Shown here in pieces: positions 1 to 54,464 of a stretch of DNA of 54,464 nucleotides. The notes beneath the pieces were generated by a model. It saw nothing but the letters and a program-made list of their open reading frames with translations, was not told the DNA's origin and did not search any database. The DNA lies in the NCBI GenBank assembly GCA_009840355.1, contig VXNZ01000037.1, positions 1 through 54,464 of the forward strand, written 5' to 3'. Position 1 is the first letter of the stretch. Every line of letters starts with the position of its first letter. This DNA is from Chloroflexota bacterium (GTDB lineage Bacteria > Chloroflexota > Dehalococcoidia > Lucifugimonadales > JADFKI01). Position numbers and translations under genes: made by a program.

Positions 1-298
1 GATGAACTGACAACGGCTCTGGAATCTCCCAGACGGCTGGTAGAGCTCCCCTCAAGGTAAACATCCTCCCGGCAGGGCGACCACCGAGCCCCTATGTGAA
101 GAAGTCCGAGTGCTCGACCTCCTCTCCAGGCTTGATACCGCCCTACAGGCGAAACACGGGTTCTCTCAAAACCATTCCTCCTCCCAGGAGCGTGCGAGCC
201 GAATTGCCACCCGAGAAAGCCACGCTCTCCGGCACGGTTTGTCCGGTCGCATGCAACAAGGGGCAGAAATTTACTGCTCCGGCGGCAACTGAGGATGG
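1..298. other. No recognisable gene at window edge
   Basis: Only short overlapping open frames without ribosome binding sites are seen here, and none encodes a recognisable protein. The stretch lies downstream of the HU gene stop. No strong terminator hairpin with a T-run was seen. Confidence 0.5.
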
Positions 299-604
299 TT
301 ATTGATGACCGCCTCGTACAGTCTGCTCAAGGGTGTTTCCGGCTTTGAAGGCAACATATTTGCGGGCCGGCACATCAATCATCTGCCCCGCATTCTCTCC
401 CGCTATCGCACGCATCTGGCGGGCGGCTCTCTCCTTCACCGAGAATGTGCCGAACCCAGTTAGAGTCACACGGTCGTTCTCAGAAAGCGCTTGTCCAATG
501 CTGTCTAATACAGCCGAAGTGGCATCGGCGGCGGCGGCCTGACTGATTCCCAGTCGTTCCGCTACCATCTTGCTCAATTCAGCCCTGTGTATCACATTCG
601 CCAT
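299..604 (-). CDS. HU-family histone-like DNA-binding protein
   Basis: This 101-residue protein is the size of HU/IHF, the small dimeric proteins that bend and compact bacterial DNA. The N-terminal helices (HRAELSKMVAERLGIS) and the core TLTGFGTFSVKERAAR are the family signature. The usual beta-arm follows, with a PARKYVAFKAG end. The frame runs upstream to 661, but the start at 604 is chosen because GGAGGTG lies about 9 bases before this ATG and the protein then begins MANVIHRAEL, the normal HU length. A candidate promoter lies 76 bases upstream. It stands alone, with no evident operon partner. Which HU or IHF subtype it is cannot be decided from the sequence. Confidence 0.93.
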   Translation of the reverse strand: MANVIHRAELSKMVAERLGISQAAAADATSAVLDSIGQALSENDRVTLTGFGTFSVKERAARQMRAIAGENAGQMIDVPARKYVAFKAGNTLEQTVRGGHQ

Positions 605-679
605 CTGAGTTTCACCTCCTGCATCTCTGTGCGGCTTTCCTGAGTTCACGACATTTATCACAGTTTAAGACCGACGCCA

Positions 680-708
680 ATAATATATGACGCATCGGCT
701 CGATGCAA
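680..708 (-). promoter_or_regulatory. Candidate sigma70 promoter for the HU gene
   Basis: Read on the minus strand, TTGCAT (703-708) and TATTAT (680-685) are separated by 17 bases. They lie about 75 bases upstream of the HU start, in an AT-rich patch. Position and spacing fit, but there is no experimental support. Confidence 0.4.
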
Positions 709-1167
709 TAATTGAGAGTAAATTGAGATGGACTACGTGGACGGGCCGTAGCCTCGCACGCCTGCTTCAATTATAATCCGCGCATCAGGCGATGTGCTCA
801 AGGCTTCAGATCTCTCACGATGCAAGAAAATATACACATTTCTTGCGTCATGACAGTCAAAGCTCACGCGAACGAGCAGCACGCCGTTGAGATGATGAAG
901 CACCTATCGATTTACAGCGAGCACAATGTCGAGCCTGCGCCACCGGCGGCACCCAAGGTGCGCGAGATACGGCTGCCAGGGGCGATCCCGTCTTTCCGCC
1001 GAGAGCTGAGTCTCGCAGACACTTCATGCGCCGCGGGCCGCTGACTGGAGCTGCCGACTAGACGATTTAGCACTCCCGGCGATCTGTGATATCGTCTTGT
1101 AATCCATGCCGGATCGTGTCGGCAACGACAGAGAGATGAGCGTGCGAAGACGCAGGAGGCAAGAGCC
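709..1167. other. Intergenic region without a supported gene
   Basis: A frame of 74 codons (820-1044, +) is open, but it has no ribosome binding site and matches nothing I recognise, so it is not called. The last 20 bases carry the strong GGAGG site of the DUF35 gene. Confidence 0.5.
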
Positions 1168-1596
1168 ATGTCTACGATTCCAGCACTGGAGAGGCCCGCG
1201 CCGGTTCCCAATGAACTGACGAAGCCCTTCTGGGACGCCTGCAACGAGAGGCGGCTGGTTCTGCAAATCTGCACCTCGTGCGAGAGGCTGCAATATCCGC
1301 CCACCCGGCGGTGCGACGAATGTGGGTCGGCCGACAGTCTTGAGTGGAAGGAGGTGCGGGGCAGAGGGCACATTGACGTGTACTTTGTGATACGTGACTC
1401 CCGCATCAAGGGGTTCCGGTCCGCTCAGCCCATCAACTTCGCGGTGATAACCCTGGACGAGGACCCGGGTATCAACTTCCTGTCGAACCTTCCGGGCACC
1501 CCACCGGGCGAGGTCCCGGTCGGAGCGCCGGTCGAGCTGATATTTGAAGAAACGAGTACCGGGCAGCTGGTACATGAGTGGCGGGTGGTTGGCTAG
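1168..1596 (+). CDS. DUF35 / Zn-ribbon OB-fold protein
   Basis: This 142-residue protein has the DUF35 layout. An N-terminal helix (PFWDACNERRLVLQIC) is followed by a rubredoxin-like zinc ribbon with Cys35, Cys38, Cys49 and Cys52 (CTSC and CDEC), then an OB-fold (VRGRGHIDVYFVI to PVELIFEE). Proteins of this family bind acyl-CoA substrates and form complexes with thiolase-fold enzymes, for example in steroid side-chain degradation (ChsH2-Ltp2) and archaeal HMG-CoA formation. The next gene, 54 bases downstream, is such a thiolase-fold protein, so the two probably form one complex. The start is supported by AGGAGG about 8 bases upstream. The specific acyl-CoA substrate cannot be told from the sequence. 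Confidence 0.88.
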   Translation: MSTIPALERPAPVPNELTKPFWDACNERRLVLQICTSCERLQYPPTRRCDECGSADSLEWKEVRGRGHIDVYFVIRDSRIKGFRSAQPINFAVITLDEDPGINFLSNLPGTPPGEVPVGAPVELIFEETSTGQLVHEWRVVG

Positions 1597-1650
1597 TCCT
1601 GCCAGACCTGTGGAGATGTTCGAGAACGCAGTTGCGATAAGGGAGTCGAG

Positions 1651-2946
1651 ATGGCTGGCGACACGAGTTGGATGAGAGACCGGGAAGGTATGGGAGTCTG
1701 GGAGCACCGAGGCAAGGTCGCCGTTGTAGGCTGGGGACAGTCCCACATGGACCGGCGATGGGACGGGGTGAGCCTTGACAGGAGCTGCGGGGGCCTGAGC
1801 AAGGAGGCGTGCCTGAAGGCAATCGCGGACGCGGGCCTGTCGCTGGACGACATTGACGGGCTTATCACGAGCCCGGAGACCCGCGCCGAGCAGACCTGGG
1901 CACCCCGCCCTTACTTCGATCCTCCCTACGACAGCGAAGACGGTCTGACCAAGGCTTCGGCGGATTGGATGCAGAGGGAATTGGGTTTCAGGAACATAAA
2001 GTATCTTGAGTCCGACGCGCCCTACATCGGCCCGATGATGGGACTGGCCGCCCAAGCGGTCGGCGATGGATTATGCGAGACCGCCCTGGTGTGGTATCCG
2101 ATGGTCAACCTTTCAGGACGGTACGGGCACAACAATCCTCAGAATGTCAGCAATGAAGCCCACGGAAACAGCGCATTCACAATTCCATGGGGCTACCAGA
2201 GCGGGGCGATGTTTAATAACCTGGTGGTCTTCCGGCAGTACTGCCAGAAGTACGGCAAGTCCCACGACGGGCTGGCTCCCCTCTGTCTGAACTTGCGCAG
2301 AAACGGCCTGATGACGCCCTGGGGTTTCTACGCTCTGCACGAGCCATATCAGCTTACGCTCGAGGATTACCTAAACGGGCGCGTGATCGAGGAACCGCTG
2401 GTGATCTATGATTGCGACAGGCCGGTGAATACCTGCGCGGCCTTCATCTTCACCACCGCCGAGCGCGCAAGGGACCTGAGGCAGAAGCCGGTCTATGTCC
2501 TTAATCACGCACAGCACAACATCAGGGGCAGGAGCAGCATGGCGACCCTGGATGAGCATCAGGAGGCGGTCGCCAGTCTCGCTCGGAAGATGTGGGAGGG
2601 TTCAGGGCTGGGTCCTGAGAACGTTGACATATTCAACCCATACGACGGATACCTCACGTTTACGCAGCAATTCCTGGAGGGCTTCCAATGGCACGGCGTT
2701 AAGTTAGGAGAAGCTCACGACTTCTATGCCGACGACATCAGGGTCGAAGGGCCGCATCCCTTCCTCTCCAGTGGCGGAAATAACGGAACAGGACGCAACC
2801 GTGCCGTCCTCTACGCTGACAGTATTCAGCAGCTCAGGGGAACGGCAGGCGCGCGACAGGTGACGGTGCGGGCGGAAACTGCCCTTGCGGGCTGCAATAC
2901 ACCCGACAGCAACGGGTTCATGATGTTCAGCAAGTATCCGAGCTAG
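1651..2946 (+). CDS. Thiolase-fold acyl-CoA protein (SCP-x/Ltp2-like)
   Basis: This 431-residue protein belongs to the lipid-transfer/SCP-x thiolase group. The N-terminal half has the GLSKEACLKAIADAGLSLDDIDGL helix typical of these proteins, and the C-terminal half has SSGGNNGTGRNRAVL in place of the canonical GGxxAxGHPxGASG loop. The nucleophilic cysteine of true thiolases is expected near ESDAPYIGPMMG, but no Cys is present there. Ltp2-type retro-aldolases also lack it. Together with the adjacent DUF35 gene this suggests an aldolase-like C-C cleaving pair acting on an acyl-CoA, possibly sterol-derived, rather than a thiolase. A GGGAG site lies just upstream of ATG 1651. The function assignment is inference; the fold assignment is firm. 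Confidence 0.8.
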   Translation: MAGDTSWMRDREGMGVWEHRGKVAVVGWGQSHMDRRWDGVSLDRSCGGLSKEACLKAIADAGLSLDDIDGLITSPETRAEQTWAPRPYFDPPYDSEDGLTKASADWMQRELGFRNIKYLESDAPYIGPMMGLAAQAVGDGLCETALVWYPMVNLSGRYGHNNPQNVSNEAHGNSAFTIPWGYQSGAMFNNLVVFRQYCQKYGKSHDGLAPLCLNLRRNGLMTPWGFYALHEPYQLTLEDYLNGRVIEEPLVIYDCDRPVNTCAAFIFTTAERARDLRQKPVYVLNHAQHNIRGRSSMATLDEHQEAVASLARKMWEGSGLGPENVDIFNPYDGYLTFTQQFLEGFQWHGVKLGEAHDFYADDIRVEGPHPFLSSGGNNGTGRNRAVLYADSIQQLRGTAGARQVTVRAETALAGCNTPDSNGFMMFSKYPS

Positions 2947-3417
2947 AATTCATTCCGGCGGCGCCGTTCGTTGATGCGGCGACAGCGCCGATGGACTCGG
3001 AATCGGCTCCCGCGACGGGGTATGAGTACAACCGCAGGTACAGCCCTCCGCCAGCTACCAGTTCGGCCTGCTGACCATCTCCTCCTCCTTTTATCTTGGT
3101 TTTGGTGTGTGAAAAACAATTCACTTCTTGGATCAGGGTGCGGCAGGGCCGATGTCCCCCAGGTCAGGGAAGACCGCAGGAAAGGGAGGGGCGACGCGCC
3201 CTTCTCACCTAGACCTCCAAATTGCCATACCTGAAGGGTCTATTAGAACATACAAGTTGCCTGGGCGCCACGTCATTAAACTGGACAACCTACCCCTAAC
3301 TTTAGGTCAACGCATTTCCTGTCAGATTTTCCGACTAAGGTGAACTCCGCTTAGGCATGGCTGAATCCCAACTCGGTGATTTCGCCCAGTTTAGTCTTGG
3401 CGCTTACACCCAACGAG
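2947..3417. other. Gene-free stretch between thiolase and membrane protein
   Basis: Several short frames overlap here, none with a ribosome binding site or a recognisable product. The two flanking genes are convergent, so this is a shared 3' region. No clear intrinsic terminator was found. Confidence 0.45.
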
Positions 3418-3840
3418 CTACTGCCTCAGGCGGGAATTCGATAGCCCTCCGAGAAAGGAAGAGACTGCGAAACCTACCAGCATCCCAATAGGGAACCACA
3501 GTCTTTGCGGATAAAACACATAGAAAGCGTACACTGCCCACGAAGAAAGAAGAATCCCGACTATACAGGAAAATAAAGCCCTTCTCGTCTTCGCCACCGA
3601 AGCGGCAATGGCTCCTCCAAGGAAACCACCGATAACGCAGCCCACCAGTACGATCAGCAGGCCGTTCGTGTCTGCCGATGCCACTCGCAGAGCATTTGCT
3701 TCCGGGGTCTGTGGATCCAGCAGCTCCGGTGGTGGAGGGTACAGGCGAGTTGACACCAGACCACCTAGGAAGAAAATGGCGGCACCTAAGACTGTACCCA
3801 CTATTGGGGCGGAGACGTTTCTAAACCAGACTTCACCCAT
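3418..3840 (-). CDS. Small four-helix membrane protein
   Basis: I do not recognise this 140-residue protein. It has about four hydrophobic segments: near residues 10-30 (VGTVLGAAIFFLGGLV), 57-80 (GLLIVLVGCVIGGFLGGAIAA), 88-110 (LFSCIVGILLSSWAVYAFYV) and 115-132 (WFPIGMLVGFAVSSFLGGL). Glycine-rich helices suggest close packing. AGAGGT lies just upstream of the ATG. It lies downstream of a DUF5671-like gene on the same strand, 183 bases away, and could be co-transcribed. No catalytic motif is visible. Confidence 0.6.
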   Translation of the reverse strand: MGEVWFRNVSAPIVGTVLGAAIFFLGGLVSTRLYPPPPELLDPQTPEANALRVASADTNGLLIVLVGCVIGGFLGGAIAASVAKTRRALFSCIVGILLSSWAVYAFYVFYPQRLWFPIGMLVGFAVSSFLGGLSNSRLRQ

Positions 3841-4023
3841 AGGTGACCTCTACTTTCTCTGGGTTTTTGTGCACTTGCAAGTTTGTCCATGAGGCTATTT
3901 GTCGAATCTCGTGATTCCGTCGGGATGTAGTTGCTGCGTCACTGTCTGACCTGAAATGGAATATTCTACTCACTGCTTCCAGTCATTGGGTATGTTCTCT
4001 CCGTAGTGCCGGCAGGACCGCCA

Positions 4024-5100
4024 TTATTCCCGGTCTGCGGGAGCCTGAGCCCGTAGCTGGAAGCACGTTTTACCTTCATCGTGATCCCAGACTCTTTCCG
4101 AGAAGCTGCGTTCATTCGCGTAGGGCAGATCGTCGGTACTTGTTGAGAAGACTGCACAAAGCTCGTAGTCCATGCCCCCGATGGTGCGGTACTCGTACGG
4201 AGCGCCTGTTGCGCGATCACGTATTCTATCCAGGTCGTACGGGGGACCGGCAAGCTGGTTCAACTTCGCAGGTAATTCTCCATTCAGTTCCCAGTAGAGA
4301 TTCACGTTGTCGGCAACATTGGACAGATGGGCTACACGATCCTCGTCGAGTCTGATCTCCCGCTGCTGCCAGGGGGAACCTACCAGGAAAAGCGCGTACG
4401 CGATGCAACCCGTTACCGCGATCACCACGGCTGGAGCAAGGAGACGTAATGCCCAGGCGCTCTGGGGTATTGGCGCCACGACTTCGGCCTGGCGCATGTC
4501 CCAGATGTAGTAGCCGAAAATGCACCCGGTGACTAGAAGAGTGGCACCCGCTTTCAGTAAGAAGCGTAGTGTCGGGTCCCCTCCCAGCAGGTTTGCCAAA
4601 ATGGCGATCAGATCGCCAAGGATTACACCGGCTGCGACAACGAGAGTGATGTAGGTCAACCAACGCCTCACGGGGGATTGACGGCGCTCCGGGCTCTTAC
4701 TCGCCTGTTTAGCCAGCCACCTAGTTAAGAGCAGAAATAAAGGGAACGCAACGATTACCGAGGCTAGGGCAGTCGCCTGCTCGCTGGAAGGGTATCTTCC
4801 CTCGGTATCAAGTGCGTCGGGAAAGCTGTAGTCGACAAGGCCGAATACCAAGATGGCAAAGCTTATGGCAGAGACGTACAAGGCAATGAACGACACCATG
4901 TATAGAAACGCCTCGCGTGCGTACAGGTAAGGTCTGGGCCTCGGAACGGCGATAGAAAATTCGACGGGCGCAAAACTGTGCAGACTGTCTGTAACTTCGC
5001 TGTCCGTCCAGCCTGCCTCAAGCAGTTTGCCGCGAATCGTGTCGCGGCTATGTCCTTCATCCAGTGCATCCTTGACGAATACTTGAAGTTCTCGGTTCAT
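4024..5100 (-). CDS. DUF5671-like polytopic membrane protein
   Basis: This is a 358-residue protein. Residues 1-40 (NRELQVFVKDALDEGHSRDTIRGKLLEAGWT) form the short helical SHOCT/UBA-like domain often placed before DUF5671. Six or so hydrophobic segments follow between residues 60 and 245 (VSFIALYVSAISFAILVFGLV, ASVIVAFPLFLLLT, YITLVVAAGVILGDLIAI, and so on). A soluble C-terminal tail of about 100 residues (EDRVAHLSNVADNVNLYWE onward) resembles the extracytoplasmic tail of pilin-like or type II secretion G-like proteins. The start at 5100 is preferred over the upstream frame extension because AAGGAGG lies about 8 bases before it. The function is unknown. Confidence 0.72.
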   Translation of the reverse strand: MNRELQVFVKDALDEGHSRDTIRGKLLEAGWTDSEVTDSLHSFAPVEFSIAVPRPRPYLYAREAFLYMVSFIALYVSAISFAILVFGLVDYSFPDALDTEGRYPSSEQATALASVIVAFPLFLLLTRWLAKQASKSPERRQSPVRRWLTYITLVVAAGVILGDLIAILANLLGGDPTLRFLLKAGATLLVTGCIFGYYIWDMRQAEVVAPIPQSAWALRLLAPAVVIAVTGCIAYALFLVGSPWQQREIRLDEDRVAHLSNVADNVNLYWELNGELPAKLNQLAGPPYDLDRIRDRATGAPYEYRTIGGMDYELCAVFSTSTDDLPYANERSFSERVWDHDEGKTCFQLRAQAPADRE

Positions 5101-5421
5101 GAGTTTGCCTCCTTGAGCAGTAATAAATGAAAGCACTTTGCGAGTGCGACAGTCTCTACCATTTCCAGCGATTGCCGGATGATTTCAGAGGACTCAGTAA
5201 TGGAATACTCAATCTGCATAAAGCTCCATTGGTATTGCCAAGACTATGCTCAAACAGTACGTGCCTGGGATTGTATCGCCCTAAACATATCGTATATATA
5301 ACAATAATGGTGTATTCTATGTCTTTCCTATAACAATTCGGATTGGTTCTTACGTACCCTGACCCAGAAACGGAATTAACTCCCTGAATACAGTAGTCGT
5401 ACTTGGAAGAGAGGTGGGCTC
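5101..5421. other. Divergent intergenic region
   Basis: This 321-base AT-rich spacer separates the divergent DUF5671-like gene and sensor-regulator 1. A candidate plus-strand promoter is annotated separately. No gene is supported. Confidence 0.6.
5271..5298 (+). promoter_or_regulatory. Candidate promoter for sensor-regulator 1
   Basis: TTGTAT (5271-5276) and TATATA (5293-5298) are spaced by 16 bases within an AT-rich patch about 120 bases upstream of the sensor start. The long leader and the presence of other A/T hexamers make this tentative. Confidence 0.3.
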
Positions 5422-7812
5422 TTGAAGGCGTGTGACAATCTAACGTCGGAAATGAAGGAGATGCATGACCGGCTAATTGAACTGACCGGCGCGATCCTGC
5501 GCATCAATGAAGATCTCGACTTTTACGGTGTACTCAAGGAGGTTGTCCACAGCGCTCGTGTCCTTTCAGGTGCGCGTTATGGCGGGATAACCGTACTCGA
5601 CGACTCGGGGCAACTAGAGGAATTTGTGACGAGCGGGCTGACCCCGGAAGAACATAAGACCCTGGCTGAATTGCCTGAAAGTGCGAGTTTCTTTGACCAT
5701 CTCAATGGCGTGAATGAGACGCTGAGGATAGTCGATCTTCCAGCCTATATGAGATCAATCGGCATACCCGAACTGCGTAGTCCAATCGATGTCGCTTCCC
5801 TATTGGTGGCACCAATTCGCAACAAAGACCTGCGGATGGGTTCCATATACCTGGCTAGAGGTGTCGAAGGAAGTGAGTTCACGAACGATGATGAGGATGT
5901 CCTGTTGATGTTTGCTGCTCAGGCGGCTCTGGTGATAGCTAACGCGCGGAGGTTTAGGAACGAACAGCGAGCAAGATCTGACCTTGAGGCTCTGATCAAC
6001 ACGTCTCCGGTGGGTGTTGTCGTATTCGATGCTAAATCCGGCGCGCCCGTGTCTCACAACAGGGAAACACTGCGGATCATTACAGGTCTTGGAGAGGTTG
6101 AACACCCTCGTGAACGTATTATGGATGTTTTGAGCATACGCAGGATGGACGGCAGAGAAGTTCGCATGGAAGAGACCTCCCTCGTGCAGATGGTCAGTTC
6201 TGGCGGAACAATTCGTGCTGAGGAAGTCGTCCTCCAGTTGCCGGAAGGTAAGCCCATGACTGTGCTGGTCAACGCCACACCCATTTACTCCGCAGAGGGT
6301 AGTGAGATGGAATCAGTGATCGTAACCCTCCAGGATATGACACCAATTGAGTATCTCGAGAGGTTGAGAGCTGAGTTTCTCGGTATGGTCAGTCACGAGC
6401 TGCGTACGCCTCTAGCCGCCATCAAGGGAGCGGCCGCCACGCTACTCGACGAGTCCGGAAGTCTGAACTCCGGAGATGTCCGGCACTTCCACACAATTAT
6501 CGACGACCAGGCCGATCGAATGCGTAGGATGATCTCGGATCTGCTGGATATGGCACACATCGAGTCGGGCAGTCTTACCATCAACCCAGAAGCATCCGAC
6601 CCTGCGACCCTCCTGGAACAGGCGGCAAAAGCCTTTGTCGGCGGCGGAGGCCGAAACGAGCTACGCTTCGAGCTACCGGCGGAACTTCCAACTGTTATGG
6701 CAGATAGGCCTCGAATTATACAGGTCGTTAGCAACCTACTCTACAATGCGTCTCGCCACTCGCAGGACTTTTCTATTATTCGAGTGACTGCTGCCCATCA
6801 GAACCTCCACGTTGCGGTTTCGATTTCAGATGACGGGTGGGGCCTGATGCCCGATCAACTGCCATACCTGTTTCGGAAGCACTCCCGAATTGAAGGTAAC
6901 AACGTCAGTAGGGAGACTACTGGAATGGGCCTGGGTCTGGCCATCTGCAAGGGTATAGTCGAGGCTCATGGCGGCAGGATATGGGCGGAGAGTGAGGGCC
7001 AAGAACAGGGCACTCGGTTCACATTTACGATTCCAGTTGCTGAACGTAGCGCCTCAGAATTGTCTGTAGACCTTTATGGCGTTTCGGGTGGGGCGCGTGC
7101 CGAAGCGGAAGAACAGGCGTGCATCCTGGTGGTGGATGATGACCCGCAGATACTGAGACAGGTAAGAGATATCCTCTACGAAGCCGGCTATGTAACGATC
7201 CTTGCGTCTCACCCTGAGGAAGCAGTCGCCCTGACAGAGTCGAATGAACCTCAGCTGGTCCTGCTAGATTCGGTACTGTCAGGAACCGACGGTATGGAGT
7301 TGATGCAAGACATCCAGGCTATCTCAGACATACCTGCGATCTTCCTTTCTGCGTACGGCAGAAGCCAAAGTATCGAGCGCGCTCTTGACCTGGGAGCCGC
7401 AGATTATATGCTCAAACCCTTCTCACCAACCGAACTTACAGCGAGAATCCGGGCCGCGCTGCGAAGGGAGTCGGAACCGAATAGAATCGAACCTTCTGAT
7501 GCCTTTCATCTGGGCACCCTGAGGATCGACTATACGCACCGACAGGTTCTGGTAGACGCCCAGTCGGTACATCTGACTCCCATTGAGTACGAGATGCTGC
7601 GCTTCCTCTCATTGAATGCCGGGAGAGTAGTGACTCACGATCAGTTATTGCGACGAGTCTGGCGCGTGCCCAGAAACGGTGATCCCCAAGTTGTTCGAAC
7701 TCACATGCGCAGGCTCAGACGTAAGCTGGGCGATGATGCAGCCAATCCGATGTTTATCTTCACAGAGCCAAGGATGGGCTACCGTATGCCGAGGGCCAGC
7801 AAATCCGGCTAA
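5422..7812 (+). CDS. Fusion sensor kinase-response regulator 1 (GAF-PAS-HisKA-HATPase-REC-wHTH)
   Basis: This 796-residue protein joins a complete two-component system with its DNA-binding output. Order: a GAF domain (about 25-180), a PAS domain opening LEALINTSPVGVVVFDA (about 190-305), HisKA with SHELRTPL and the phospho-acceptor His325, and an HATPase domain with N-box NLLYNASRHS, G1 DDGWGLMP and G2 TGMGLGLAICKG. A receiver domain follows with acidic pocket DDDPQ and phospho-acceptor Asp616 (LLDSVLSGTDG), then an OmpR/PhoB-type winged helix (about 700-790). A TTG start is chosen because GAGAGGTGG lies 4-6 bases upstream; an ATG at 5452 is the alternative. It is a paralogue of the protein at 19214-21628 and converges with a lipoprotein gene. 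The direct regulon is unknown. Confidence 0.93.
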   Translation: MKACDNLTSEMKEMHDRLIELTGAILRINEDLDFYGVLKEVVHSARVLSGARYGGITVLDDSGQLEEFVTSGLTPEEHKTLAELPESASFFDHLNGVNETLRIVDLPAYMRSIGIPELRSPIDVASLLVAPIRNKDLRMGSIYLARGVEGSEFTNDDEDVLLMFAAQAALVIANARRFRNEQRARSDLEALINTSPVGVVVFDAKSGAPVSHNRETLRIITGLGEVEHPRERIMDVLSIRRMDGREVRMEETSLVQMVSSGGTIRAEEVVLQLPEGKPMTVLVNATPIYSAEGSEMESVIVTLQDMTPIEYLERLRAEFLGMVSHELRTPLAAIKGAAATLLDESGSLNSGDVRHFHTIIDDQADRMRRMISDLLDMAHIESGSLTINPEASDPATLLEQAAKAFVGGGGRNELRFELPAELPTVMADRPRIIQVVSNLLYNASRHSQDFSIIRVTAAHQNLHVAVSISDDGWGLMPDQLPYLFRKHSRIEGNNVSRETTGMGLGLAICKGIVEAHGGRIWAESEGQEQGTRFTFTIPVAERSASELSVDLYGVSGGARAEAEEQACILVVDDDPQILRQVRDILYEAGYVTILASHPEEAVALTESNEPQLVLLDSVLSGTDGMELMQDIQAISDIPAIFLSAYGRSQSIERALDLGAADYMLKPFSPTELTARIRAALRRESEPNRIEPSDAFHLGTLRIDYTHRQVLVDAQSVHLTPIEYEMLRFLSLNAGRVVTHDQLLRRVWRVPRNGDPQVVRTHMRRLRRKLGDDAANPMFIFTEPRMGYRMPRASKSG

Positions 7813-7976
7813 AAGTTACCGCTGAAGATATGCAGCCAAAGTCCAGATGCCAATTGCAGCGAGAGTTTCTGTGTGACTGGCAGCGTAAAGGACACGCCGT
7901 TGAAGCGGGGCTCTGATCAATCCTGATACTGCTTGCCGGCATGAGCACTCACTTCGCCAGTCGGCGTAGCGCTGAC

Positions 7977-9392
7977 TTATTCAGGGTACACCCACTGGTC
8001 AAGGTCCAGATTGGCGAACTGCCCGTCCTCACCAACCAGATCCGACTCCGGCGCGTCGAAGGTGAACCCAAGGATGCGACTCTCTCCGGGGACAAGCGGA
8101 GGAATACTCGGGTCAGCGGCATTGAATGTCAGTGTGTGAGTTCCGCTGCCTTCGAAGTAAGGCAGGCTCCATCCCCCCGTCGAGGTGTCCTGCACATAGA
8201 GTCCTACCTCTCCAATTACAGTTACCGGTTCGCTGAAAGTAACCTCGACATTGCCGTCGCTGTTTTTGGATAGTGCGACAACCTCTGGCCTACTTGACTG
8301 TCCAACAGCGCCGTCTGACCCGGAAGGAGGCATCAGCGGCGCTTCGCCTTCGATGTAATTCTCTGGCGCCGTGATTTCGAGCGGCTCATTGTGGCCACTG
8401 TAACGCAGTTCGGCTAACTGATGCGCCGTCCCCGCTTCATTATCAGGTATCAACACCGAAACCGATCGGTGAAGGAAGCTACTTGCGCTCAAGACCAGCT
8501 GTATCTCTAGTGGAGGTCCCTGCGCTCCGAGCTGCTCTGGTGTCGCCTCATAGGATACGATATATTCTGAGTTGTCCTCGGTTAGCTCCACACTCTTCCA
8601 GACGATGCTTGGATCGTCCAGATTCTGAAGTTGATGCTCGACCATCTCCAGGGACATTAGCATCTCCGCCATATCGTCCGCCGAGAGCGATGTCTTGACC
8701 CATTGGTCTGTTCTGCCATCGTTCGCGTAAAAGGCTCCGCCCGTGACGATGAACTGCAACATTTCACCTTCCGGACCCTCCATCGTCATACTGAACTCGT
8801 CCGGAGACACCCTGATCACCTGCATCCTGATACCCGGTGGTTCCTCGCCCTGCGGAATCAGGCCGGCGAATAGCGCGCCGATGTTAAATTCGATATCTAC
8901 CTTTACGCCATTCAGGACACTCATCGCGGTGTTGCTGCACGAAACAACCAGTCTCGGGTCGGTCAGTGTCCCGTTCGTGAGGCATTCCGGTGGCAGTTCT
9001 GCTGCCATTTCATCGGATGGTGCTGCGCTGGTCTCTAGCTCGCCGTCGCCGTTTTCGCTGTCGGGCACCGGCGTAGGGGACGTGGTCGGAGCCGGTGTAG
9101 CGGTATTCTGCGGTTTCGGCGTAGCCGTAGCGGTCGCCTGCGCTGTGGGCACGGTCGCCTGGGTAGGCACAGGTGTGGCCTGTTTAGGTTCAGTTGCGGA
9201 TGGGGTTGCCGAAACATCTGCGGCTGACTGCACGGTCGCCGGACCCACCGGCAGGGAAGGCGTATCCTCATCTGAGTCCGACTCACATGCGACCGCGAAC
9301 ATGAGCACCAGAGATACCAGCAATGCGGCGATGAGACCGTATCCGCCTGGTGCGCCGGTGCCCGACAATAGAGCGCGCCTCTGGGAACCCAT
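7977..9392 (-). CDS. Lipoprotein with Thr/Pro linker and LppX-like domain
   Basis: This is a 471-residue exported protein. The N-terminal segment (GLIAALLVSLVLMFAVAC) is a lipoprotein signal with the Cys at about residue 36. A Thr/Pro/Ala-rich spacer (about 60-115) probably spans the wall. A beta-rich domain (about 150-345) resembles the LppX/LprG/LolA-like lipid-binding fold (GVKVDIEFNIGALFAG, GGAFYANDGRTDQWVKTSL). A C-terminal Ig/Swm-B-like unit follows (VVALSKNSDGNVEVTFSEPV). GGAGG lies about 10 bases before the ATG. The gene converges with sensor-regulator 1, leaving 164 bases between the stops. Lipid or hydrophobic ligand binding is inferred from fold only. Confidence 0.72.
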   Translation of the reverse strand: MGSQRRALLSGTGAPGGYGLIAALLVSLVLMFAVACESDSDEDTPSLPVGPATVQSAADVSATPSATEPKQATPVPTQATVPTAQATATATPKPQNTATPAPTTSPTPVPDSENGDGELETSAAPSDEMAAELPPECLTNGTLTDPRLVVSCSNTAMSVLNGVKVDIEFNIGALFAGLIPQGEEPPGIRMQVIRVSPDEFSMTMEGPEGEMLQFIVTGGAFYANDGRTDQWVKTSLSADDMAEMLMSLEMVEHQLQNLDDPSIVWKSVELTEDNSEYIVSYEATPEQLGAQGPPLEIQLVLSASSFLHRSVSVLIPDNEAGTAHQLAELRYSGHNEPLEITAPENYIEGEAPLMPPSGSDGAVGQSSRPEVVALSKNSDGNVEVTFSEPVTVIGEVGLYVQDTSTGGWSLPYFEGSGTHTLTFNAADPSIPPLVPGESRILGFTFDAPESDLVGEDGQFANLDLDQWVYPE

Positions 9393-9463
9393 TAAATCAT
9401 GCCTCCATATTTTTCTTGTCTTTTACAACGGTAACTGTGCCGACTGCCAGAAGGTATAGTAGC

Positions 9464-9486
9464 GTCCCAGATATTGGTGTAACAGA
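9464..9486 (+). repeat. IS256-type left terminal inverted repeat (proposed)
   Basis: This begins GTCCCAG and contains TTGGTGT. It matches the reverse complement of 10793-10815 at about 16 of 23 positions. It was assigned by eye. Confidence 0.5.
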
Positions 9487-9576
9487 GAAGGTGGAGTGGA
9501 CTAAATGAAGCCACCGCGTCATCCTTTAGTGAAGTAGAAGCCTGATGCGAGGAGGACGACGATTGCAAGAGCAAGT

Positions 9577-10772
9577 ATGGACTTATTGGAGTTGTTGCGC
9601 AAGCGTGGAATGGACGGAGACGTGGATTTTCTGCTCGAGGCGCTGGGTGTTGTCGCGCAAGGGATAATGGACGCTGAGGTGCCAGTGAAGACTGGATCTG
9701 CATACGGCGAGCGTAGTCCGGATCGGGTCACCCAGCGCAACGGATACCGCACTAGGAGTTGGGATACGCGAGTGGGCACGATGGAGTTGCGCATACCGAA
9801 GCTGAGGGACGGAAGCTACTTTCCCTCACTGTTAGAGCCGCGGCGTCGGAGCGAGAAGGCGCTGCTGGCGGTGATACAGCAGGCGTATGTAGAGGGCGCA
9901 CCAGGAGGGTTGACGATCTTGTGAAAGCGCTGGGATGCGAGGGCATCTCAAAGAGCCGGGTGTCGCGCATCTGCCGCGGGCTGGACGAGGTGGTGGAGAA
10001 GTTCCTTAGCCGGCCTCTGGACGGAGGATCGTATGCGTACCTCTGGCTGGACGCACTGACGCAGAAGGTCAGAGAGGAAGGCAGGATAGTCAACGTGAGC
10101 GTAGTGGTGGGTACTGCCGTGAACGCCGAGGGCAAGAGGGAGATAGTCGGACTGGACGTGGGCACGAGTGAGGATGGAGCCTTCTGGCTGAGCTTCCTGC
10201 GCTCGATGGTGGCGCGAGGACTGGCCGGTGTGGAACTGGTCATCTCAGACGCACACCAGGGGTTGAGAGATGCTATAGCTACGGTGTTCGGCGGAGCAAG
10301 TTGGCAGCGCTGTCGCACGCATTTTATGACGAACTTGCTGACGCGGGTTCCGAAGCGGACACAGCCCTGGGTTGCGACGATGGTACGCAGCATCTACCAG
10401 CAGCCGTCCGCGCAGGAGGTGCACATCCAGCACGGGAAGGTAGTCGAGCAGCTTGCCGAGCGTTTCCCTGAGGCTGCCTCAATGCTGGATGAAGCCGGAG
10501 CGGACGTACTGGCGTTCACCCACTTCCATATGGAGCACTGGAAGAAGATCTGGTCGAACAATCCACAGGAGAGGCTGAACAAAGAGATAAGGCGACGGAC
10601 CGATGTGGTCGGCATCTTCCCGAACATATCGGCGGCGATGCGGCTGGTTGGCGCTGTGCTCGCCGAGCAGAACGATGAGTGGATAGTCGGCAGAAGATAC
10701 CTGACACCGGCCTCACCGGCTTACAGTGAAGCCCTGCCGGAGGTGCAGCTCACACAGCCGACTGCAGCCTAG
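9577..10772 (+). pseudogene. Frameshifted IS256/mutator-type transposase
   Basis: The two halves together equal the length of an IS256-family transposase (about 400 residues). The first frame (9577-9924) has the N-terminal part (LLRKRGMDGDVDFLLEAL, then TQRNGYRTRSWDTRVGTMELRIPKLR). The second, in another frame from about 9905 to 10772, has the DNA-binding helix (VDDLVKALGCEGISKSRVSRIC) and the catalytic DDE residues in YLWLDAL, VISDAHQGL and ERLNKEIRRRT. At the switch near 9900-9910 the expected EGVSTR is reduced to EG-TR, which fits a 4-base loss. IS256 elements do not normally use programmed frameshifting, so I read this as inactivation. A sequencing error cannot be excluded. Confidence 0.85.
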
Positions 10773-10792
10773 TAGAACAAAAGGATTGACAA

Positions 10793-10815
10793 TCTCCCAC
10801 ACCACATGCTGGGAC
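10793..10815 (-). repeat. IS256-type right terminal inverted repeat (proposed)
   Basis: Read on the minus strand it begins GTCCCAG and contains GTGGTGT, mirroring the left end. It lies 20 bases past the transposase stop, a typical position. Confidence 0.5.
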
Positions 10816-10971
10816 TTGACCCCTGCCTTGGGCTCGTCGAGGTAATCGGTGCGGATTAAATCGTATTCGCCTTCACTGCCCTGCCGGATAAGTGGCAACG
10901 AGACGGAATTAGAACATACAAACCAACATCAGTCATTGAGACTTCACGATGGGCACTCGTATCGTTGAATT

Positions 10972-13116
10972 ATGAGGCCCAACATCACATCGAGTCTGCC
11001 CGTGCGTGAGTACGGCAGGCTGAATGCCCCGCCGGTGCAGCCGGGACTGCTGTCGCTCAGGCTGGACCCTTATCGCCAGTTTCTGGAAAGCGGCATGACG
11101 TAGTCCCTCCGCGATATGGCCGACATTGGCGATGCGGACAGCCGCTATTCGCTGAGTCTCGACCAGCCCGAGCTGGACCCCCCGCAGCGCAGCCCAGCCG
11201 TGTTGCGGACGGCCTGACATACGACGCGCAGCTCACCATCAGAGCGACGTTGGCGAACTCGGACAGCGGCGAAATCACCGAGCAGCGCCTCTTGCTTTGC
11301 CGGATGCCTCTTATGGACTCGTCGGGCGGTTTCATCATCAACGGAGTGCGGCGAGTCGTCATACACCAGATAGTCCGCGCGCCCGGAGTCTGGTTCGGCT
11401 TCGACCGCGAGCCGGTGTCCGGGAGACGGCTGGGACGAGGACGGATCATCCCTGCCCGCGGGGCTTGGATCGGCTTTGAGACAAACGAACGGGACGAACT
11501 ACGCATCAGGCTCAACAATGGAAGCAGCCTGGGCGCACTAATGGTGCTGCGCTTGTTCGGTCTGGAGACCGACTACGATCTGCCCCATGCCTTCAAGAAT
11601 GCGGATACCGATCCGAACAGGCGCTTCATCCGCAACACAATCGCCGCGGGAGATTGCCGGAGCCGCGACGACGCTCTCTTTCAGGTCTATGCCGAAGTCG
11701 CGCCGGGAGCGCCACCGAACCGGGAGAGCGCAGAGCGCCGCATCGAGCGACTCTTCTTCAGCCCGCAGCATTACAGCCTGTCGGCGGTCGGGAGACACAT
11801 GCTCAACCGCCGCTTTGGAACCGACGAAACAGGCCTGCTGCTTACGTGCGACGACCTGGTGCGAATCGTCGGGCATGTAATCAAGGTATCACTGGAGCGC
11901 GCGGAGGCAGACGACATCGACCATCTGGCTAACAGGCGTGTGCGGACGGCTGCAGAACTGGTGCAGTCAGAGTTCGAGACTGGATTGTACGAGGTCAGCA
12001 AGGCTGCGCGTCAACGACTGGAACTGGGGAGAAACCACCCGATGCGTCCCTCGGATCTGCTGAACACGACGCCCCTGATGAAGCGTCTTGACGGTTTCTT
12101 CAACGGCTCAAAGCTCTGCCAGGTACTGGATGAGACAAATCCACTAGCCGAGCTGACGCACAAGCGGCGCGTGACATCTCTCGGTCCAGGAGGACTGAAC
12201 CGGCAAAACGCGGGTGTGGACCCTCGGGACGTGCATCACACTCACTACGGAAAGCTCTGCCCCATCGAGACGCCTGAAGGGCAGAACATAGGACTGCTGT
12301 CCACCCTTACGACGGGAGCGCAGATCGACTGACACGGGCTTCTCACTACGCCCGTGCGCCGAGTGATGAAGAATATTTCCAGCCGTGACGAGGGGTTGAC
12401 GGGACGTGAGCTGAGGCAGGATGTAAGAGCCGAAGCAGAACTGCTAGTGAGAGAGGGCAGCATTGCGACACCGCAACTGGTGAAAAGGCTCTCTTCGATG
12501 CCGGAACGCAGGTTAGCAGTCCGTCCCTACATATCGGACGCCGCGGCGGCCGTCGTGTATCTCAACGCGGACGAGGAGGCCCGGCTGACCATCGCTCAAT
12601 GCACCGTTGAACTGGACGAACTCGGACAGTTCGTAGAAGAGCAGGTGGCGGCAAGGTGCGGCGAGGACTGGCTCCTGATCCCTCCAGAGCGTCTCGACTA
12701 CATCGATCTCACTCCCTGCCAGATAGTTAGCGCATCCACCGCCCTCATTCCGTTTCTCGAACATGACGACGCGAACCGCGCTCTCATGGGCTGCAACATT
12801 CAGCGACAGGCGGTTCCTCTGCTGCATCCACAGACGGCTCTGGTCGCCACCGGGATTGAGGTGGATGTGGCTCGCGACAGTGGTCATTAGGTTAGAGCCG
12901 ATGCCAACGGCACAGTGATGTCAGTTTCCGCCGGTCGCATCGAGGTGATGCCCGACAGCGGTGGTGGAATGCAACGCTACGAACTGCAGAGTGCCATCCG
13001 GTCGAACGCCTTCAATGGATAGGACAGCGTCCTATCGTCAACCGCTTTCATCGCGTGGAGGCCGGACAGCCTATCGCGGACGGTCCCGCCACAAGCGAGG
13101 GCGAACTCACGCTGAG
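10972..13116 (+). pseudogene. Truncated, multiply interrupted RNA polymerase beta subunit (rpoB) copy
   Basis: Conceptual translation gives about 715 residues of RpoB in order. The N-terminus ends LDPYRQFLESG. Then comes GFIINGVRRVVIHQIVRAPGV, then the rifampicin-region block NPLAELTHKRR followed by LGPGGL, then HYGKLCPIETPEGQNIGL, then YELQ and VEAGQPIADGPATSEGEL. It is broken by TAG at 11101, a frameshift near 11190-11215, TGA at 12330, TAG at 12888 and TAG near 13021. It stops abruptly near 13116, where about 500 C-terminal residues should follow. In the rif block the residue aligned with E. coli S531 is Thr, while those aligned with D516 and H526 are unchanged. No ribosome binding site is seen. 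The essential rpoB must lie elsewhere; this is a diverged second copy or an acquired one. Confidence 0.88.
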
Positions 13117-13908
13117 CGCTTCGAGTAGGTCGGCCTCGCCTGTCTCACTTCCGAGATAGACAACCTGGGGCATGCTCTCCGAGGGAGGACGCATGATGGA
13201 CCTTTCCGCTAGATTGGCAGACTCATTGGCGAAAGTGATGACGTAGTCCTGGCTGCCGTCTGCGACCACCGCGCCGTGCGGTGTGTCAACCTGCACGCCA
13301 GGCGAGAGAACGCCATCCTTCCCCACAAGTCCCACAAGCTCCAGAAGGCGGAATTCTCCTGTAGTGCCTGCAAGGGCGCCAATTCAGACGTCACTGGTCA
13401 GGTCGGCATATGAGGCTAGGCGTTCCGAGTCTTCTGCCCTCACGAGTAGCGACTGGCGAAAGGCGATGTGGCCGGAGGTGAATAGGACTACCTGTTTGCC
13501 TGCGGCGTCGCGTCGCCTGGAGTCGAGAATCGTGATGCCTTCGCCAACAATGTCGTAATCTGGGCCCGCAGACTGCAGCCAGATGTCATCCCAAGGTGCG
13601 ATGCCGCGACGGGAGAAGGAAAGCCCCGTGCCCTTCATGGCCTCGAGCGCTGTGAGCAGGTCCGCCTCGTAGCCGACGTGAGTGTTGAATCCCTCTGAAT
13701 TGGGATCTTCGTCGGCACTGTAGCTGACGGGAGTGAAGAAGGCGTAGAAGCCGACGTTGAGAACACGGCTTCCGTCGGTGCATGCTTTCGGCGAAGCGGC
13801 ACCAGAGGAGCAGGCGGCAAGCGAAAGAACCATCACGCCACATAGGATGGCATAAGCGGTGAACGGACGCAAGCGAAGTGGAGTCATGTTAATCGCTTTG
13901 GGCATCAT
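13117..13908 (-). pseudogene. Truncated family 3 solute-binding lipoprotein
   Basis: The frame starts with a lipoprotein signal (YAILCGVMVLSLAAC). It then follows the amino-acid-type periplasmic binding protein pattern: VLNVGFYAFFTPVSY, GYEADLLTALEAM, WDDIW and DYDIVGEGITILDSRR. It is stopped by an in-frame TGA at 13384-13386, most simply a CGA-to-TGA change, after YADLTSDV. The same frame continues through GALAGTTGEFRLLELVG to DYVITFANES and DLLEAL, then meets the 3' end of the rpoB pseudogene near 13111-13120. Such proteins deliver amino acids to ABC importers or serve as sensor domains. No permease or ATPase gene is nearby. Confidence 0.75.
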
Positions 13909-14413
13909 CCCGCCAATCGACGGCGGATTGTCGCAGCGTGCTTTCAATGGTTATTCTAGCATGCCGAGTTTGGATGGCCCCTGCGTCCAGCTCATACCGC
14001 AACAGCAGTCGTCAGTTGCGAACGCTTCAACGTGGTTTTCGCCAATATTGCATCGTTTGGGTGAGGCAGTCAGTGTACGCTTCTGCCGAAGAGAATGAAC
14101 CGAACAAGACTGACCCAGGCGACACTATACCAATAGGCGACACACTTGGAATCACAAGAATCTTAGTAACACTTCCTGATGAGCAGCAGGCCGGCATCTG
14201 TGGTTGATGTGTAACAGGGGTCAGGCGGGGATTGTGTTATCTTGACTGAGAATAGGTCTGCGCTCCAGCGGTTGGTCAATATATGAACGTAATAACTCGC
14301 TGAAAAGAATGCGTCACAGCTAAGAAACAGGTGCCGTAAGTCCAGCATCTCCTTCACTTCTGGAAAGGACTTTCAGTGCAATCCCGAATTCTGAACACAG
14401 TTGGAAGTGAGAT
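13909..14413. other. Gene-free spacer
   Basis: This 505-base region lies between the solute-binding pseudogene and the next membrane protein. It carries only short frames without start signals. I see no RNA gene or clear repeat. Confidence 0.5.
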
Positions 14414-15451
14414 ATGGGCCTACGTCACTTTTACATTGCCAATACTAACGCTCCCGAGCTCTTGGAGCTTTTCCTGATTGCCGGTGTGGTGTCCGTGCTG
14501 GGGATACGCGCCTTCTTGGCGCTCACCGGATACCCACAGATAGGTGGAGACGGGTTGCACATCGCGCACATGCTTTGGGGCGGGCTTTTCATGACTTTGG
14601 CGCTGCTTTTGCTGTTCTCCAGTCTCGGACAGGCAGTGCAAAGGTTCGCTGCCATCCTGGCGGGCATCGGCTTCGGCACATTCATCGACGAACTAGGCAA
14701 GTTCATTACGAGCGACAACGACTACTTCTACCAGCCGACTATTGGGCTGATATACATCATATTCATCGCAATCTTCCTGACACTGAAGGCACTGAAGCGC
14801 CGTGAATCGATAAGTCCAGACGTAGCGCTTGCCAATGCCCTCAATCGCCTGGAGCTTTCGACTGATGGCAAGCTTGATGCCGAAACCAGGCGCGAAGCTC
14901 TTGAGCTGCTACGGATGTCTGATGCCGCTAGCCCACTTGCGCGTGTCTTGCACTCTTACGTGCAGAGCGCGCCTGAGAAGAGCGGGGCGGAAGCCGGCTG
15001 GTACTTTTCGGTACGGGACGCGCTGTTTCGCCTTTACGGGCGTATAGCTCTGCATCGCTGGTTCACTCCGGGGCTTATTGTTCTTTTCGTTGCCTTTGCG
15101 GTGGCGCAGCTCGCCGTTACTATCTTGTTGGTATTGGCGGCATTCGCGTTCGACATTCAGGCCGCCATGCTGACATTCATGGAATGGGTGCATGTCGGCT
15201 CGGCAAGCGCTTCCGCCGCACTGGTGGCAGTGGGAGTGTGGCGCTCCCACCGGTCCAGGCTCACGATGTTTCGCTGGTTCCAGCGGGCGGTTCTGGTAAG
15301 CATATTCCTCACGCAGGCATTCGGCTTCTTCCTCATGGAGTTCGCTGCGCTCGGTGGGTTGGTTCTGGACATCTTGATCTATTCCGCGCTAGTGCTGATG
15401 ATACAGCGCGAACAGGACACGGAACTCAGGGGCGAAGTTGCCAAAGTGTGA
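14414..15451 (+). CDS. Polytopic membrane protein of unknown function
   Basis: This 345-residue protein has about seven or eight hydrophobic segments. They include LLELFLIAGVVSVLGI (about 17-32), GGLFMTLALLLLFSSL (about 57-72), PTIGLIYIIFIAIFLTL (about 108-124), PGLIVLFVAFAVAQLAVTIL (about 218-238) and three near the C-terminus. A conserved-looking GIGFGTFIDELGKFIT stretch between helices 2 and 3 and a central soluble segment (about 130-200, LNRLELSTDGKLDAETRREAL) are distinctive. GGAAGTGAG lies just before the ATG. Similar proteins occur in environmental Actinobacteria and Chloroflexota, as far as I recall, but I cannot name a function. Confidence 0.72.
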   Translation: MGLRHFYIANTNAPELLELFLIAGVVSVLGIRAFLALTGYPQIGGDGLHIAHMLWGGLFMTLALLLLFSSLGQAVQRFAAILAGIGFGTFIDELGKFITSDNDYFYQPTIGLIYIIFIAIFLTLKALKRRESISPDVALANALNRLELSTDGKLDAETRREALELLRMSDAASPLARVLHSYVQSAPEKSGAEAGWYFSVRDALFRLYGRIALHRWFTPGLIVLFVAFAVAQLAVTILLVLAAFAFDIQAAMLTFMEWVHVGSASASAALVAVGVWRSHRSRLTMFRWFQRAVLVSIFLTQAFGFFLMEFAALGGLVLDILIYSALVLMIQREQDTELRGEVAKV

Positions 15452-15572
15452 TTCTTTGCGATCCGCAATCGAAATGCAGATACATCGCGCCTCCGCACAC
15501 GACAGCATCTCGTCCCTAGTACGCGTATAGCGGTTCGCCTGCGTCATAGCCATCAAGAAACATCGCGCAAAC

Positions 15573-16403
15573 TTACATCAGCTCGGATATGGCCATCTGG
15601 ATTGTCTCGAATATCGTATCCATAGGTACGACTCGCACCAAATCTCCCGACTCTTCTATGTGGGGTGAATACCCATCACTCGTCTCGGCACCTTCAATCT
15701 GAGAGAATGTTCTTTCGCTAATCATCCCCACAATCACATTGCGATTAAGTGACATATCATCACCGTACTCACCAAGGATATGCAGGCAGTCCGGAATCGA
15801 CACAACGGGGCCGCCGCTCATTCCAGGAAACCCGTGCCCATCGACTAAGAAATAGTCCATCTCCTCTCTAAACCATCCTTGAATCTGTGCTATCGCTCCT
15901 AACCGAACCACAGGGTCATCCTGACTTACCTCAGCCCAACCATAAGGAAAGCCCATAAGGACTACTTGTTGACTCTCTTCCAGTTGATATTTTTGCATCT
16001 CTTCCCGAAGACAGTCATTCTGACCTGCTACCGCCCACTTGTAGAACTCATCCTTACTTAAAGGGTAGTTTAATTTATAGACTGCCACATCAGCATCAGT
16101 ATGCCTATACCAGTTATCATCATCCACGTCTATCACGTAATCAAGGTCGACATAAATTCGCACTCGTATAGAGTTTCTAGTTTGTATCATCGAGCCTACA
16201 TTTTGATTCTCCAATACATGCTTAGCCGTAACTAGCCATACATTCCAAGTTGATTCCGACGTAATATCAGATCCTAGCAACTCACGAACACCCGTATCAC
16301 GAACTGCGTACAAGAACCCAGACCCTATTGGCTCCGAACTTGAAGGTTCATCGCCATCAAAAATAGCGACTACAAACCTACGAAAGTTTTTGTCCAACAG
16401 CAT
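15573..16403 (-). CDS. Trypsin-like (S1-fold) serine protease
   Basis: This 276-residue protein shows the trypsin-fold catalytic triad: His62 (WLVTAKHV), Asp105 (TDADVAVYKL) and Ser196 (GFPGMSGGPV). The GSGFLY strand near residue 28 is the usual first barrel strand, so the domain fills the protein. No signal peptide is visible, which suggests a cytoplasmic role. The start at 16403 is chosen because AAGGAGA lies six bases before this ATG; an upstream TTG is the alternative. The coding sequence is clearly richer in A and T than its neighbours, which suggests separate acquisition. Stand-alone trypsin-like proteases are also found as effectors in defence modules, but no partner gene is evident here. 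Confidence 0.85.
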   Translation of the reverse strand: MLLDKNFRRFVVAIFDGDEPSSSEPIGSGFLYAVRDTGVRELLGSDITSESTWNVWLVTAKHVLENQNVGSMIQTRNSIRVRIYVDLDYVIDVDDDNWYRHTDADVAVYKLNYPLSKDEFYKWAVAGQNDCLREEMQKYQLEESQQVVLMGFPYGWAEVSQDDPVVRLGAIAQIQGWFREEMDYFLVDGHGFPGMSGGPVVSIPDCLHILGEYGDDMSLNRNVIVGMISERTFSQIEGAETSDGYSPHIEESGDLVRVVPMDTIFETIQMAISELM

Positions 16404-16488
16404 ATCGTCTCCTTTTGCCAAGTAAAGTATGAATTTCTCGCTGAATATCCTTCCGTAGCGTTGCCACTATTGGCATTGCCGTTACATT

Positions 16489-18648
16489 CTAATTCCACCG
16501 TCGCCTACGCCACCTAACACCCCCAATCACACCAAGCGGCGCAAGCAAAAGCATCAAGTTCGCGGCCCCCGCTCCCGCAGGCACCGCGCCCACCAAATTG
16601 CACCCGCCGCCCGTCGGCGCATCATCCTGCCGCGCATCCGCATCAGGCCCCGGCGTCGCCGTCACCACCACGACCACAACCTGCGGCGTCTGCGTAGGCG
16701 GCGCGGGCGTCGCCGTAGGCTCCGGCGTAGATGTCGGCGCGGGAGTGTCCGTAGGCATCGGCGTATGAGTAGCCGTAGGCGTCGGCGTCATAGTCGGAGT
16801 CTCAGTTGGAGTAGCCGTAGGTGTATGCGTCGCTGTCGCAGTAGGCGTCGATGTTTCCGTAGGTATCGCAGTCTGCGTAGGTGTCGGAGTAATCGTAGGT
16901 GTGCTGCTCGGCGTGGCCGTCGCGGTCGGAGTCGGCGTATCGGTAGCAATCGGTGTTGGCGTTGCAGTCGGCTGCGGCCTGCCGTGCTGCGGTCCGAACT
17001 CCCACCAACTCGCATGCCCGCTATTGTCCAAGTCGGCCTTTAACGCTGGATACTGGATTGAAGTGCCGAAGTCCCACACATCATCGACACCCGTCGTTTC
17101 GTCGTAGTCCTCATCGGAGTTATCCAAGTCTATGAGCCAGTCGGCATAGATGCCAGTGTAGTCCGTTGGCGATTGCAACTGTTCGGCGCTCATAGCCATA
17201 ATGCCAACCGCAGACCCTTCACCCACGGCCGCCAATTTGACAGAGGACTCTCTCAACCAATAGCTGGCCGTGATGGCGCTTCCTTCCACGTTCCGCCCGA
17301 CGAACCCGCCCACAAACTCAATGTCGGCTTCACCAGATACACTCACATCACTCGTGGTGAAGCTGAATCTGATGCCACCACTATTGCTGCCTACAAACCC
17401 ACCTGTTTCAAACTCACCTAAAACACTGCCCGCAGAGTAGCACGACGCGACGGTTCCACTATTGACGGCTATAAGTCCGCCAGAGACGATACCTGTAGCT
17501 TTCCCAGTGGCGTAACTTGAGACGACGCTACCACGGTTCCTCCCTACAAGCCCTCCAGAAATCTCACTACTGGAAACATCACCGATTGAGTAACTAGCTG
17601 CTATGCGACCGCCGTTATTCCCAACAAGTCCGCCAGCAATTTCAGCCCATGCACCTGATACTCCGCTAATGTTACCGACAGCGTAAGCAGACTCAATACT
17701 TCCGTGATTGCTCCCCGCAAGACCTCCAACACTCTTTCCCCCTGACGTGTCACCCGCGGCGTAACTGAATAGGATGCTGCCACTATTTATTCCGATAAGC
17801 CCACCTGCAGCGCCATTGTCTCCACTCGAGACACTACTAGTAGAGTAACTGTGTGCGATGTCGCCGCCGCCACTTCCCACAAGTCCACCTACGACACCTC
17901 TGCCTGATCCTAATAAGGTGGCAGTAGAATAACTGGATGTGATGCTGCCATCGTTTATTCCTACAAGCCCTCCAACTGTATCGCCGTCGCTCGAAACCCT
18001 ACCAGTCACATAACTGGATGTGATGGTACCGCGGTCTGTGATTGTGCCGCGGTAATGATTGAATCCAACAAGACTACCAACGATCTGTCGGCCTGTTATA
18101 TCAACGTTCACCAATCCTATTCGCCCGATGATCCCTTGATTAAGACCAATAAGGCCACTAAGCGGTGGGCTGTTATTTCCCGTCCGATTGATGTACAGAT
18201 GTCTAATCGTACTTTCATTGCCTTCAAGAGTGGTTCTAAAGGCCTCCTTAACCGTGAGTCCAATCGGCAGCCACCCATTCCCGCTCGTCCATTTACTGTT
18301 CACTGCGCCCGCCGCGTAGCTCCCCGCGCTCTTGAAGTCCAGGTCTCGCGCCAGCTCATAGCCCCGGCAGCCCTCCGAGCAGCCCATCCCCTCCGCCGCA
18401 TCCGGAAACGCAGCGAAGTATCGCTCCGCATTGCCCCCATCATCCACGACGCCATCCCCATCCAAGTCCCACCGCACCGCGTCCAACTGCTCCAGCCACT
18501 CGATCTCAATCAGCCCGTCATCGTCCGCGTCATAATCCACCGCCGACTGCGCCGCAACGCCATTCAGCCCTGCCATCGCCCCTAACATCAGGGCAATCGA
18601 CAAGGCTGTAATTACAGTTGTTGTAAGGGCTTTCTTTAAGTGGAGCAT
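16489..18648 (-). CDS. Surface protein A: Ca-loop module, GLUG repeats, Thr/Pro stalk, C-terminal anchor
   Basis: This 719-residue exported protein starts with a signal peptide ([26 protein letters not shown]). Residues about 38-110 carry a module shared with surface proteins B and [21 protein letters not shown], a DLDGDG loop, and Cys-containing [17 protein letters not shown]. These look like EF-hand/dockerin-type Ca loops. Many GLUG-type repeats (GGLVGxNxGxIxxSYxTGxV pattern) fill about 140-470. Then come a low-complexity Thr/Pro stalk (about 555-670) and a C-terminal hydrophobic stretch plus Arg-rich tail ([21 protein letters not shown]), a sorting or anchor signal. GLUG proteins are generally adhesins. 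No good ribosome binding site is visible. Confidence 0.8.
16690..16985. repeat. Thr/Pro-coding low-complexity DNA in surface protein A
   Basis: Degenerate trinucleotide-hexanucleotide repeats (GTCGGC/GTAGGC type on the plus strand) encode alternating Thr-Pro, Thr-Ala and Pro-Thr residues. They keep several frames open, which produces spurious overlapping frames. Copy number is likely to vary by slippage. Confidence 0.75.
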
Positions 18649-19213
18649 ATGCAGAAGAACCAGGAAAATTACGGTTACATAATCCGGTTAGGCAGCAGGA
18701 GCGGCCAGAGTATTTGTCGTTGACCGGCGGCTACTTCATTATGGACTTCTCAAAGTCGCGCTCTGGGTTTGCGCAGCGCGTGAGAACGCGGTTAGCGACA
18801 GTTGACATCGCGGACTCCTCGATGAAAGGAGCCGGCACAGCAGTGGAACTGCAAGGGGAGTTATATTGCCAAGTGTTATGCATCTGATTCCGCTACGTCC
18901 CGCTTGTGGGTGTGGCATCTTCAAGATTATCTTCAGCTACGCTCGGCAATAACTGAAGACCCTCATCGAGCAGGACGTCATAAACTCTATAGGCTGCACC
19001 TCTGGGCAATGTTACACAGAGTAATGGCAATTAATCAAGATATGACAGAAAAGTTGTTTCTAGGGCAGTGAATTCGCTTTCTGTCTGATAGTGTGAGAGG
19101 CGGTGCTGACCGTCGTGGACAACGACTAGTGCGAGCTGCTGCCGGGGTGCCGCGACGACCCGCCCACCCGCTAGTAACGCTCGCAGCGGAAAGCCCGGCG
19201 CGCTCTGTTGTCG
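18649..19213. other. Gene-free stretch between surface protein A and sensor-regulator 2
   Basis: This 565-base stretch lies between two minus-strand genes. Around 19100-19150 (+) a few codons read LTVVDND then a stop, like the end of a Calx-beta/cadherin-type domain. This may be a remnant of an older surface gene but is too short to call. No RNA gene was seen. Confidence 0.45.
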
Positions 19214-21628
19214 TTATGAAGTAAGGGCGTCCGGTTCAGGGCGTTGAGGTTCCTCACCCGGCGTTTCCCCCGCGAGCATCCGGTAGCCCACACGTGGCTC
19301 GGTGAAGACGTAGGTGGGGCGGTCCGCGTTGTCACCCAGTTTGCGGCGCAGCTTACTCAAGATGGTGCGTATCGGCCGTACGTCCTCGCTGTTCTTTCTG
19401 TCCCAGACCCGCTCCAGCAGATGCTCGTAGGTCAGCACACGCCCGGCGTTTGCCGCAAGCTCGGCCAGTAGCCGGTACTCCAGCGCCACCAGGGGCACCG
19501 GTTGTCCCTCCAGAAACGCCCTGCGCCGTGCGAAGTCAACGGTCAGATCTCCATACACATAGGGTTCCGACGGCTCGGACACTTCACGCCGGCGCAGGGC
19601 AGAACGGATGCGGGCGGCAAGCTCAGTGGCAGAGAAGGGCTTGACCACGTAGTCCACGGCCCCATGGTCGAAGGCGCGGGCGATGAGTTCCTCCCGCCCA
19701 TAGGCAGAGATGAAGATGACCGGCACGTCCGACACCTTGAGGATGGCCTCCATCAGTTCCACGCCGTCGGCATCGGGCAGCATCAGGTCCAGCAGGGCAA
19801 GCCGGGGCCGCTCCTCTTCCATCAGGCGCAGCGCCTCCTCCGGGTCCCCGGTCACCACCGGCCGGTAGCCCGCCGCGGCGATGGCGTCGCGGACATAGGC
19901 GAGTGCCTGTGGGTCGTCGTCCACCGCCAGCACCGGCACCTGCCCTCCCGTCTCCACCGCCCTGCGCTGCGATGAACGGGTCGATACCGGGTCAGGGGCG
20001 CTGCTACCGACTTCCCCGATAGTGGGAAGTGTGAATGTGAAGCGCGCGCCAAGTCCAGGGCCGTCGCTCTCGGCACGGATGCGGCCCCCGTGAGCCTCCA
20101 CGATTCCCTTGCAGATTGCCAGTCCTAAGCCCGTGTCCCCGCCCGGCTCCTCCGGCCTGCCCCCGGAGAACTTGCGGAACAGGTGCGGCAGCCGCTCCGC
20201 CGGTATGCCCCGTCCCTCGTCTGACACCGTAACCGCCACGTGAACCTCCTCCCGCGCGGCAGCCAGCCGGATGACCGAGCTCGGCGGGGAGTGGTGCGCC
20301 GCGTTGGTCAGCAGATTCACCAGCACCTGCACGATGCGCCGCCGGTCCGCCATCACCAGAGGCAGGCCCGGCTCGACGTCGATCTCCAGGCGGTTGCCGC
20401 CGCCTGCGCTGCCGAATGCGCTCCTGGCACGGTCCACCAGCAGGGACACCTCCGCCGGTTCGGGGCTGACCCGCAGCGCGCCCGTCTCGATGCGCGCCAC
20501 GTCCAACAGGTCGGAGACCAGTTCGTTCATGTGGTCGGCCTGGTCATCTACGATCCGAAAGAACTGGCGTACCAGCGAGGGATCCATGTCCGTTGTCGAA
20601 CCCAGCACCGTGGCGGCGGAGCCCTTGATAGAAGTCAGGGGCGCGCGCAGCTCGTGGCTCACCATTGCCAGAAAGTCGGCGCGCAGCCGCTCCACTTCCT
20701 CCAGCGGCGTCATGTCCTGCATGGTGACCACCACCGACTCGACCGTACCATCCTGCCCGGGAATGGGTGTTGCGTTGAGCAACACCGTGACCTGTCTCCC
20801 GTCGGAGACCCGCAGGACTATCTCCTCGGCCCGCACCATCTTCGCGGCGCTCAGAAGCTGGGCCATGGGAAACTCCTTCAGTGAGACTTCCCTCCCGTCG
20901 GCACGCCGGAAGGTCACCACCTCCAAGAGGTCTTCCGGCGTCTGGTCCGGGTCCCGCAGGATGTCCACTATCCTCCTCACCTCGCGGTTGATGGACTTAG
21001 GGGCTCCCGTTAGGGCGTCGAAGACCACAACGCCCACGGGTGAGGTGTCTATCAGCGCCTCCAGGTCGGCGCGGGCGCGGCGCTCCTCGCTGTGGCGGCG
21101 AGCATTGGCGATGGCAAGCGCCGCCTGGGAGGCGAAGAGCACCAGCGTGTCCTCGTCCTCCTGGCTGAATCCCTCCTCCCCATGCTTGTCCGACAGGTAG
21201 AGGTTGCCCACCCGTGCGCTCTCGAAACTGATGGGCGCGCTGAGGAAGCTGCCCAGCGGTTCCAGCGGCGGACCGATTACCGGCAGCCCCAGCGCCTCGG
21301 TATAGGCGGAGAAGTCGGCTATCCGCAGGGGTTCGCGCAGGCTGCCCAGGTAGGCGAAGATCTCCAATCCTCCGGGCAGGTTCACGAAATCCCGGTGTGC
21401 CTCCTCGGTCAGGCCCGAAGTGAAGAAGGCCTGGAACTGCCCCGCATCGTCTATGACGGTGAGCCCGCCCCGGCTTGCACCGGTGAGCAGGCGCGCACAG
21501 TCCACCACTCGTTGCAGGACGGTGTCCAGGTCCAGGTCCTCGGTGATGCGCAGGCTTGCCTCGCTCAGGCGTGAGAGGCGCTCCCGCAGGGCTGCTATCT
21601 CCGTGTAGTGCCGTTCCTCTGGGTTCAT
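19214..21628 (-). CDS. Fusion sensor kinase-response regulator 2 (GAF-PAS-HisKA-HATPase-REC-wHTH)
   Basis: This 804-residue paralogue of the protein at 5422-7812 has the same domain order. A helical start (ERLSRLSEASLRITEDLDLD) is followed by GAF, a PAS domain opening LEALIDTSPVGVVVFDA, HisKA with SHELRAPL and His325, and HATPase boxes NLLTNAAHHS, SDEGRGIP and TGLGLAICKG. The receiver has Asp614 (LLDLMLPDADG), and a PhoB-type winged helix ends the protein. The start at 21628 is chosen for GGAGGAG 5 bases upstream. It is divergent from surface protein B across 274 bases that hold a promoter and a palindrome, so it probably controls that gene, its own, or both. Its 5' end recurs as fragments at 25516-25805 and 30405-30557. 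Confidence 0.93.
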   Translation of the reverse strand: MNPEERHYTEIAALRERLSRLSEASLRITEDLDLDTVLQRVVDCARLLTGASRGGLTVIDDAGQFQAFFTSGLTEEAHRDFVNLPGGLEIFAYLGSLREPLRIADFSAYTEALGLPVIGPPLEPLGSFLSAPISFESARVGNLYLSDKHGEEGFSQEDEDTLVLFASQAALAIANARRHSEERRARADLEALIDTSPVGVVVFDALTGAPKSINREVRRIVDILRDPDQTPEDLLEVVTFRRADGREVSLKEFPMAQLLSAAKMVRAEEIVLRVSDGRQVTVLLNATPIPGQDGTVESVVVTMQDMTPLEEVERLRADFLAMVSHELRAPLTSIKGSAATVLGSTTDMDPSLVRQFFRIVDDQADHMNELVSDLLDVARIETGALRVSPEPAEVSLLVDRARSAFGSAGGGNRLEIDVEPGLPLVMADRRRIVQVLVNLLTNAAHHSPPSSVIRLAAAREEVHVAVTVSDEGRGIPAERLPHLFRKFSGGRPEEPGGDTGLGLAICKGIVEAHGGRIRAESDGPGLGARFTFTLPTIGEVGSSAPDPVSTRSSQRRAVETGGQVPVLAVDDDPQALAYVRDAIAAAGYRPVVTGDPEEALRLMEEERPRLALLDLMLPDADGVELMEAILKVSDVPVIFISAYGREELIARAFDHGAVDYVVKPFSATELAARIRSALRRREVSEPSEPYVYGDLTVDFARRRAFLEGQPVPLVALEYRLLAELAANAGRVLTYEHLLERVWDRKNSEDVRPIRTILSKLRRKLGDNADRPTYVFTEPRVGYRMLAGETPGEEPQRPEPDALTS

Positions 21629-21692
21629 TCGGTCTCCTCCGTAGGTGCGGGCATGCATGCTCAGCCCGCAGGATTCTGAGCTAGTGAGGGCA

Positions 21693-21721
21693 ATTATGCC
21701 AGAATTTCCGATATGTTACAA
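21693..21721 (-). promoter_or_regulatory. Sensor-regulator 2 promoter (copy 1 of 3)
   Basis: On the minus strand, TTGTAA (21716-21721) and CATAAT (21693-21698) are spaced by 17 bases, about 65 bases before the start codon. The same boxes with the same spacing occur upstream of the two sensor fragments (25873-25901 and 30585-30613). Conservation in three decaying copies supports this call. Confidence 0.65.
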
Positions 21722-21741
21722 GACATCATAGAAATATCACA

Positions 21742-21777
21742 CTATATCACCCATATGTCGCATATGCGGTGATATAG
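21742..21777. promoter_or_regulatory. 36-base palindrome, candidate operator
   Basis: Perfect 10-base arms, CTATATCACC (21742-21751) and GGTGATATAG (21768-21777), enclose two CATATG hexamers separated by TCG. A further direct TATCAC lies just upstream at about 21734-21740. It sits between the divergent sensor and surface protein B genes, upstream of the sensor -35 box. This is a natural binding site for the winged-helix output domain or another dimeric regulator. The left arm is not conserved in the second cassette copy, so its role is inference. Confidence 0.55.
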
Positions 21778-21902
21778 TTTCACGTAGATTTCTGCTGGTA
21801 ATGGAAGACAACAGGTGCTTTCCAACCGTGCACAGCCGGAGGGGGTGTCGCCGCCACTGACGCCACCCGAACTGACCCCCTCCCAGAGGACAGGCGGCCC
21901 GT

Positions 21903-24900
21903 ATGAGAAAGCCAATGCGCCCAATAAAGTGGACGGTGTCCCATAACATAAACCGTTTCCGTCCCGCCATCATCATCCTGACCGCCGTGGCGGTCCTCGC
22001 CGTATTCCTGGCTCCGGCGTGGTTCGGTGTCTCCATGGCGCAAACGCCGCCCGGGATGCAGGTGACGGTGACGCGGCCGGCGACGGGCTCGGTCTCCGAT
22101 CGGCTCCAGAAACTCGTCGTGTCGTGGACAGACGTTCAGGATGCAACCAGCTACAACGTGCAGTGGAAGTCGGGCAATGAGGCCTACGACAGCAGCCACC
22201 AGCACACCGTAACCGATAACGACCCCAATACCGGAACCTACACCCAGGACATCACCGGGCTGCAAGGCGGTACGGACTACACGGTGCGGGTGGTTGTGGT
22301 GCTGATCGGCGGAGAGGAAACCCAGGTCCTGGGCGAGCAGACGACCGCGCCCTGGCCCAGCGAGATGACGATTGAGGGTGACACGGTGAACGAGGGGGAG
22401 ACCGCCGAAGTGGTGGTCAGCTTCCATCCCGGGGTGATGCAGCAAACGACCCTGTTTTACCGGACCATTTTTCAGACTGTGAGTCCTGGCCTGGCACAAG
22501 GGTCTCTTGACTTCTGCGAAATTCCGGTTTTTAGCAAACAACAGAATGAAAACACTTTTGCTGAAACCGAAACTTTGGACCCGGGTACGGAGACATACAC
22601 TTTCGAAATCATTACGCAATACGACGATCATATGGAAGATGCTGAAACAGTGCCGGTGCAGGCTGATGTGAACCTTCTCAACACTTGGATTACCGGAGGC
22701 ACCGAGGGCACTGCTGGGGAGCGCTTGGTCACCACGGATGTAACGATTAAAGATGTCCCCGACACGTCCCCGTCATTCGGCACTGAGCAGGTAATGGATC
22801 AGAGCTATGTGGTCGGCACACCCGTTACTACGCTGACCCTTCCCGCCGCAACCCGTCCCGACGCAACCGACTGGATGCCGGACGACGACGGCGCGCTAAC
22901 CTACACGCTGACGCCCGGCCTGCCGGAGGGCCTGATGTTTGACTCGGATGCGCGGGAAATCACGGGCACGCCGGGCGAGCCCCTGGGGCAGACTGAATAC
23001 ATACTGACGGCAAGAGATTCCGACCGCGATCGGTTTGTGCAATGCGACCCGCACCCGAATTACCAAACCGGGGATGACGATTTACCGGTGAGCGATACGG
23101 CCACTCTGACCTTCTCCATCACCGTCGCATCGCCTCCAACCTTTGGCGACGCAACGGTAGATGACCAGGTTTACACCGTGAACGAGGACATCGGCACGCT
23201 GAACCTGCCGGCGGCTACCGGAGGCAGCGGCGCGCTGACCTACACGCTGACGCCGGACCCGCCGGACGGCTTGCGGTTCGACGCCAGCGCGCGCACCCTC
23301 TCCGGCACGCCGACCACGCCGCAGACGGCGACCGAATACCAGTACACCGCAACGGACGAGGACAATGAAGTGGTGACACTGCCCTTCAACATCACCGTCC
23401 TCACCTCCGGCGAGGCCCCAATCTACGACATGGACAAAGACGGCCTCATCGAAATCACCAATCGGGAGCAGATGAACGCCGTCCGCTACGACCTGGACGG
23501 CAACGGCGTGGCAGACGATGAGGCTGACGAGGCGGCATACGCCCGGGCTTTCCCCCCGATTATGGGCGATATGTGCTCCGGCGCCTGCAAGGGCTACGAG
23601 CTGCTGAACAACATCACCCTATCCGGTTCGTGGACGCCCATCGGCGGGAACCTGCATCACGAGGAATTCTTCGATCCCGCGGAGTACCGCGCCATCTTCG
23701 ACGGCAACGGTCGCATCATTTCCGGCCTGCGCGTCAGCCTGGGCGACCGGAAGTACGTGGGCCTGTTTGGTGCCATCGGCGGCGGAGCCGTCATCCGCGA
23801 CCTGGGTCTGGTGAACGTGAACCTATCCGCCCGCACCGAGTCGGGCGCACTGGTGGGCCGGAACGGCGGCACGATAACCGGGACCTGTGTCACGGGCAGC
23901 GTGTCCGGCAACGCCCACGTGGGCGGCTTGGTGGGCAGCAACCGCGGGACCATCGAGAAGAGCTACTCCAAAGCCGAAGTGAAGGGAACAACCGCTCGGG
24001 CTTCCGGCGGCGAGCAGTTAACCGCTGTGCGGACCGCCGGCCTGGTGGGTCTCAACTACGGCGCGGTGAGGAATACCTACGCCACGGGAGGCGTTACCGG
24101 GGATGGGCACGCAGCCGGCCTGGTGGGTTGGAACAATGGCAGCGGCAGAGTGGAGAACAGCTACGCCACAGGCAGGGTGACCTCTCAGTTCCCTACCTCA
24201 GCCGGAGGTCTCGTCGGCTGGCAGACCGGCACGGTGACCAACAGCTACTGGGACACCGAGACCACGGGCCAGACCGACGGCGCGGGGCAGGGCGACGTGC
24301 CGGAAGGCAGCGGCAAGACCACCGCCGAGCTGCAAACGCCCACTACCAACGGCGGCATCTACGCCGGCTGGAGCGCGAGCGTCTGGAACTTCGGCAAAGC
24401 CAGCGAGTATCCTTATTTGCGGGGCGTGATAGCCTGCGGGACGGTGACGACCATGTCCACGCCCGTACCCAGCCCGGAGCCGACATCGAGGCCCACACCA
24501 CCACCAACACCTGTGGCAACGCCGACATCGAGGCCCACACCGCCACCAACACCTATGGCAACGCCGACACCGACACCTACGCCGTCGCCAACACCCACCC
24601 CTACGGTCACGCTGACACCTACCCAGACGCCCACTGCCACGCCGACACCTACACCTACGTCGTCGCCAACGCCGACACCGACGGTCACGCTGACACCTAC
24701 CCCGACGCCCACTGCCACGCTGACACCGACACCTACGGCCACGCCGACACCGACACCCACGTCGTCGCCAACACTCACTCCTACGGCAACGCTGACACCG
24801 ACACCGCCGCCTACGGCCACGCCGACACCCACACCGACGGTCACGCTGACACCTACCCCGACACCAACCGCGACGCCTACGGCAACGCCCACCCCCGATC

Positions 24901-25508
24901 CGACGGCCACGACCGTATCGCGCCGGGAGTCCGACCGGAAGCCCACGTCGTCACCAACACCGACGGCAACGCCGACACTGACACCTACGTCGTCGCCAAC
25001 ACCGATGGCAACGCCAACACCGACGCCTATGACAACACCCACCCCCGAGCCGACAGACGTGCCCGTATCGCGCCAGGACTCCGCCCCGGAGCCGATGTCG
25101 TCGCCAACACCGCCACCTACGGCAACGCCGACGTCCACGCCGACACCAACACCGACGCCTACGACATCACCCACGCCTACGGCAACACCCACCCCCGAGC
25201 CGACAGACGCGCCCGTATCGCGCCAGGACTCCGCCCCCGCGCCCACGCCGACGTCCACGGCGACGCCCATACCGACGGCGCCGCCGGAACCCTCGCCCAC
25301 CGCCACGGGGACGCCCACCCTGGCTGCAGTGCTATTGGATGCCCCCGGCGCCCCGTCGGTTGACAGCGCGTTCTCCTCCCGCGTCAGGGATGCCCTGGCC
25401 AGCTTGGTGACTGATCCCCGCCAGCGGCTCACTCTGCTCATCATACTGGCACTGGTGGCACTGGGGGGCGCCGCCATGTTCGCCTACCTGCTGCTCCGGC
25501 GGCACTGA
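21903..25508 (+). CDS. Surface protein B: FN3, He_PIG-type domains, Ca-loop module, GLUG repeats, Thr/Pro stalk, C-terminal anchor
   Basis: This 1201-residue exported protein has a signal peptide up to about residue 47 ([20 protein letters not shown]). A fibronectin III-like domain (about 50-140, [25 protein letters not shown]) and a second beta domain follow. Two putative-Ig/cadherin-like units come next, each with [14 protein letters not shown] or [18 protein letters not shown] patterns. Then comes the shared module ([25 protein letters not shown]), GLUG-like repeats (about 600-830), a Thr/Pro stalk (about 855-1130) and a terminal membrane helix ([23 protein letters not shown]) with RRH. 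It is predicted to be a long wall- or membrane-anchored adhesin. It is divergent from sensor-regulator 2, its likely regulator. Confidence 0.82.
24450..25320 (+). repeat. Thr/Pro minisatellite in surface protein B
   Basis: About 0.87 kb of degenerate ACNCCN-type repeats (units such as ACGCCGACACCGACACCTACG) encode the Thr-Pro stalk. They are interrupted by a recurring [11 protein letters not shown]-type spacer. A second frame stays open for about 600 codons through this DNA, which is an artefact of composition. Length is likely to differ between strains. Confidence 0.8.
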
Positions 25509-25515
25509 CAGAGGG

Positions 25516-25805
25516 TAGGCCGCTCAGATAGGTGAACAGCTCCGGTCCTCCGGGCAGGTTCGTGAAGTTCCGGTGTGCCTCCTCGGTCAGGCCGAGGTGA
25601 AGAAGGCCTGGAACTGCCCCGCGTCGTCTATGACTGTGAGGCCTCCCCGACTTGCCCCGGTGAGCAGGCGCGCGCCGTCCACCACCCGTTGCAGCACGGC
25701 GTCCAGGTCCAGGTCCTCGGTGATGCGCAGGCTTGCCTGGCTCAGGCGGGAGAGGCGCTCCCGCAGCGCTGCATTCTCCGCATCTCGGTGGTCTTCTGTG
25801 TTCAA
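25516..25805 (-). pseudogene. 5' fragment of a fusion sensor-regulator gene (copy 2)
   Basis: The first 72 codons are nearly identical in protein sequence to sensor-regulator 2 (ERLSRLSQASLRITEDLDLD, LLTGASRGGLTVIDDAGQFQ). After one base is lost near 25590 the homology continues in another frame (GLTEEAH, NLPGG) for about 25 more codons and ends eight bases from the surface protein B stop. The TTG start keeps the GGAGG site. Only the start of the GAF domain remains, so it cannot work as a sensor. It is divergent from surface protein C, exactly as the intact sensor is from B, which marks a duplicated cassette. Confidence 0.85.
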
Positions 25806-25872
25806 GCGGTCACCTCCGTAGGTGCGGAACGTCCATCGTCTCTGCCCTCAGATTTTCGAGCTATCGGGGGCA

Positions 25873-25901
25873 ATTATGGCGCAATCTCGGAAAAGTCATA
25901 A
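25873..25901 (-). promoter_or_regulatory. Sensor-type promoter (copy 2 of 3)
   Basis: On the minus strand, TTATGA (25896-25901) and CATAAT (25873-25878) are spaced by 17 bases. They lie upstream of the sensor fragment and align with the promoter at 21693-21721. Confidence 0.6.
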
Positions 25902-26094
25902 GAAGTAATGCAAATGAAACATAATATAACATATAGATTGCGCGAATGGTGGTACAGTACCTCGGCGGTTTGTAACAGTGGAGGCCAACGCTTGATTTTC
26001 AAGCGGGCGCAACCGGAAGGGGCGTCGCCGTTGGCATTGGAGCCACTAGGAACGCCGCCCGTGCTCTGAACACTAGGAATAGAGAAGGATGAAG

Positions 26095-29000
26095 ATGAAC
26101 AGAAGGAACCTGCCATTCAGCCCATTTGTACCCCTGAAAATCAGGAGGGTGAGCTTCTTGCGAAGGCCCCTGCCGCTAGTGGCGGCTCTCCTCCTGGGCC
26201 TGCTTGCCGCCGGACTGGCGGCCCTGCCCGCGCCGGCGGCGGCCCAGACGTCAACCAACCCGTCCAACTACGACGCCGACGGCGACGGCCTGATCGAGAT
26301 AGGCAGCCTGACGCAACTGGACGCCGTCCGCTACGACCTGGACGGCAACGGCGCGTCGAGCAACACAGCCTACGCCGCCGCCTTCCCGGTTGCCGACGGC
26401 GGCTCGGTCTGCCCCAGCGGCGCCACCTGCACCGGCTACGAGCTGACGGCGGACCTGGACTTTGACACCGGCACGGCCGGCGACCGCACCGACGACGCCT
26501 ACTACGACAGAGGCAAGGGTTGGCAGCCTATCGGCAGCAACTACTCCCGATTCACCGGCGTCTTCGATGGAGGCGGCCACACCATCGCCAACCTGTTCAT
26601 CAACCGCTCCACCAGAGATTATGTGGGCCTGTTCGGCATAGTTGGCAGCAGCGGCAAGGTGCGGAACCTGGGGCTGACCGGCGTATCCGTTACGGGAGCT
26701 TTCGCGGTGGGCGGCCTGGCCGGATACAACAACAGTGGAACCATCAGCGCCAGCTACGCTACGGGTTCGGTCAGCGGCACTCTCCAAGTGGGCGGCCTAG
26801 CCGGACGGAACAGTGGAACGATCAGCGCCAGCTACGCCACGGGTACGGTCAGCGGCACTGGCTACCCGGGCGGCCTGGTCGGATGGAACTCCTTTGGTGG
26901 AACGATCAGCGCCAGCTACGCCACGGGAACGGTCAGCGGCACTGGCAACAACGTGGGCGGCCTGGCCGGAGACAACGACCTTGGAACGATCAGCGCCAGC
27001 TACGCCACGGGAACGGTCGGTGGCACTCTCCAAGTGGGCGGCCTAGCCGGACGGAACAGTGGAACGATCAGCGCCAGCTACGCCACGGGAACGGTCAGCG
27101 GCACTCGCAACAACGTGGGCGGCCTAGCCGGACGGAACAGTGGAACGATCAGCGCCAGCTACTTCGACACCCAGACCTCCGGGCTAGCGGTTGCCGTGGG
27201 CAACGACGACGCCGACAACAGCGGGGCCATCGACGGTACTGAGACCGCCACCGCCGGCGCCGAGGGCAAGACCACCTCTGAGCTGATGCCCCCCACCGGC
27301 TACGCCGGCATCTACTCCGGCTGGAACCTGGACCTGGACGGCGACTCCCAGCCCGACAGCCCGTGGGACTTTGGCACGGCGTCCCAGTATCCGGCCCTGA
27401 AGGCGGACTTCAACGGCGACGAGACCCCCACCTGGCAGGAGTTCGGCTACCAGGTCCGCAAGCTGCTGCCCTTGAGCGCAATGGCCTCCAACGATTGGAA
27501 AGCTTTGCTAAGTTGGCCGGACATAACGGAATCAGCATGGACGAAGACTCCGGAGGTTTCCTACGCTCTTTACCGGGACGGCGCGGCGGTTACGGACTAT
27601 GACGGCAGTTCCCGTTCCTACACCGACTCAGGCCTGACCGACAAGAAGGAATACGCTTATCAGGTAGTCCTGTTGCTGAACGGTGGGGAAGCCCGTCGCA
27701 GCAATGAGGCGTCCATAGTGGCGGAAAACAGGCTGGGCTTCGGCGAGGAAACCATAGACGCCCAGACCTTCACCGAGAACGCGGACGTTGGAACGGTGAC
27801 GCTGCCCGAAGCCACAGGCGGCGACGCGCCGCTGACCTACTCGCTGACGCCGGAGTTGCCTGCGGGCCTCTCGTTCGACGCAGCGTCCCGCACTATCAGC
27901 GGCACGCCGTCGGAGCCGCAGGACGCCATAGAGTACACCTACAAGGTGACCAATGAGGCGTCCATAGTGGCGGAAAACAGGCCGGTCTTCGACGCCGACG
28001 ATGACACGGCATCGCTGACTTTCACCATCGCCATCGCCAACAACCCGCCGGTCTTCGGCGCGGCAACCATCGATGCCCAGAGCTACACCGAGAACGCGGA
28101 CGTTGGCACGCTGACGCTACCCGAAGCCACAGGCGGCGACGGGGCGCTGGCCTACGCGCTGACGCTCGACCTGCCTGCGGGCTTGGCATTCGACGCGGCG
28201 GCCCGCACTATCAGCGGCACGCCTACCGAGTCCCAAGCGGAGACGGAGTACACCTACACCGCCACGGACGACGACGGCGAGACGGCCGAGTTGACCTTCA
28301 CCATCGAGGTGGAGGTCGAGCCGGTGGCGGTCACCGAAACGGCCATTGGAGAAGGGTATGACACCCTCATCAACGCTGCGGAAGCGGAGGACGGCATCGC
28401 GCTGACCGGCAAGGCAACCCCGGGCGCCAGCGTCTCGGTGAGCTACGACGGCCAGGTACTTGCCACCACCACCGCCGACCCGGAGACCGGGGAGTGGAGC
28501 GTCGTCATACCCGCCGACTCCCTGCCAGAGGGCGCGGTGACGGTGGCCGTGGCGGCCAGCATGGAGGACGGGCGCTCCGCCGAGGTTGACTACCAGTTCA
28601 GCATCGACCGGATAGCGCCGGAGGTGACTCCGGTAGAGCTGGTGATGAGCCCCACCAACGACTACACCCCCGAGGTGGTGATTTCCTCCTCGGAGCCCGG
28701 AACCGTGGTTTACGGCGGCAACTGCGGCGACGCAACGCCGGCGGCAATCGCCACGGCGGACACGGATACCTGGCTCACCTACCCGCAGTTGCCGGACGGG
28801 GAATACTCCGGCTGCTCGATAGCGGTCACCGATGCCGCGGGCAACACGGGCCACCCGGCGGTGCATCCGTCCTTCTGGGACATCGTGGTGGACACGCAGG
28901 CGCCGGTGCTGGAGTCGTCAACCGTGGACCCCAGCGGCGACATAGTGCTGCGGTTCTGGGAGGAGATCAGCTGGTTCAAACAACCGGACATCGGGGCCTT

Positions 29001-29292
29001 CACCGTGCTGGTGGACGGCAGCAAGGAAGTGACGGAGGTGGTGTTCCTCGCCATCGGCTGGCACGGCACCGGCCACGACTGGACGGAGGTGCTGCTGGAG
29101 CTGTCGCGGCCGGTGCCGGAGGGGGCGGCGCGGGTGGTGGTGACCTACCATCACGTGGACACCCTCAGCCCGTTGCAGGACCACGCGGGCAACCTGTTCC
29201 CCTCGGGAGACTACCAGGTGAGCCTGTACGACGGGCATCGCGACCCGCGAGGGGGATCCCGCGACTGGCTACACGGTAACGCTGGACGTTGA
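26095..29292 (+). CDS. Surface protein C, N-terminal part (GLUG, Ig-like and Swm-B-like domains; interrupted 3' end)
   Basis: The open frame encodes about 1065 residues. A signal peptide (VAALLLGLLAAGLAALPAPAAAQ) is followed by the shared Ca-loop module (DADGDGLIEIGSLTQLDAVR with a DLDG loop). Next come a block of nearly identical GLUG repeats (about residues 200-360), a fibronectin-like unit, two putative-Ig units (TENADVGTLTLPEATGGDG type), two Ig-like units and a Swm-B-like unit (VDTLSPLQDHAGNLFPSGDYQVSLYD). The ATG at 26095 is preferred to 26089 because AGAAGG lies six bases before it and touches the earlier one. The last roughly 20 codons are out of frame with the homologous continuation at 29240-30061, so the native protein was probably longer. 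Confidence 0.8.
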   Translation: MNRRNLPFSPFVPLKIRRVSFLRRPLPLVAALLLGLLAAGLAALPAPAAAQTSTNPSNYDADGDGLIEIGSLTQLDAVRYDLDGNGASSNTAYAAAFPVADGGSVCPSGATCTGYELTADLDFDTGTAGDRTDDAYYDRGKGWQPIGSNYSRFTGVFDGGGHTIANLFINRSTRDYVGLFGIVGSSGKVRNLGLTGVSVTGAFAVGGLAGYNNSGTISASYATGSVSGTLQVGGLAGRNSGTISASYATGTVSGTGYPGGLVGWNSFGGTISASYATGTVSGTGNNVGGLAGDNDLGTISASYATGTVGGTLQVGGLAGRNSGTISASYATGTVSGTRNNVGGLAGRNSGTISASYFDTQTSGLAVAVGNDDADNSGAIDGTETATAGAEGKTTSELMPPTGYAGIYSGWNLDLDGDSQPDSPWDFGTASQYPALKADFNGDETPTWQEFGYQVRKLLPLSAMASNDWKALLSWPDITESAWTKTPEVSYALYRDGAAVTDYDGSSRSYTDSGLTDKKEYAYQVVLLLNGGEARRSNEASIVAENRLGFGEETIDAQTFTENADVGTVTLPEATGGDAPLTYSLTPELPAGLSFDAASRTISGTPSEPQDAIEYTYKVTNEASIVAENRPVFDADDDTASLTFTIAIANNPPVFGAATIDAQSYTENADVGTLTLPEATGGDGALAYALTLDLPAGLAFDAAARTISGTPTESQAETEYTYTATDDDGETAELTFTIEVEVEPVAVTETAIGEGYDTLINAAEAEDGIALTGKATPGASVSVSYDGQVLATTTADPETGEWSVVIPADSLPEGAVTVAVAASMEDGRSAEVDYQFSIDRIAPEVTPVELVMSPTNDYTPEVVISSSEPGTVVYGGNCGDATPAAIATADTDTWLTYPQLPDGEYSGCSIAVTDAAGNTGHPAVHPSFWDIVVDTQAPVLESSTVDPSGDIVLRFWEEISWFKQPDIGAFTVLVDGSKEVTEVVFLAIGWHGTGHDWTEVLLELSRPVPEGAARVVVTYHHVDTLSPLQDHAGNLFPSGDYQVSLYDGHRDPRGGSRDWLHGNAGR
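26733..27165 (+). repeat. Tandem GLUG-coding repeats in surface protein C
   Basis: Five full units and one partial unit of about 78-87 bases, very similar at the DNA level, encode GTISASYATGTVSGT then NNVGGLAGRNS variants. The near-identity points to recent expansion or gene conversion, so copy number may vary among strains. Confidence 0.8.
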
Positions 29293-30061
29293 GCCTACGG
29301 AGAACGTGGTCATCGTGGTGTCCAGCGACAATCCCGACGTGAAGGTGGAGCCGGCCAGCCTCACCTTTACCACGGACAACTAGCAGACGGCGCAGGCAGT
29401 AACGGTCAGCGTCAGCGAGGACGACGACCGGGTGGACGACTCGGCCGTCATCAGCCACGCGGCCAGCGGCGCCGACGAGTACGACGGCATCCCCGTGGAC
29501 TCCGTGGCCGTCAGCGTAGCCGACGACGACAGCGAGCGCGAGGTCCTGCGGGACTTCTACTTCTACACCGGCGGCAGCGACTGGACGAACAACACTAACT
29601 GGCTGAGCAACCGGTCCCTGGACCAGTGGCACGGCGTAACCGTCAACGGCCAGGGGCAGGTGACCCAGTTGGCGCTGGACGAGAACAACCTGGTCGGCAG
29701 CCTGCCCGCCGAACTGGGCAACCTGTCGAACCTCACCCGCCTTGCGCTGAATCGCAACAGCCTCACCGGGGCCATACCGTCGGGTCTGGGCAGCCTGTCC
29801 AACCTGAGCATCATCGGACTGGCGAGAAACAACCTGAGCGGATCGCTCCCGTCCGGGTTGGGTAGCCTGCCGCTCACCCGGCTGTCGCTGCACGACAACA
29901 CGGGCTTGAGCGGCGCGCTGCCGTCAGGGTTCGTGAACCTGGCGAACCTGCAACGGCTTGCCATCGCGAACACGGGCCTCTGCGCCCCGAACACCGAGGC
30001 GTTCAGCGACTGGCTGGACACGGTGTCCGACAAGCCGGGCGGAGTGCAGACCTGCGAATGA
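29240..30061 (+). pseudogene. Detached C-terminal part of surface protein C (Calx-beta-like unit plus LRR)
   Basis: In a frame different from the upstream one, translation from about 29240 gives REGDPATGYTVTLDV, then SSDNPDVKVEPASLTFTTDN. A TAG at 29381-29383 then stands where Trp or Gln is expected, and the frame continues QAVTVSVSEDDDR. Beyond 29432 it is open for 209 codons: the plant-type LRR cap (LRDFYFYTGGSDWTNNTNWL), about four LRRs (LTRLALNRNSLTGAIPSGLG pattern) and a Cys-bounded end (LCAPNTEAFSDWL). One frameshift and one amber codon separate it from the upstream 3.2-kb frame. I read the whole as one broken gene; an old deletion fusing two genes is the alternative. Confidence 0.7.
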
Positions 30062-30404
30062 CGGGGCTAGCCAGATAATCACGCGCCTAAGAGCGCAAAG
30101 GAGCAGGTAGTGGAGGGACCCTGCCTGCTCCGGCTAGTTCCTGGGGTGCAGCGCGGACAGTGTGGCGGGCGTTCCTAGAGCTAACTTCGATATGTCAGAA
30201 ATAGCCGTGGGAAATTACACTGTAGGTTCACCGTTCCGGCGCGGATTGGCTGCCCAGCACTTAAACGCAAGAGGACCCGCAGCAAGTAGTTCGGCAACCT
30301 GCTTCGGTACTTTCGCTTAGGCGCCAGAGGACCCAGCCTCTAGGTACAACGGCGGCCCGAGGGGCTGCAGTTCGGAATCTCCCTCGAAATGAGATCACAA
30401 GCCT

Positions 30405-30557
30405 GCCCCACATCGTCGAATGACGTTGAGGCCACCCCGGCTGGCCCTGGTCAACAGGCGCGCGACGCCCTGTGCCGGAGACTGGATGCATCTAAGTCCA
30501 CGGTGAGGCGCTCCCGCAGCGTTGCTATCTCAACTCTTGCCGGTCTTCTAGGTTAAT
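30405..30557 (-). pseudogene. Highly decayed sensor-regulator 5' fragment (copy 3)
   Basis: The DNA aligns with 25620-25805: the GAGGCC-CCCCGGCT-TGGTCAACAGGCGCGCG segment, then GAGGCGCTCCCGCAGCG, then the start region AACCTAGAAGAC. The ATG/TTG start and GGAGG are lost, and an internal deletion of about 50 bases plus stops abolish coding. It is a relic of the same cassette. Confidence 0.7.
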
Positions 30558-30584
30558 CGGCATCCCTCGTAAGTGATGAGGACA

Positions 30585-30613
30585 GTTATGCGGGAAGCTC
30601 AGGAATGTGATAA
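30585..30613 (-). promoter_or_regulatory. Sensor-type promoter (copy 3 of 3)
   Basis: On the minus strand, TTATCA (30608-30613) and CATAAC (30585-30590) are again 17 bases apart. They keep the spacing of the other two copies although the adjacent coding fragment is decayed. Confidence 0.5.
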
Positions 30614-30627
30614 GAAGTCACTTCCTA

Positions 30628-30828
30628 TCAATTTGTCAGAAGAGTCAGGTACCATACGAGGATTGTCGTAGCAATCAGAAATATCATCACCGACCTGGCA
30701 TAGCCGATGGCGACGATTCCGCCGAGCAGGTCTCTTGCGATGACTAGGAAAAACTTCAGGGTGTACAGATAGAGCAGTTCTCCCATGAGTTTGAACTGCT
30801 CTGCCACAAGTTTCAGCTCTTTGAGCAA
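30628..30828 (-). CDS. Small membrane protein, unknown
   Basis: This 66-residue frame contains an amphipathic start (LKELKLVAEQFKLMGELLYLY) and one strong C-terminal hydrophobic helix (SVMIFLIATTILVWYLTLL). I do not recognise it. The even amino-acid composition and hydrophobic helix make it plausible as a real gene. It could be expressed with the upstream tRNA-Ala, which is transcribed in the same direction 43 bases away. Confidence 0.45.
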   Translation of the reverse strand: MLKELKLVAEQFKLMGELLYLYTLKFFLVIARDLLGGIVAIGYARSVMIFLIATTILVWYLTLLTN

Positions 30829-30871
30829 GTCGTCGTTTCCCCGTCTACTATGCGGTTCATGTCCGTTCTGA

Positions 30872-30947
30872 TGGTGGAGCTGAGGGGACTCGAACCCCTT
30901 ACCTCTTCAATGCCATTGAAGCGCTCTCCCAGATGAGCTACAGCCCC
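30872..30947 (-). tRNA. tRNA-Ala (anticodon GGC)
   Basis: This 76-base cloverleaf has an acceptor arm GGGGCTG paired with CAGCTCC, D-arm GCTC...GAGC, anticodon stem CTTCA/TGAAG with loop ATGGCAT (anticodon GGC), T-arm GGGG-TTCGAGT-CCCC and an encoded 3' ACCA. All arms are complete. It reads alanine GCC/GCU codons. A dispersed repeat lies upstream of its 5' end. Confidence 0.97.
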
Positions 30948-31050
30948 ACCTGCGCTTGCAAGCCGTTGGGTCCGGCCCGCCAGAGGTAACGATAATATAG
31001 CAGACGATAATGCTGTAAGCAAGAAATTGGCGGCGCGGGCAAACGTCGAC

Positions 31051-31080
31051 ATACAGGATGGGCGGGATGGGCAAGATGAC
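31051..31080 (+). repeat. Dispersed CAGGATGGGC-type repeat
   Basis: Two to three degenerate units of CAGGATGGG/GGGATGGGCAAGA. Related units occur at 41278-41304, 43823-43857, 47483-47549 and 48249-48282, mostly between genes. Confidence 0.6.
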
Positions 31081-31208
31081 CGGATAGCGGCTCATCCTGC
31101 CTAATTCCTCGTGTTCCTCGGGCTGACGCGCATTTCCAATTGAAACGCTATAAGATAGATGGATTACGCGCGCATTACCGTTTCAGAATAATTACGAAGG
31201 AGAACGAT

Positions 31209-32306
31209 ATGAAAATTACTGATGCCTCTATGGAGATTTACCGCTGGGACAGGCCTGTGCCTATTCGCAATGGGATGTACACTTACCCGACCGTCGCGCT
31301 TAATCTTATCAAGATTGAGACGGACGCGGGCCTCACCGGGTACGGATATATGGGCGGCGAGCATGTTACCGACGAGATGACGATGGGCGTGTTCGACAAT
31401 ATGAAGCAGTTCGTCATCGGCAAGGACCCGTTCGACAACGAGCGTATTTGGGACGAGATGTGGCAGCCTAAGCTCGTCGGCAGACGCGGGGTGTCCACGC
31501 GAGCCATCAGCGGCATCGACATCGCGCTCTGGGACATCAAGGGCAAGGCGACCGGCACGCCCGTGCACAAGTTGCTCGGCGGCTTTACCGACCGCATACC
31601 CGTCTATATCGCGGGCGGATACTACGAAGAAGGGAAAGGTTTGCGCGAACTCGCAGCCGAGATGGAGACCGCCGTCGAGATGGGTTCGAACGCGGTGAAG
31701 ATGAAGATAGGCGGCGCTCCCATCAACGAAGATGTGGAGCGCATCCGCACGGTGCGCGAGGCTGTCGGACCTGATGTGAAGGTGCTGATGGACGCCAACT
31801 GCGCGTATCGCTACTATGAAGCAATTGAACTGGCGCGTAAGGCGGAACGCTACGATGTCTTCTGGTTCGAGGAGCCGGTGAACCCGGACGACTACGAAGG
31901 TCATCGGCTCATCAGCCGCTCAACATCCATCCCGGTTGCGACCGGCGAGAACGAGTACACGCGATACGGATTCCGCGACCTTATCAATAACCGCTGCGCC
32001 GCGATAATACAGCCGGATGCGCTGATAATGGGCGGCGTGAGCGAGTTCATGAAAGTCGCGGCATTGGCTTCCGCGCACGACCTACCCATCGCGCCGCATG
32101 GCAAGCAGGAAGTTCACATCCACCTGGTATCGGCGATACCGAACGGGCTGATACTGGAATACTATGCGGGCGCGTTCGACCCGATGCACGGCAAAGTCTT
32201 CGAAGAGCAACTCGAAGTCGCAGAGGGTCATGTGCAAGCGCCCGACCGCCCCGGCTTCGGCTTCACTCCTAACTTCGCAGCGCTGGCGCCGTATCGTGTG
32301 ATGTAG
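31209..32306 (+). CDS. Mandelate racemase/muconate-lactonizing (enolase superfamily) enzyme
   Basis: This 365-residue enzyme has the superfamily plan: an N-terminal capping domain, then a modified TIM barrel. Visible catalytic motifs are NAVKMKIGG (second-strand Lys pair), LMDANCAY (metal Asp), WFEEPV (metal Glu), ATGENEY (metal Glu), QPDALIMGG and PHGKQEVH. These fit the mandelate racemase or sugar-acid dehydratase subgroup that abstracts an alpha proton from a carboxylate with Mg2+ help. The start at 31209 has AAGGAGAA just upstream; the frame is open further but has no such site. Enolase-superfamily expansion is known in SAR202 Chloroflexi. The substrate is unknown; an acid-sugar dehydratase is as likely as a racemase. 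Confidence 0.9.
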   Translation: MKITDASMEIYRWDRPVPIRNGMYTYPTVALNLIKIETDAGLTGYGYMGGEHVTDEMTMGVFDNMKQFVIGKDPFDNERIWDEMWQPKLVGRRGVSTRAISGIDIALWDIKGKATGTPVHKLLGGFTDRIPVYIAGGYYEEGKGLRELAAEMETAVEMGSNAVKMKIGGAPINEDVERIRTVREAVGPDVKVLMDANCAYRYYEAIELARKAERYDVFWFEEPVNPDDYEGHRLISRSTSIPVATGENEYTRYGFRDLINNRCAAIIQPDALIMGGVSEFMKVAALASAHDLPIAPHGKQEVHIHLVSAIPNGLILEYYAGAFDPMHGKVFEEQLEVAEGHVQAPDRPGFGFTPNFAALAPYRVM

Positions 32307-32542
32307 AGAGACACTTATACAATCACCCAAGTATCTTGTCATTCCGAACGCCTGCGAGACGGCGATTTTCGGCAGCAAATGCCCTGTCTGTGCTACAATT
32401 GGATGTCGTTGATGTAGAGGAATTTGCCGTTTATCTCCCCGTTCTCCATTCCGCTTATGGGAACATCTTGGAGAGCAGTTATGATGGGCATGAATCGAAT
32501 TGACGATAGCCTTATGTCTAACAAGATGAAGTGCGGTTCTCA

Positions 32543-32950
32543 ATGACCACAAACGACGGACGAAGCGTGGAAGACTACACGGCGCAGGCGCTCAAGTTCC
32601 TGGCGCAGTCGGACGCTGAGTTCGACAGCGGAGACGATCGGCAAGGCGCGGAGAAGCTATATGGCGCGGCGACACAAGCCATCATAGCCGCGTCCAAGCA
32701 GCGCGGATGGGGATACCGCTCGCACCGAGCCAATAAGAACGCCACACAGCGGCTCGCAGCTGAGTACGACGACGAATCGCTTGTTTCAGGGTTCGGCATC
32801 GCCGAAAGGTTTCATGTTCACTTTCATCATGGCGACCTAGAAGACTATCAAATGGCTATTGACCGTCCCGTTGTCCGCAACTATGTCCAACGCATGGTTG
32901 ACCTCATCAACGATTACGAATTGAACGGACACAGCCGACCACAAGACTAG
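32543..32950 (+). CDS. PaREP1/HEPN-like domain protein
   Basis: The frame gives about 135 residues. It reads VEDYTAQALKFLAQSDAEFDSGDDRQGAEKLYGAATQAI and continues to AIDRPVVRNYVQRMVDLIND, a helical pattern like PaREP1 or HEPN-type small proteins. HEPN proteins are often nucleotide-binding or RNase partners of a MNT nucleotidyltransferase, but no partner is next to it and the RNase Rx4-6H motif is not obvious. The ATG at 32543 is used; a GTG at 32531 is possible, and no strong ribosome binding site was seen. The function is unknown. Confidence 0.6.
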   Translation: MTTNDGRSVEDYTAQALKFLAQSDAEFDSGDDRQGAEKLYGAATQAIIAASKQRGWGYRSHRANKNATQRLAAEYDDESLVSGFGIAERFHVHFHHGDLEDYQMAIDRPVVRNYVQRMVDLINDYELNGHSRPQD

Positions 32951-33023
32951 GCGATACCGCCAGCACTGACTTACCGAACAGCTGAAATACTGACACACCA
33001 AACACACACAGGAGCACCGCAAA

Positions 33024-33665
33024 ATGATGGATGTGCATTCCCTAAGCCTGTCGCAGCGTACTGTGACGGGCAAGAAGGTCAAGCAGCTGCGCAGGCAGGG
33101 CATATTGCCTGTGCATATGTACGGCAGCGGCATTGATGCTCAGTCGCTGCAAGGCACGGCCGGCGAACTTCGCCGCCTGTTGCCGCAAGTGGGCACGAAC
33201 GTCCCCGTGTCCATCGAGGTCGAAGGCTCTGACCAAGAGAATATCTGCTTCGTGCGCGAGGTGCAGCGACACCCCGTAACCGAAGACCTGCTGCATATCG
33301 ACTTTATGCGCGTGGATGTTACGCAGACCATCAGCGCGGAAGTGCCCATCACGCTCGTGGGCAGCGCGCCTGCTACTCAGCAAGGCGGCACGTTGCTGCA
33401 ATCGCTCACCAGCCTGCTTGTTGAGGCACTGCCGATGGACATACCCGTGTCCATCGAGGCGGACATCAGCGGCTTGGACGACTTCGACAAATCCATCGTC
33501 GTCAGCGATATCTCGGTCGGCGATAATGTTGCGATCCTCACCGATAGCGACGAGTTCGTTGCCAGAGTCGCCGCGCCACGCGTCGAAGCGGAAGACTTCG
33601 GCATTGACGAGCTCGAAGACGAAGAGATGGAAGAGGGTGAAGAAGACGAAGAAGTCGAAGAATAA
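33024..33665 (+). CDS. rplY: 50S ribosomal protein L25/general stress protein Ctc
   Basis: This 213-residue protein is the long (Ctc/TL5) form of L25, which binds 5S rRNA. The N-terminal domain (LSLSQRTVTGKKVKQLRRQGILPVHMYG) and HPVTEDLLHIDFMRVD segment are diagnostic. The C-terminal TL5-like domain follows (LPMDIPVSIEADISGLDDFDKSIVVSDI). The protein ends in a very acidic tail rich in Glu and Asp. CAGGAG lies about 9 bases before the first ATG; the second Met is equally possible. L25 is often next to pth, but here pth lies 10 kb away. Confidence 0.95.
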   Translation: MMDVHSLSLSQRTVTGKKVKQLRRQGILPVHMYGSGIDAQSLQGTAGELRRLLPQVGTNVPVSIEVEGSDQENICFVREVQRHPVTEDLLHIDFMRVDVTQTISAEVPITLVGSAPATQQGGTLLQSLTSLLVEALPMDIPVSIEADISGLDDFDKSIVVSDISVGDNVAILTDSDEFVARVAAPRVEAEDFGIDELEDEEMEEGEEDEEVEE

Positions 33666-33743
33666 CTCGAACCAGACCGATGGCACGGACGAGGGCGGCG
33701 CGCTGCGTCATCCTCGTCCGTAGCCTTCCTAGGCCGGCATTAC

Positions 33744-35003
33744 ATGATTGCAATCAGGCGTCCCGCCGTAACGCCGCGAACACAGGCGTTTTCGGCAGGT
33801 TTCCGGCGCACATTCGAGTCTCTCGGCAACTTCAACTTCGCGCTGCTCTGGGTGGGCATGCTTTTCCTGATGGCGGGCACGCAGATGCAGATGCTCGCGC
33901 AGGGCTACCTCGCCTACGAAATCACCGGCAGCGGCACCATACTCGGCATCATCAACCTGGGCATCGCCGTGCCGCTGCTCACGGTGCCGCTGTTCGGCGG
34001 CGCGCTCGCGGACAAGATCGACCGCAAACTTCTGATTCAGGGCGCGCAGCTTGTGGCGGCGCTGCTGGCGCTCGTGCTCGGCGTGATGATAGACACCGAG
34101 GTTATCGCGTGGCAGCACCTGATGATTTCGTCGATGGTGCAAGGCGCGCTGTTCTCGTTCATGATGCCCGCGCGACAGGCAATCATCCCGCAGCTCGTCG
34201 GGCAGAACCGCCTGACGAACGCGATGGCGCTGAACGCCGCGGGCATGAGCGCGATGTCCATGGCGGCGCCGGCCGGAGCGGGCTTCCTATACGACTGGGC
34301 AGGCGCGTGGAACCTGTACTATGTCATCGCCGCGCTCAGCTTCATCGCGGTCGTGCTGACGAGCCTCATCAACACGCCGCGCGATACCGCGCCTAAAAAG
34401 CAGACGGCGATGGTGCGCGACATTTGGGACGGTATAGCGTATATATCGCAGCGGCGGATTCTGGTCGTGCTTCTGATAGTCGGGCTGTTAACGACGATAT
34501 TGGCGATGCCGTTCCGCTTCATTCTGCCCGTGTTCGTGGTGGACATTTACAAGCAGCAAGCGGACTCGATGGGTCTGCTGACGGCTATAATGGGCTTCGG
34601 CGCGATGGCGGGCGCGATGTATGTCGCCGCCATCGGCAGGAAGAACCGCGGCATGCTTCTGATATTATCCAGCCTGCTGTCGGGCATCGGGTTGCTGCTG
34701 GTCGCAGCTATCCCGATATACTACGCCGCCACCGTCATAATGGTAATCCTGGGCATCGGAGACGCAGGGCGGATGTCGCTGAATCAGGCACTGCTAATCG
34801 AACTGTCCGACAACGAATATCGCGGCCGCGTGATGAGCATTTTCATGCTGAACTTCGGCTTCATGCCGCTAGGCACATTCCCGGCCGGCTTGATGATCGA
34901 CTATCTGGGCGGCCAAGCCGTAGTCGGTATGATGGGCATAGGATTAGTAGCCGTAACCGCCGGCATTTTCGTCACCCAAAAGCAACTGCGCGGTATAGCA
35001 TGA
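33744..35003 (+). CDS. MFS transporter (EntS-like exporter family)
   Basis: This 419-residue protein has about 11-12 hydrophobic helices. They begin near residue 30 (FALLWVGMLFLMAGTQMQMLAQGYLAYEITGS), the start pattern of the MFS_3/EntS group. The loop FGGALADKIDRKLLIQ between helices 2 and 3 is the MFS signature A. Members export siderophores or drugs by proton antiport. No siderophore genes are adjacent, so the substrate is open. It begins 79 bases after rplY; the ribosome binding site is weak. Confidence 0.88.
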   Translation: MIAIRRPAVTPRTQAFSAGFRRTFESLGNFNFALLWVGMLFLMAGTQMQMLAQGYLAYEITGSGTILGIINLGIAVPLLTVPLFGGALADKIDRKLLIQGAQLVAALLALVLGVMIDTEVIAWQHLMISSMVQGALFSFMMPARQAIIPQLVGQNRLTNAMALNAAGMSAMSMAAPAGAGFLYDWAGAWNLYYVIAALSFIAVVLTSLINTPRDTAPKKQTAMVRDIWDGIAYISQRRILVVLLIVGLLTTILAMPFRFILPVFVVDIYKQQADSMGLLTAIMGFGAMAGAMYVAAIGRKNRGMLLILSSLLSGIGLLLVAAIPIYYAATVIMVILGIGDAGRMSLNQALLIELSDNEYRGRVMSIFMLNFGFMPLGTFPAGLMIDYLGGQAVVGMMGIGLVAVTAGIFVTQKQLRGIA

Positions 35004-35061
35004 GTGGACTGACATCGATGGGCATGATGGAGAGGATAATGGGGTTGGACGGCGCCACAGG

Positions 35062-35241
35062 CTACGTGGATGCGGCGCGTTCATGGGCGTCGGTTTTCGC
35101 GGCTCGCTCTGCGTCCTTCCGCTCTCCTTCTTCCCATATCTCCACCGCCTCTGCGAATAGCGTGCGAACCTCTTCCTCCGTATCTCCGGCAACGATTATC
35201 CATGGTACGAATCGTTCAGGTAGTTTTGAGGAATAGGCGAT
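35062..35241 (-). pseudogene. Possible HicB-like antitoxin remnant
   Basis: A minus-strand frame with no start codon reads PERFVPWIIVAGDTEEEVRTLFAEAVEIWEEGERKDAERA. This resembles the HicB pattern of GDTEEEV followed by an amphipathic helix. A stop lies just upstream of the homology, and no HicA toxin gene is seen. It overlaps the first base pairs of the FAD oxidoreductase gene. Confidence 0.3.
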
Positions 35242-36637
35242 GCCGATAGTGAATGATGTTCACTCGCAGCTGAATGAGACGGAGATGCGGCGGGTAGTGA
35301 GGCCGGGGTCGGCTGCGGAGTTGCAGCGGGTGGTTGCTGCTGTGCGGGATGAAGGGGGCAGTCTCAGTGTTGCCGGCGGGCGGCATGCCATGGGCGGGCA
35401 GCAGTTCCTTGATGGCGGCACGCTGTTGGATATGCGCGGCTTGAATCGCATTATCTCTCTGGATTCCGAACGCGGATTGCTGCGTGTTGAAGCGGGCATC
35501 ATGTGGTCGGACCTCGTGAGCGGACTGCGCGATATGCAGCATGGGCAGCAACGGCGCTGGAGCATCGTGCAGAAGCAGACTGGCGCGGACAGGCTGAGCA
35601 TCGGCGGCGCGCTGGCGGCAAATGGACATGGTCGCGGGCTGACATACAAGCCCATCGTGCAGGATGTCGAGTCGTTCGATGTGGTGGACGCGGCCGGTGG
35701 CTTGCGCCATTGCAGCCGCGCGGAGAATGCCGAGCTGTTCAGTCTTGCCATCGGCGGCTATGGCCTGTTCGGCGTGATATACGAGGTTACGCTGCGGCTA
35801 CAGCTCGCCCACAGAGTGCGCCGCGTCGTGGAAATTACGACCATCGACAGGCTCGAATCGCTGTTCAGGCAGCGCATCGCGGACGGCTTCACATACGGCG
35901 ATTTCCAGTACAAGACGGACGAGACATCGCCGTGTTTCCTGCGCGACGGCGTGATGTCGTGCTACATTCCCATGCCGGAATATGATGCGCCGAAGCCGGA
36001 GTTGGACGCGCCGCAGCCGCTCAATATGCTCAGCGAACAGGATTGGCGCGGGCTACTGTATCTGTCGCACGCGGACAAGGCGCGCGCATTTGAGCAGTAC
36101 GCAGGCTTTTACATGAGCACGGACGGGCAGACATACGACAGCGACACATTCCAGCTGAGCCAGTACATAGACGACTATCACCGCGAGTTGGACGCCATCT
36201 TGAACTCGCCGGTGAAGGGCACCGAGACTATCACCGAGCTGTATGTTCCGCTGCCGTCTCTAGCGGACTTCATGGACGCCGCCGCGCGAGAATTGAACCG
36301 GCGCAAGGCGAATGTCATCTATGGCACGATACGGCTAATCGAGCGCGACGACGAGACATTTCTGAATTGGGCTAGGCGGCATTACGCCTGCGTCGTATTC
36401 AACCTGCATGTGGATCACACCGACGCGGGCATAGCGCAGACGGCGGACGCGCTGCGAGCGCTAATCGACCTAGCCACCGAGCGTGGCGGCAGCTACTTCC
36501 TGACATACAACAAGTTCGCTACGCAGCAGCAGCTTGCACGCTGCTACCCGCAGTTCCCGGAATTCTTGGCGAAGAAGAGGGAGTACGACCCGGACGGCGT
36601 GTTTTCAAGCGACTGGCTGCGGGCTTATTCGTTGTAA
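35240..36637 (+). CDS. FAD-binding oxidoreductase (PCMH/GlcD-like)
   Basis: This 465-residue flavoprotein has an N-terminal PCMH FAD-binding domain: [38 protein letters not shown], then [13 protein letters not shown] and the second FAD strand [14 protein letters not shown] and [18 protein letters not shown]. The His in GGRHAMGG is the position that holds FAD covalently in some members. The C-terminal half is a substrate domain ([16 protein letters not shown]-type end). Such enzymes oxidise alpha-hydroxy acids, sugars or alcohols. Its 3' end overlaps the convergent moaC by 13 bases. The substrate is unknown. Confidence 0.9.
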
Positions 36638-37107
36638 AAGTCGCCGCTCTGCCCACCGCTCTTTCTTATTAGGCGCACTGATTCGATTTGCATGGCGCGA
36701 TCTACTGCTTTGCACATGTCGTAGATGGTCAGGGCGGCTATGCTGACGGCGGTTAGCGCTTCCATTTCGACGCCCGTTTTGCCGGTGGTCTTAGCCTCGG
36801 CGGTGATGTTCACGGCGTTGGCGTCCGAGTCTAATTCAAAATCGACGGCGATGCGGCTGAGGGGAAGCGGGTGGCAGAGCGGGATGAGAGTCGATGTCTG
36901 CTTTGCGCCCATAATGCCCGCTATTCGGGCTACAGCAAGCACATCGCCCTTGTCGAAGGCGTTGTCGGCGACGAGGCGCAGCGTTTCAGGCCGCATCACC
37001 ACGCTGCCTGCAGCGATCGCGATGCGCTCGGTGTCCGGCTTGGCGCTCACATCAACCATACTCGCGTTGCCGCTTTGGTCAATGTGGGTTAGGCGTCGTT
37101 CGGTCAT
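36625..37107 (-). CDS. moaC: Cyclic pyranopterin monophosphate synthase accessory protein MoaC
   Basis: This 160-residue protein acts after MoaA in molybdenum cofactor synthesis and forms cyclic pyranopterin monophosphate. The family motifs are present: [39 protein letters not shown] and the [25 protein letters not shown] block. These include the conserved Lys, His and Asp residues of the active site. It lies 4 bases after rnhA and 498 bases after moaA, so the operon is moaA-rnhA-moaC. The stop overlaps the end of the convergent FAD oxidoreductase gene. Confidence 0.96.
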
Positions 37108-37111
37108 TGTC

Positions 37112-37585
37112 TTAACTCCCTGACTCGTAGCCCGTATCTATAGGCAAGACATCCCCGCGCGACGCGGCTACGGCTAGGGCATCGGCGCGCTCGTTGCCGG
37201 GGTTGCCGGCGTGCCCTTTTACCCATTGCAGGTTTACATCGTGCGTGTTCAACAAGTCCAGTAATTGCGCCCATAGGTCGGGGTTGAGCGCCCTTTCCCT
37301 CTTGTTGCGCTTCCAGCCATTCGCCTGCCAGCGTCGCGCCCAGCCCTTATTCACAGCGTCCACGATGTACTTGGAATCGCTGAATACGGTCACTTCGCAG
37401 GGACGCTTGAGCGCCTTCAATCCTTCGATGACGGCAAGCAACTCCATGCGGTTGTTTGTGGTCTTGCGAAATCCTCTGCTGAGTTCCTTGCTACTGTCGC
37501 CGTATTGCAGTACGGCGCCATAGCCGCCGGGCCCCGGATTGCCGGAGCATGCGCCGTCCGTATAGATGACAACTCTGTCTGACAT
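37112..37585 (-). CDS. rnhA: Ribonuclease HI
   Basis: This 157-residue protein degrades the RNA strand of RNA-DNA hybrids such as R-loops and primer RNA. The catalytic acidic residues lie in [46 protein letters not shown] and NERADALA, and the basic handle [11 protein letters not shown] is present. The start at 37585 gives normal E. coli-like length; the frame is open 123 bases further upstream but overlaps the end of moaA. It is inserted between moaA and moaC in the same direction, an unusual but tight placement. Confidence 0.95.
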
Positions 37586-37605
37586 AGAATCGCTGGATGT
37601 GACCA

Positions 37606-38664
37606 CTATCCGCCGATGTGGTACATCTCGACTTTCTTGCGGAGGGTTCTGAGTTCGTCGGTCATGGAGGAGCGCTCTTCGGAGTAGCGGTCGGTGCGGA
37701 CGCTCCATGTGCCACGAATGATGTTGGTGAGTTCGGCGTCATCCGCGCCATCACGCATGGGAGTTCGCAGGTCCGTGCCGTTGACGCCGAACAGGCATGT
37801 GAAGAGCGTGCCCTCGGGCGAAAGGCGCAGGCGAGTGCAATCTCCGCAGAAGGGTTGCGTTACTGAGGCAATTACGCCGATTTCGCCGCCGCCGTCCTTG
37901 TATCGGTAGCGATTGGCGACCTCGCCACGATAGTTGCGCTCTGCCGGTTCGAGCGGCATCTCGGCGTCTATGCGCGCGACAATCTCTTCTGCGGACACCA
38001 CATCGTCGAGACGCCAGCCATTGAGGTTGCCCACATCCATGTACTCAATGAAGCGCATGATGTGGCCATGCTCTCGGAAGTAGCGCGCCAGGTCCACCAA
38101 GGTGTGGTCATTGACTCCCTTTTGCACTACGGCGTTAACCTTGATGGGACGGAAGCCGGCGTCCTCTGCCGCGGCGATTCCTTCCAGTACGCGCGCCACA
38201 CCGAATCCGCGACCGTTCATCTCGCGGAATATCGCGTCATCCAGCGTGTCGAGGCTCACACTGAGCCGGTGCAAGCCCGCGTTGCGCAGCGCGGTCGCCT
38301 TTTGCGGCAGCAGGTAGGCGTTGGTGGTCATCGTCAGGTCGCCGATGCCATCGATGTTCGCCAGCATCGCAACGAGCTTCTCTATCTCGGCGCGCACGAG
38401 CGGTTCGCCGCCGGTCAGTCGCACCTTGACAACGCCAAGACTCACGAAGATTCGCGTCAGCCGCGCTATCTCCTCGAAACTCAGCAAGTCCGCGCGCGGC
38501 AGAAATTCGTAGCGTTCGCCGAATATCTCAGCCGGCATGCAGTATGTGCATCGAAAGTTGCATCGGTCGGTAACCGAGATCCGCAAATCGCGCAGGGGCC
38601 GCCGGAACTTGTCCAGCACGGCAATTGTCTGTGTGTCAGTATGGGTGTCAGTAATAGTGGTCAT
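37606..38664 (-). CDS. moaA: GTP 3',8-cyclase MoaA
   Basis: This 352-residue radical-SAM enzyme makes the first molybdenum cofactor intermediate from GTP. The N-terminal [4Fe-4S] motif uses Cys35, Cys39 and Cys42 (CNFRCTYC). The C-terminal cluster motif [19 protein letters not shown] and the terminal Gly-Gly (YHIGG) required for activity are present. Other family stretches are [11 protein letters not shown] and [17 protein letters not shown]. It heads the moaA-rnhA-moaC group and follows rdgB by 51 bases, so it may also be read from upstream. Confidence 0.96.
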
Positions 38665-38715
38665 AATGACATTATACCCTACGCCCGCAAGCCCGTCTTA
38701 TCCTGCGCATCCATG

Positions 38716-39303
38716 CTAATTCAATGCCATTGCAACCTTGCGCGCGGCAATCCCTCTGTGGCTGACGGCGTTCTTTTCGGAATCTGACAGCTCCGACATT
38801 GTGCGATTTTGCTCCAGCAGCAAGAACGCCGGGTCGTAGCCGAAGCCGTTTTCGCCGCGCGGGGTCGATATGATGACGCCCTCGCACGCGCCATCATGCA
38901 ATTCGACATCGCCGTCCGGCGTGGCGATTGCTATGACACAACGGAATCTCGCTGTCCACGGCTGCGGATGCACAGCAAGATTGCTGAGCATCTTCGCTAT
39001 GCGGTCGGCATCGGTCGCGCCGGGTCCTGCGTATCGCGCGGAGTGCACGCCGGGAGCGCCGCCCAGCGCGTCCACTTCCAAGCCTGAGTCGTCCGCGAGC
39101 GTGCGAATGCCGGCGAGCCGCGCGTAGGTGGTCGCCTTCAGCACGGCGTTCTTCTCCAGCGTATCACCTGTCTCGTCAACATCCAAGTCTATGCCCACAT
39201 CCGTGAGCGAAAGCAGTTCTAACGGCACGTCTCGCAGCAGCTTTCGCAGTTCGGCGAGCTTGCCTTTGTTGTGTGTGGCGATTAGCAGTTTGTCCGTGGT
39301 CAT
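38716..39303 (-). CDS. rdgB: Non-canonical purine NTP pyrophosphatase (RdgB/HAM1)
   Basis: This 195-residue house-cleaning enzyme hydrolyses ITP, dITP and XTP to the monophosphate, keeping deaminated purines out of nucleic acids. The motifs are the opening IATHNKGKLAELRKLL, TLADDSGLEVDALGGAPGVHSARYAG, GENGFGYDPAFL and AVSHRGIAARK. Its start overlaps the stop of the AlkD-like gene by 4 bases (ATGA), which implies translational coupling of two damage-avoidance genes. Confidence 0.96.
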   Translation of the reverse strand: MTTDKLLIATHNKGKLAELRKLLRDVPLELLSLTDVGIDLDVDETGDTLEKNAVLKATTYARLAGIRTLADDSGLEVDALGGAPGVHSARYAGPGATDADRIAKMLSNLAVHPQPWTARFRCVIAIATPDGDVELHDGACEGVIISTPRGENGFGYDPAFLLLEQNRTMSELSDSEKNAVSHRGIAARKVAMALN

Positions 39304-40046
39304 CGTCGTGGGTTCTTCAATCCTGTTCTAAGTTTGTTGCGCACTTCACGCTTCACGCGGGCGGCGAGGCGGTCAGCGTGTGTGTCCAAGAACGCTTGGA
39401 CGGCGGCTGCATCGTGCCACACCAGTTCGCGCAACGCCCACGACAGCGCCTTTACCACCATATCTTCATGGTCTGCGGCGAGCGTCTTGCATATCGCAAG
39501 CGTGCGTCCCGTATCGCCCGTGCCGCCGTGCGAGCGCATATTTAGCGCGACCGTGCACACGAGCGCGGCGCGGCGCCACCAAAGGTCATTGGACAGCGAC
39601 CATTCGCATATCAACGCATCGCTCGCCAAGCCCTGCAGCCAAGCCGGTCCTGCCAGAGTGCGCGCGAATGCGTCAACGCTGTCCCATGTGTCAATGCCTG
39701 CGCCAATTTCATTAAGCAGCGCATCGTCAACGCTCTCGAACGCGGCTTTGTGGTTGCGGATGAGTTCATAAGCAATCCACCTCCGCCTGCCGCTCAAGTC
39801 TGTTCGCACAACATGCGTCGTACTGCCCGCTGCACCGTTTGCGCTGACATCCGCAACGGCATCCGCACGATCGTCTCGCGCCAATAGCGTGCGTGTGACA
39901 TCAATGACAACCGCAGCGTCCACCGTCTTCAGCGCGCGGCTATGTTCGTGGCGAACTTTGCGCACGGCTGCGGTCGTCTTGCTTGGCAGCGCGTCTATGT
40001 CGGCGGCTATGCGGGCTGCGGCATCGGACGGGTCGAACTTGGGCAT
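39300..40046 (-). CDS. AlkD-like DNA alkylation repair/HEAT-repeat protein
   Basis: This 248-residue helical protein resembles the AlkD family of DNA glycosylases, which excise alkylated bases using HEAT-like repeats. Suggestive stretches are RWIAYELIRNHKAAF, DTWDSVDAFARTLAGPAWL, WSLSNDLWWRRAALV and HEDMVVKALSWALRELVWHD. The last matches the pattern where AlkD carries its catalytic Asp and Trp residues. It lies between fba (4 bases) and rdgB (4-base overlap). Family assignment is by pattern only; some members are not repair enzymes. Confidence 0.75.
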   Translation of the reverse strand: MPKFDPSDAAARIAADIDALPSKTTAAVRKVRHEHSRALKTVDAAVVIDVTRTLLARDDRADAVADVSANGAAGSTTHVVRTDLSGRRRWIAYELIRNHKAAFESVDDALLNEIGAGIDTWDSVDAFARTLAGPAWLQGLASDALICEWSLSNDLWWRRAALVCTVALNMRSHGGTGDTGRTLAICKTLAADHEDMVVKALSWALRELVWHDAAAVQAFLDTHADRLAARVKREVRNKLRTGLKNPRR

Positions 40047-40050
40047 CGGG

Positions 40051-41073
40051 CTAGCTTCCCATGTCGGGCGTGTACTTGCCTTGCCTTGCTGCGCTGGTTA
40101 GCATCGCGCGGCGGTAGTATTCTTGCTGCGCCGCCTCCGTGTTCGCCGCGCTGCCGCCCCACGCCTGCAACGGCGCCGCCTGCAAGCCGCGTCCGTATGA
40201 GAAGCTGAGTTCCCACGGCGTGTTCATGCCGGCTGCGGCGCGGTTTATGGCGTCGAGATTTTCGGTGGCTTCGTCGTCGCTCTGCCCGCCGCTCAGGAAG
40301 ACGATGCCGGGCACGGCAGCCGGCACTTCGCGCATAAGGCAGTCCAGAGTGCGCTCCGCGACTTCTTGGGCGTTCGCGCGGTCGTCGGCGTCCTTGCCGG
40401 ACAGGACCATGTTCGGCTTCAGCAATGTGCCGCGCAAATCGACACGCTGCCGCGCGAGCTGGTCGTATAGTGCGTGCAGCGCGTTCAGCGTAACGTCGTG
40501 GCAGCGTTCGATGCTATGCTCGCCGTCCATCAGCGTCTCCGGCTCGACGATGGGCACAAGCCCGGCTTCTTGGCTGAGCGCGGCGAACCGCCCGAGCAGG
40601 TGCGCGTTGGCGTCGATGCAGTATTGGCTGGGGATGTTGTTGCCGATGGTGATGACCGCGCGCCACTTTGTAAAGCGCGCGCCGATTTCGTAGTACTCGG
40701 CGAGTCGGTCGCGCAAGCCGTCCAAGCCGTCGGTAATGAGTTCGCCCTCGGTGTTGGCGAGCGGATTGGTGCTGCGGTCAACCTTTATGCCGGGTATGAC
40801 GCCCTGCTCTTGCAGGACGTCCACTATAGGCGTGCCGTCCGCGCCGCGCTGTCGCAGCGTTTCGTCGTACAGAATGACGCCGCTGATGTACTCGTTCGCT
40901 CCCGGCGTGCGGAACAGCATCTCGCGGTAGTCGCGGCGGCTCTGCTCGGTGGATTCGACATTGATGGAGTCGAACCGGCGCTTGATGGTGTTGGTGCTCT
41001 CGTCTGCGGCGAGAATGCCCTTGGCAGGCGCGACAAGCGCGCGTGCGGTATCGTTCAGTTCGCCAATTGTCAT
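40051..41073 (-). CDS. fba: Fructose-bisphosphate aldolase class I
   Basis: This 340-residue Schiff-base aldolase cleaves fructose-1,6-bisphosphate. It matches the eukaryote-like class I family: LVAPAKGILAADESTNTIKRRF, EYISGVILYDETLRQ, ALYDQLARQRVDLRGTLLKPNMVL with the Schiff-base Lys in LLKPNMV, and VPGIVFLSGGQSDDEATENLDAIN. It ends at ELSFSYGRGLQAAPLQAWGG and a short tail. The start at 41073 is chosen because AGGAGA lies about 8 bases upstream. It is the first gene of a six-gene minus-strand run. Confidence 0.95.
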   Translation of the reverse strand: MTIGELNDTARALVAPAKGILAADESTNTIKRRFDSINVESTEQSRRDYREMLFRTPGANEYISGVILYDETLRQRGADGTPIVDVLQEQGVIPGIKVDRSTNPLANTEGELITDGLDGLRDRLAEYYEIGARFTKWRAVITIGNNIPSQYCIDANAHLLGRFAALSQEAGLVPIVEPETLMDGEHSIERCHDVTLNALHALYDQLARQRVDLRGTLLKPNMVLSGKDADDRANAQEVAERTLDCLMREVPAAVPGIVFLSGGQSDDEATENLDAINRAAAGMNTPWELSFSYGRGLQAAPLQAWGGSAANTEAAQQEYYRRAMLTSAARQGKYTPDMGS

Positions 41074-41160
41074 CGCAAATCTCCTAGCGGGTATTTGCCT
41101 CACATTTTAGCACACAGGGCACTTAAATCTATGCACAGGACAGGGGCTTTCGATGGCACT

Positions 41161-41251
41161 CTGAATGAAGTGAAGGGTCTAAAATCGCTGTGTGAGCAAG
41201 ACAGCCCATAGTCAGCGATTTCAGATTTATCGAAGCGAGAAATAACATAGC
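41161..41251. repeat. Palindromic repeat with TCTAAA-TCGCTG arms
   Basis: The left arm GGTCTAAAATCGCTG (about 41177-41191) faces CAGCGATTTCAGATTT (about 41214-41229) across about 22 bases. The flanks GAATGAAGTGAAGGG and TCGAAGCGAGAAAT match the repeat at 53102-53190. This is a dispersed, MITE-like inverted repeat family. Confidence 0.6.
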
Positions 41252-41277
41252 GGAGGAACACAATAGCCGAAAGCCCT

Positions 41278-41304
41278 TGATGTACAGGATATGACGGGAT
41301 GAGA
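41278..41304 (+). repeat. Dispersed CAGGATGGG-type repeat
   Basis: This shares a 15-base TTGATGTACAGGATA block with 43822-43836, followed by GACGGGATGAGA. It is the same family as the units at 31051 and 47483. Confidence 0.5.
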
Positions 41305-41389
41305 TTGGCTTTGATCTATATTGTTCATCCCGTTTATCATGCAGCCTGTCAGTTTGCATCCCGTGCCTTCTATCTTGATGAGCGTGCGG

Positions 41390-41845
41390 CTAGGCGTCGC
41401 GCAGCGCCTGCAATATCTCAATCGAGTGGTGGGCGTGGCTTTTTATGGCGAATTCGTTGTGGTGGGCGCTTTGGATTTTGCCAGAAGAGTCTATGACATA
41501 GGTTACGCGGGATGTGCCTAGCCCAAAGCGGCGTTGGACGTCGTAGAGGCGGCGTACTTCGCCGGTACGGTCAGACGCCAGGCTATATGGCAAGCCGAGT
41601 TCGCGTGCGAAGGCGTCGAGCGCGGCGGACGTGTCCGTGCTGATGCCTAGGACGACGGCATCGGATTGCGCGATGTTGTCGTGGCTGTCGCGGAACTCCG
41701 CGGCTTCTATGCTTCAGCCGCGTGTGCCTGCGCGCGGGAAGAAGAATATCACGACATTTTGACCGCGATGTTCGGACAAGATGAAGGTGTCGCCGGAGTC
41801 TAGTGTCAGAGTGAAGTCTGGGGCTATTGTGCCGACTTTTAACAT
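41390..41845 (-). CDS. Peroxiredoxin (BCP/PrxQ type), candidate selenoprotein with in-frame UGA at the peroxidatic position
   Basis: Reading through one TGA (41714-41716) gives a 151-residue peroxiredoxin of normal BCP length. It runs VGTIAPDFTLTLDSGD, then VVIFFFPRAGTRG, then the TGA, then SIEAAEFRDS, VVLGISTDTSAALDAFA, LPYSLASDRTGEVRRLYDV and SRVTYVIDSSGKI. In this family the sequence is FYPKAxTPGCT, and the Cys there is the peroxidatic residue. The TGA replaces exactly that codon, and nothing else in the frame is disrupted. A SECIS-like hairpin follows immediately. The resolving Cys five residues on is Ala, as in 1-Cys types. I infer selenocysteine; a one-base TGC-to-TGA nonsense mutation is the alternative. 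The ATG at 41845 is used; one at 41860 is also in frame. Confidence 0.75.
41683..41719 (-). promoter_or_regulatory. Candidate bacterial SECIS element
   Basis: On the mRNA, GGCU (including the U of UGA) can pair with AGCC 37 bases on. Inside is a perfect 5-pair stem, CGCGG/CCGCG, capped by the loop AGUU. The loop starts 16 bases after UGA and has G at its second position. This fits the known bacterial SECIS model (apical loop 16-37 bases from UGA, G among the first two loop bases). It is also coding sequence, as bacterial SECIS elements are. Confidence 0.6.
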
Positions 41846-41870
41846 AATTACATCATCCATCCAGTTATGC

Positions 41871-41937
41871 AGTCCTGTCCCCATCCCCCGCTTTCGCGAG
41901 GGCAGGCTCTTACCTTCGCCTTGAGAGGGACGGGACT
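41871..41937. repeat. 67-base inverted repeat between LLM and peroxiredoxin genes
   Basis: AGTCCTGTCCC (41871-41881) pairs with GGGACGGGACT (41927-41937) with one G-T wobble. The inner part contains CCCCCGCTTTCGCGAGGG. It may be a mobile palindrome or an RNA structure downstream of the monooxygenase stop. Confidence 0.5.
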
Positions 41938-43077
41938 CTACCTCTGTGTGCTGCCGGGGGCAAAGCGGGCGCGTTGTAGTTCTTCGGTGGTTATGGGTGG
42001 CTGCTCTAGGAGCTCGGCGTAGAGGGTGACAGGCGGATGGTAGTCTCGCAGGGCGGGTAGCACTTCTTCGCCCATCAGGCGGACGGAGCGCATCAGCTTT
42101 TCGTGCTCGATGCCGCCGAACATCATCCAATTGCTGATGTGCGTCGCTCCTGCGTCCGCGGCGCGGCGGAACTTCTCGATGACCGTCTCAGGGCTGCCGA
42201 AATACAGCCTGTCCAAGAACGCATCATCGTCTAGCTCGCCGTCGAATGGGCTTGCGTCCGCCTTGCCGTTCGTCACATCGTGGCGGTTTAAGCCGCGCTG
42301 GGCGCGAGTCTGCCAGCGCACATAGGGCAGCGCCTCGAGCGCCTCTTCGTCAGTCGGCGCGACATGCGTCATGCATTGCAGGGCGAGCGATGTGCTGCCA
42401 TCTGCTGCAATTCCGAGCGGCTTTCCCGCCGCCTTGCGAGCCTGCAAATACGAGCCGAGCTGCCGTTTCACGCCATCCATGCCTAGGTTGCTCGACGATA
42501 ATGGCAACATGTCGTGCTGCGCTGCGAGCTGCATGGATTCCACGCTCGTGCCGGAAATCCACAGCGGCGGGTGCGGTTTTTGCATCGGCTTGGGGAACAC
42601 GGTTATCGGATTTTCGATGCGGACATACTCACCGTCGTATGTGAACGATTCGTCCGATGTCCACGCCTTCAGCAGCACCTCGAATGTCTCTTGGAACTTA
42701 GTACGCGACTCACCGAGCTCACTGCCGAAGCCTGCCATCTCGTAACCCTGATAGCCCCTGCCGATGCCGCACATAAGCCTGCCGTCGATGAGATTGTCGA
42801 GCACGGCGATCTCTTCGGCGAGGCGCAGCGGCTGCCACACGGGCAGGATAACGGACGCGGTGCCGACTTTGATGCGCCGCGTGCGCTGCCCAATGTAGAG
42901 CGCCTGCATCAGTGGCGCGGGCGAGTTGCCGTAATTCGTGAAGTGGTGCTCGGCAATGAGGCAGTAGTCGAAGCCCATCTCCTCCGAGTACTGCACCTGC
43001 TGCACGCCCTCCTCAAAGAGCGTCTTCCAATTGCGCAGCGTCGGGTTGGGCCATTCCAAAAACAAGCCGAATTTCAA
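41938..43077 (-). CDS. LLM-class flavin-dependent (luciferase-like) monooxygenase
   Basis: This 379-residue protein has the bacterial luciferase-like barrel: KFGLFLEWPNPT, YCLIAEHHFTNYGNSPAPLMQALYIGQRTRRIKVGTASVILP, PLRLAEEIAVLDNLIDGRLMCGIGRGYQGYEMAGFG and PLWISGTSVES. The AEHHF and GIGRGY stretches line the F420/FMN site. These enzymes oxidise diverse organics with reduced flavin. SAR202 Chloroflexi are known for many such genes. A TTG start (43077) with a weak GGAC site is the best visible. The gene overlaps nothing and ends next to the inverted repeat. Confidence 0.92.
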   Translation of the reverse strand: MKFGLFLEWPNPTLRNWKTLFEEGVQQVQYSEEMGFDYCLIAEHHFTNYGNSPAPLMQALYIGQRTRRIKVGTASVILPVWQPLRLAEEIAVLDNLIDGRLMCGIGRGYQGYEMAGFGSELGESRTKFQETFEVLLKAWTSDESFTYDGEYVRIENPITVFPKPMQKPHPPLWISGTSVESMQLAAQHDMLPLSSSNLGMDGVKRQLGSYLQARKAAGKPLGIAADGSTSLALQCMTHVAPTDEEALEALPYVRWQTRAQRGLNRHDVTNGKADASPFDGELDDDAFLDRLYFGSPETVIEKFRRAADAGATHISNWMMFGGIEHEKLMRSVRLMGEEVLPALRDYHPPVTLYAELLEQPPITTEELQRARFAPGSTQR

Positions 43078-43142
43078 TTCACTGTCCTTTATCGTGGTTT
43101 GTAGTTCGTCGCTATCTTGTCAAACTGAACGCATCCTGCCCA

Positions 43143-43763
43143 TCAGTTATACCGGCTCATCGCTTCGTCGATGCCTTCGGATAGCAGGCAGGCGATGGCG
43201 TCGGCGGCGCGGGCTACGGTTCCGTCCACGACCTCGCGTTCGTTGGCTTCCATGGTGCCTATGACATGCTCAATCTGCCCCGCGTGTCCTGCGCCTTCGG
43301 GCGGGCGACCTACACCTATGCGGAGACGCGGGAAATCTTGGGATCCTGTCGCTTCGATGATGGATTTGATGCCGTTGTGTCCGCCCGCGCTGCCCTTGCG
43401 CCGCATGCGGATCTTGCCCGGCGGCAGGTTAATGTCGTCGCACACAACCAGCAGCTTGTCCATCGGCATACTGTAGCGTGCCGTCAGATAGCGGACAGCC
43501 GCGCCGCTGCGGTTGACGAATGTACGCGGCTTGACCAGAATGACGCGCCGGCTGTCAATCTCGCCCTCGCCGATGATAGACGACCTGTGCCGCCGTTCAA
43601 GCGTGATGCCATGCTTGTTCGCCAGCGCGTCGATGCACCAGAAGCCTGCGTTGTGTCGTGTGCCGGCGTATTCGGGACCGGGGTTTCCCAAGCCGACGAC
43701 GAGGGATGGTGGATGGAAGCGCTTATCTTGTTCGTCGCGTCTGGGGCGTAGTAGGTTGAGCAT
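43143..43763 (-). CDS. pth: Peptidyl-tRNA hydrolase
   Basis: This 206-residue enzyme releases tRNA from stalled peptidyl-tRNA. The family core is complete: LVVGLGNPGPEYAGTRHNAGFWCIDALA with the catalytic His in TRHNAG, FVNRSGAAV, LLVVCDDINLPPGKIRMRRKGSAGGHNGIKSII with the catalytic Asp and GGHNGIKS, and FPRLRIGVGRP. About 17 extra residues precede the core. No good ribosome binding site is visible at 43763. Confidence 0.95.
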   Translation of the reverse strand: MLNLLRPRRDEQDKRFHPPSLVVGLGNPGPEYAGTRHNAGFWCIDALANKHGITLERRHRSSIIGEGEIDSRRVILVKPRTFVNRSGAAVRYLTARYSMPMDKLLVVCDDINLPPGKIRMRRKGSAGGHNGIKSIIEATGSQDFPRLRIGVGRPPEGAGHAGQIEHVIGTMEANEREVVDGTVARAADAIACLLSEGIDEAMSRYN

Positions 43764-43822
43764 GTTTTATATTTTACATTATTCGCCGTGTCGCGCGTCA
43801 AAGTGGACAGGGAAATTAACAT

Positions 43823-43857
43823 TGATGTACAGGATAGTCAGGATAGGATTGACAGGG
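43823..43857 (+). repeat. Dispersed CAGGATAG-type repeat upstream of the cobalamin operon
   Basis: Three degenerate units (TACAGGATAGTCAGGATAGGATTGACAGG pattern, each a few bases apart) belong to the same family as 47483-47549. They lie in the cobalamin operon leader. Confidence 0.55.
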
Positions 43858-43875
43858 AATAACTTATCAAATTCC

Positions 43876-43917
43876 CACGCTTGCCTCCGCGTTCCGTGTT
43901 TTGCGGGGGAAAGCGTG
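43876..43917. repeat. Long hairpin in the cobalamin operon leader
   Basis: A 15-pair stem with one mismatch and one wobble, CACGCTTGCCTCCGC against GCGGGGGAAAGCGTG, has a loop of 12 bases. It lies about 56 bases upstream of the cbiC start. It lacks a following T-run on either strand and the B12-box, so I do not call it a terminator or a cobalamin riboswitch. Confidence 0.5.
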
Positions 43918-43972
43918 ATATTATGTACGGCAGTTTCAGAGATGCGCGCTTGATGGCGATTGATGATGCACG

Positions 43973-44671
43973 ATGGCAACGCACAACGCTTGGCGACGTG
44001 ATGACCGGCGGAGCGAGTTAGATTTGACGCTGCTGCAACGATTTGGGCTTACTCCGGATGAGATTGACCGGCGCAGCCTTGAGATGGTCGAAGACGCTAT
44101 GCCTCCGACGCCGCATCTGACGGTGCGCGAGCGGTATGTGCTCGGGCGCATCGTGCGCGCTGAGGGCGAGCCGCAGATTGTCGGGTCGGTACGGTTCAGC
44201 GACGGCGCCGTCGAGCGAGGCACGGCGGCAATCCGCGCCGGCGCCACCATCGTTACCGATGTGCGTATGGTTGAAGTGGGCACATCGAAAGCGCTGCTGA
44301 GACGCACCGGCAATCCGATTACCACTATGATAGACGCACCCAGCGTTGCGGAGCGCGCGAAACGGGAGGGTATCACGCGCTCCGCAGCCGCTATACGCGA
44401 GCTGATACCGCAGATTGACGGCGCGGTCGTCGCCGTGGGCAACGCTCCGACGGCGTTGCTCGCACTCCTAGACTGCGTGGACGAAGGCAAGGCTACACCG
44501 GCGCTTATAATCGGCATGCCCGTAGGCTTTGTCGCTTGCGCCGAGTCGAAAGACGAACTTGCCAAGCGCTCCGTGCCGCATATCACGATTCTGGGCAATC
44601 GCGGCGGCAGCAGCGCGGCGGCGGCGACGCTGAATGCTCTGCTATCCTTGACTATGGAAGATGCAATATGA
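43973..44671 (+). CDS. cbiC: Cobalt-precorrin-8X methylmutase
   Basis: This 232-residue protein (CbiC/CobH) moves the C11 methyl group to C12 to form cobyrinate. The signature stretches are RRSLEMVEDAM, GSVRFSDGAVERGTAAIRAGATIVTDVRMVEVG, GNAPTALLALLDCVDEGKATPALIIGMPVGFVACAESKDEL and TILGNRGGSSAAAATLNALL. The conserved His expected near the DxxxxxG region is not obvious at the usual place, but the rest is well conserved. It is first in a seven-gene operon and overlaps cbiX by 4 bases (ATGA). Confidence 0.93.
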   Translation: MATHNAWRRDDRRSELDLTLLQRFGLTPDEIDRRSLEMVEDAMPPTPHLTVRERYVLGRIVRAEGEPQIVGSVRFSDGAVERGTAAIRAGATIVTDVRMVEVGTSKALLRRTGNPITTMIDAPSVAERAKREGITRSAAAIRELIPQIDGAVVAVGNAPTALLALLDCVDEGKATPALIIGMPVGFVACAESKDELAKRSVPHITILGNRGGSSAAAATLNALLSLTMEDAI

Positions 44672-45555
44672 CCAGCGAGACAGGGAACGCGAGAGCCGCC
44701 GAAATGACATCTGAGAATATGAAATCCGGCAGACGGAACGGCGCATCGCCGGGCGCCGGTTGGGGCGTGGTGCTGCTTGCTCACGGCAGTCAGCGCGGCA
44801 ACCACACGATAGACGGTCTGCGCGAGATGGTGCGGCGTCTGCAATCCCACCTCGGTGAAGATAACGCCAAGGTCAGGATGGCGTGCATGGAGTTCATCCA
44901 GCCGGATTTGCCCAAGGCAGTCGCGGGTTTGGTGGCAGACGGCTGCACCGACATTACCGTTATGCCATTCCTGCTTGGGCAAGGCACGCACAGCACGGAA
45001 GACCTCGCAGAAGGGATAGAACGCTCGCTGGAAGAATACCCGCACATCCGCATCAAGGCGACTGCGGTGTTCGGAGCTGACCCGGCGCTGGTGGAAATAA
45101 TCAGGCAGCGTGTTCAGGCGCAAGTGGCACAGCGGAACGGCAGTGCAGGTTCGATCACAACGGGCACGACAGGCGCACCTATGGGTGTGATGCTAGTCAA
45201 AGCCGGCACACGATCGCAGGCTGAAGACCACCTGTGGCTGTACGAGATGGGGCGCATGCTCGAAGAGCAGCTCGGCGCGGGCTTTGCGGTGGCGGTGGCG
45301 CAGTCGCACTTCGGCCCGCCTACGATGGAAGAGGCGGTGGCGGACTTGGTGGAACGGCAAGGCGCGGCGTCCGTCACCTGCGTGCCGTACATCTTCTTCC
45401 CCGGGCTGATACTGACGAGGAACATCGTCGGTGGCGTGAAGACGCTGGAGCGGAAGTATCCTGGCGTTGGGTTCGCCGTTACGCCAACGCTCGGCGTGGA
45501 CGATGGGCTGGTTGAGCTTACGGCACGGCGCATCCTCGACGCGGCATACGATTAG
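44668..45555 (+). CDS. cbiX: Sirohydrochlorin cobaltochelatase CbiX (two-domain form)
   Basis: This 295-residue chelatase inserts Co2+ into sirohydrochlorin at the start of the anaerobic pathway. The N-terminal domain carries VVLLAHGSQRGNHTIDGL with the metal-site His and PFLLGQGTHSTEDL with the second His. The C-terminal CbiX-like domain carries VMLVKAGTRSQAEDHLWLYE, AQSHFGPPTMEEAVADLV and VPYIFFPGLILTRNIVGGV. It has a poorly conserved N-terminal leader of about 30 residues. The start overlaps the cbiC stop. Its presence indicates early cobalt insertion. Confidence 0.92.
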   Translation: MTSETGNARAAEMTSENMKSGRRNGASPGAGWGVVLLAHGSQRGNHTIDGLREMVRRLQSHLGEDNAKVRMACMEFIQPDLPKAVAGLVADGCTDITVMPFLLGQGTHSTEDLAEGIERSLEEYPHIRIKATAVFGADPALVEIIRQRVQAQVAQRNGSAGSITTGTTGAPMGVMLVKAGTRSQAEDHLWLYEMGRMLEEQLGAGFAVAVAQSHFGPPTMEEAVADLVERQGAASVTCVPYIFFPGLILTRNIVGGVKTLERKYPGVGFAVTPTLGVDDGLVELTARRILDAAYD

Positions 45556-45569
45556 CGTGGTATAGCAAG

Positions 45570-46856
45570 ATGGCAAGGCGAGAAAGCGATTACAGCCGCC
45601 CGACGGTGCGAAGGCGCGGCATGCGAACCGGCTATACGACGGGCGCGTGTGCCGCGGCAGCCGCGAAAGCCGCCACGCTAGCGTTGCTATCCGACGAACC
45701 CGTCAGCGAGGTTACCATCCGTCTGCCCATCGGCAAGGACGCCACATTTCAGATTGAGCGGTGCGAGATTGACAAGAACGGTTCTGCGTCCAGCGCGACC
45801 TGTTCCGTGATAAAGGATGGCGGAGACGACCCGGATGTAACATCGGGCGCGGAGATTTGCGCGAGAGTTTGGGCGGATGACACCGCAAGTCGCATTGACA
45901 GCGCAGGTGGCGAGAGTGGTGTAGGCGTCAATAGAAGTGTGAACGGTGCGAGTGGCGCTGACGGCGCTTGCGTAACACTGCTAGGCGGCGAGGGCGTGGG
46001 CACGGTTACGAAGCCGGGAACGGGCATACCTGTCGGCGATCCGTCGATAACCCGCGTGCCGCGCCGCATGATTACGCAATCCGTACAGAATGCCGCGAAG
46101 AGCATGGGCAGTGCGGACTCGTTCATTGTGGAAATATCCGTCCCAGGCGGAAGGGAAATCGCCAAGAAGACTGACAACCCGCGTTTGGGCATTGTTGACG
46201 GCATATCCATACTCGGAACTACGGGCGTGGTGCAGCCGTTCTCCACTGCCGCTTGGCGGGCGAGCGTGAATGTCGCCATCAATGTCGCGGCGGCGAACAA
46301 TCTACCGCATATGGTCATCACCACCGGTACGCAGTCCGAGCTGTTCGCCAAGCGCTGGCTCGTGCTGGAAGATATGGCGTATGTGAATGTGGGCATATTC
46401 ACCGGCTCGGCGCTGGAACGGTGCGTGCTGAACGGTATCCCACGCGCGACGCTGGTCGGCATGGTTGGCAAGTTCTCTAAGATTGCCATGGGTTACTTCG
46501 TTACGCATGTTGCCGGCAACAAGGTCGATCCTGCGTTCCTCGCATCGCTTGCGGCTGAGTGCGGCGCGAGCGACGATGTGCAGGCGCTGATGCGCGATGC
46601 GGCAAGCGGCAGGCACTTTCAGGAGATTGCGCTGGAACACGGCGCGATGCAGGTGTTCGACCTGATGTGCGAGCGCGTGTGCGACGAGGCGCGCCGCTAC
46701 TTGAACGACAAGATGCACTCCCGCGATGCCGACCTACGCGACCGCGCGAACGACCTGATTATCGACGCGATGTGCTTCGACTTCGAGGGCGGCATCCTTG
46801 GCAAGGCGAGCACATCTGCGGCGGGCATTCCGCTCACGGCTGCGTCAGATGGCTAA
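45570..46856 (+). CDS. cbiD: Cobalt-precorrin-5B C1-methyltransferase CbiD
   Basis: This 428-residue enzyme methylates C1 of cobalt-precorrin-5B. The family opening MRTGYTTGACAAAAAKAA is present. It is followed by a divergent insert (about residues 95-150) and then GVGTVTKPGTGIPVGDPSITRVPRRM, RLGIVDGISILGTTGVVQPFS and KFSKIAMGYFVTHVAGNKVD. It is unique to the oxygen-independent route. It starts 14 bases after cbiX and overlaps cbiT by 8 bases. Confidence 0.94.
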   Translation: MARRESDYSRPTVRRRGMRTGYTTGACAAAAAKAATLALLSDEPVSEVTIRLPIGKDATFQIERCEIDKNGSASSATCSVIKDGGDDPDVTSGAEICARVWADDTASRIDSAGGESGVGVNRSVNGASGADGACVTLLGGEGVGTVTKPGTGIPVGDPSITRVPRRMITQSVQNAAKSMGSADSFIVEISVPGGREIAKKTDNPRLGIVDGISILGTTGVVQPFSTAAWRASVNVAINVAAANNLPHMVITTGTQSELFAKRWLVLEDMAYVNVGIFTGSALERCVLNGIPRATLVGMVGKFSKIAMGYFVTHVAGNKVDPAFLASLAAECGASDDVQALMRDAASGRHFQEIALEHGAMQVFDLMCERVCDEARRYLNDKMHSRDADLRDRANDLIIDAMCFDFEGGILGKASTSAAGIPLTAASDG

Positions 46857-47511
46857 GGCGCACGCTGGCAACGGCGCGAGAATTACGGGCGATAGTTCTG
46901 CAAATCGTCCGCTCGGTCTGCCGGACGAGGCATTCGCGCAGAAACGCCCTGTTCGTGGACTCATCACCAAGTCGGAAGTGCGCGCGGTGAGCTTGTACAA
47001 GCTGGGATTGAGGCGTAACAGCGTCGTGTGGGATGTTGGTGCGGGCAGCGGTTCGGTCGCGCTCGAAGCGGCGCTCATCGCGTCCGAAGGCACGGTGTAC
47101 GCGGTAGAACGAGACGGCGAGTGCCTGGAAATGCTGCGGCATAATATCGCGAATCTCGGACCTTCGAATATCGTAGTGGAAGTAGGCGAGGCGCCGGATG
47201 CGCTTGGCGGGCTGCCTGCGCCGGACTGCGTGTTTGTGGGCGGCGGAGGCAGCAAGATCGCGGACATATTGGAATGCGCTGTATCTCGATTGAAAGCGGG
47301 CGGGCGTATAGTGGTTAACCTTGCGGCAATCGAGCGCGTGCAGACTGCGCGGGCTTGCCTTGTCTCGCTAGGCTTTGATGTGGAAACGACGATGATAAGC
47401 GCGTCGCGTGGCAGTGCGCTGCCCGACGGCACGACGAGGATGGCGGCGCAGAACCCGGTGTTTATCATTACGGGGATTGACACGGATGGACAGAATAAAC
47501 AGGCTGGATAG
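46849..47511 (+). CDS. cbiT: Cobalt-precorrin-6B C15-methyltransferase (decarboxylating) CbiT
   Basis: This 220-residue SAM enzyme decarboxylates the C12 side chain and methylates C15. Conserved parts are PDEAF, VRGLITKSEVRAVSLYKLGLR, VVWDVGAGSGSVALEAALIA (SAM motif I), VYAVERDGECLEML and VFVGGGGSKIADIL. It is a stand-alone CbiT; no CbiE is fused or in the window. The start at 46849 overlaps cbiD and is preferred over 46798, which would run inside it. The last codons (GIDTDGQNKQAG) come from a dispersed CAGGATGGG-type repeat. Confidence 0.93.
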   Translation: MAKAHAGNGARITGDSSANRPLGLPDEAFAQKRPVRGLITKSEVRAVSLYKLGLRRNSVVWDVGAGSGSVALEAALIASEGTVYAVERDGECLEMLRHNIANLGPSNIVVEVGEAPDALGGLPAPDCVFVGGGGSKIADILECAVSRLKAGGRIVVNLAAIERVQTARACLVSLGFDVETTMISASRGSALPDGTTRMAAQNPVFIITGIDTDGQNKQAG

Positions 47512-47549
47512 GCAAGATAGATAGGCAGGATGGGCAAGGTGGATAAGAT
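47483..47549 (+). repeat. Dispersed repeat at the cbiT-cobI junction
   Basis: About six degenerate units (GGATGGACAG, GGCTGGATAGGCAAGATAG, GGCAGGATGGGCAAGG) span the end of cbiT and the start of cobI. One unit encodes the cbiT tail and another supplies the cobI start codon. Confidence 0.65.
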
Positions 47550-48273
47550 AGGCTGCTTGTATGGGGTTGGCGTGGGGCCGGGGGATCCGGAACTTCTGAC
47601 ATTGAAGGCGGTGCGCGTGCTGCGGGACTCGCCGGTTGTGTTCACGCCGCAGGCTGTTGGCAGCGAGGATAGCCTCGCGCTCACGGTGGCGCGACACCAC
47701 ATCGATGAATCGTGGCAGCGGCTGATATACGCCGAGGTCGTGATGGGCGGCACGTCGGATGATGTGTGGACGGAAGCCGCCGAGCGCATCTCGGGCTACC
47801 TGCTGGGCGGCGAGGATGTGGCGTTCCTGACGCAGGGCGACCCGCTGCTGTACGGCTCCTTTATGTATGTGATGGTGAAGGTTCAGGCGCTGTATCCGGA
47901 TATCCCGATCGAGGTGGTGCCGGGCGTAACATCCATCACGGCGTCCGCGTCTCGCGCGAAGATTCCGCTCGTGTCGCATGCGGAACGGCTCGCCGTGCTG
48001 CCCGCGATGTACGGCATCGACGACCTGCGCGATGTGCTGGCGCGCAACGACACGGTGGTGCTGATGAAGGTGAACCGCAGGGCGATGGCAGCGGTGTCGC
48101 AACTGGAAGCGGACGGCGAGCTGAGCCGCTGCGTGTTCGTGCGAAGGGCAACCACGCCACGAGAGCGGGTCGAGTTCAGCCTGCAAGATATATCGCCATC
48201 GGAAACGGACTACTTCTCGATGCTGATACTCAGCAAAGCCAGCATCGATGAACAGGATGGGCAGGACGGTTAG
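47530..48273 (+). CDS. cbiL: Cobalt-precorrin-2 C20-methyltransferase
   Basis: This 247-residue methyltransferase (CbiL/CobI) adds the C20 methyl group. The tetrapyrrole methylase fold is clear: LYGVGVGPGDPELLTLKAVRVLRDSPVVFTPQ, GEDVAFLTQGDPLLYGSFMYV, IEVVPGVTSITASASRAKIPLVS and VVLMKVNR. The initiation ATG sits inside a repeat unit (GGCAGGATGGGC), and the C-terminus (SIDEQDGQDG) is also repeat-encoded. A GTG nine bases later is a possible start. It lies six bases before cobM. Confidence 0.94.
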   Translation: MGKVDKIGCLYGVGVGPGDPELLTLKAVRVLRDSPVVFTPQAVGSEDSLALTVARHHIDESWQRLIYAEVVMGGTSDDVWTEAAERISGYLLGGEDVAFLTQGDPLLYGSFMYVMVKVQALYPDIPIEVVPGVTSITASASRAKIPLVSHAERLAVLPAMYGIDDLRDVLARNDTVVLMKVNRRAMAAVSQLEADGELSRCVFVRRATTPRERVEFSLQDISPSETDYFSMLILSKASIDEQDGQDG

Positions 48274-48282
48274 GCAGGATGG
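48249..48282 (+). repeat. Dispersed repeat at the cbiL-cbiF junction
   Basis: Units CAGGATGGGCAGGACGG and GGCAGGATGG encode the last residues of cbiL and provide the ATG of cbiF. Confidence 0.65.
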
Positions 48283-49127
48283 ATATTCTGGGCGAAGGCA
48301 AGGTCTTTTTTATTGGCGGCGGTCCGGGCGACCCGGAGCTGCTGACGCTGAAGGCGAAGCGCATTATCGACTCGGCGGATGTGATTATCTACGCGGATTC
48401 GCTGGTGCATCCGTCTGTGTGTGATGGCGCCAAGCACGGCGCGCGGATTATCGGCAGCAAGACGATGACGCTGGACGAAATCACCGAGACGATGATAGCG
48501 GCGGCACGTGAGGGCAAGCTCGTCGCGCGTGTGCAGAGCGGCGACCCGTCCATCTACGGCGCGGTGTTGGAACAGATGCGCCTGTTGGAATCAGCGGGGG
48601 TGGACTACGAAATAGTGCCCGGTGTCAGCGCGGCATTCGCGGCGGCGGCAGTGCTGAAGACCGAGTTCACCGTGCCGGAAGTGTCGCAGACGGTGATATT
48701 CACGCGGCTGGAGGGTCGAGTGGCAATGCCAAGCGGTGAGGAGCTGCGCGACCTCGCGGCGCACGGATGTACTCTGGTACTGTTCCTCAGCATCACTCGT
48801 ATAAACAAGGTCGTCAGTGAGCTGAAGGCGGGCGGCGCATACCACGACGATACGCCGGTCGCGGTGGTCTATCGCGTAGGCTGGGAGGACGAGTTGGTCA
48901 TCACCGGAACGCTGGGCGACATCGCGCCGAAGGTCAAGCGCGCGGGCATAACGCTGCAAGCGCTGGTGCTGGTAGGCGCGGCGTTCGACACGGACATACG
49001 GCAGCTCGAAGCGGCAGGCACGGCAGCGACATCTCACCTGTATTCGTCCAACTACACGCACCTATACCGCCGCGCCGTAGATTTCGCCAAAAGCGAAGCG
49101 GTGCATCATCGCGCGAGCAATGGCTGA
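48279..49127 (+). CDS. cbiF: Cobalt-precorrin-4 C11-methyltransferase
   Basis: This 282-residue enzyme (CbiF/CobM) methylates C11 of cobalt-precorrin-4. The tetrapyrrole methylase motifs are VFFIGGGPGDPELLTLKAKRIIDSADVIIYADSLVHP, VARVQSGDPSIYGAVLEQM, YEIVPGVSAAFAAAAVLKTEFTVPEVSQTVIFTRLEGR and TLVLFLSITRINKVV. YADSLV and TRLEGR mark it as the C11 enzyme. Its ATG comes from the repeat unit at 48249-48282, and the stop overlaps cbiG by 8 bases. Confidence 0.94.
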   Translation: MDILGEGKVFFIGGGPGDPELLTLKAKRIIDSADVIIYADSLVHPSVCDGAKHGARIIGSKTMTLDEITETMIAAAREGKLVARVQSGDPSIYGAVLEQMRLLESAGVDYEIVPGVSAAFAAAAVLKTEFTVPEVSQTVIFTRLEGRVAMPSGEELRDLAAHGCTLVLFLSITRINKVVSELKAGGAYHDDTPVAVVYRVGWEDELVITGTLGDIAPKVKRAGITLQALVLVGAAFDTDIRQLEAAGTAATSHLYSSNYTHLYRRAVDFAKSEAVHHRASNG

Positions 49128-50202
49128 CACGGCGATAGTTGCCATATCGCGGCGCGGCGCGGCGATTGCGGCGCGGATTCGAGATGCACTAGGGGATGGC
49201 GCTGTGCTGCATGTGGCGCGGCGGTTCGCGGATGATGTTGATGGCGGCGTGGCGTTTGATTTGCCGGCGCGGCCAGTGGTGGCGCGGCTGTTTGGCGAGT
49301 GCGATCGGCTCGTGCTGATGATGCCCGTCGGCGCGGCGGTCAGGCTGCTCGCGGCGCACATCGAAGACAAGCATTCGGACTGTGCCGTCGTGTGCGTGGA
49401 CGACGGCGGCCGTTTCGCGGTGAGTCTGCTGTCCGGGCATGTCGGCGGCGCGGACATCCTTGCGGAGCAAGTCGCGCGCGCGATTGACGCAACTGCGGTC
49501 ATCACATCGGCGTCGCATGCGCTGAACACCATAGCCGTTGACCTGCTGGGCGCTGAGTTAGGCTGGCGCATCGAGGCGAGTTCGCTGATGGTTACGCGGG
49601 CGAGTGCGGCGGTGGTGAACGGCGAACCTGTCGGAGTTTACCAAGACTCCGGCGAGCGTGATTGGTGGGACGCGAACAGCCTGCTGCCTTCGAACATAAC
49701 CGTTTGCGACACGATAGACGCGCTGGCGGCGTTTCCGAATGCGCTCGTGATAAGCGACCGCGTGGATGTGTCCGAGCAGGTCGCGGCGCAGGGACACAGG
49801 ACGCTAGTCGTGTACAGGCCGCGCAGTCTTGTCGTGGGGATTGGCAGCCGGCGCGGCGTGGATTTCGCCGAAGTCGATGCGTTGCTGCGCGACACATTCT
49901 CGGCGCAAGGGCTGGCGATCGGGAGCATTCGCTGCATCGCCACCGCAGAATTAAAGCGCGATGAGACGGGTATCAACATGCTTGCCGAGCGTCTGGGCGT
50001 TCCCGTGCTGCATTACGAAGCCGACGAGCTGAACACGACGCCGGGTCCGTCGCCTGCGTCCGCATCGCAGCGATTGCTGGGCATCGTTGGCGTGGCTGAA
50101 CCTGCGGCGCTGCTGGCATCCGGCGGCGAGATTATTGTGCCGAAGGTGCGATCGAAGGCGGCGACGGTTGCGGTGGCTCGTATCGTTCATAATCATATTT
50201 AG
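49120..50202 (+). CDS. cbiG: Cobalt-precorrin-5A hydrolase CbiG
   Basis: This 360-residue protein opens the delta-lactone of cobalt-precorrin-5A and releases acetaldehyde, a step of the anaerobic route only. The N-terminal domain (VAISRRGAAIAARI), the central GGADILAEQVARAIDATAVITSASH domain and the C-terminal CbiG domain (LVVGIGSRRGVDFAEVDALLRDTF, ATAELKRDETGINMLAERLGVPVLHYEADEL, GVAEPAALLASGGEIIVPKVRSKAATVAVA) are all present. It is the last gene of the visible operon. CbiH, CbiJ, CbiE and CbiA homologues are not in this window. Confidence 0.94.
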   Translation: MADTAIVAISRRGAAIAARIRDALGDGAVLHVARRFADDVDGGVAFDLPARPVVARLFGECDRLVLMMPVGAAVRLLAAHIEDKHSDCAVVCVDDGGRFAVSLLSGHVGGADILAEQVARAIDATAVITSASHALNTIAVDLLGAELGWRIEASSLMVTRASAAVVNGEPVGVYQDSGERDWWDANSLLPSNITVCDTIDALAAFPNALVISDRVDVSEQVAAQGHRTLVVYRPRSLVVGIGSRRGVDFAEVDALLRDTFSAQGLAIGSIRCIATAELKRDETGINMLAERLGVPVLHYEADELNTTPGPSPASASQRLLGIVGVAEPAALLASGGEIIVPKVRSKAATVAVARIVHNHI

Positions 50203-50294
50203 ATGAAATCCGCAAGCGAGGGAAAATCGCCCGTCCCGCCGCCGTTCTTTGCAGTATTTCCATAGTTACGGCTTCACTGGCGGCACGCAGTTGC

Positions 50295-50606
50295 CTAAGG
50301 CTCTCGTTCAATAATGGCGACTTCTTCAGGCATGTTGTCCAGCCATGCGCGAATTTGCGCTTCATCCTCCGTGCTGATGTTGCGCCTTTGGGCGTAGGCA
50401 GACATGGCATTTTTCAAGGTTTCTTTGTCCACAGGAGTTACAGCATACGGCGGCAAAATGTCAGCGCATATGTTGTTTATCTCTTGACTGTGTGTGAACG
50501 CATATACGGCGTCTTTACCTTCGTCTGCGGGATGCAAATAGCTATAGTGGATTATCTCCACGAGTGAATGAGTAATTTCTCGGTGCGACATTTTTGCTAC
50601 TCCCAT
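50295..50606 (-). CDS. Small protein of an R-M-like cluster, unknown
   Basis: This 103-residue protein is not recognised. It contains IIHYSYLHPADEGKDAVYAFTHSQEINNICADILPPY and ends with acidic helical residues (EDEAQIRAWLDNMPEEVAIIE). It starts at 50606, directly behind the nuclease stop (TGATATG), with GGAGG inside the nuclease's last codons, so the two genes are translationally coupled. A start 15 bases later is also possible. Its job is likely tied to the upstream PLD nuclease. Confidence 0.6.
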   Translation of the reverse strand: MGVAKMSHREITHSLVEIIHYSYLHPADEGKDAVYAFTHSQEINNICADILPPYAVTPVDKETLKNAMSAYAQRRNISTEDEAQIRAWLDNMPEEVAIIEREP

Positions 50607-50607
50607 A

Positions 50608-51468
50608 TCATACCAACCTCCAGACTTTGCCTTCCCGAACGATGACGCCTTCACGTCGCAACTGAACTTGGGCATTGCGAACCTGATGCTTCCATTTTCT
50701 GCCAAATGAAACACCCCTAATTACGCGGTCAACATTGTCATCGCACCATTCGGGCATCAATTCTTGAACAAGAAGATTAATTTTAGCCGTAGGTAGTGGA
50801 CCGTTCCGTTTCAGGATATACCTTACAGCATCGGCAAACTTGGCATTGGTGGACGCTTTGGGGTTGACCGCGAATTCTTCAGTGTTGGTTCGCAACTCCG
50901 CCAGGCGCTCGCTAATCTCATCAATGGCTTTGTCATATTCTGATATGGAATCACCTGTGTCATCTGAAGCCTCTTTGTATCGCCGAGCCCTACGCGCCAG
51001 GGCATCCAGTTCAACCAAGGCATCCATCGGAACTAATACACCGAATTCGCCGTATTCTCGCAAATCGTCCGACAGTTCTCTAACTTCTTGCGAATCAGTG
51101 ATGGAAACGCCTAGTTCGTAGTTGCGCCATAGTCCGCCAGAAGTAAGGTTCGCAGACGTAACAATGGCGGTATGGTTGTCTGCAACATAAGCTTTGGCAT
51201 GCAAATAGCGCAGATGTCGTACAGTGGTTTGGGGAATTTGCTCACACAGCCAGGATAAAGCAGCGCTGTCCACTAGTCCACCAGACAAGTTGCGTTCATC
51301 AAGATTGGTTAGTAAGTCTAATTGCACTGACTGAGGCTTACGCAATTGCCGAACTAACCGTTCAACAGGCTGACGAGTAATAAACGGAGCAGTTATGATT
51401 GCTGACTCTTGGATTGAGTCAACGAATCTGTCAAAGGTGTCTGCCCAAGGAGATTTGATTGACAGCAT
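50608..51468 (-). CDS. PLD-family nuclease, restriction-endonuclease-like
   Basis: This 286-residue protein has one phospholipase D HKD motif: His and Lys in HAKAYVADNHTAIVTSANLTSGG, near residue 89. An N-terminal PLD fold half precedes it (ITAPFITRQPVERLVRQLRK). A C-terminal helical region of about 90 residues (KFADAVRYILKRNGPLPTAKINLLVQELMPEW) looks like a wHTH/DNA-binding part. Single-HKD nucleases such as BfiI and the NgoFVII group are restriction enzymes. The upstream methyltransferase stub and tight gene spacing fit a restriction-modification unit. Whether the enzyme cleaves DNA alone is not known. Confidence 0.8.
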   Translation of the reverse strand: MLSIKSPWADTFDRFVDSIQESAIITAPFITRQPVERLVRQLRKPQSVQLDLLTNLDERNLSGGLVDSAALSWLCEQIPQTTVRHLRYLHAKAYVADNHTAIVTSANLTSGGLWRNYELGVSITDSQEVRELSDDLREYGEFGVLVPMDALVELDALARRARRYKEASDDTGDSISEYDKAIDEISERLAELRTNTEEFAVNPKASTNAKFADAVRYILKRNGPLPTAKINLLVQELMPEWCDDNVDRVIRGVSFGRKWKHQVRNAQVQLRREGVIVREGKVWRLV

Positions 51469-51477
51469 ATCATTATC

Positions 51478-51639
51478 TTAATTCCAAGTACGATACCATT
51501 CGCTGCCATCTCCATTGGCATGAATATCGTATTCGATGGCGTTCCAATAAGGTGGAGAGGTCACCGTCAGAGCGATAGAGTCATTTTCTATTTCTGTCAT
51601 TCGCTCACTGCTACGGCAGTAAAACATAGCGTCAGCCAT
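51478..51639 (-). pseudogene. DNA methyltransferase remnant (SPPYW motif IV)
   Basis: A 53-codon frame reads ADAMFYCRSSERMTEIENDS, then IALTVTSPPYWNAIEYD, and ends SEWYRTWN. The TSPPYW motif IV with its flanks is the N-terminus of the alpha/beta class of site-specific DNA methyltransferases. The catalytic domain with motif I and the target recognition region is missing. AGGAGC precedes the ATG. It ends 9 bases before the PLD nuclease start, so the cognate methylase has been lost to a deletion. A short real peptide is less likely. Confidence 0.8.
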
Positions 51640-51762
51640 TAGGCGCTCCTACATTGGACTACCGAGATATTAGCACTTATGTACTTGATACGCAAGCGAA
51701 AAAGAGTCTTTTTTGAGACAGATTTGTCTGCGAAGTTGGGGAAAGCAATTTCTGCGTTCCGC

Positions 51763-52596
51763 CTAGTCCACCAGGAAGCGGCGCAGTTCGGCTAGCAGGA
51801 AGTTCGGGTTGTCGGATGCTACGGGATGTCCCGAGTCCGGCACTTCGATGAATTGCAGGGACGGCTGCAATTCGCGCATTCTCGCCACGATTTCGGGGGA
51901 GAGGAAGTCGCTTTCGGCACCTTTGAGTTCCAGAATGGGACAGCGAATTTGCGCCCATTTCTCCCACAGCAGCGGCACTTCGTTCGCGCCGAAGCTGCCG
52001 TTAATCCAGAACAGGTCGGGGTCTTGCTTGGGGACATACTTACCCGCGTAGTTGAGCCGAAAGCCGTGCTGCGCGGTGGTGCGGTAGTACTCCGCGGACG
52101 GACGCGGGTTCGCCTGCATGCTGTGTTCCACATACTCGTCGATGCTGCGCCAGCCGAGCGGTCGGCGGTTCATGCCGCCAATCTGCTTCTGCGCGGACAC
52201 CGTGCTCATTTCCGGACCGTAGTCTAAGCAGATTAGGTGCTTGAGGTGCGTCGGGTTGTCGCCGGCGTATGGGATGGCGTTGCGCGCGCCGAGCGATGCG
52301 CCGACATAGTCGCACGGCACGATGCCGATAGCCTCTGCGAATGCGGCGAGATCTTCGGCGAACGCGGTTACGGCGTATCCCTCGCGAGTGTGGGAAGAAT
52401 CGCCGTGTCCGCGCTGGTCGAGCGCGATGACACGGAATTCGTTGCGCAACTCGCGGGCGATGTGGTCCCAGTTGTGCGCGTTGCCGCCCTGACCGTGCAC
52501 CAGCAGCAGGTTACGCGGCGAGTCGCCGCCCCAGTCGAGGTAGTGGATGGTCAGTCCGTTGACATCGATATAGTGGTCGGTGGGCGTGGCGGTCAT
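51763..52596 (-). CDS. Alpha/beta hydrolase
   Basis: This 277-residue enzyme has the hydrolase fold: oxyanion HGQGG in LLLVHGQGGNAHNWDHIA, VIALDQRGHGDSS, the nucleophile Ser in YVGASLGARNAIPYAG (GxSxG variant GASLG), an acidic residue in LELKGAESDFLSPE and the catalytic His in VPDSGHPVASDNP. It may be an esterase, haloperoxidase-like or C-C hydrolase; the substrate is unclear. The start at 52596 is chosen because GGGAGA precedes the ATG by 8 bases. It lies downstream of rpsU, separated by an intrinsic terminator. Confidence 0.9.
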   Translation of the reverse strand: MTATPTDHYIDVNGLTIHYLDWGGDSPRNLLLVHGQGGNAHNWDHIARELRNEFRVIALDQRGHGDSSHTREGYAVTAFAEDLAAFAEAIGIVPCDYVGASLGARNAIPYAGDNPTHLKHLICLDYGPEMSTVSAQKQIGGMNRRPLGWRSIDEYVEHSMQANPRPSAEYYRTTAQHGFRLNYAGKYVPKQDPDLFWINGSFGANEVPLLWEKWAQIRCPILELKGAESDFLSPEIVARMRELQPSLQFIEVPDSGHPVASDNPNFLLAELRRFLVD

Positions 52597-52652
52597 GGCG
52601 CAGTCTCCCGTGCGGGTGTGTGTGGATGAAAGTTTATAAATGGGAAGGCACA

Positions 52653-52693
52653 AAAGCAAACCGCCCTGTGCAAGGGGGAAACACAAGGCGGCT
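52653..52693 (-). terminator. Intrinsic terminator after rpsU
   Basis: On the minus strand an 11-pair stem with one G-U pair, GCCGCCTTGTG against CACAGGGCGGT, is followed by TTTGCTTTTG. It sits 55 bases beyond the rpsU stop and before the hydrolase gene. Confidence 0.75.
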
Positions 52694-52747
52694 TTGCGAG
52701 TACATTCTCGGTATTGGCATGCAGTTGTGGTAGTCGCGGAGACGCGG

Positions 52748-52936
52748 CTATCGGACGCGGCGGCGGCGAATGCGGCGTAGGCTGCGCTGCTTATCGAGGC
52801 GTGTCTGCTCGCCCTTGGAGCGGAAGAAGCGCCGGTTGCGCAGCTCGCGGAGAATGCCGGAGCGCTGCATAGTAGTCTGGAAGCGCCTAAGCAGCGCCTC
52901 GGGATCTTCGCCTTCGCGTAAGGTTACATAAGCCAA
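52748..52936 (-). CDS. rpsU: 30S ribosomal protein S21
   Basis: This 62-residue protein joins the 30S subunit late and aids initiation. It has the family pattern YVTLREGEDPEALLRRFQTTMQRSGILRELRNRRFF followed by an Arg-rich tail. The start codon is TTG at 52936, chosen because GGAGG lies 8 bases upstream; a start that misses it would drop the first conserved residues. A terminator follows. Confidence 0.95.
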   Translation of the reverse strand: MAYVTLREGEDPEALLRRFQTTMQRSGILRELRNRRFFRSKGEQTRLDKQRSLRRIRRRRVR

Positions 52937-53250
52937 GTGTATTTCCTCCGTGTGTCATTGCAGCGAGGGGATGGGCGGCGCATGCTGCGTAACAATGCGT
53001 AGCGTAACGATGCACACCAATTAGGCAAAGTATAACACAAGGGGCATGAGTTTGTCAGGGCGTGGTTGTGAGCAGGACGATTTCACAAATGCAATTTATC
53101 CTTGTCATTTCGAGCGAAGCGAGAAATCTAAAGTCGGAAACAGGTCTGCATGCAACGACTTTAGATGCCTCACTGCGTTCGGAATGACAAAAACAGCGCG
53201 GAATGACAACATTAAGGGTTTGTGAAATCGCCTCGTGAGCGATAGCGTTT
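52937..53250. other. Intergenic region with a palindromic repeat
   Basis: This 314-base stretch between rpsU and the next minus-strand gene is filled mainly by the inverted repeat at 53102-53190. No gene is supported. Confidence 0.6.
53102..53190. repeat. Imperfect 35-base inverted repeat (MITE-like)
   Basis: TTGTCATTTCGAGCGAAGCG with its continuation to AAAGTCG (53102-53136) faces its imperfect complement, ending GTTCGGAATGACAA (53156-53190), across 19 bases. About 28 of 35 positions match. It resembles widespread intergenic palindromes with TCATTCCGAACG ends; a partial copy is near 32335-32360 and a second near 41161. Confidence 0.7.
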
Positions 53251-54366
53251 TTAGGGGCTGCGATTGTTGATGGGAACGGTTAGTTTGGGAGTGGGGATTT
53301 GGGCTGCGGCGGTGTGGGACGATCGGCCGGTCGCCCCTACGAGGTTGTAGCGGGTCAGATTGCCGTCGAGTTTGTCTTGCTCGTCTTCGGGGTCGGGGTC
53401 GTTGGGACCGCAGGTGGCGAATGCCATTGCGTCTTCGGGGTTTTTGCCTTCGGTGATGTAGCGGTTGTAGGCGTTGTACTTGTCCTCGGCTTCTTGTGCT
53501 GCCTCTTCGTCGCCGGACTCGTATGCCTCGTTGAATTCGCGGAGCAGCGCGTTGCGTCCGGCTTGAATGCGGGCGTGTTCTAGGGTCGCGCCTTCGTCTG
53601 CGAAGTCGGTGGCTTGCTTGTATGCCTGCACATGCTCCCAGCTTACGGCTTCGTAGTTGAGGTCGTAGGCGCGGTGGAGCAGTTCACGCGCGGCTGCTAC
53701 GCGGTGCGCGGCTGTCCAGTCACCATCGCTGCGGTCGTCTTCGGCTATGCGTATGAGGAGTTCTGCGGCTTCCGTGCCGCCGTTTGTCTTGTCTCGGACT
53801 AGCTTTGCCAAGTGTCCGTTGATGGGGGCTGCGTCGTCTAAGTCCGCTTCGGGGTCGTAGGATGCGGACCTGCGGCGTTTGGCGGACTCGCCGAATGCGC
53901 GGCGCAGGAGTTCGCTTGCTGCTGCGAGCTTGTGGTGTGGCTTTGCGGGCGGGCGGACTCCACCGTATCCGAAGCCCTGCGCTGCTTGACTGTCGTATTC
54001 TCCGTCGTCGTGGATTATGTCGCAGAGGGCTTCGACTAGGGTTTCGCCTTCGTTTGTGCGGTCTCGGATGTATCGGGCAATGGGGTAGGCTACGATGTCT
54101 CTGAGCGTGGGTGTCAGTTTAGAGTTATCAGTTATCAGTTCAGAGTTGTCGGTTGATGGTTCGTCGCCGGTTGGGTCGAAGGGTATGACTTTGCCTTCGA
54201 CTTGCGCGAAGCCGTACTTAGTTAGCATACGTGCGGCGTCCAGCTTGTGGCAGGTCTTGATGGCATAGCTGTCGCTTTGCAAGGTGTCCACAAGGAACAT
54301 GGCTATGGTCTCACCGTCGTTGGTGAGATTGGCTATTTTCTGTTGTAGGGCTGTTTGGATGCACAT
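53251..54366 (-). CDS. Uncharacterised charged protein
   Basis: I do not recognise this 371-residue protein. It has repeated segments of the form LxDxxNxGxTxxxxLxxIxxDD (for example IRDRTNEGETLVEALCDIIHDDGEYD and VRDKTNGGTEAAELLIRIAEDDRSDGD), each followed by a helix with AAxELLxRAY/F. This suggests an internal duplication. It is strongly charged and has no signal or membrane segment. A stretch encoded by AGTTATC repeats (TDNSELITDNSKLTP) looks like recent insertion of repeat DNA into the gene. It resembles phage-terminase small-subunit-like or DNA-bound structural proteins at best; no function is claimed. The ATG is not supported by a clear ribosome binding site. Confidence 0.55.
   Translation of the reverse strand: MCIQTALQQKIANLTNDGETIAMFLVDTLQSDSYAIKTCHKLDAARMLTKYGFAQVEGKVIPFDPTGDEPSTDNSELITDNSKLTPTLRDIVAYPIARYIRDRTNEGETLVEALCDIIHDDGEYDSQAAQGFGYGGVRPPAKPHHKLAAASELLRRAFGESAKRRRSASYDPEADLDDAAPINGHLAKLVRDKTNGGTEAAELLIRIAEDDRSDGDWTAAHRVAAARELLHRAYDLNYEAVSWEHVQAYKQATDFADEGATLEHARIQAGRNALLREFNEAYESGDEEAAQEAEDKYNAYNRYITEGKNPEDAMAFATCGPNDPDPEDEQDKLDGNLTRYNLVGATGRSSHTAAAQIPTPKLTVPINNRSP
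54117..54155. repeat. AGTTATC-type tandem repeat inside a coding sequence
   Basis: AGAGTTATCAGTTATCAGTT and then AGAGTTGTCGGTTG are degenerate copies of the same 8-base unit found upstream at 54373-54405. Within the 371-residue protein they encode the TDNSELITDNS stretch. Confidence 0.65.
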
Positions 54367-54372
54367 GGGAGT

Positions 54373-54405
54373 GAGTTATCAGTTATCAGTTATCAGTTTT
54401 CAGTT
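54373..54405. repeat. AGTTATC-type tandem repeat upstream
   Basis: Three or four units of about 8 bases (AGTTATC with one TTTTC variant) lie just before the start of the 371-residue protein gene. It shares the unit with 54117-54155. Confidence 0.65.
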
Positions 54406-54464
54406 CCCCACATTGCTTACCGGGGGCTGACAGGGCTTGAGTGTTTGAAATCATATGTTCTGAT

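Follow-up and report, generated by a model that had tools for sequence, protein, structure and literature searches.

Does an in-frame TGA within a bacterial peroxiredoxin gene encode selenocysteine (Sec), or does it betray a broken gene, a misassembled sequence or a different genetic code? The question is raised by prxU, a gene in a contig of 54,464 nucleotides (hereafter the window) from a Chloroflexota bacterium. The draft genome to which the window belongs, as contig 37 of 57, is 3.28 Mb in size and 97% complete. The initial annotation, made from the DNA alone, placed a candidate Sec peroxiredoxin at coordinates that are correct; the strand, which it did not give, is minus (Table 1). From the evidence set out below we infer, with very high confidence, that the product of prxU is a BCP/PrxQ-type peroxiredoxin and a selenoprotein, in which Sec would be inserted at the TGA and serve in peroxide reduction.

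Table 1. Positions in the window of prxU and the features discussed.
Feature	Positions	Strand	Basis or detail
prxU, BCP/PrxQ-type peroxiredoxin, 151 residues with Sec44	41390..41845	minus	ATG 41845-41843, TAG 41392-41390
In-frame TGA, assigned as selenocysteine 44 at the peroxidatic position of PxxxTxxU	41714..41716	minus	TGA/TGC among orthologues; invariant C/U column
Active-site motif PRAGT, Pro37 to Thr41 of PxxxTxxU	41723..41737	minus	Thr41 at least 90% conserved (alignment A1)
Arg113, the catalytic Arg of peroxiredoxins (GTSR-VTYVID)	41507..41509	minus	Invariant column R113 (alignment A1)
Candidate bacterial SECIS hairpin CGCGG-AGUU-CCGCG	41689..41702	minus	Folding, geometry, conservation

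The reading frame and its predicted product

When TGA is read as Sec (U) the translation is MLKVGTIAPDFTL...FFFPRAGTRG-U-SIEAAEFRD...LYDVQRRFGLGTSRVTYVID... and this triplet, at residue 44, is the single TGA in a frame of 151 codons that is otherwise intact. The Pfam AhpC-TSA domain spans it (residues 4-126, E 4.7e-31). Translation and domain match together bear out the earlier description of a BCP/PrxQ-type frame of normal length with the TGA as sole interruption. The best NCBIfam model is the thioredoxin-dependent thiol peroxidase (BCP), with an E value of 1.5e-25 that falls under the curated cut-off, and the score against the PrxU equivalog NF040737, 43 bits, is below the NCBIfam cut-off of 270.

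Alignment puts the TGA on the column of the peroxidatic Cys in the PxxxTxxC motif, as had been proposed. The PxxxTxx(C/U) signature is complete, with P37, T41 and U44, and the catalytic R113 is invariant; the conservation of Thr41 and Arg113 was judged from alignment A1, which contains 28 proteins. A thioredoxin-fold AhpC-TSA domain is found by Pfam, in an AlphaFold model and by structure comparison. The model, calculated with Cys substituted for Sec, has a mean pLDDT of 95.8.

Among solved structures the closest in sequence (E 4e-21, approximately 31% identity) is Bcp1 of Sulfolobus solfataricus (PDB code 3drn), an archaeal protein that carries no Sec. Its fold matches the predicted model with a TM-score of 0.95 and a deviation of 0.9 Å, and like the prxU product it has no Cys at the PrxQ resolving position. 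Further solved relatives identified by sequence are other BCP/PrxQ and AhpE proteins. Mycobacterium tuberculosis AhpE (PDB codes 1xxu and 4x0x), titled a 1-Cys peroxiredoxin, also resembles the model (TM-score 0.92), although it has Cys rather than Sec and belongs to a different subfamily.

The translation of prxU contains no Cys in any of its 151 residues. A resolving Cys five residues past the peroxidatic position is a trait of PrxQ, not universal in BCP proteins; here that position, residue 49, is Ala. The other Sec members of the 35-member clade described below have between zero and two Cys each. With no Cys the protein would have no internal resolving thiol and would need an outside reductant. 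In the mechanism that we propose, Sec44, positioned by Pro37, Thr41 and Arg113, would attack H2O2 or an organic hydroperoxide to form a selenenic acid, which an external thiol or a thioredoxin-type partner would then reduce. Such a 1-Sec mechanism is likely, the one basis for it being the absence of Cys; substrate and reductant are those that we infer.

Might Sec be inserted into a protein that is not a peroxidase, such as a thiol-disulfide or sensor protein? Peroxidase activity is a prediction and the product offers no Cys partner, which would suit that idea. The full PxxxTxxU signature with its invariant Arg113 and the close match of the modelled structure to the peroxidases Bcp1, PrxQ and AhpE point the other way, and we regard a non-peroxidase role as unlikely.

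Codon 44 among orthologues

The nearest orthologue, from another species of the same genus (genome G002, 88% protein identity), has TGA at codon 44, and so have orthologues at 71% (G060), 68% (G061, G062 and G064) and 58% identity. Cys at this codon is seen only in orthologues of 54% identity or less, and in paralogues. Orthologues with TGC include those of G059 and G025 and locus L065. Comparison with homologues, one of the checks suggested by the initial annotation, thus places TGA in the close relatives and Cys only further away. A sequencing or assembly error at a TGC or TGT codon might be suspected in a draft genome, but TGA stands at the same codon in independent assemblies from other species (G002, which is SB0664_bin_29, G060 to G064, and APA_bin_2), and several paralogues in the host genome carry TGA at redox codons. 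We consider such an error highly improbable.

A maximum-likelihood tree of 58 relatives, built with the codon-44 column excluded, places prxU in a supported clade of 35 members (100/97). Codon 44 specifies Sec in 28 of these and Cys in the other seven, always in the same column. The Cys members consist of a single lineage (L073) and a weakly supported cluster (L035, L036, L065 and L074 to L076). tRNA-Sec and SelB are retained in all five of the Cys-bearing genomes that were checked (G065, G059, G025, G247 and G248), so their changes at codon 44 are not due to loss of the Sec machinery. Exchange of Sec and Cys between orthologues is typical of selenoproteins, and the combination by which a bacterial selenoprotein is recognized, an in-frame UGA at a functional position with homologues that have Cys there, is found in prxU.

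The gene could in principle be a decaying Cys peroxiredoxin, with a nonsense mutation at the active-site codon. A single base change converts TGC or TGT to TGA, and orthologues with TGC exist. Against this pseudogene stand the sharing of the TGA by 28 diverged members of the clade, the Sec machinery encoded in the host genome, an otherwise undamaged frame and the pattern of substitution downstream. After the TGA, prxU differs from its G002 orthologue by 13 nonsynonymous and 19 synonymous changes (dN 0.055, dS 0.30, dN/dS approximately 0.18). For the G060 orthologue the values are dN 0.22 and dS 1.11 downstream of the TGA, with dN 0.20 and dS 0.77 upstream. The low dN relative to dS beyond the TGA shows constraint at the protein level, unlike the behaviour expected of a truncated gene, and purifying selection acts on this part of the frame. 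Conservation of the TGA and the frame over deep divergence in practice already refutes the pseudogene, which we judge very improbable.

With respect to gene order, positions 40051-43763 of the window hold genes for a peptidyl-tRNA hydrolase, an LLM-type oxidoreductase, PrxU and a class I fructose-bisphosphate aldolase, a block that is conserved in G002. In three other genomes of the genus (G001, G003 and G004) the 1.5 kb upstream of the aldolase is devoid of Prx and LLM genes. Beyond the genus, the closest relatives of the Prx belong to another family (f19). Together the absences and the f19 relatives make transfer or differential loss of prxU possible.

Decoding of TGA in the host genome

Is the organism equipped to insert Sec? 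A search for selA, selB, selD and tRNA-Sec finds all four in the genome to which the window belongs. The tRNA-Sec (66.4 bits) exceeds the Rfam cut-off and has a UCA anticodon; SelB (E 4e-102) covers the entire 581-position model; SelA and SelD are matched at E values of 2e-159 and 1e-116, respectively, and SelD itself (L025 1501-2421) has an in-frame TGA, in the motif CAGUASK. Judged by gene content, the host is able to insert Sec. With this machinery present, and close relatives that have TGA rather than Cys, the original proposal that the gene encodes Sec is supported. Each of the 16 genomes examined for tRNA-Sec has it, and 212 of the 247 genomes of the Chloroflexota order have SelB, the proportion among the best assemblies being 89 of 95. 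The selB of G002 (C391:1908-3761) is interrupted by one TAG and by one TAA, which may reflect faulty assembly of that fragmented draft.

The host genome has 12 AhpC-TSA-type genes, of which seven, prxU included, have one in-frame TGA, in every case at a redox-active position. Chance does not explain such a distribution, nor therefore the TGA of prxU. The six siblings are two TxxU peroxiredoxins (FTGGU and TWGU), two Prx-like UPxC genes (WUPFC/WUPYC) and two thioredoxin-like genes (YCUINC and TWUGTC). These thioredoxin-fold genes, each with one TGA at a redox motif, are located in the host genome (G000) at C25:170220, C3:22055, C49:55604, C11:81751, C14:16137 and C17:62516 (loci L001, L007, L003, L008, L090 and L091, respectively); in the thioredoxin-like gene on C14, Cys and Sec codons are adjacent (FWTYCUINC) within a long open frame. 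A SelW/Rdx-type protein (L092 1501-1728, minus strand) has its in-frame TGA in YCVPUQYH. One weak TGA match in the AhpD/CMD family (C17:6368, E 1.6e-4) was left uncounted. With prxU and at least eight other genes that carry an in-frame TGA, candidate selenoproteins in the host genome number nine or more, which exceeds the threshold of six used to define selenoprotein-rich organisms (PMC5029168).

So many in-frame TGAs among redox genes might also arise if TGA had been reassigned throughout the genome, as in codes of type 4 or 25, with residue 44 then Trp or Gly. TGA, though, terminates 13 of the 33 long frames in the window and so is still an ordinary stop codon, the in-frame TGAs that were inspected are restricted to redox-active positions, and a tRNA-Sec (UCA) is present with SelA, SelB and SelD. 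Global reassignment is extremely improbable, and Sec remains the residue assigned to codon 44. A scan of the window for TGA beside redox motifs of the C/S/T type gave many chance hits, mostly in the wrong frame within longer genes, and on inspection by eye only the TGA of prxU lay in what looks like a redox active site.

A hairpin that follows the UGA had been put forward as an argument against chance nonsense. The hairpin is real: the sequence after UGA is AGCAUAGAAGC-CGCGG-AGUU-CCGCG, which gives a 5 bp stem and an AGUU loop that starts 16 nt past the UGA and has G at its second position. Published limits for the bacterial SECIS (bSECIS) element are a stem of 4 bp or more, a loop of 3-9 nt with G in its first two positions, a distance of 16-37 nt from the UGA and a minimum free energy of -7.5 or lower (PMC13188914). 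Spacing, loop and G lie within these limits. The energy is marginal, at -7.4 kcal/mol for the core, -8.9 with flanks and -6.9 under a stricter evaluation, compared with the published -7.5. An equally good hairpin lies downstream of 10% (at -7.5 or lower) to 24% (at -5 or lower) of all the window's TGA triplets, and the free-energy z-score for the 55 nt downstream of the UGA in prxU is near zero (-0.14). The hairpin by itself was rejected as proof of Sec; it is weak against chance nonsense when taken alone, and supporting rather than decisive.

Its conservation among TGA genes is a better argument than its presence. The 14-nt core is identical in prxU, the G002 orthologue (L034) and five further orthologues (L066 to L070), and synonymous sites vary less in the hairpin codons than in the remainder of the gene. 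When prxU is compared with four orthologues, codons for conserved amino acids are identical in 6/6 cases in the hairpin and 42/90 elsewhere (p 0.013), a comparison of seven sequences gives 5/5 and 21/72 (p 0.003), and a qualifying hairpin (-5 kcal/mol or lower) follows the codon in 24 of 36 TGA genes as opposed to 2 of 25 Cys genes among the collected relatives, although we caution that the p-values and gene counts overstate the statistical weight since the sequences compared are related. In the mechanism proposed, the hairpin just past the UGA would direct SelB and Sec-tRNA(Sec) to insert Sec at residue 44, a process that would compete with termination.

Known relatives and wider meaning

The prxU product belongs to "Prx, TxxU" (COG1225/PF00578), a known family that is treated as an established selenoprotein family in a 2026 review (PMC13188914). 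In the Sargasso Sea set 43 Sec-peroxiredoxins (TxxU, COG1225) were reported, which ranked second in abundance among the selenoprotein families already known (PMC1088965), and 253 members were reported from the GOS metagenomes (PMC2398784). Likened by description, the marine proteins share with prxU the domain, the COG (Bcp), Sec in TxxU and a bSECIS-type hairpin after the UGA. They are metagenome sequences, whereas prxU is in a near-complete genome with Sec machinery and its product is free of Cys. PrxU of Eubacterium acidaminophilum is cited as an experimentally described Sec-peroxiredoxin (reference 83 in PMC13188914). It too has Sec at the peroxidatic position; the window protein is shorter, 151 residues as opposed to the 233 positions of the PrxU model.

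Selenoprotein-rich bacteria have been reported mainly from the Deltaproteobacteria, Clostridia and Synergistetes (PMC5029168). Sec formate dehydrogenases are on record in marine Chloroflexi. Most sponge-symbiont bins of several phyla are reported to have SelA and SelB (PMC5649159), so there is precedent for Sec use by bacteria of this kind. A literature search with few subscription journals covered turned up no description of this Chloroflexota group's selenoproteome, and nothing was found on SAR202 selenoproteins.

Sec-peroxiredoxins are already known, and the greater interest lies in the pattern across the order. What is unusual is how widely the Sec-Prx clade extends through the order, and that Sec and Cys are exchanged in genomes with the Sec machinery still in place. 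The Sec-Prx set of this one order is apparently large and little described. Standard annotation would stop prxU at the UGA, leaving a 43-residue fragment, and databases therefore probably lack this enzyme and its siblings for the group. On balance we favour the view that this Dehalococcoidia-like order is an undescribed selenoprotein-rich group, with near-universal Sec machinery, its own Sec-Prx subfamily whose members can function without Cys, and repeated exchange of Sec and Cys in genomes that retain the machinery. The Sec and Cys orthologues of one subfamily, both in Sec-competent genomes, provide natural pairs with which to test the benefit of Sec in a peroxidase. With SelB present in 212 of its 247 genomes and no fewer than nine candidate selenoproteins in a single genome, the order would lengthen the list of selenoprotein-rich bacteria.
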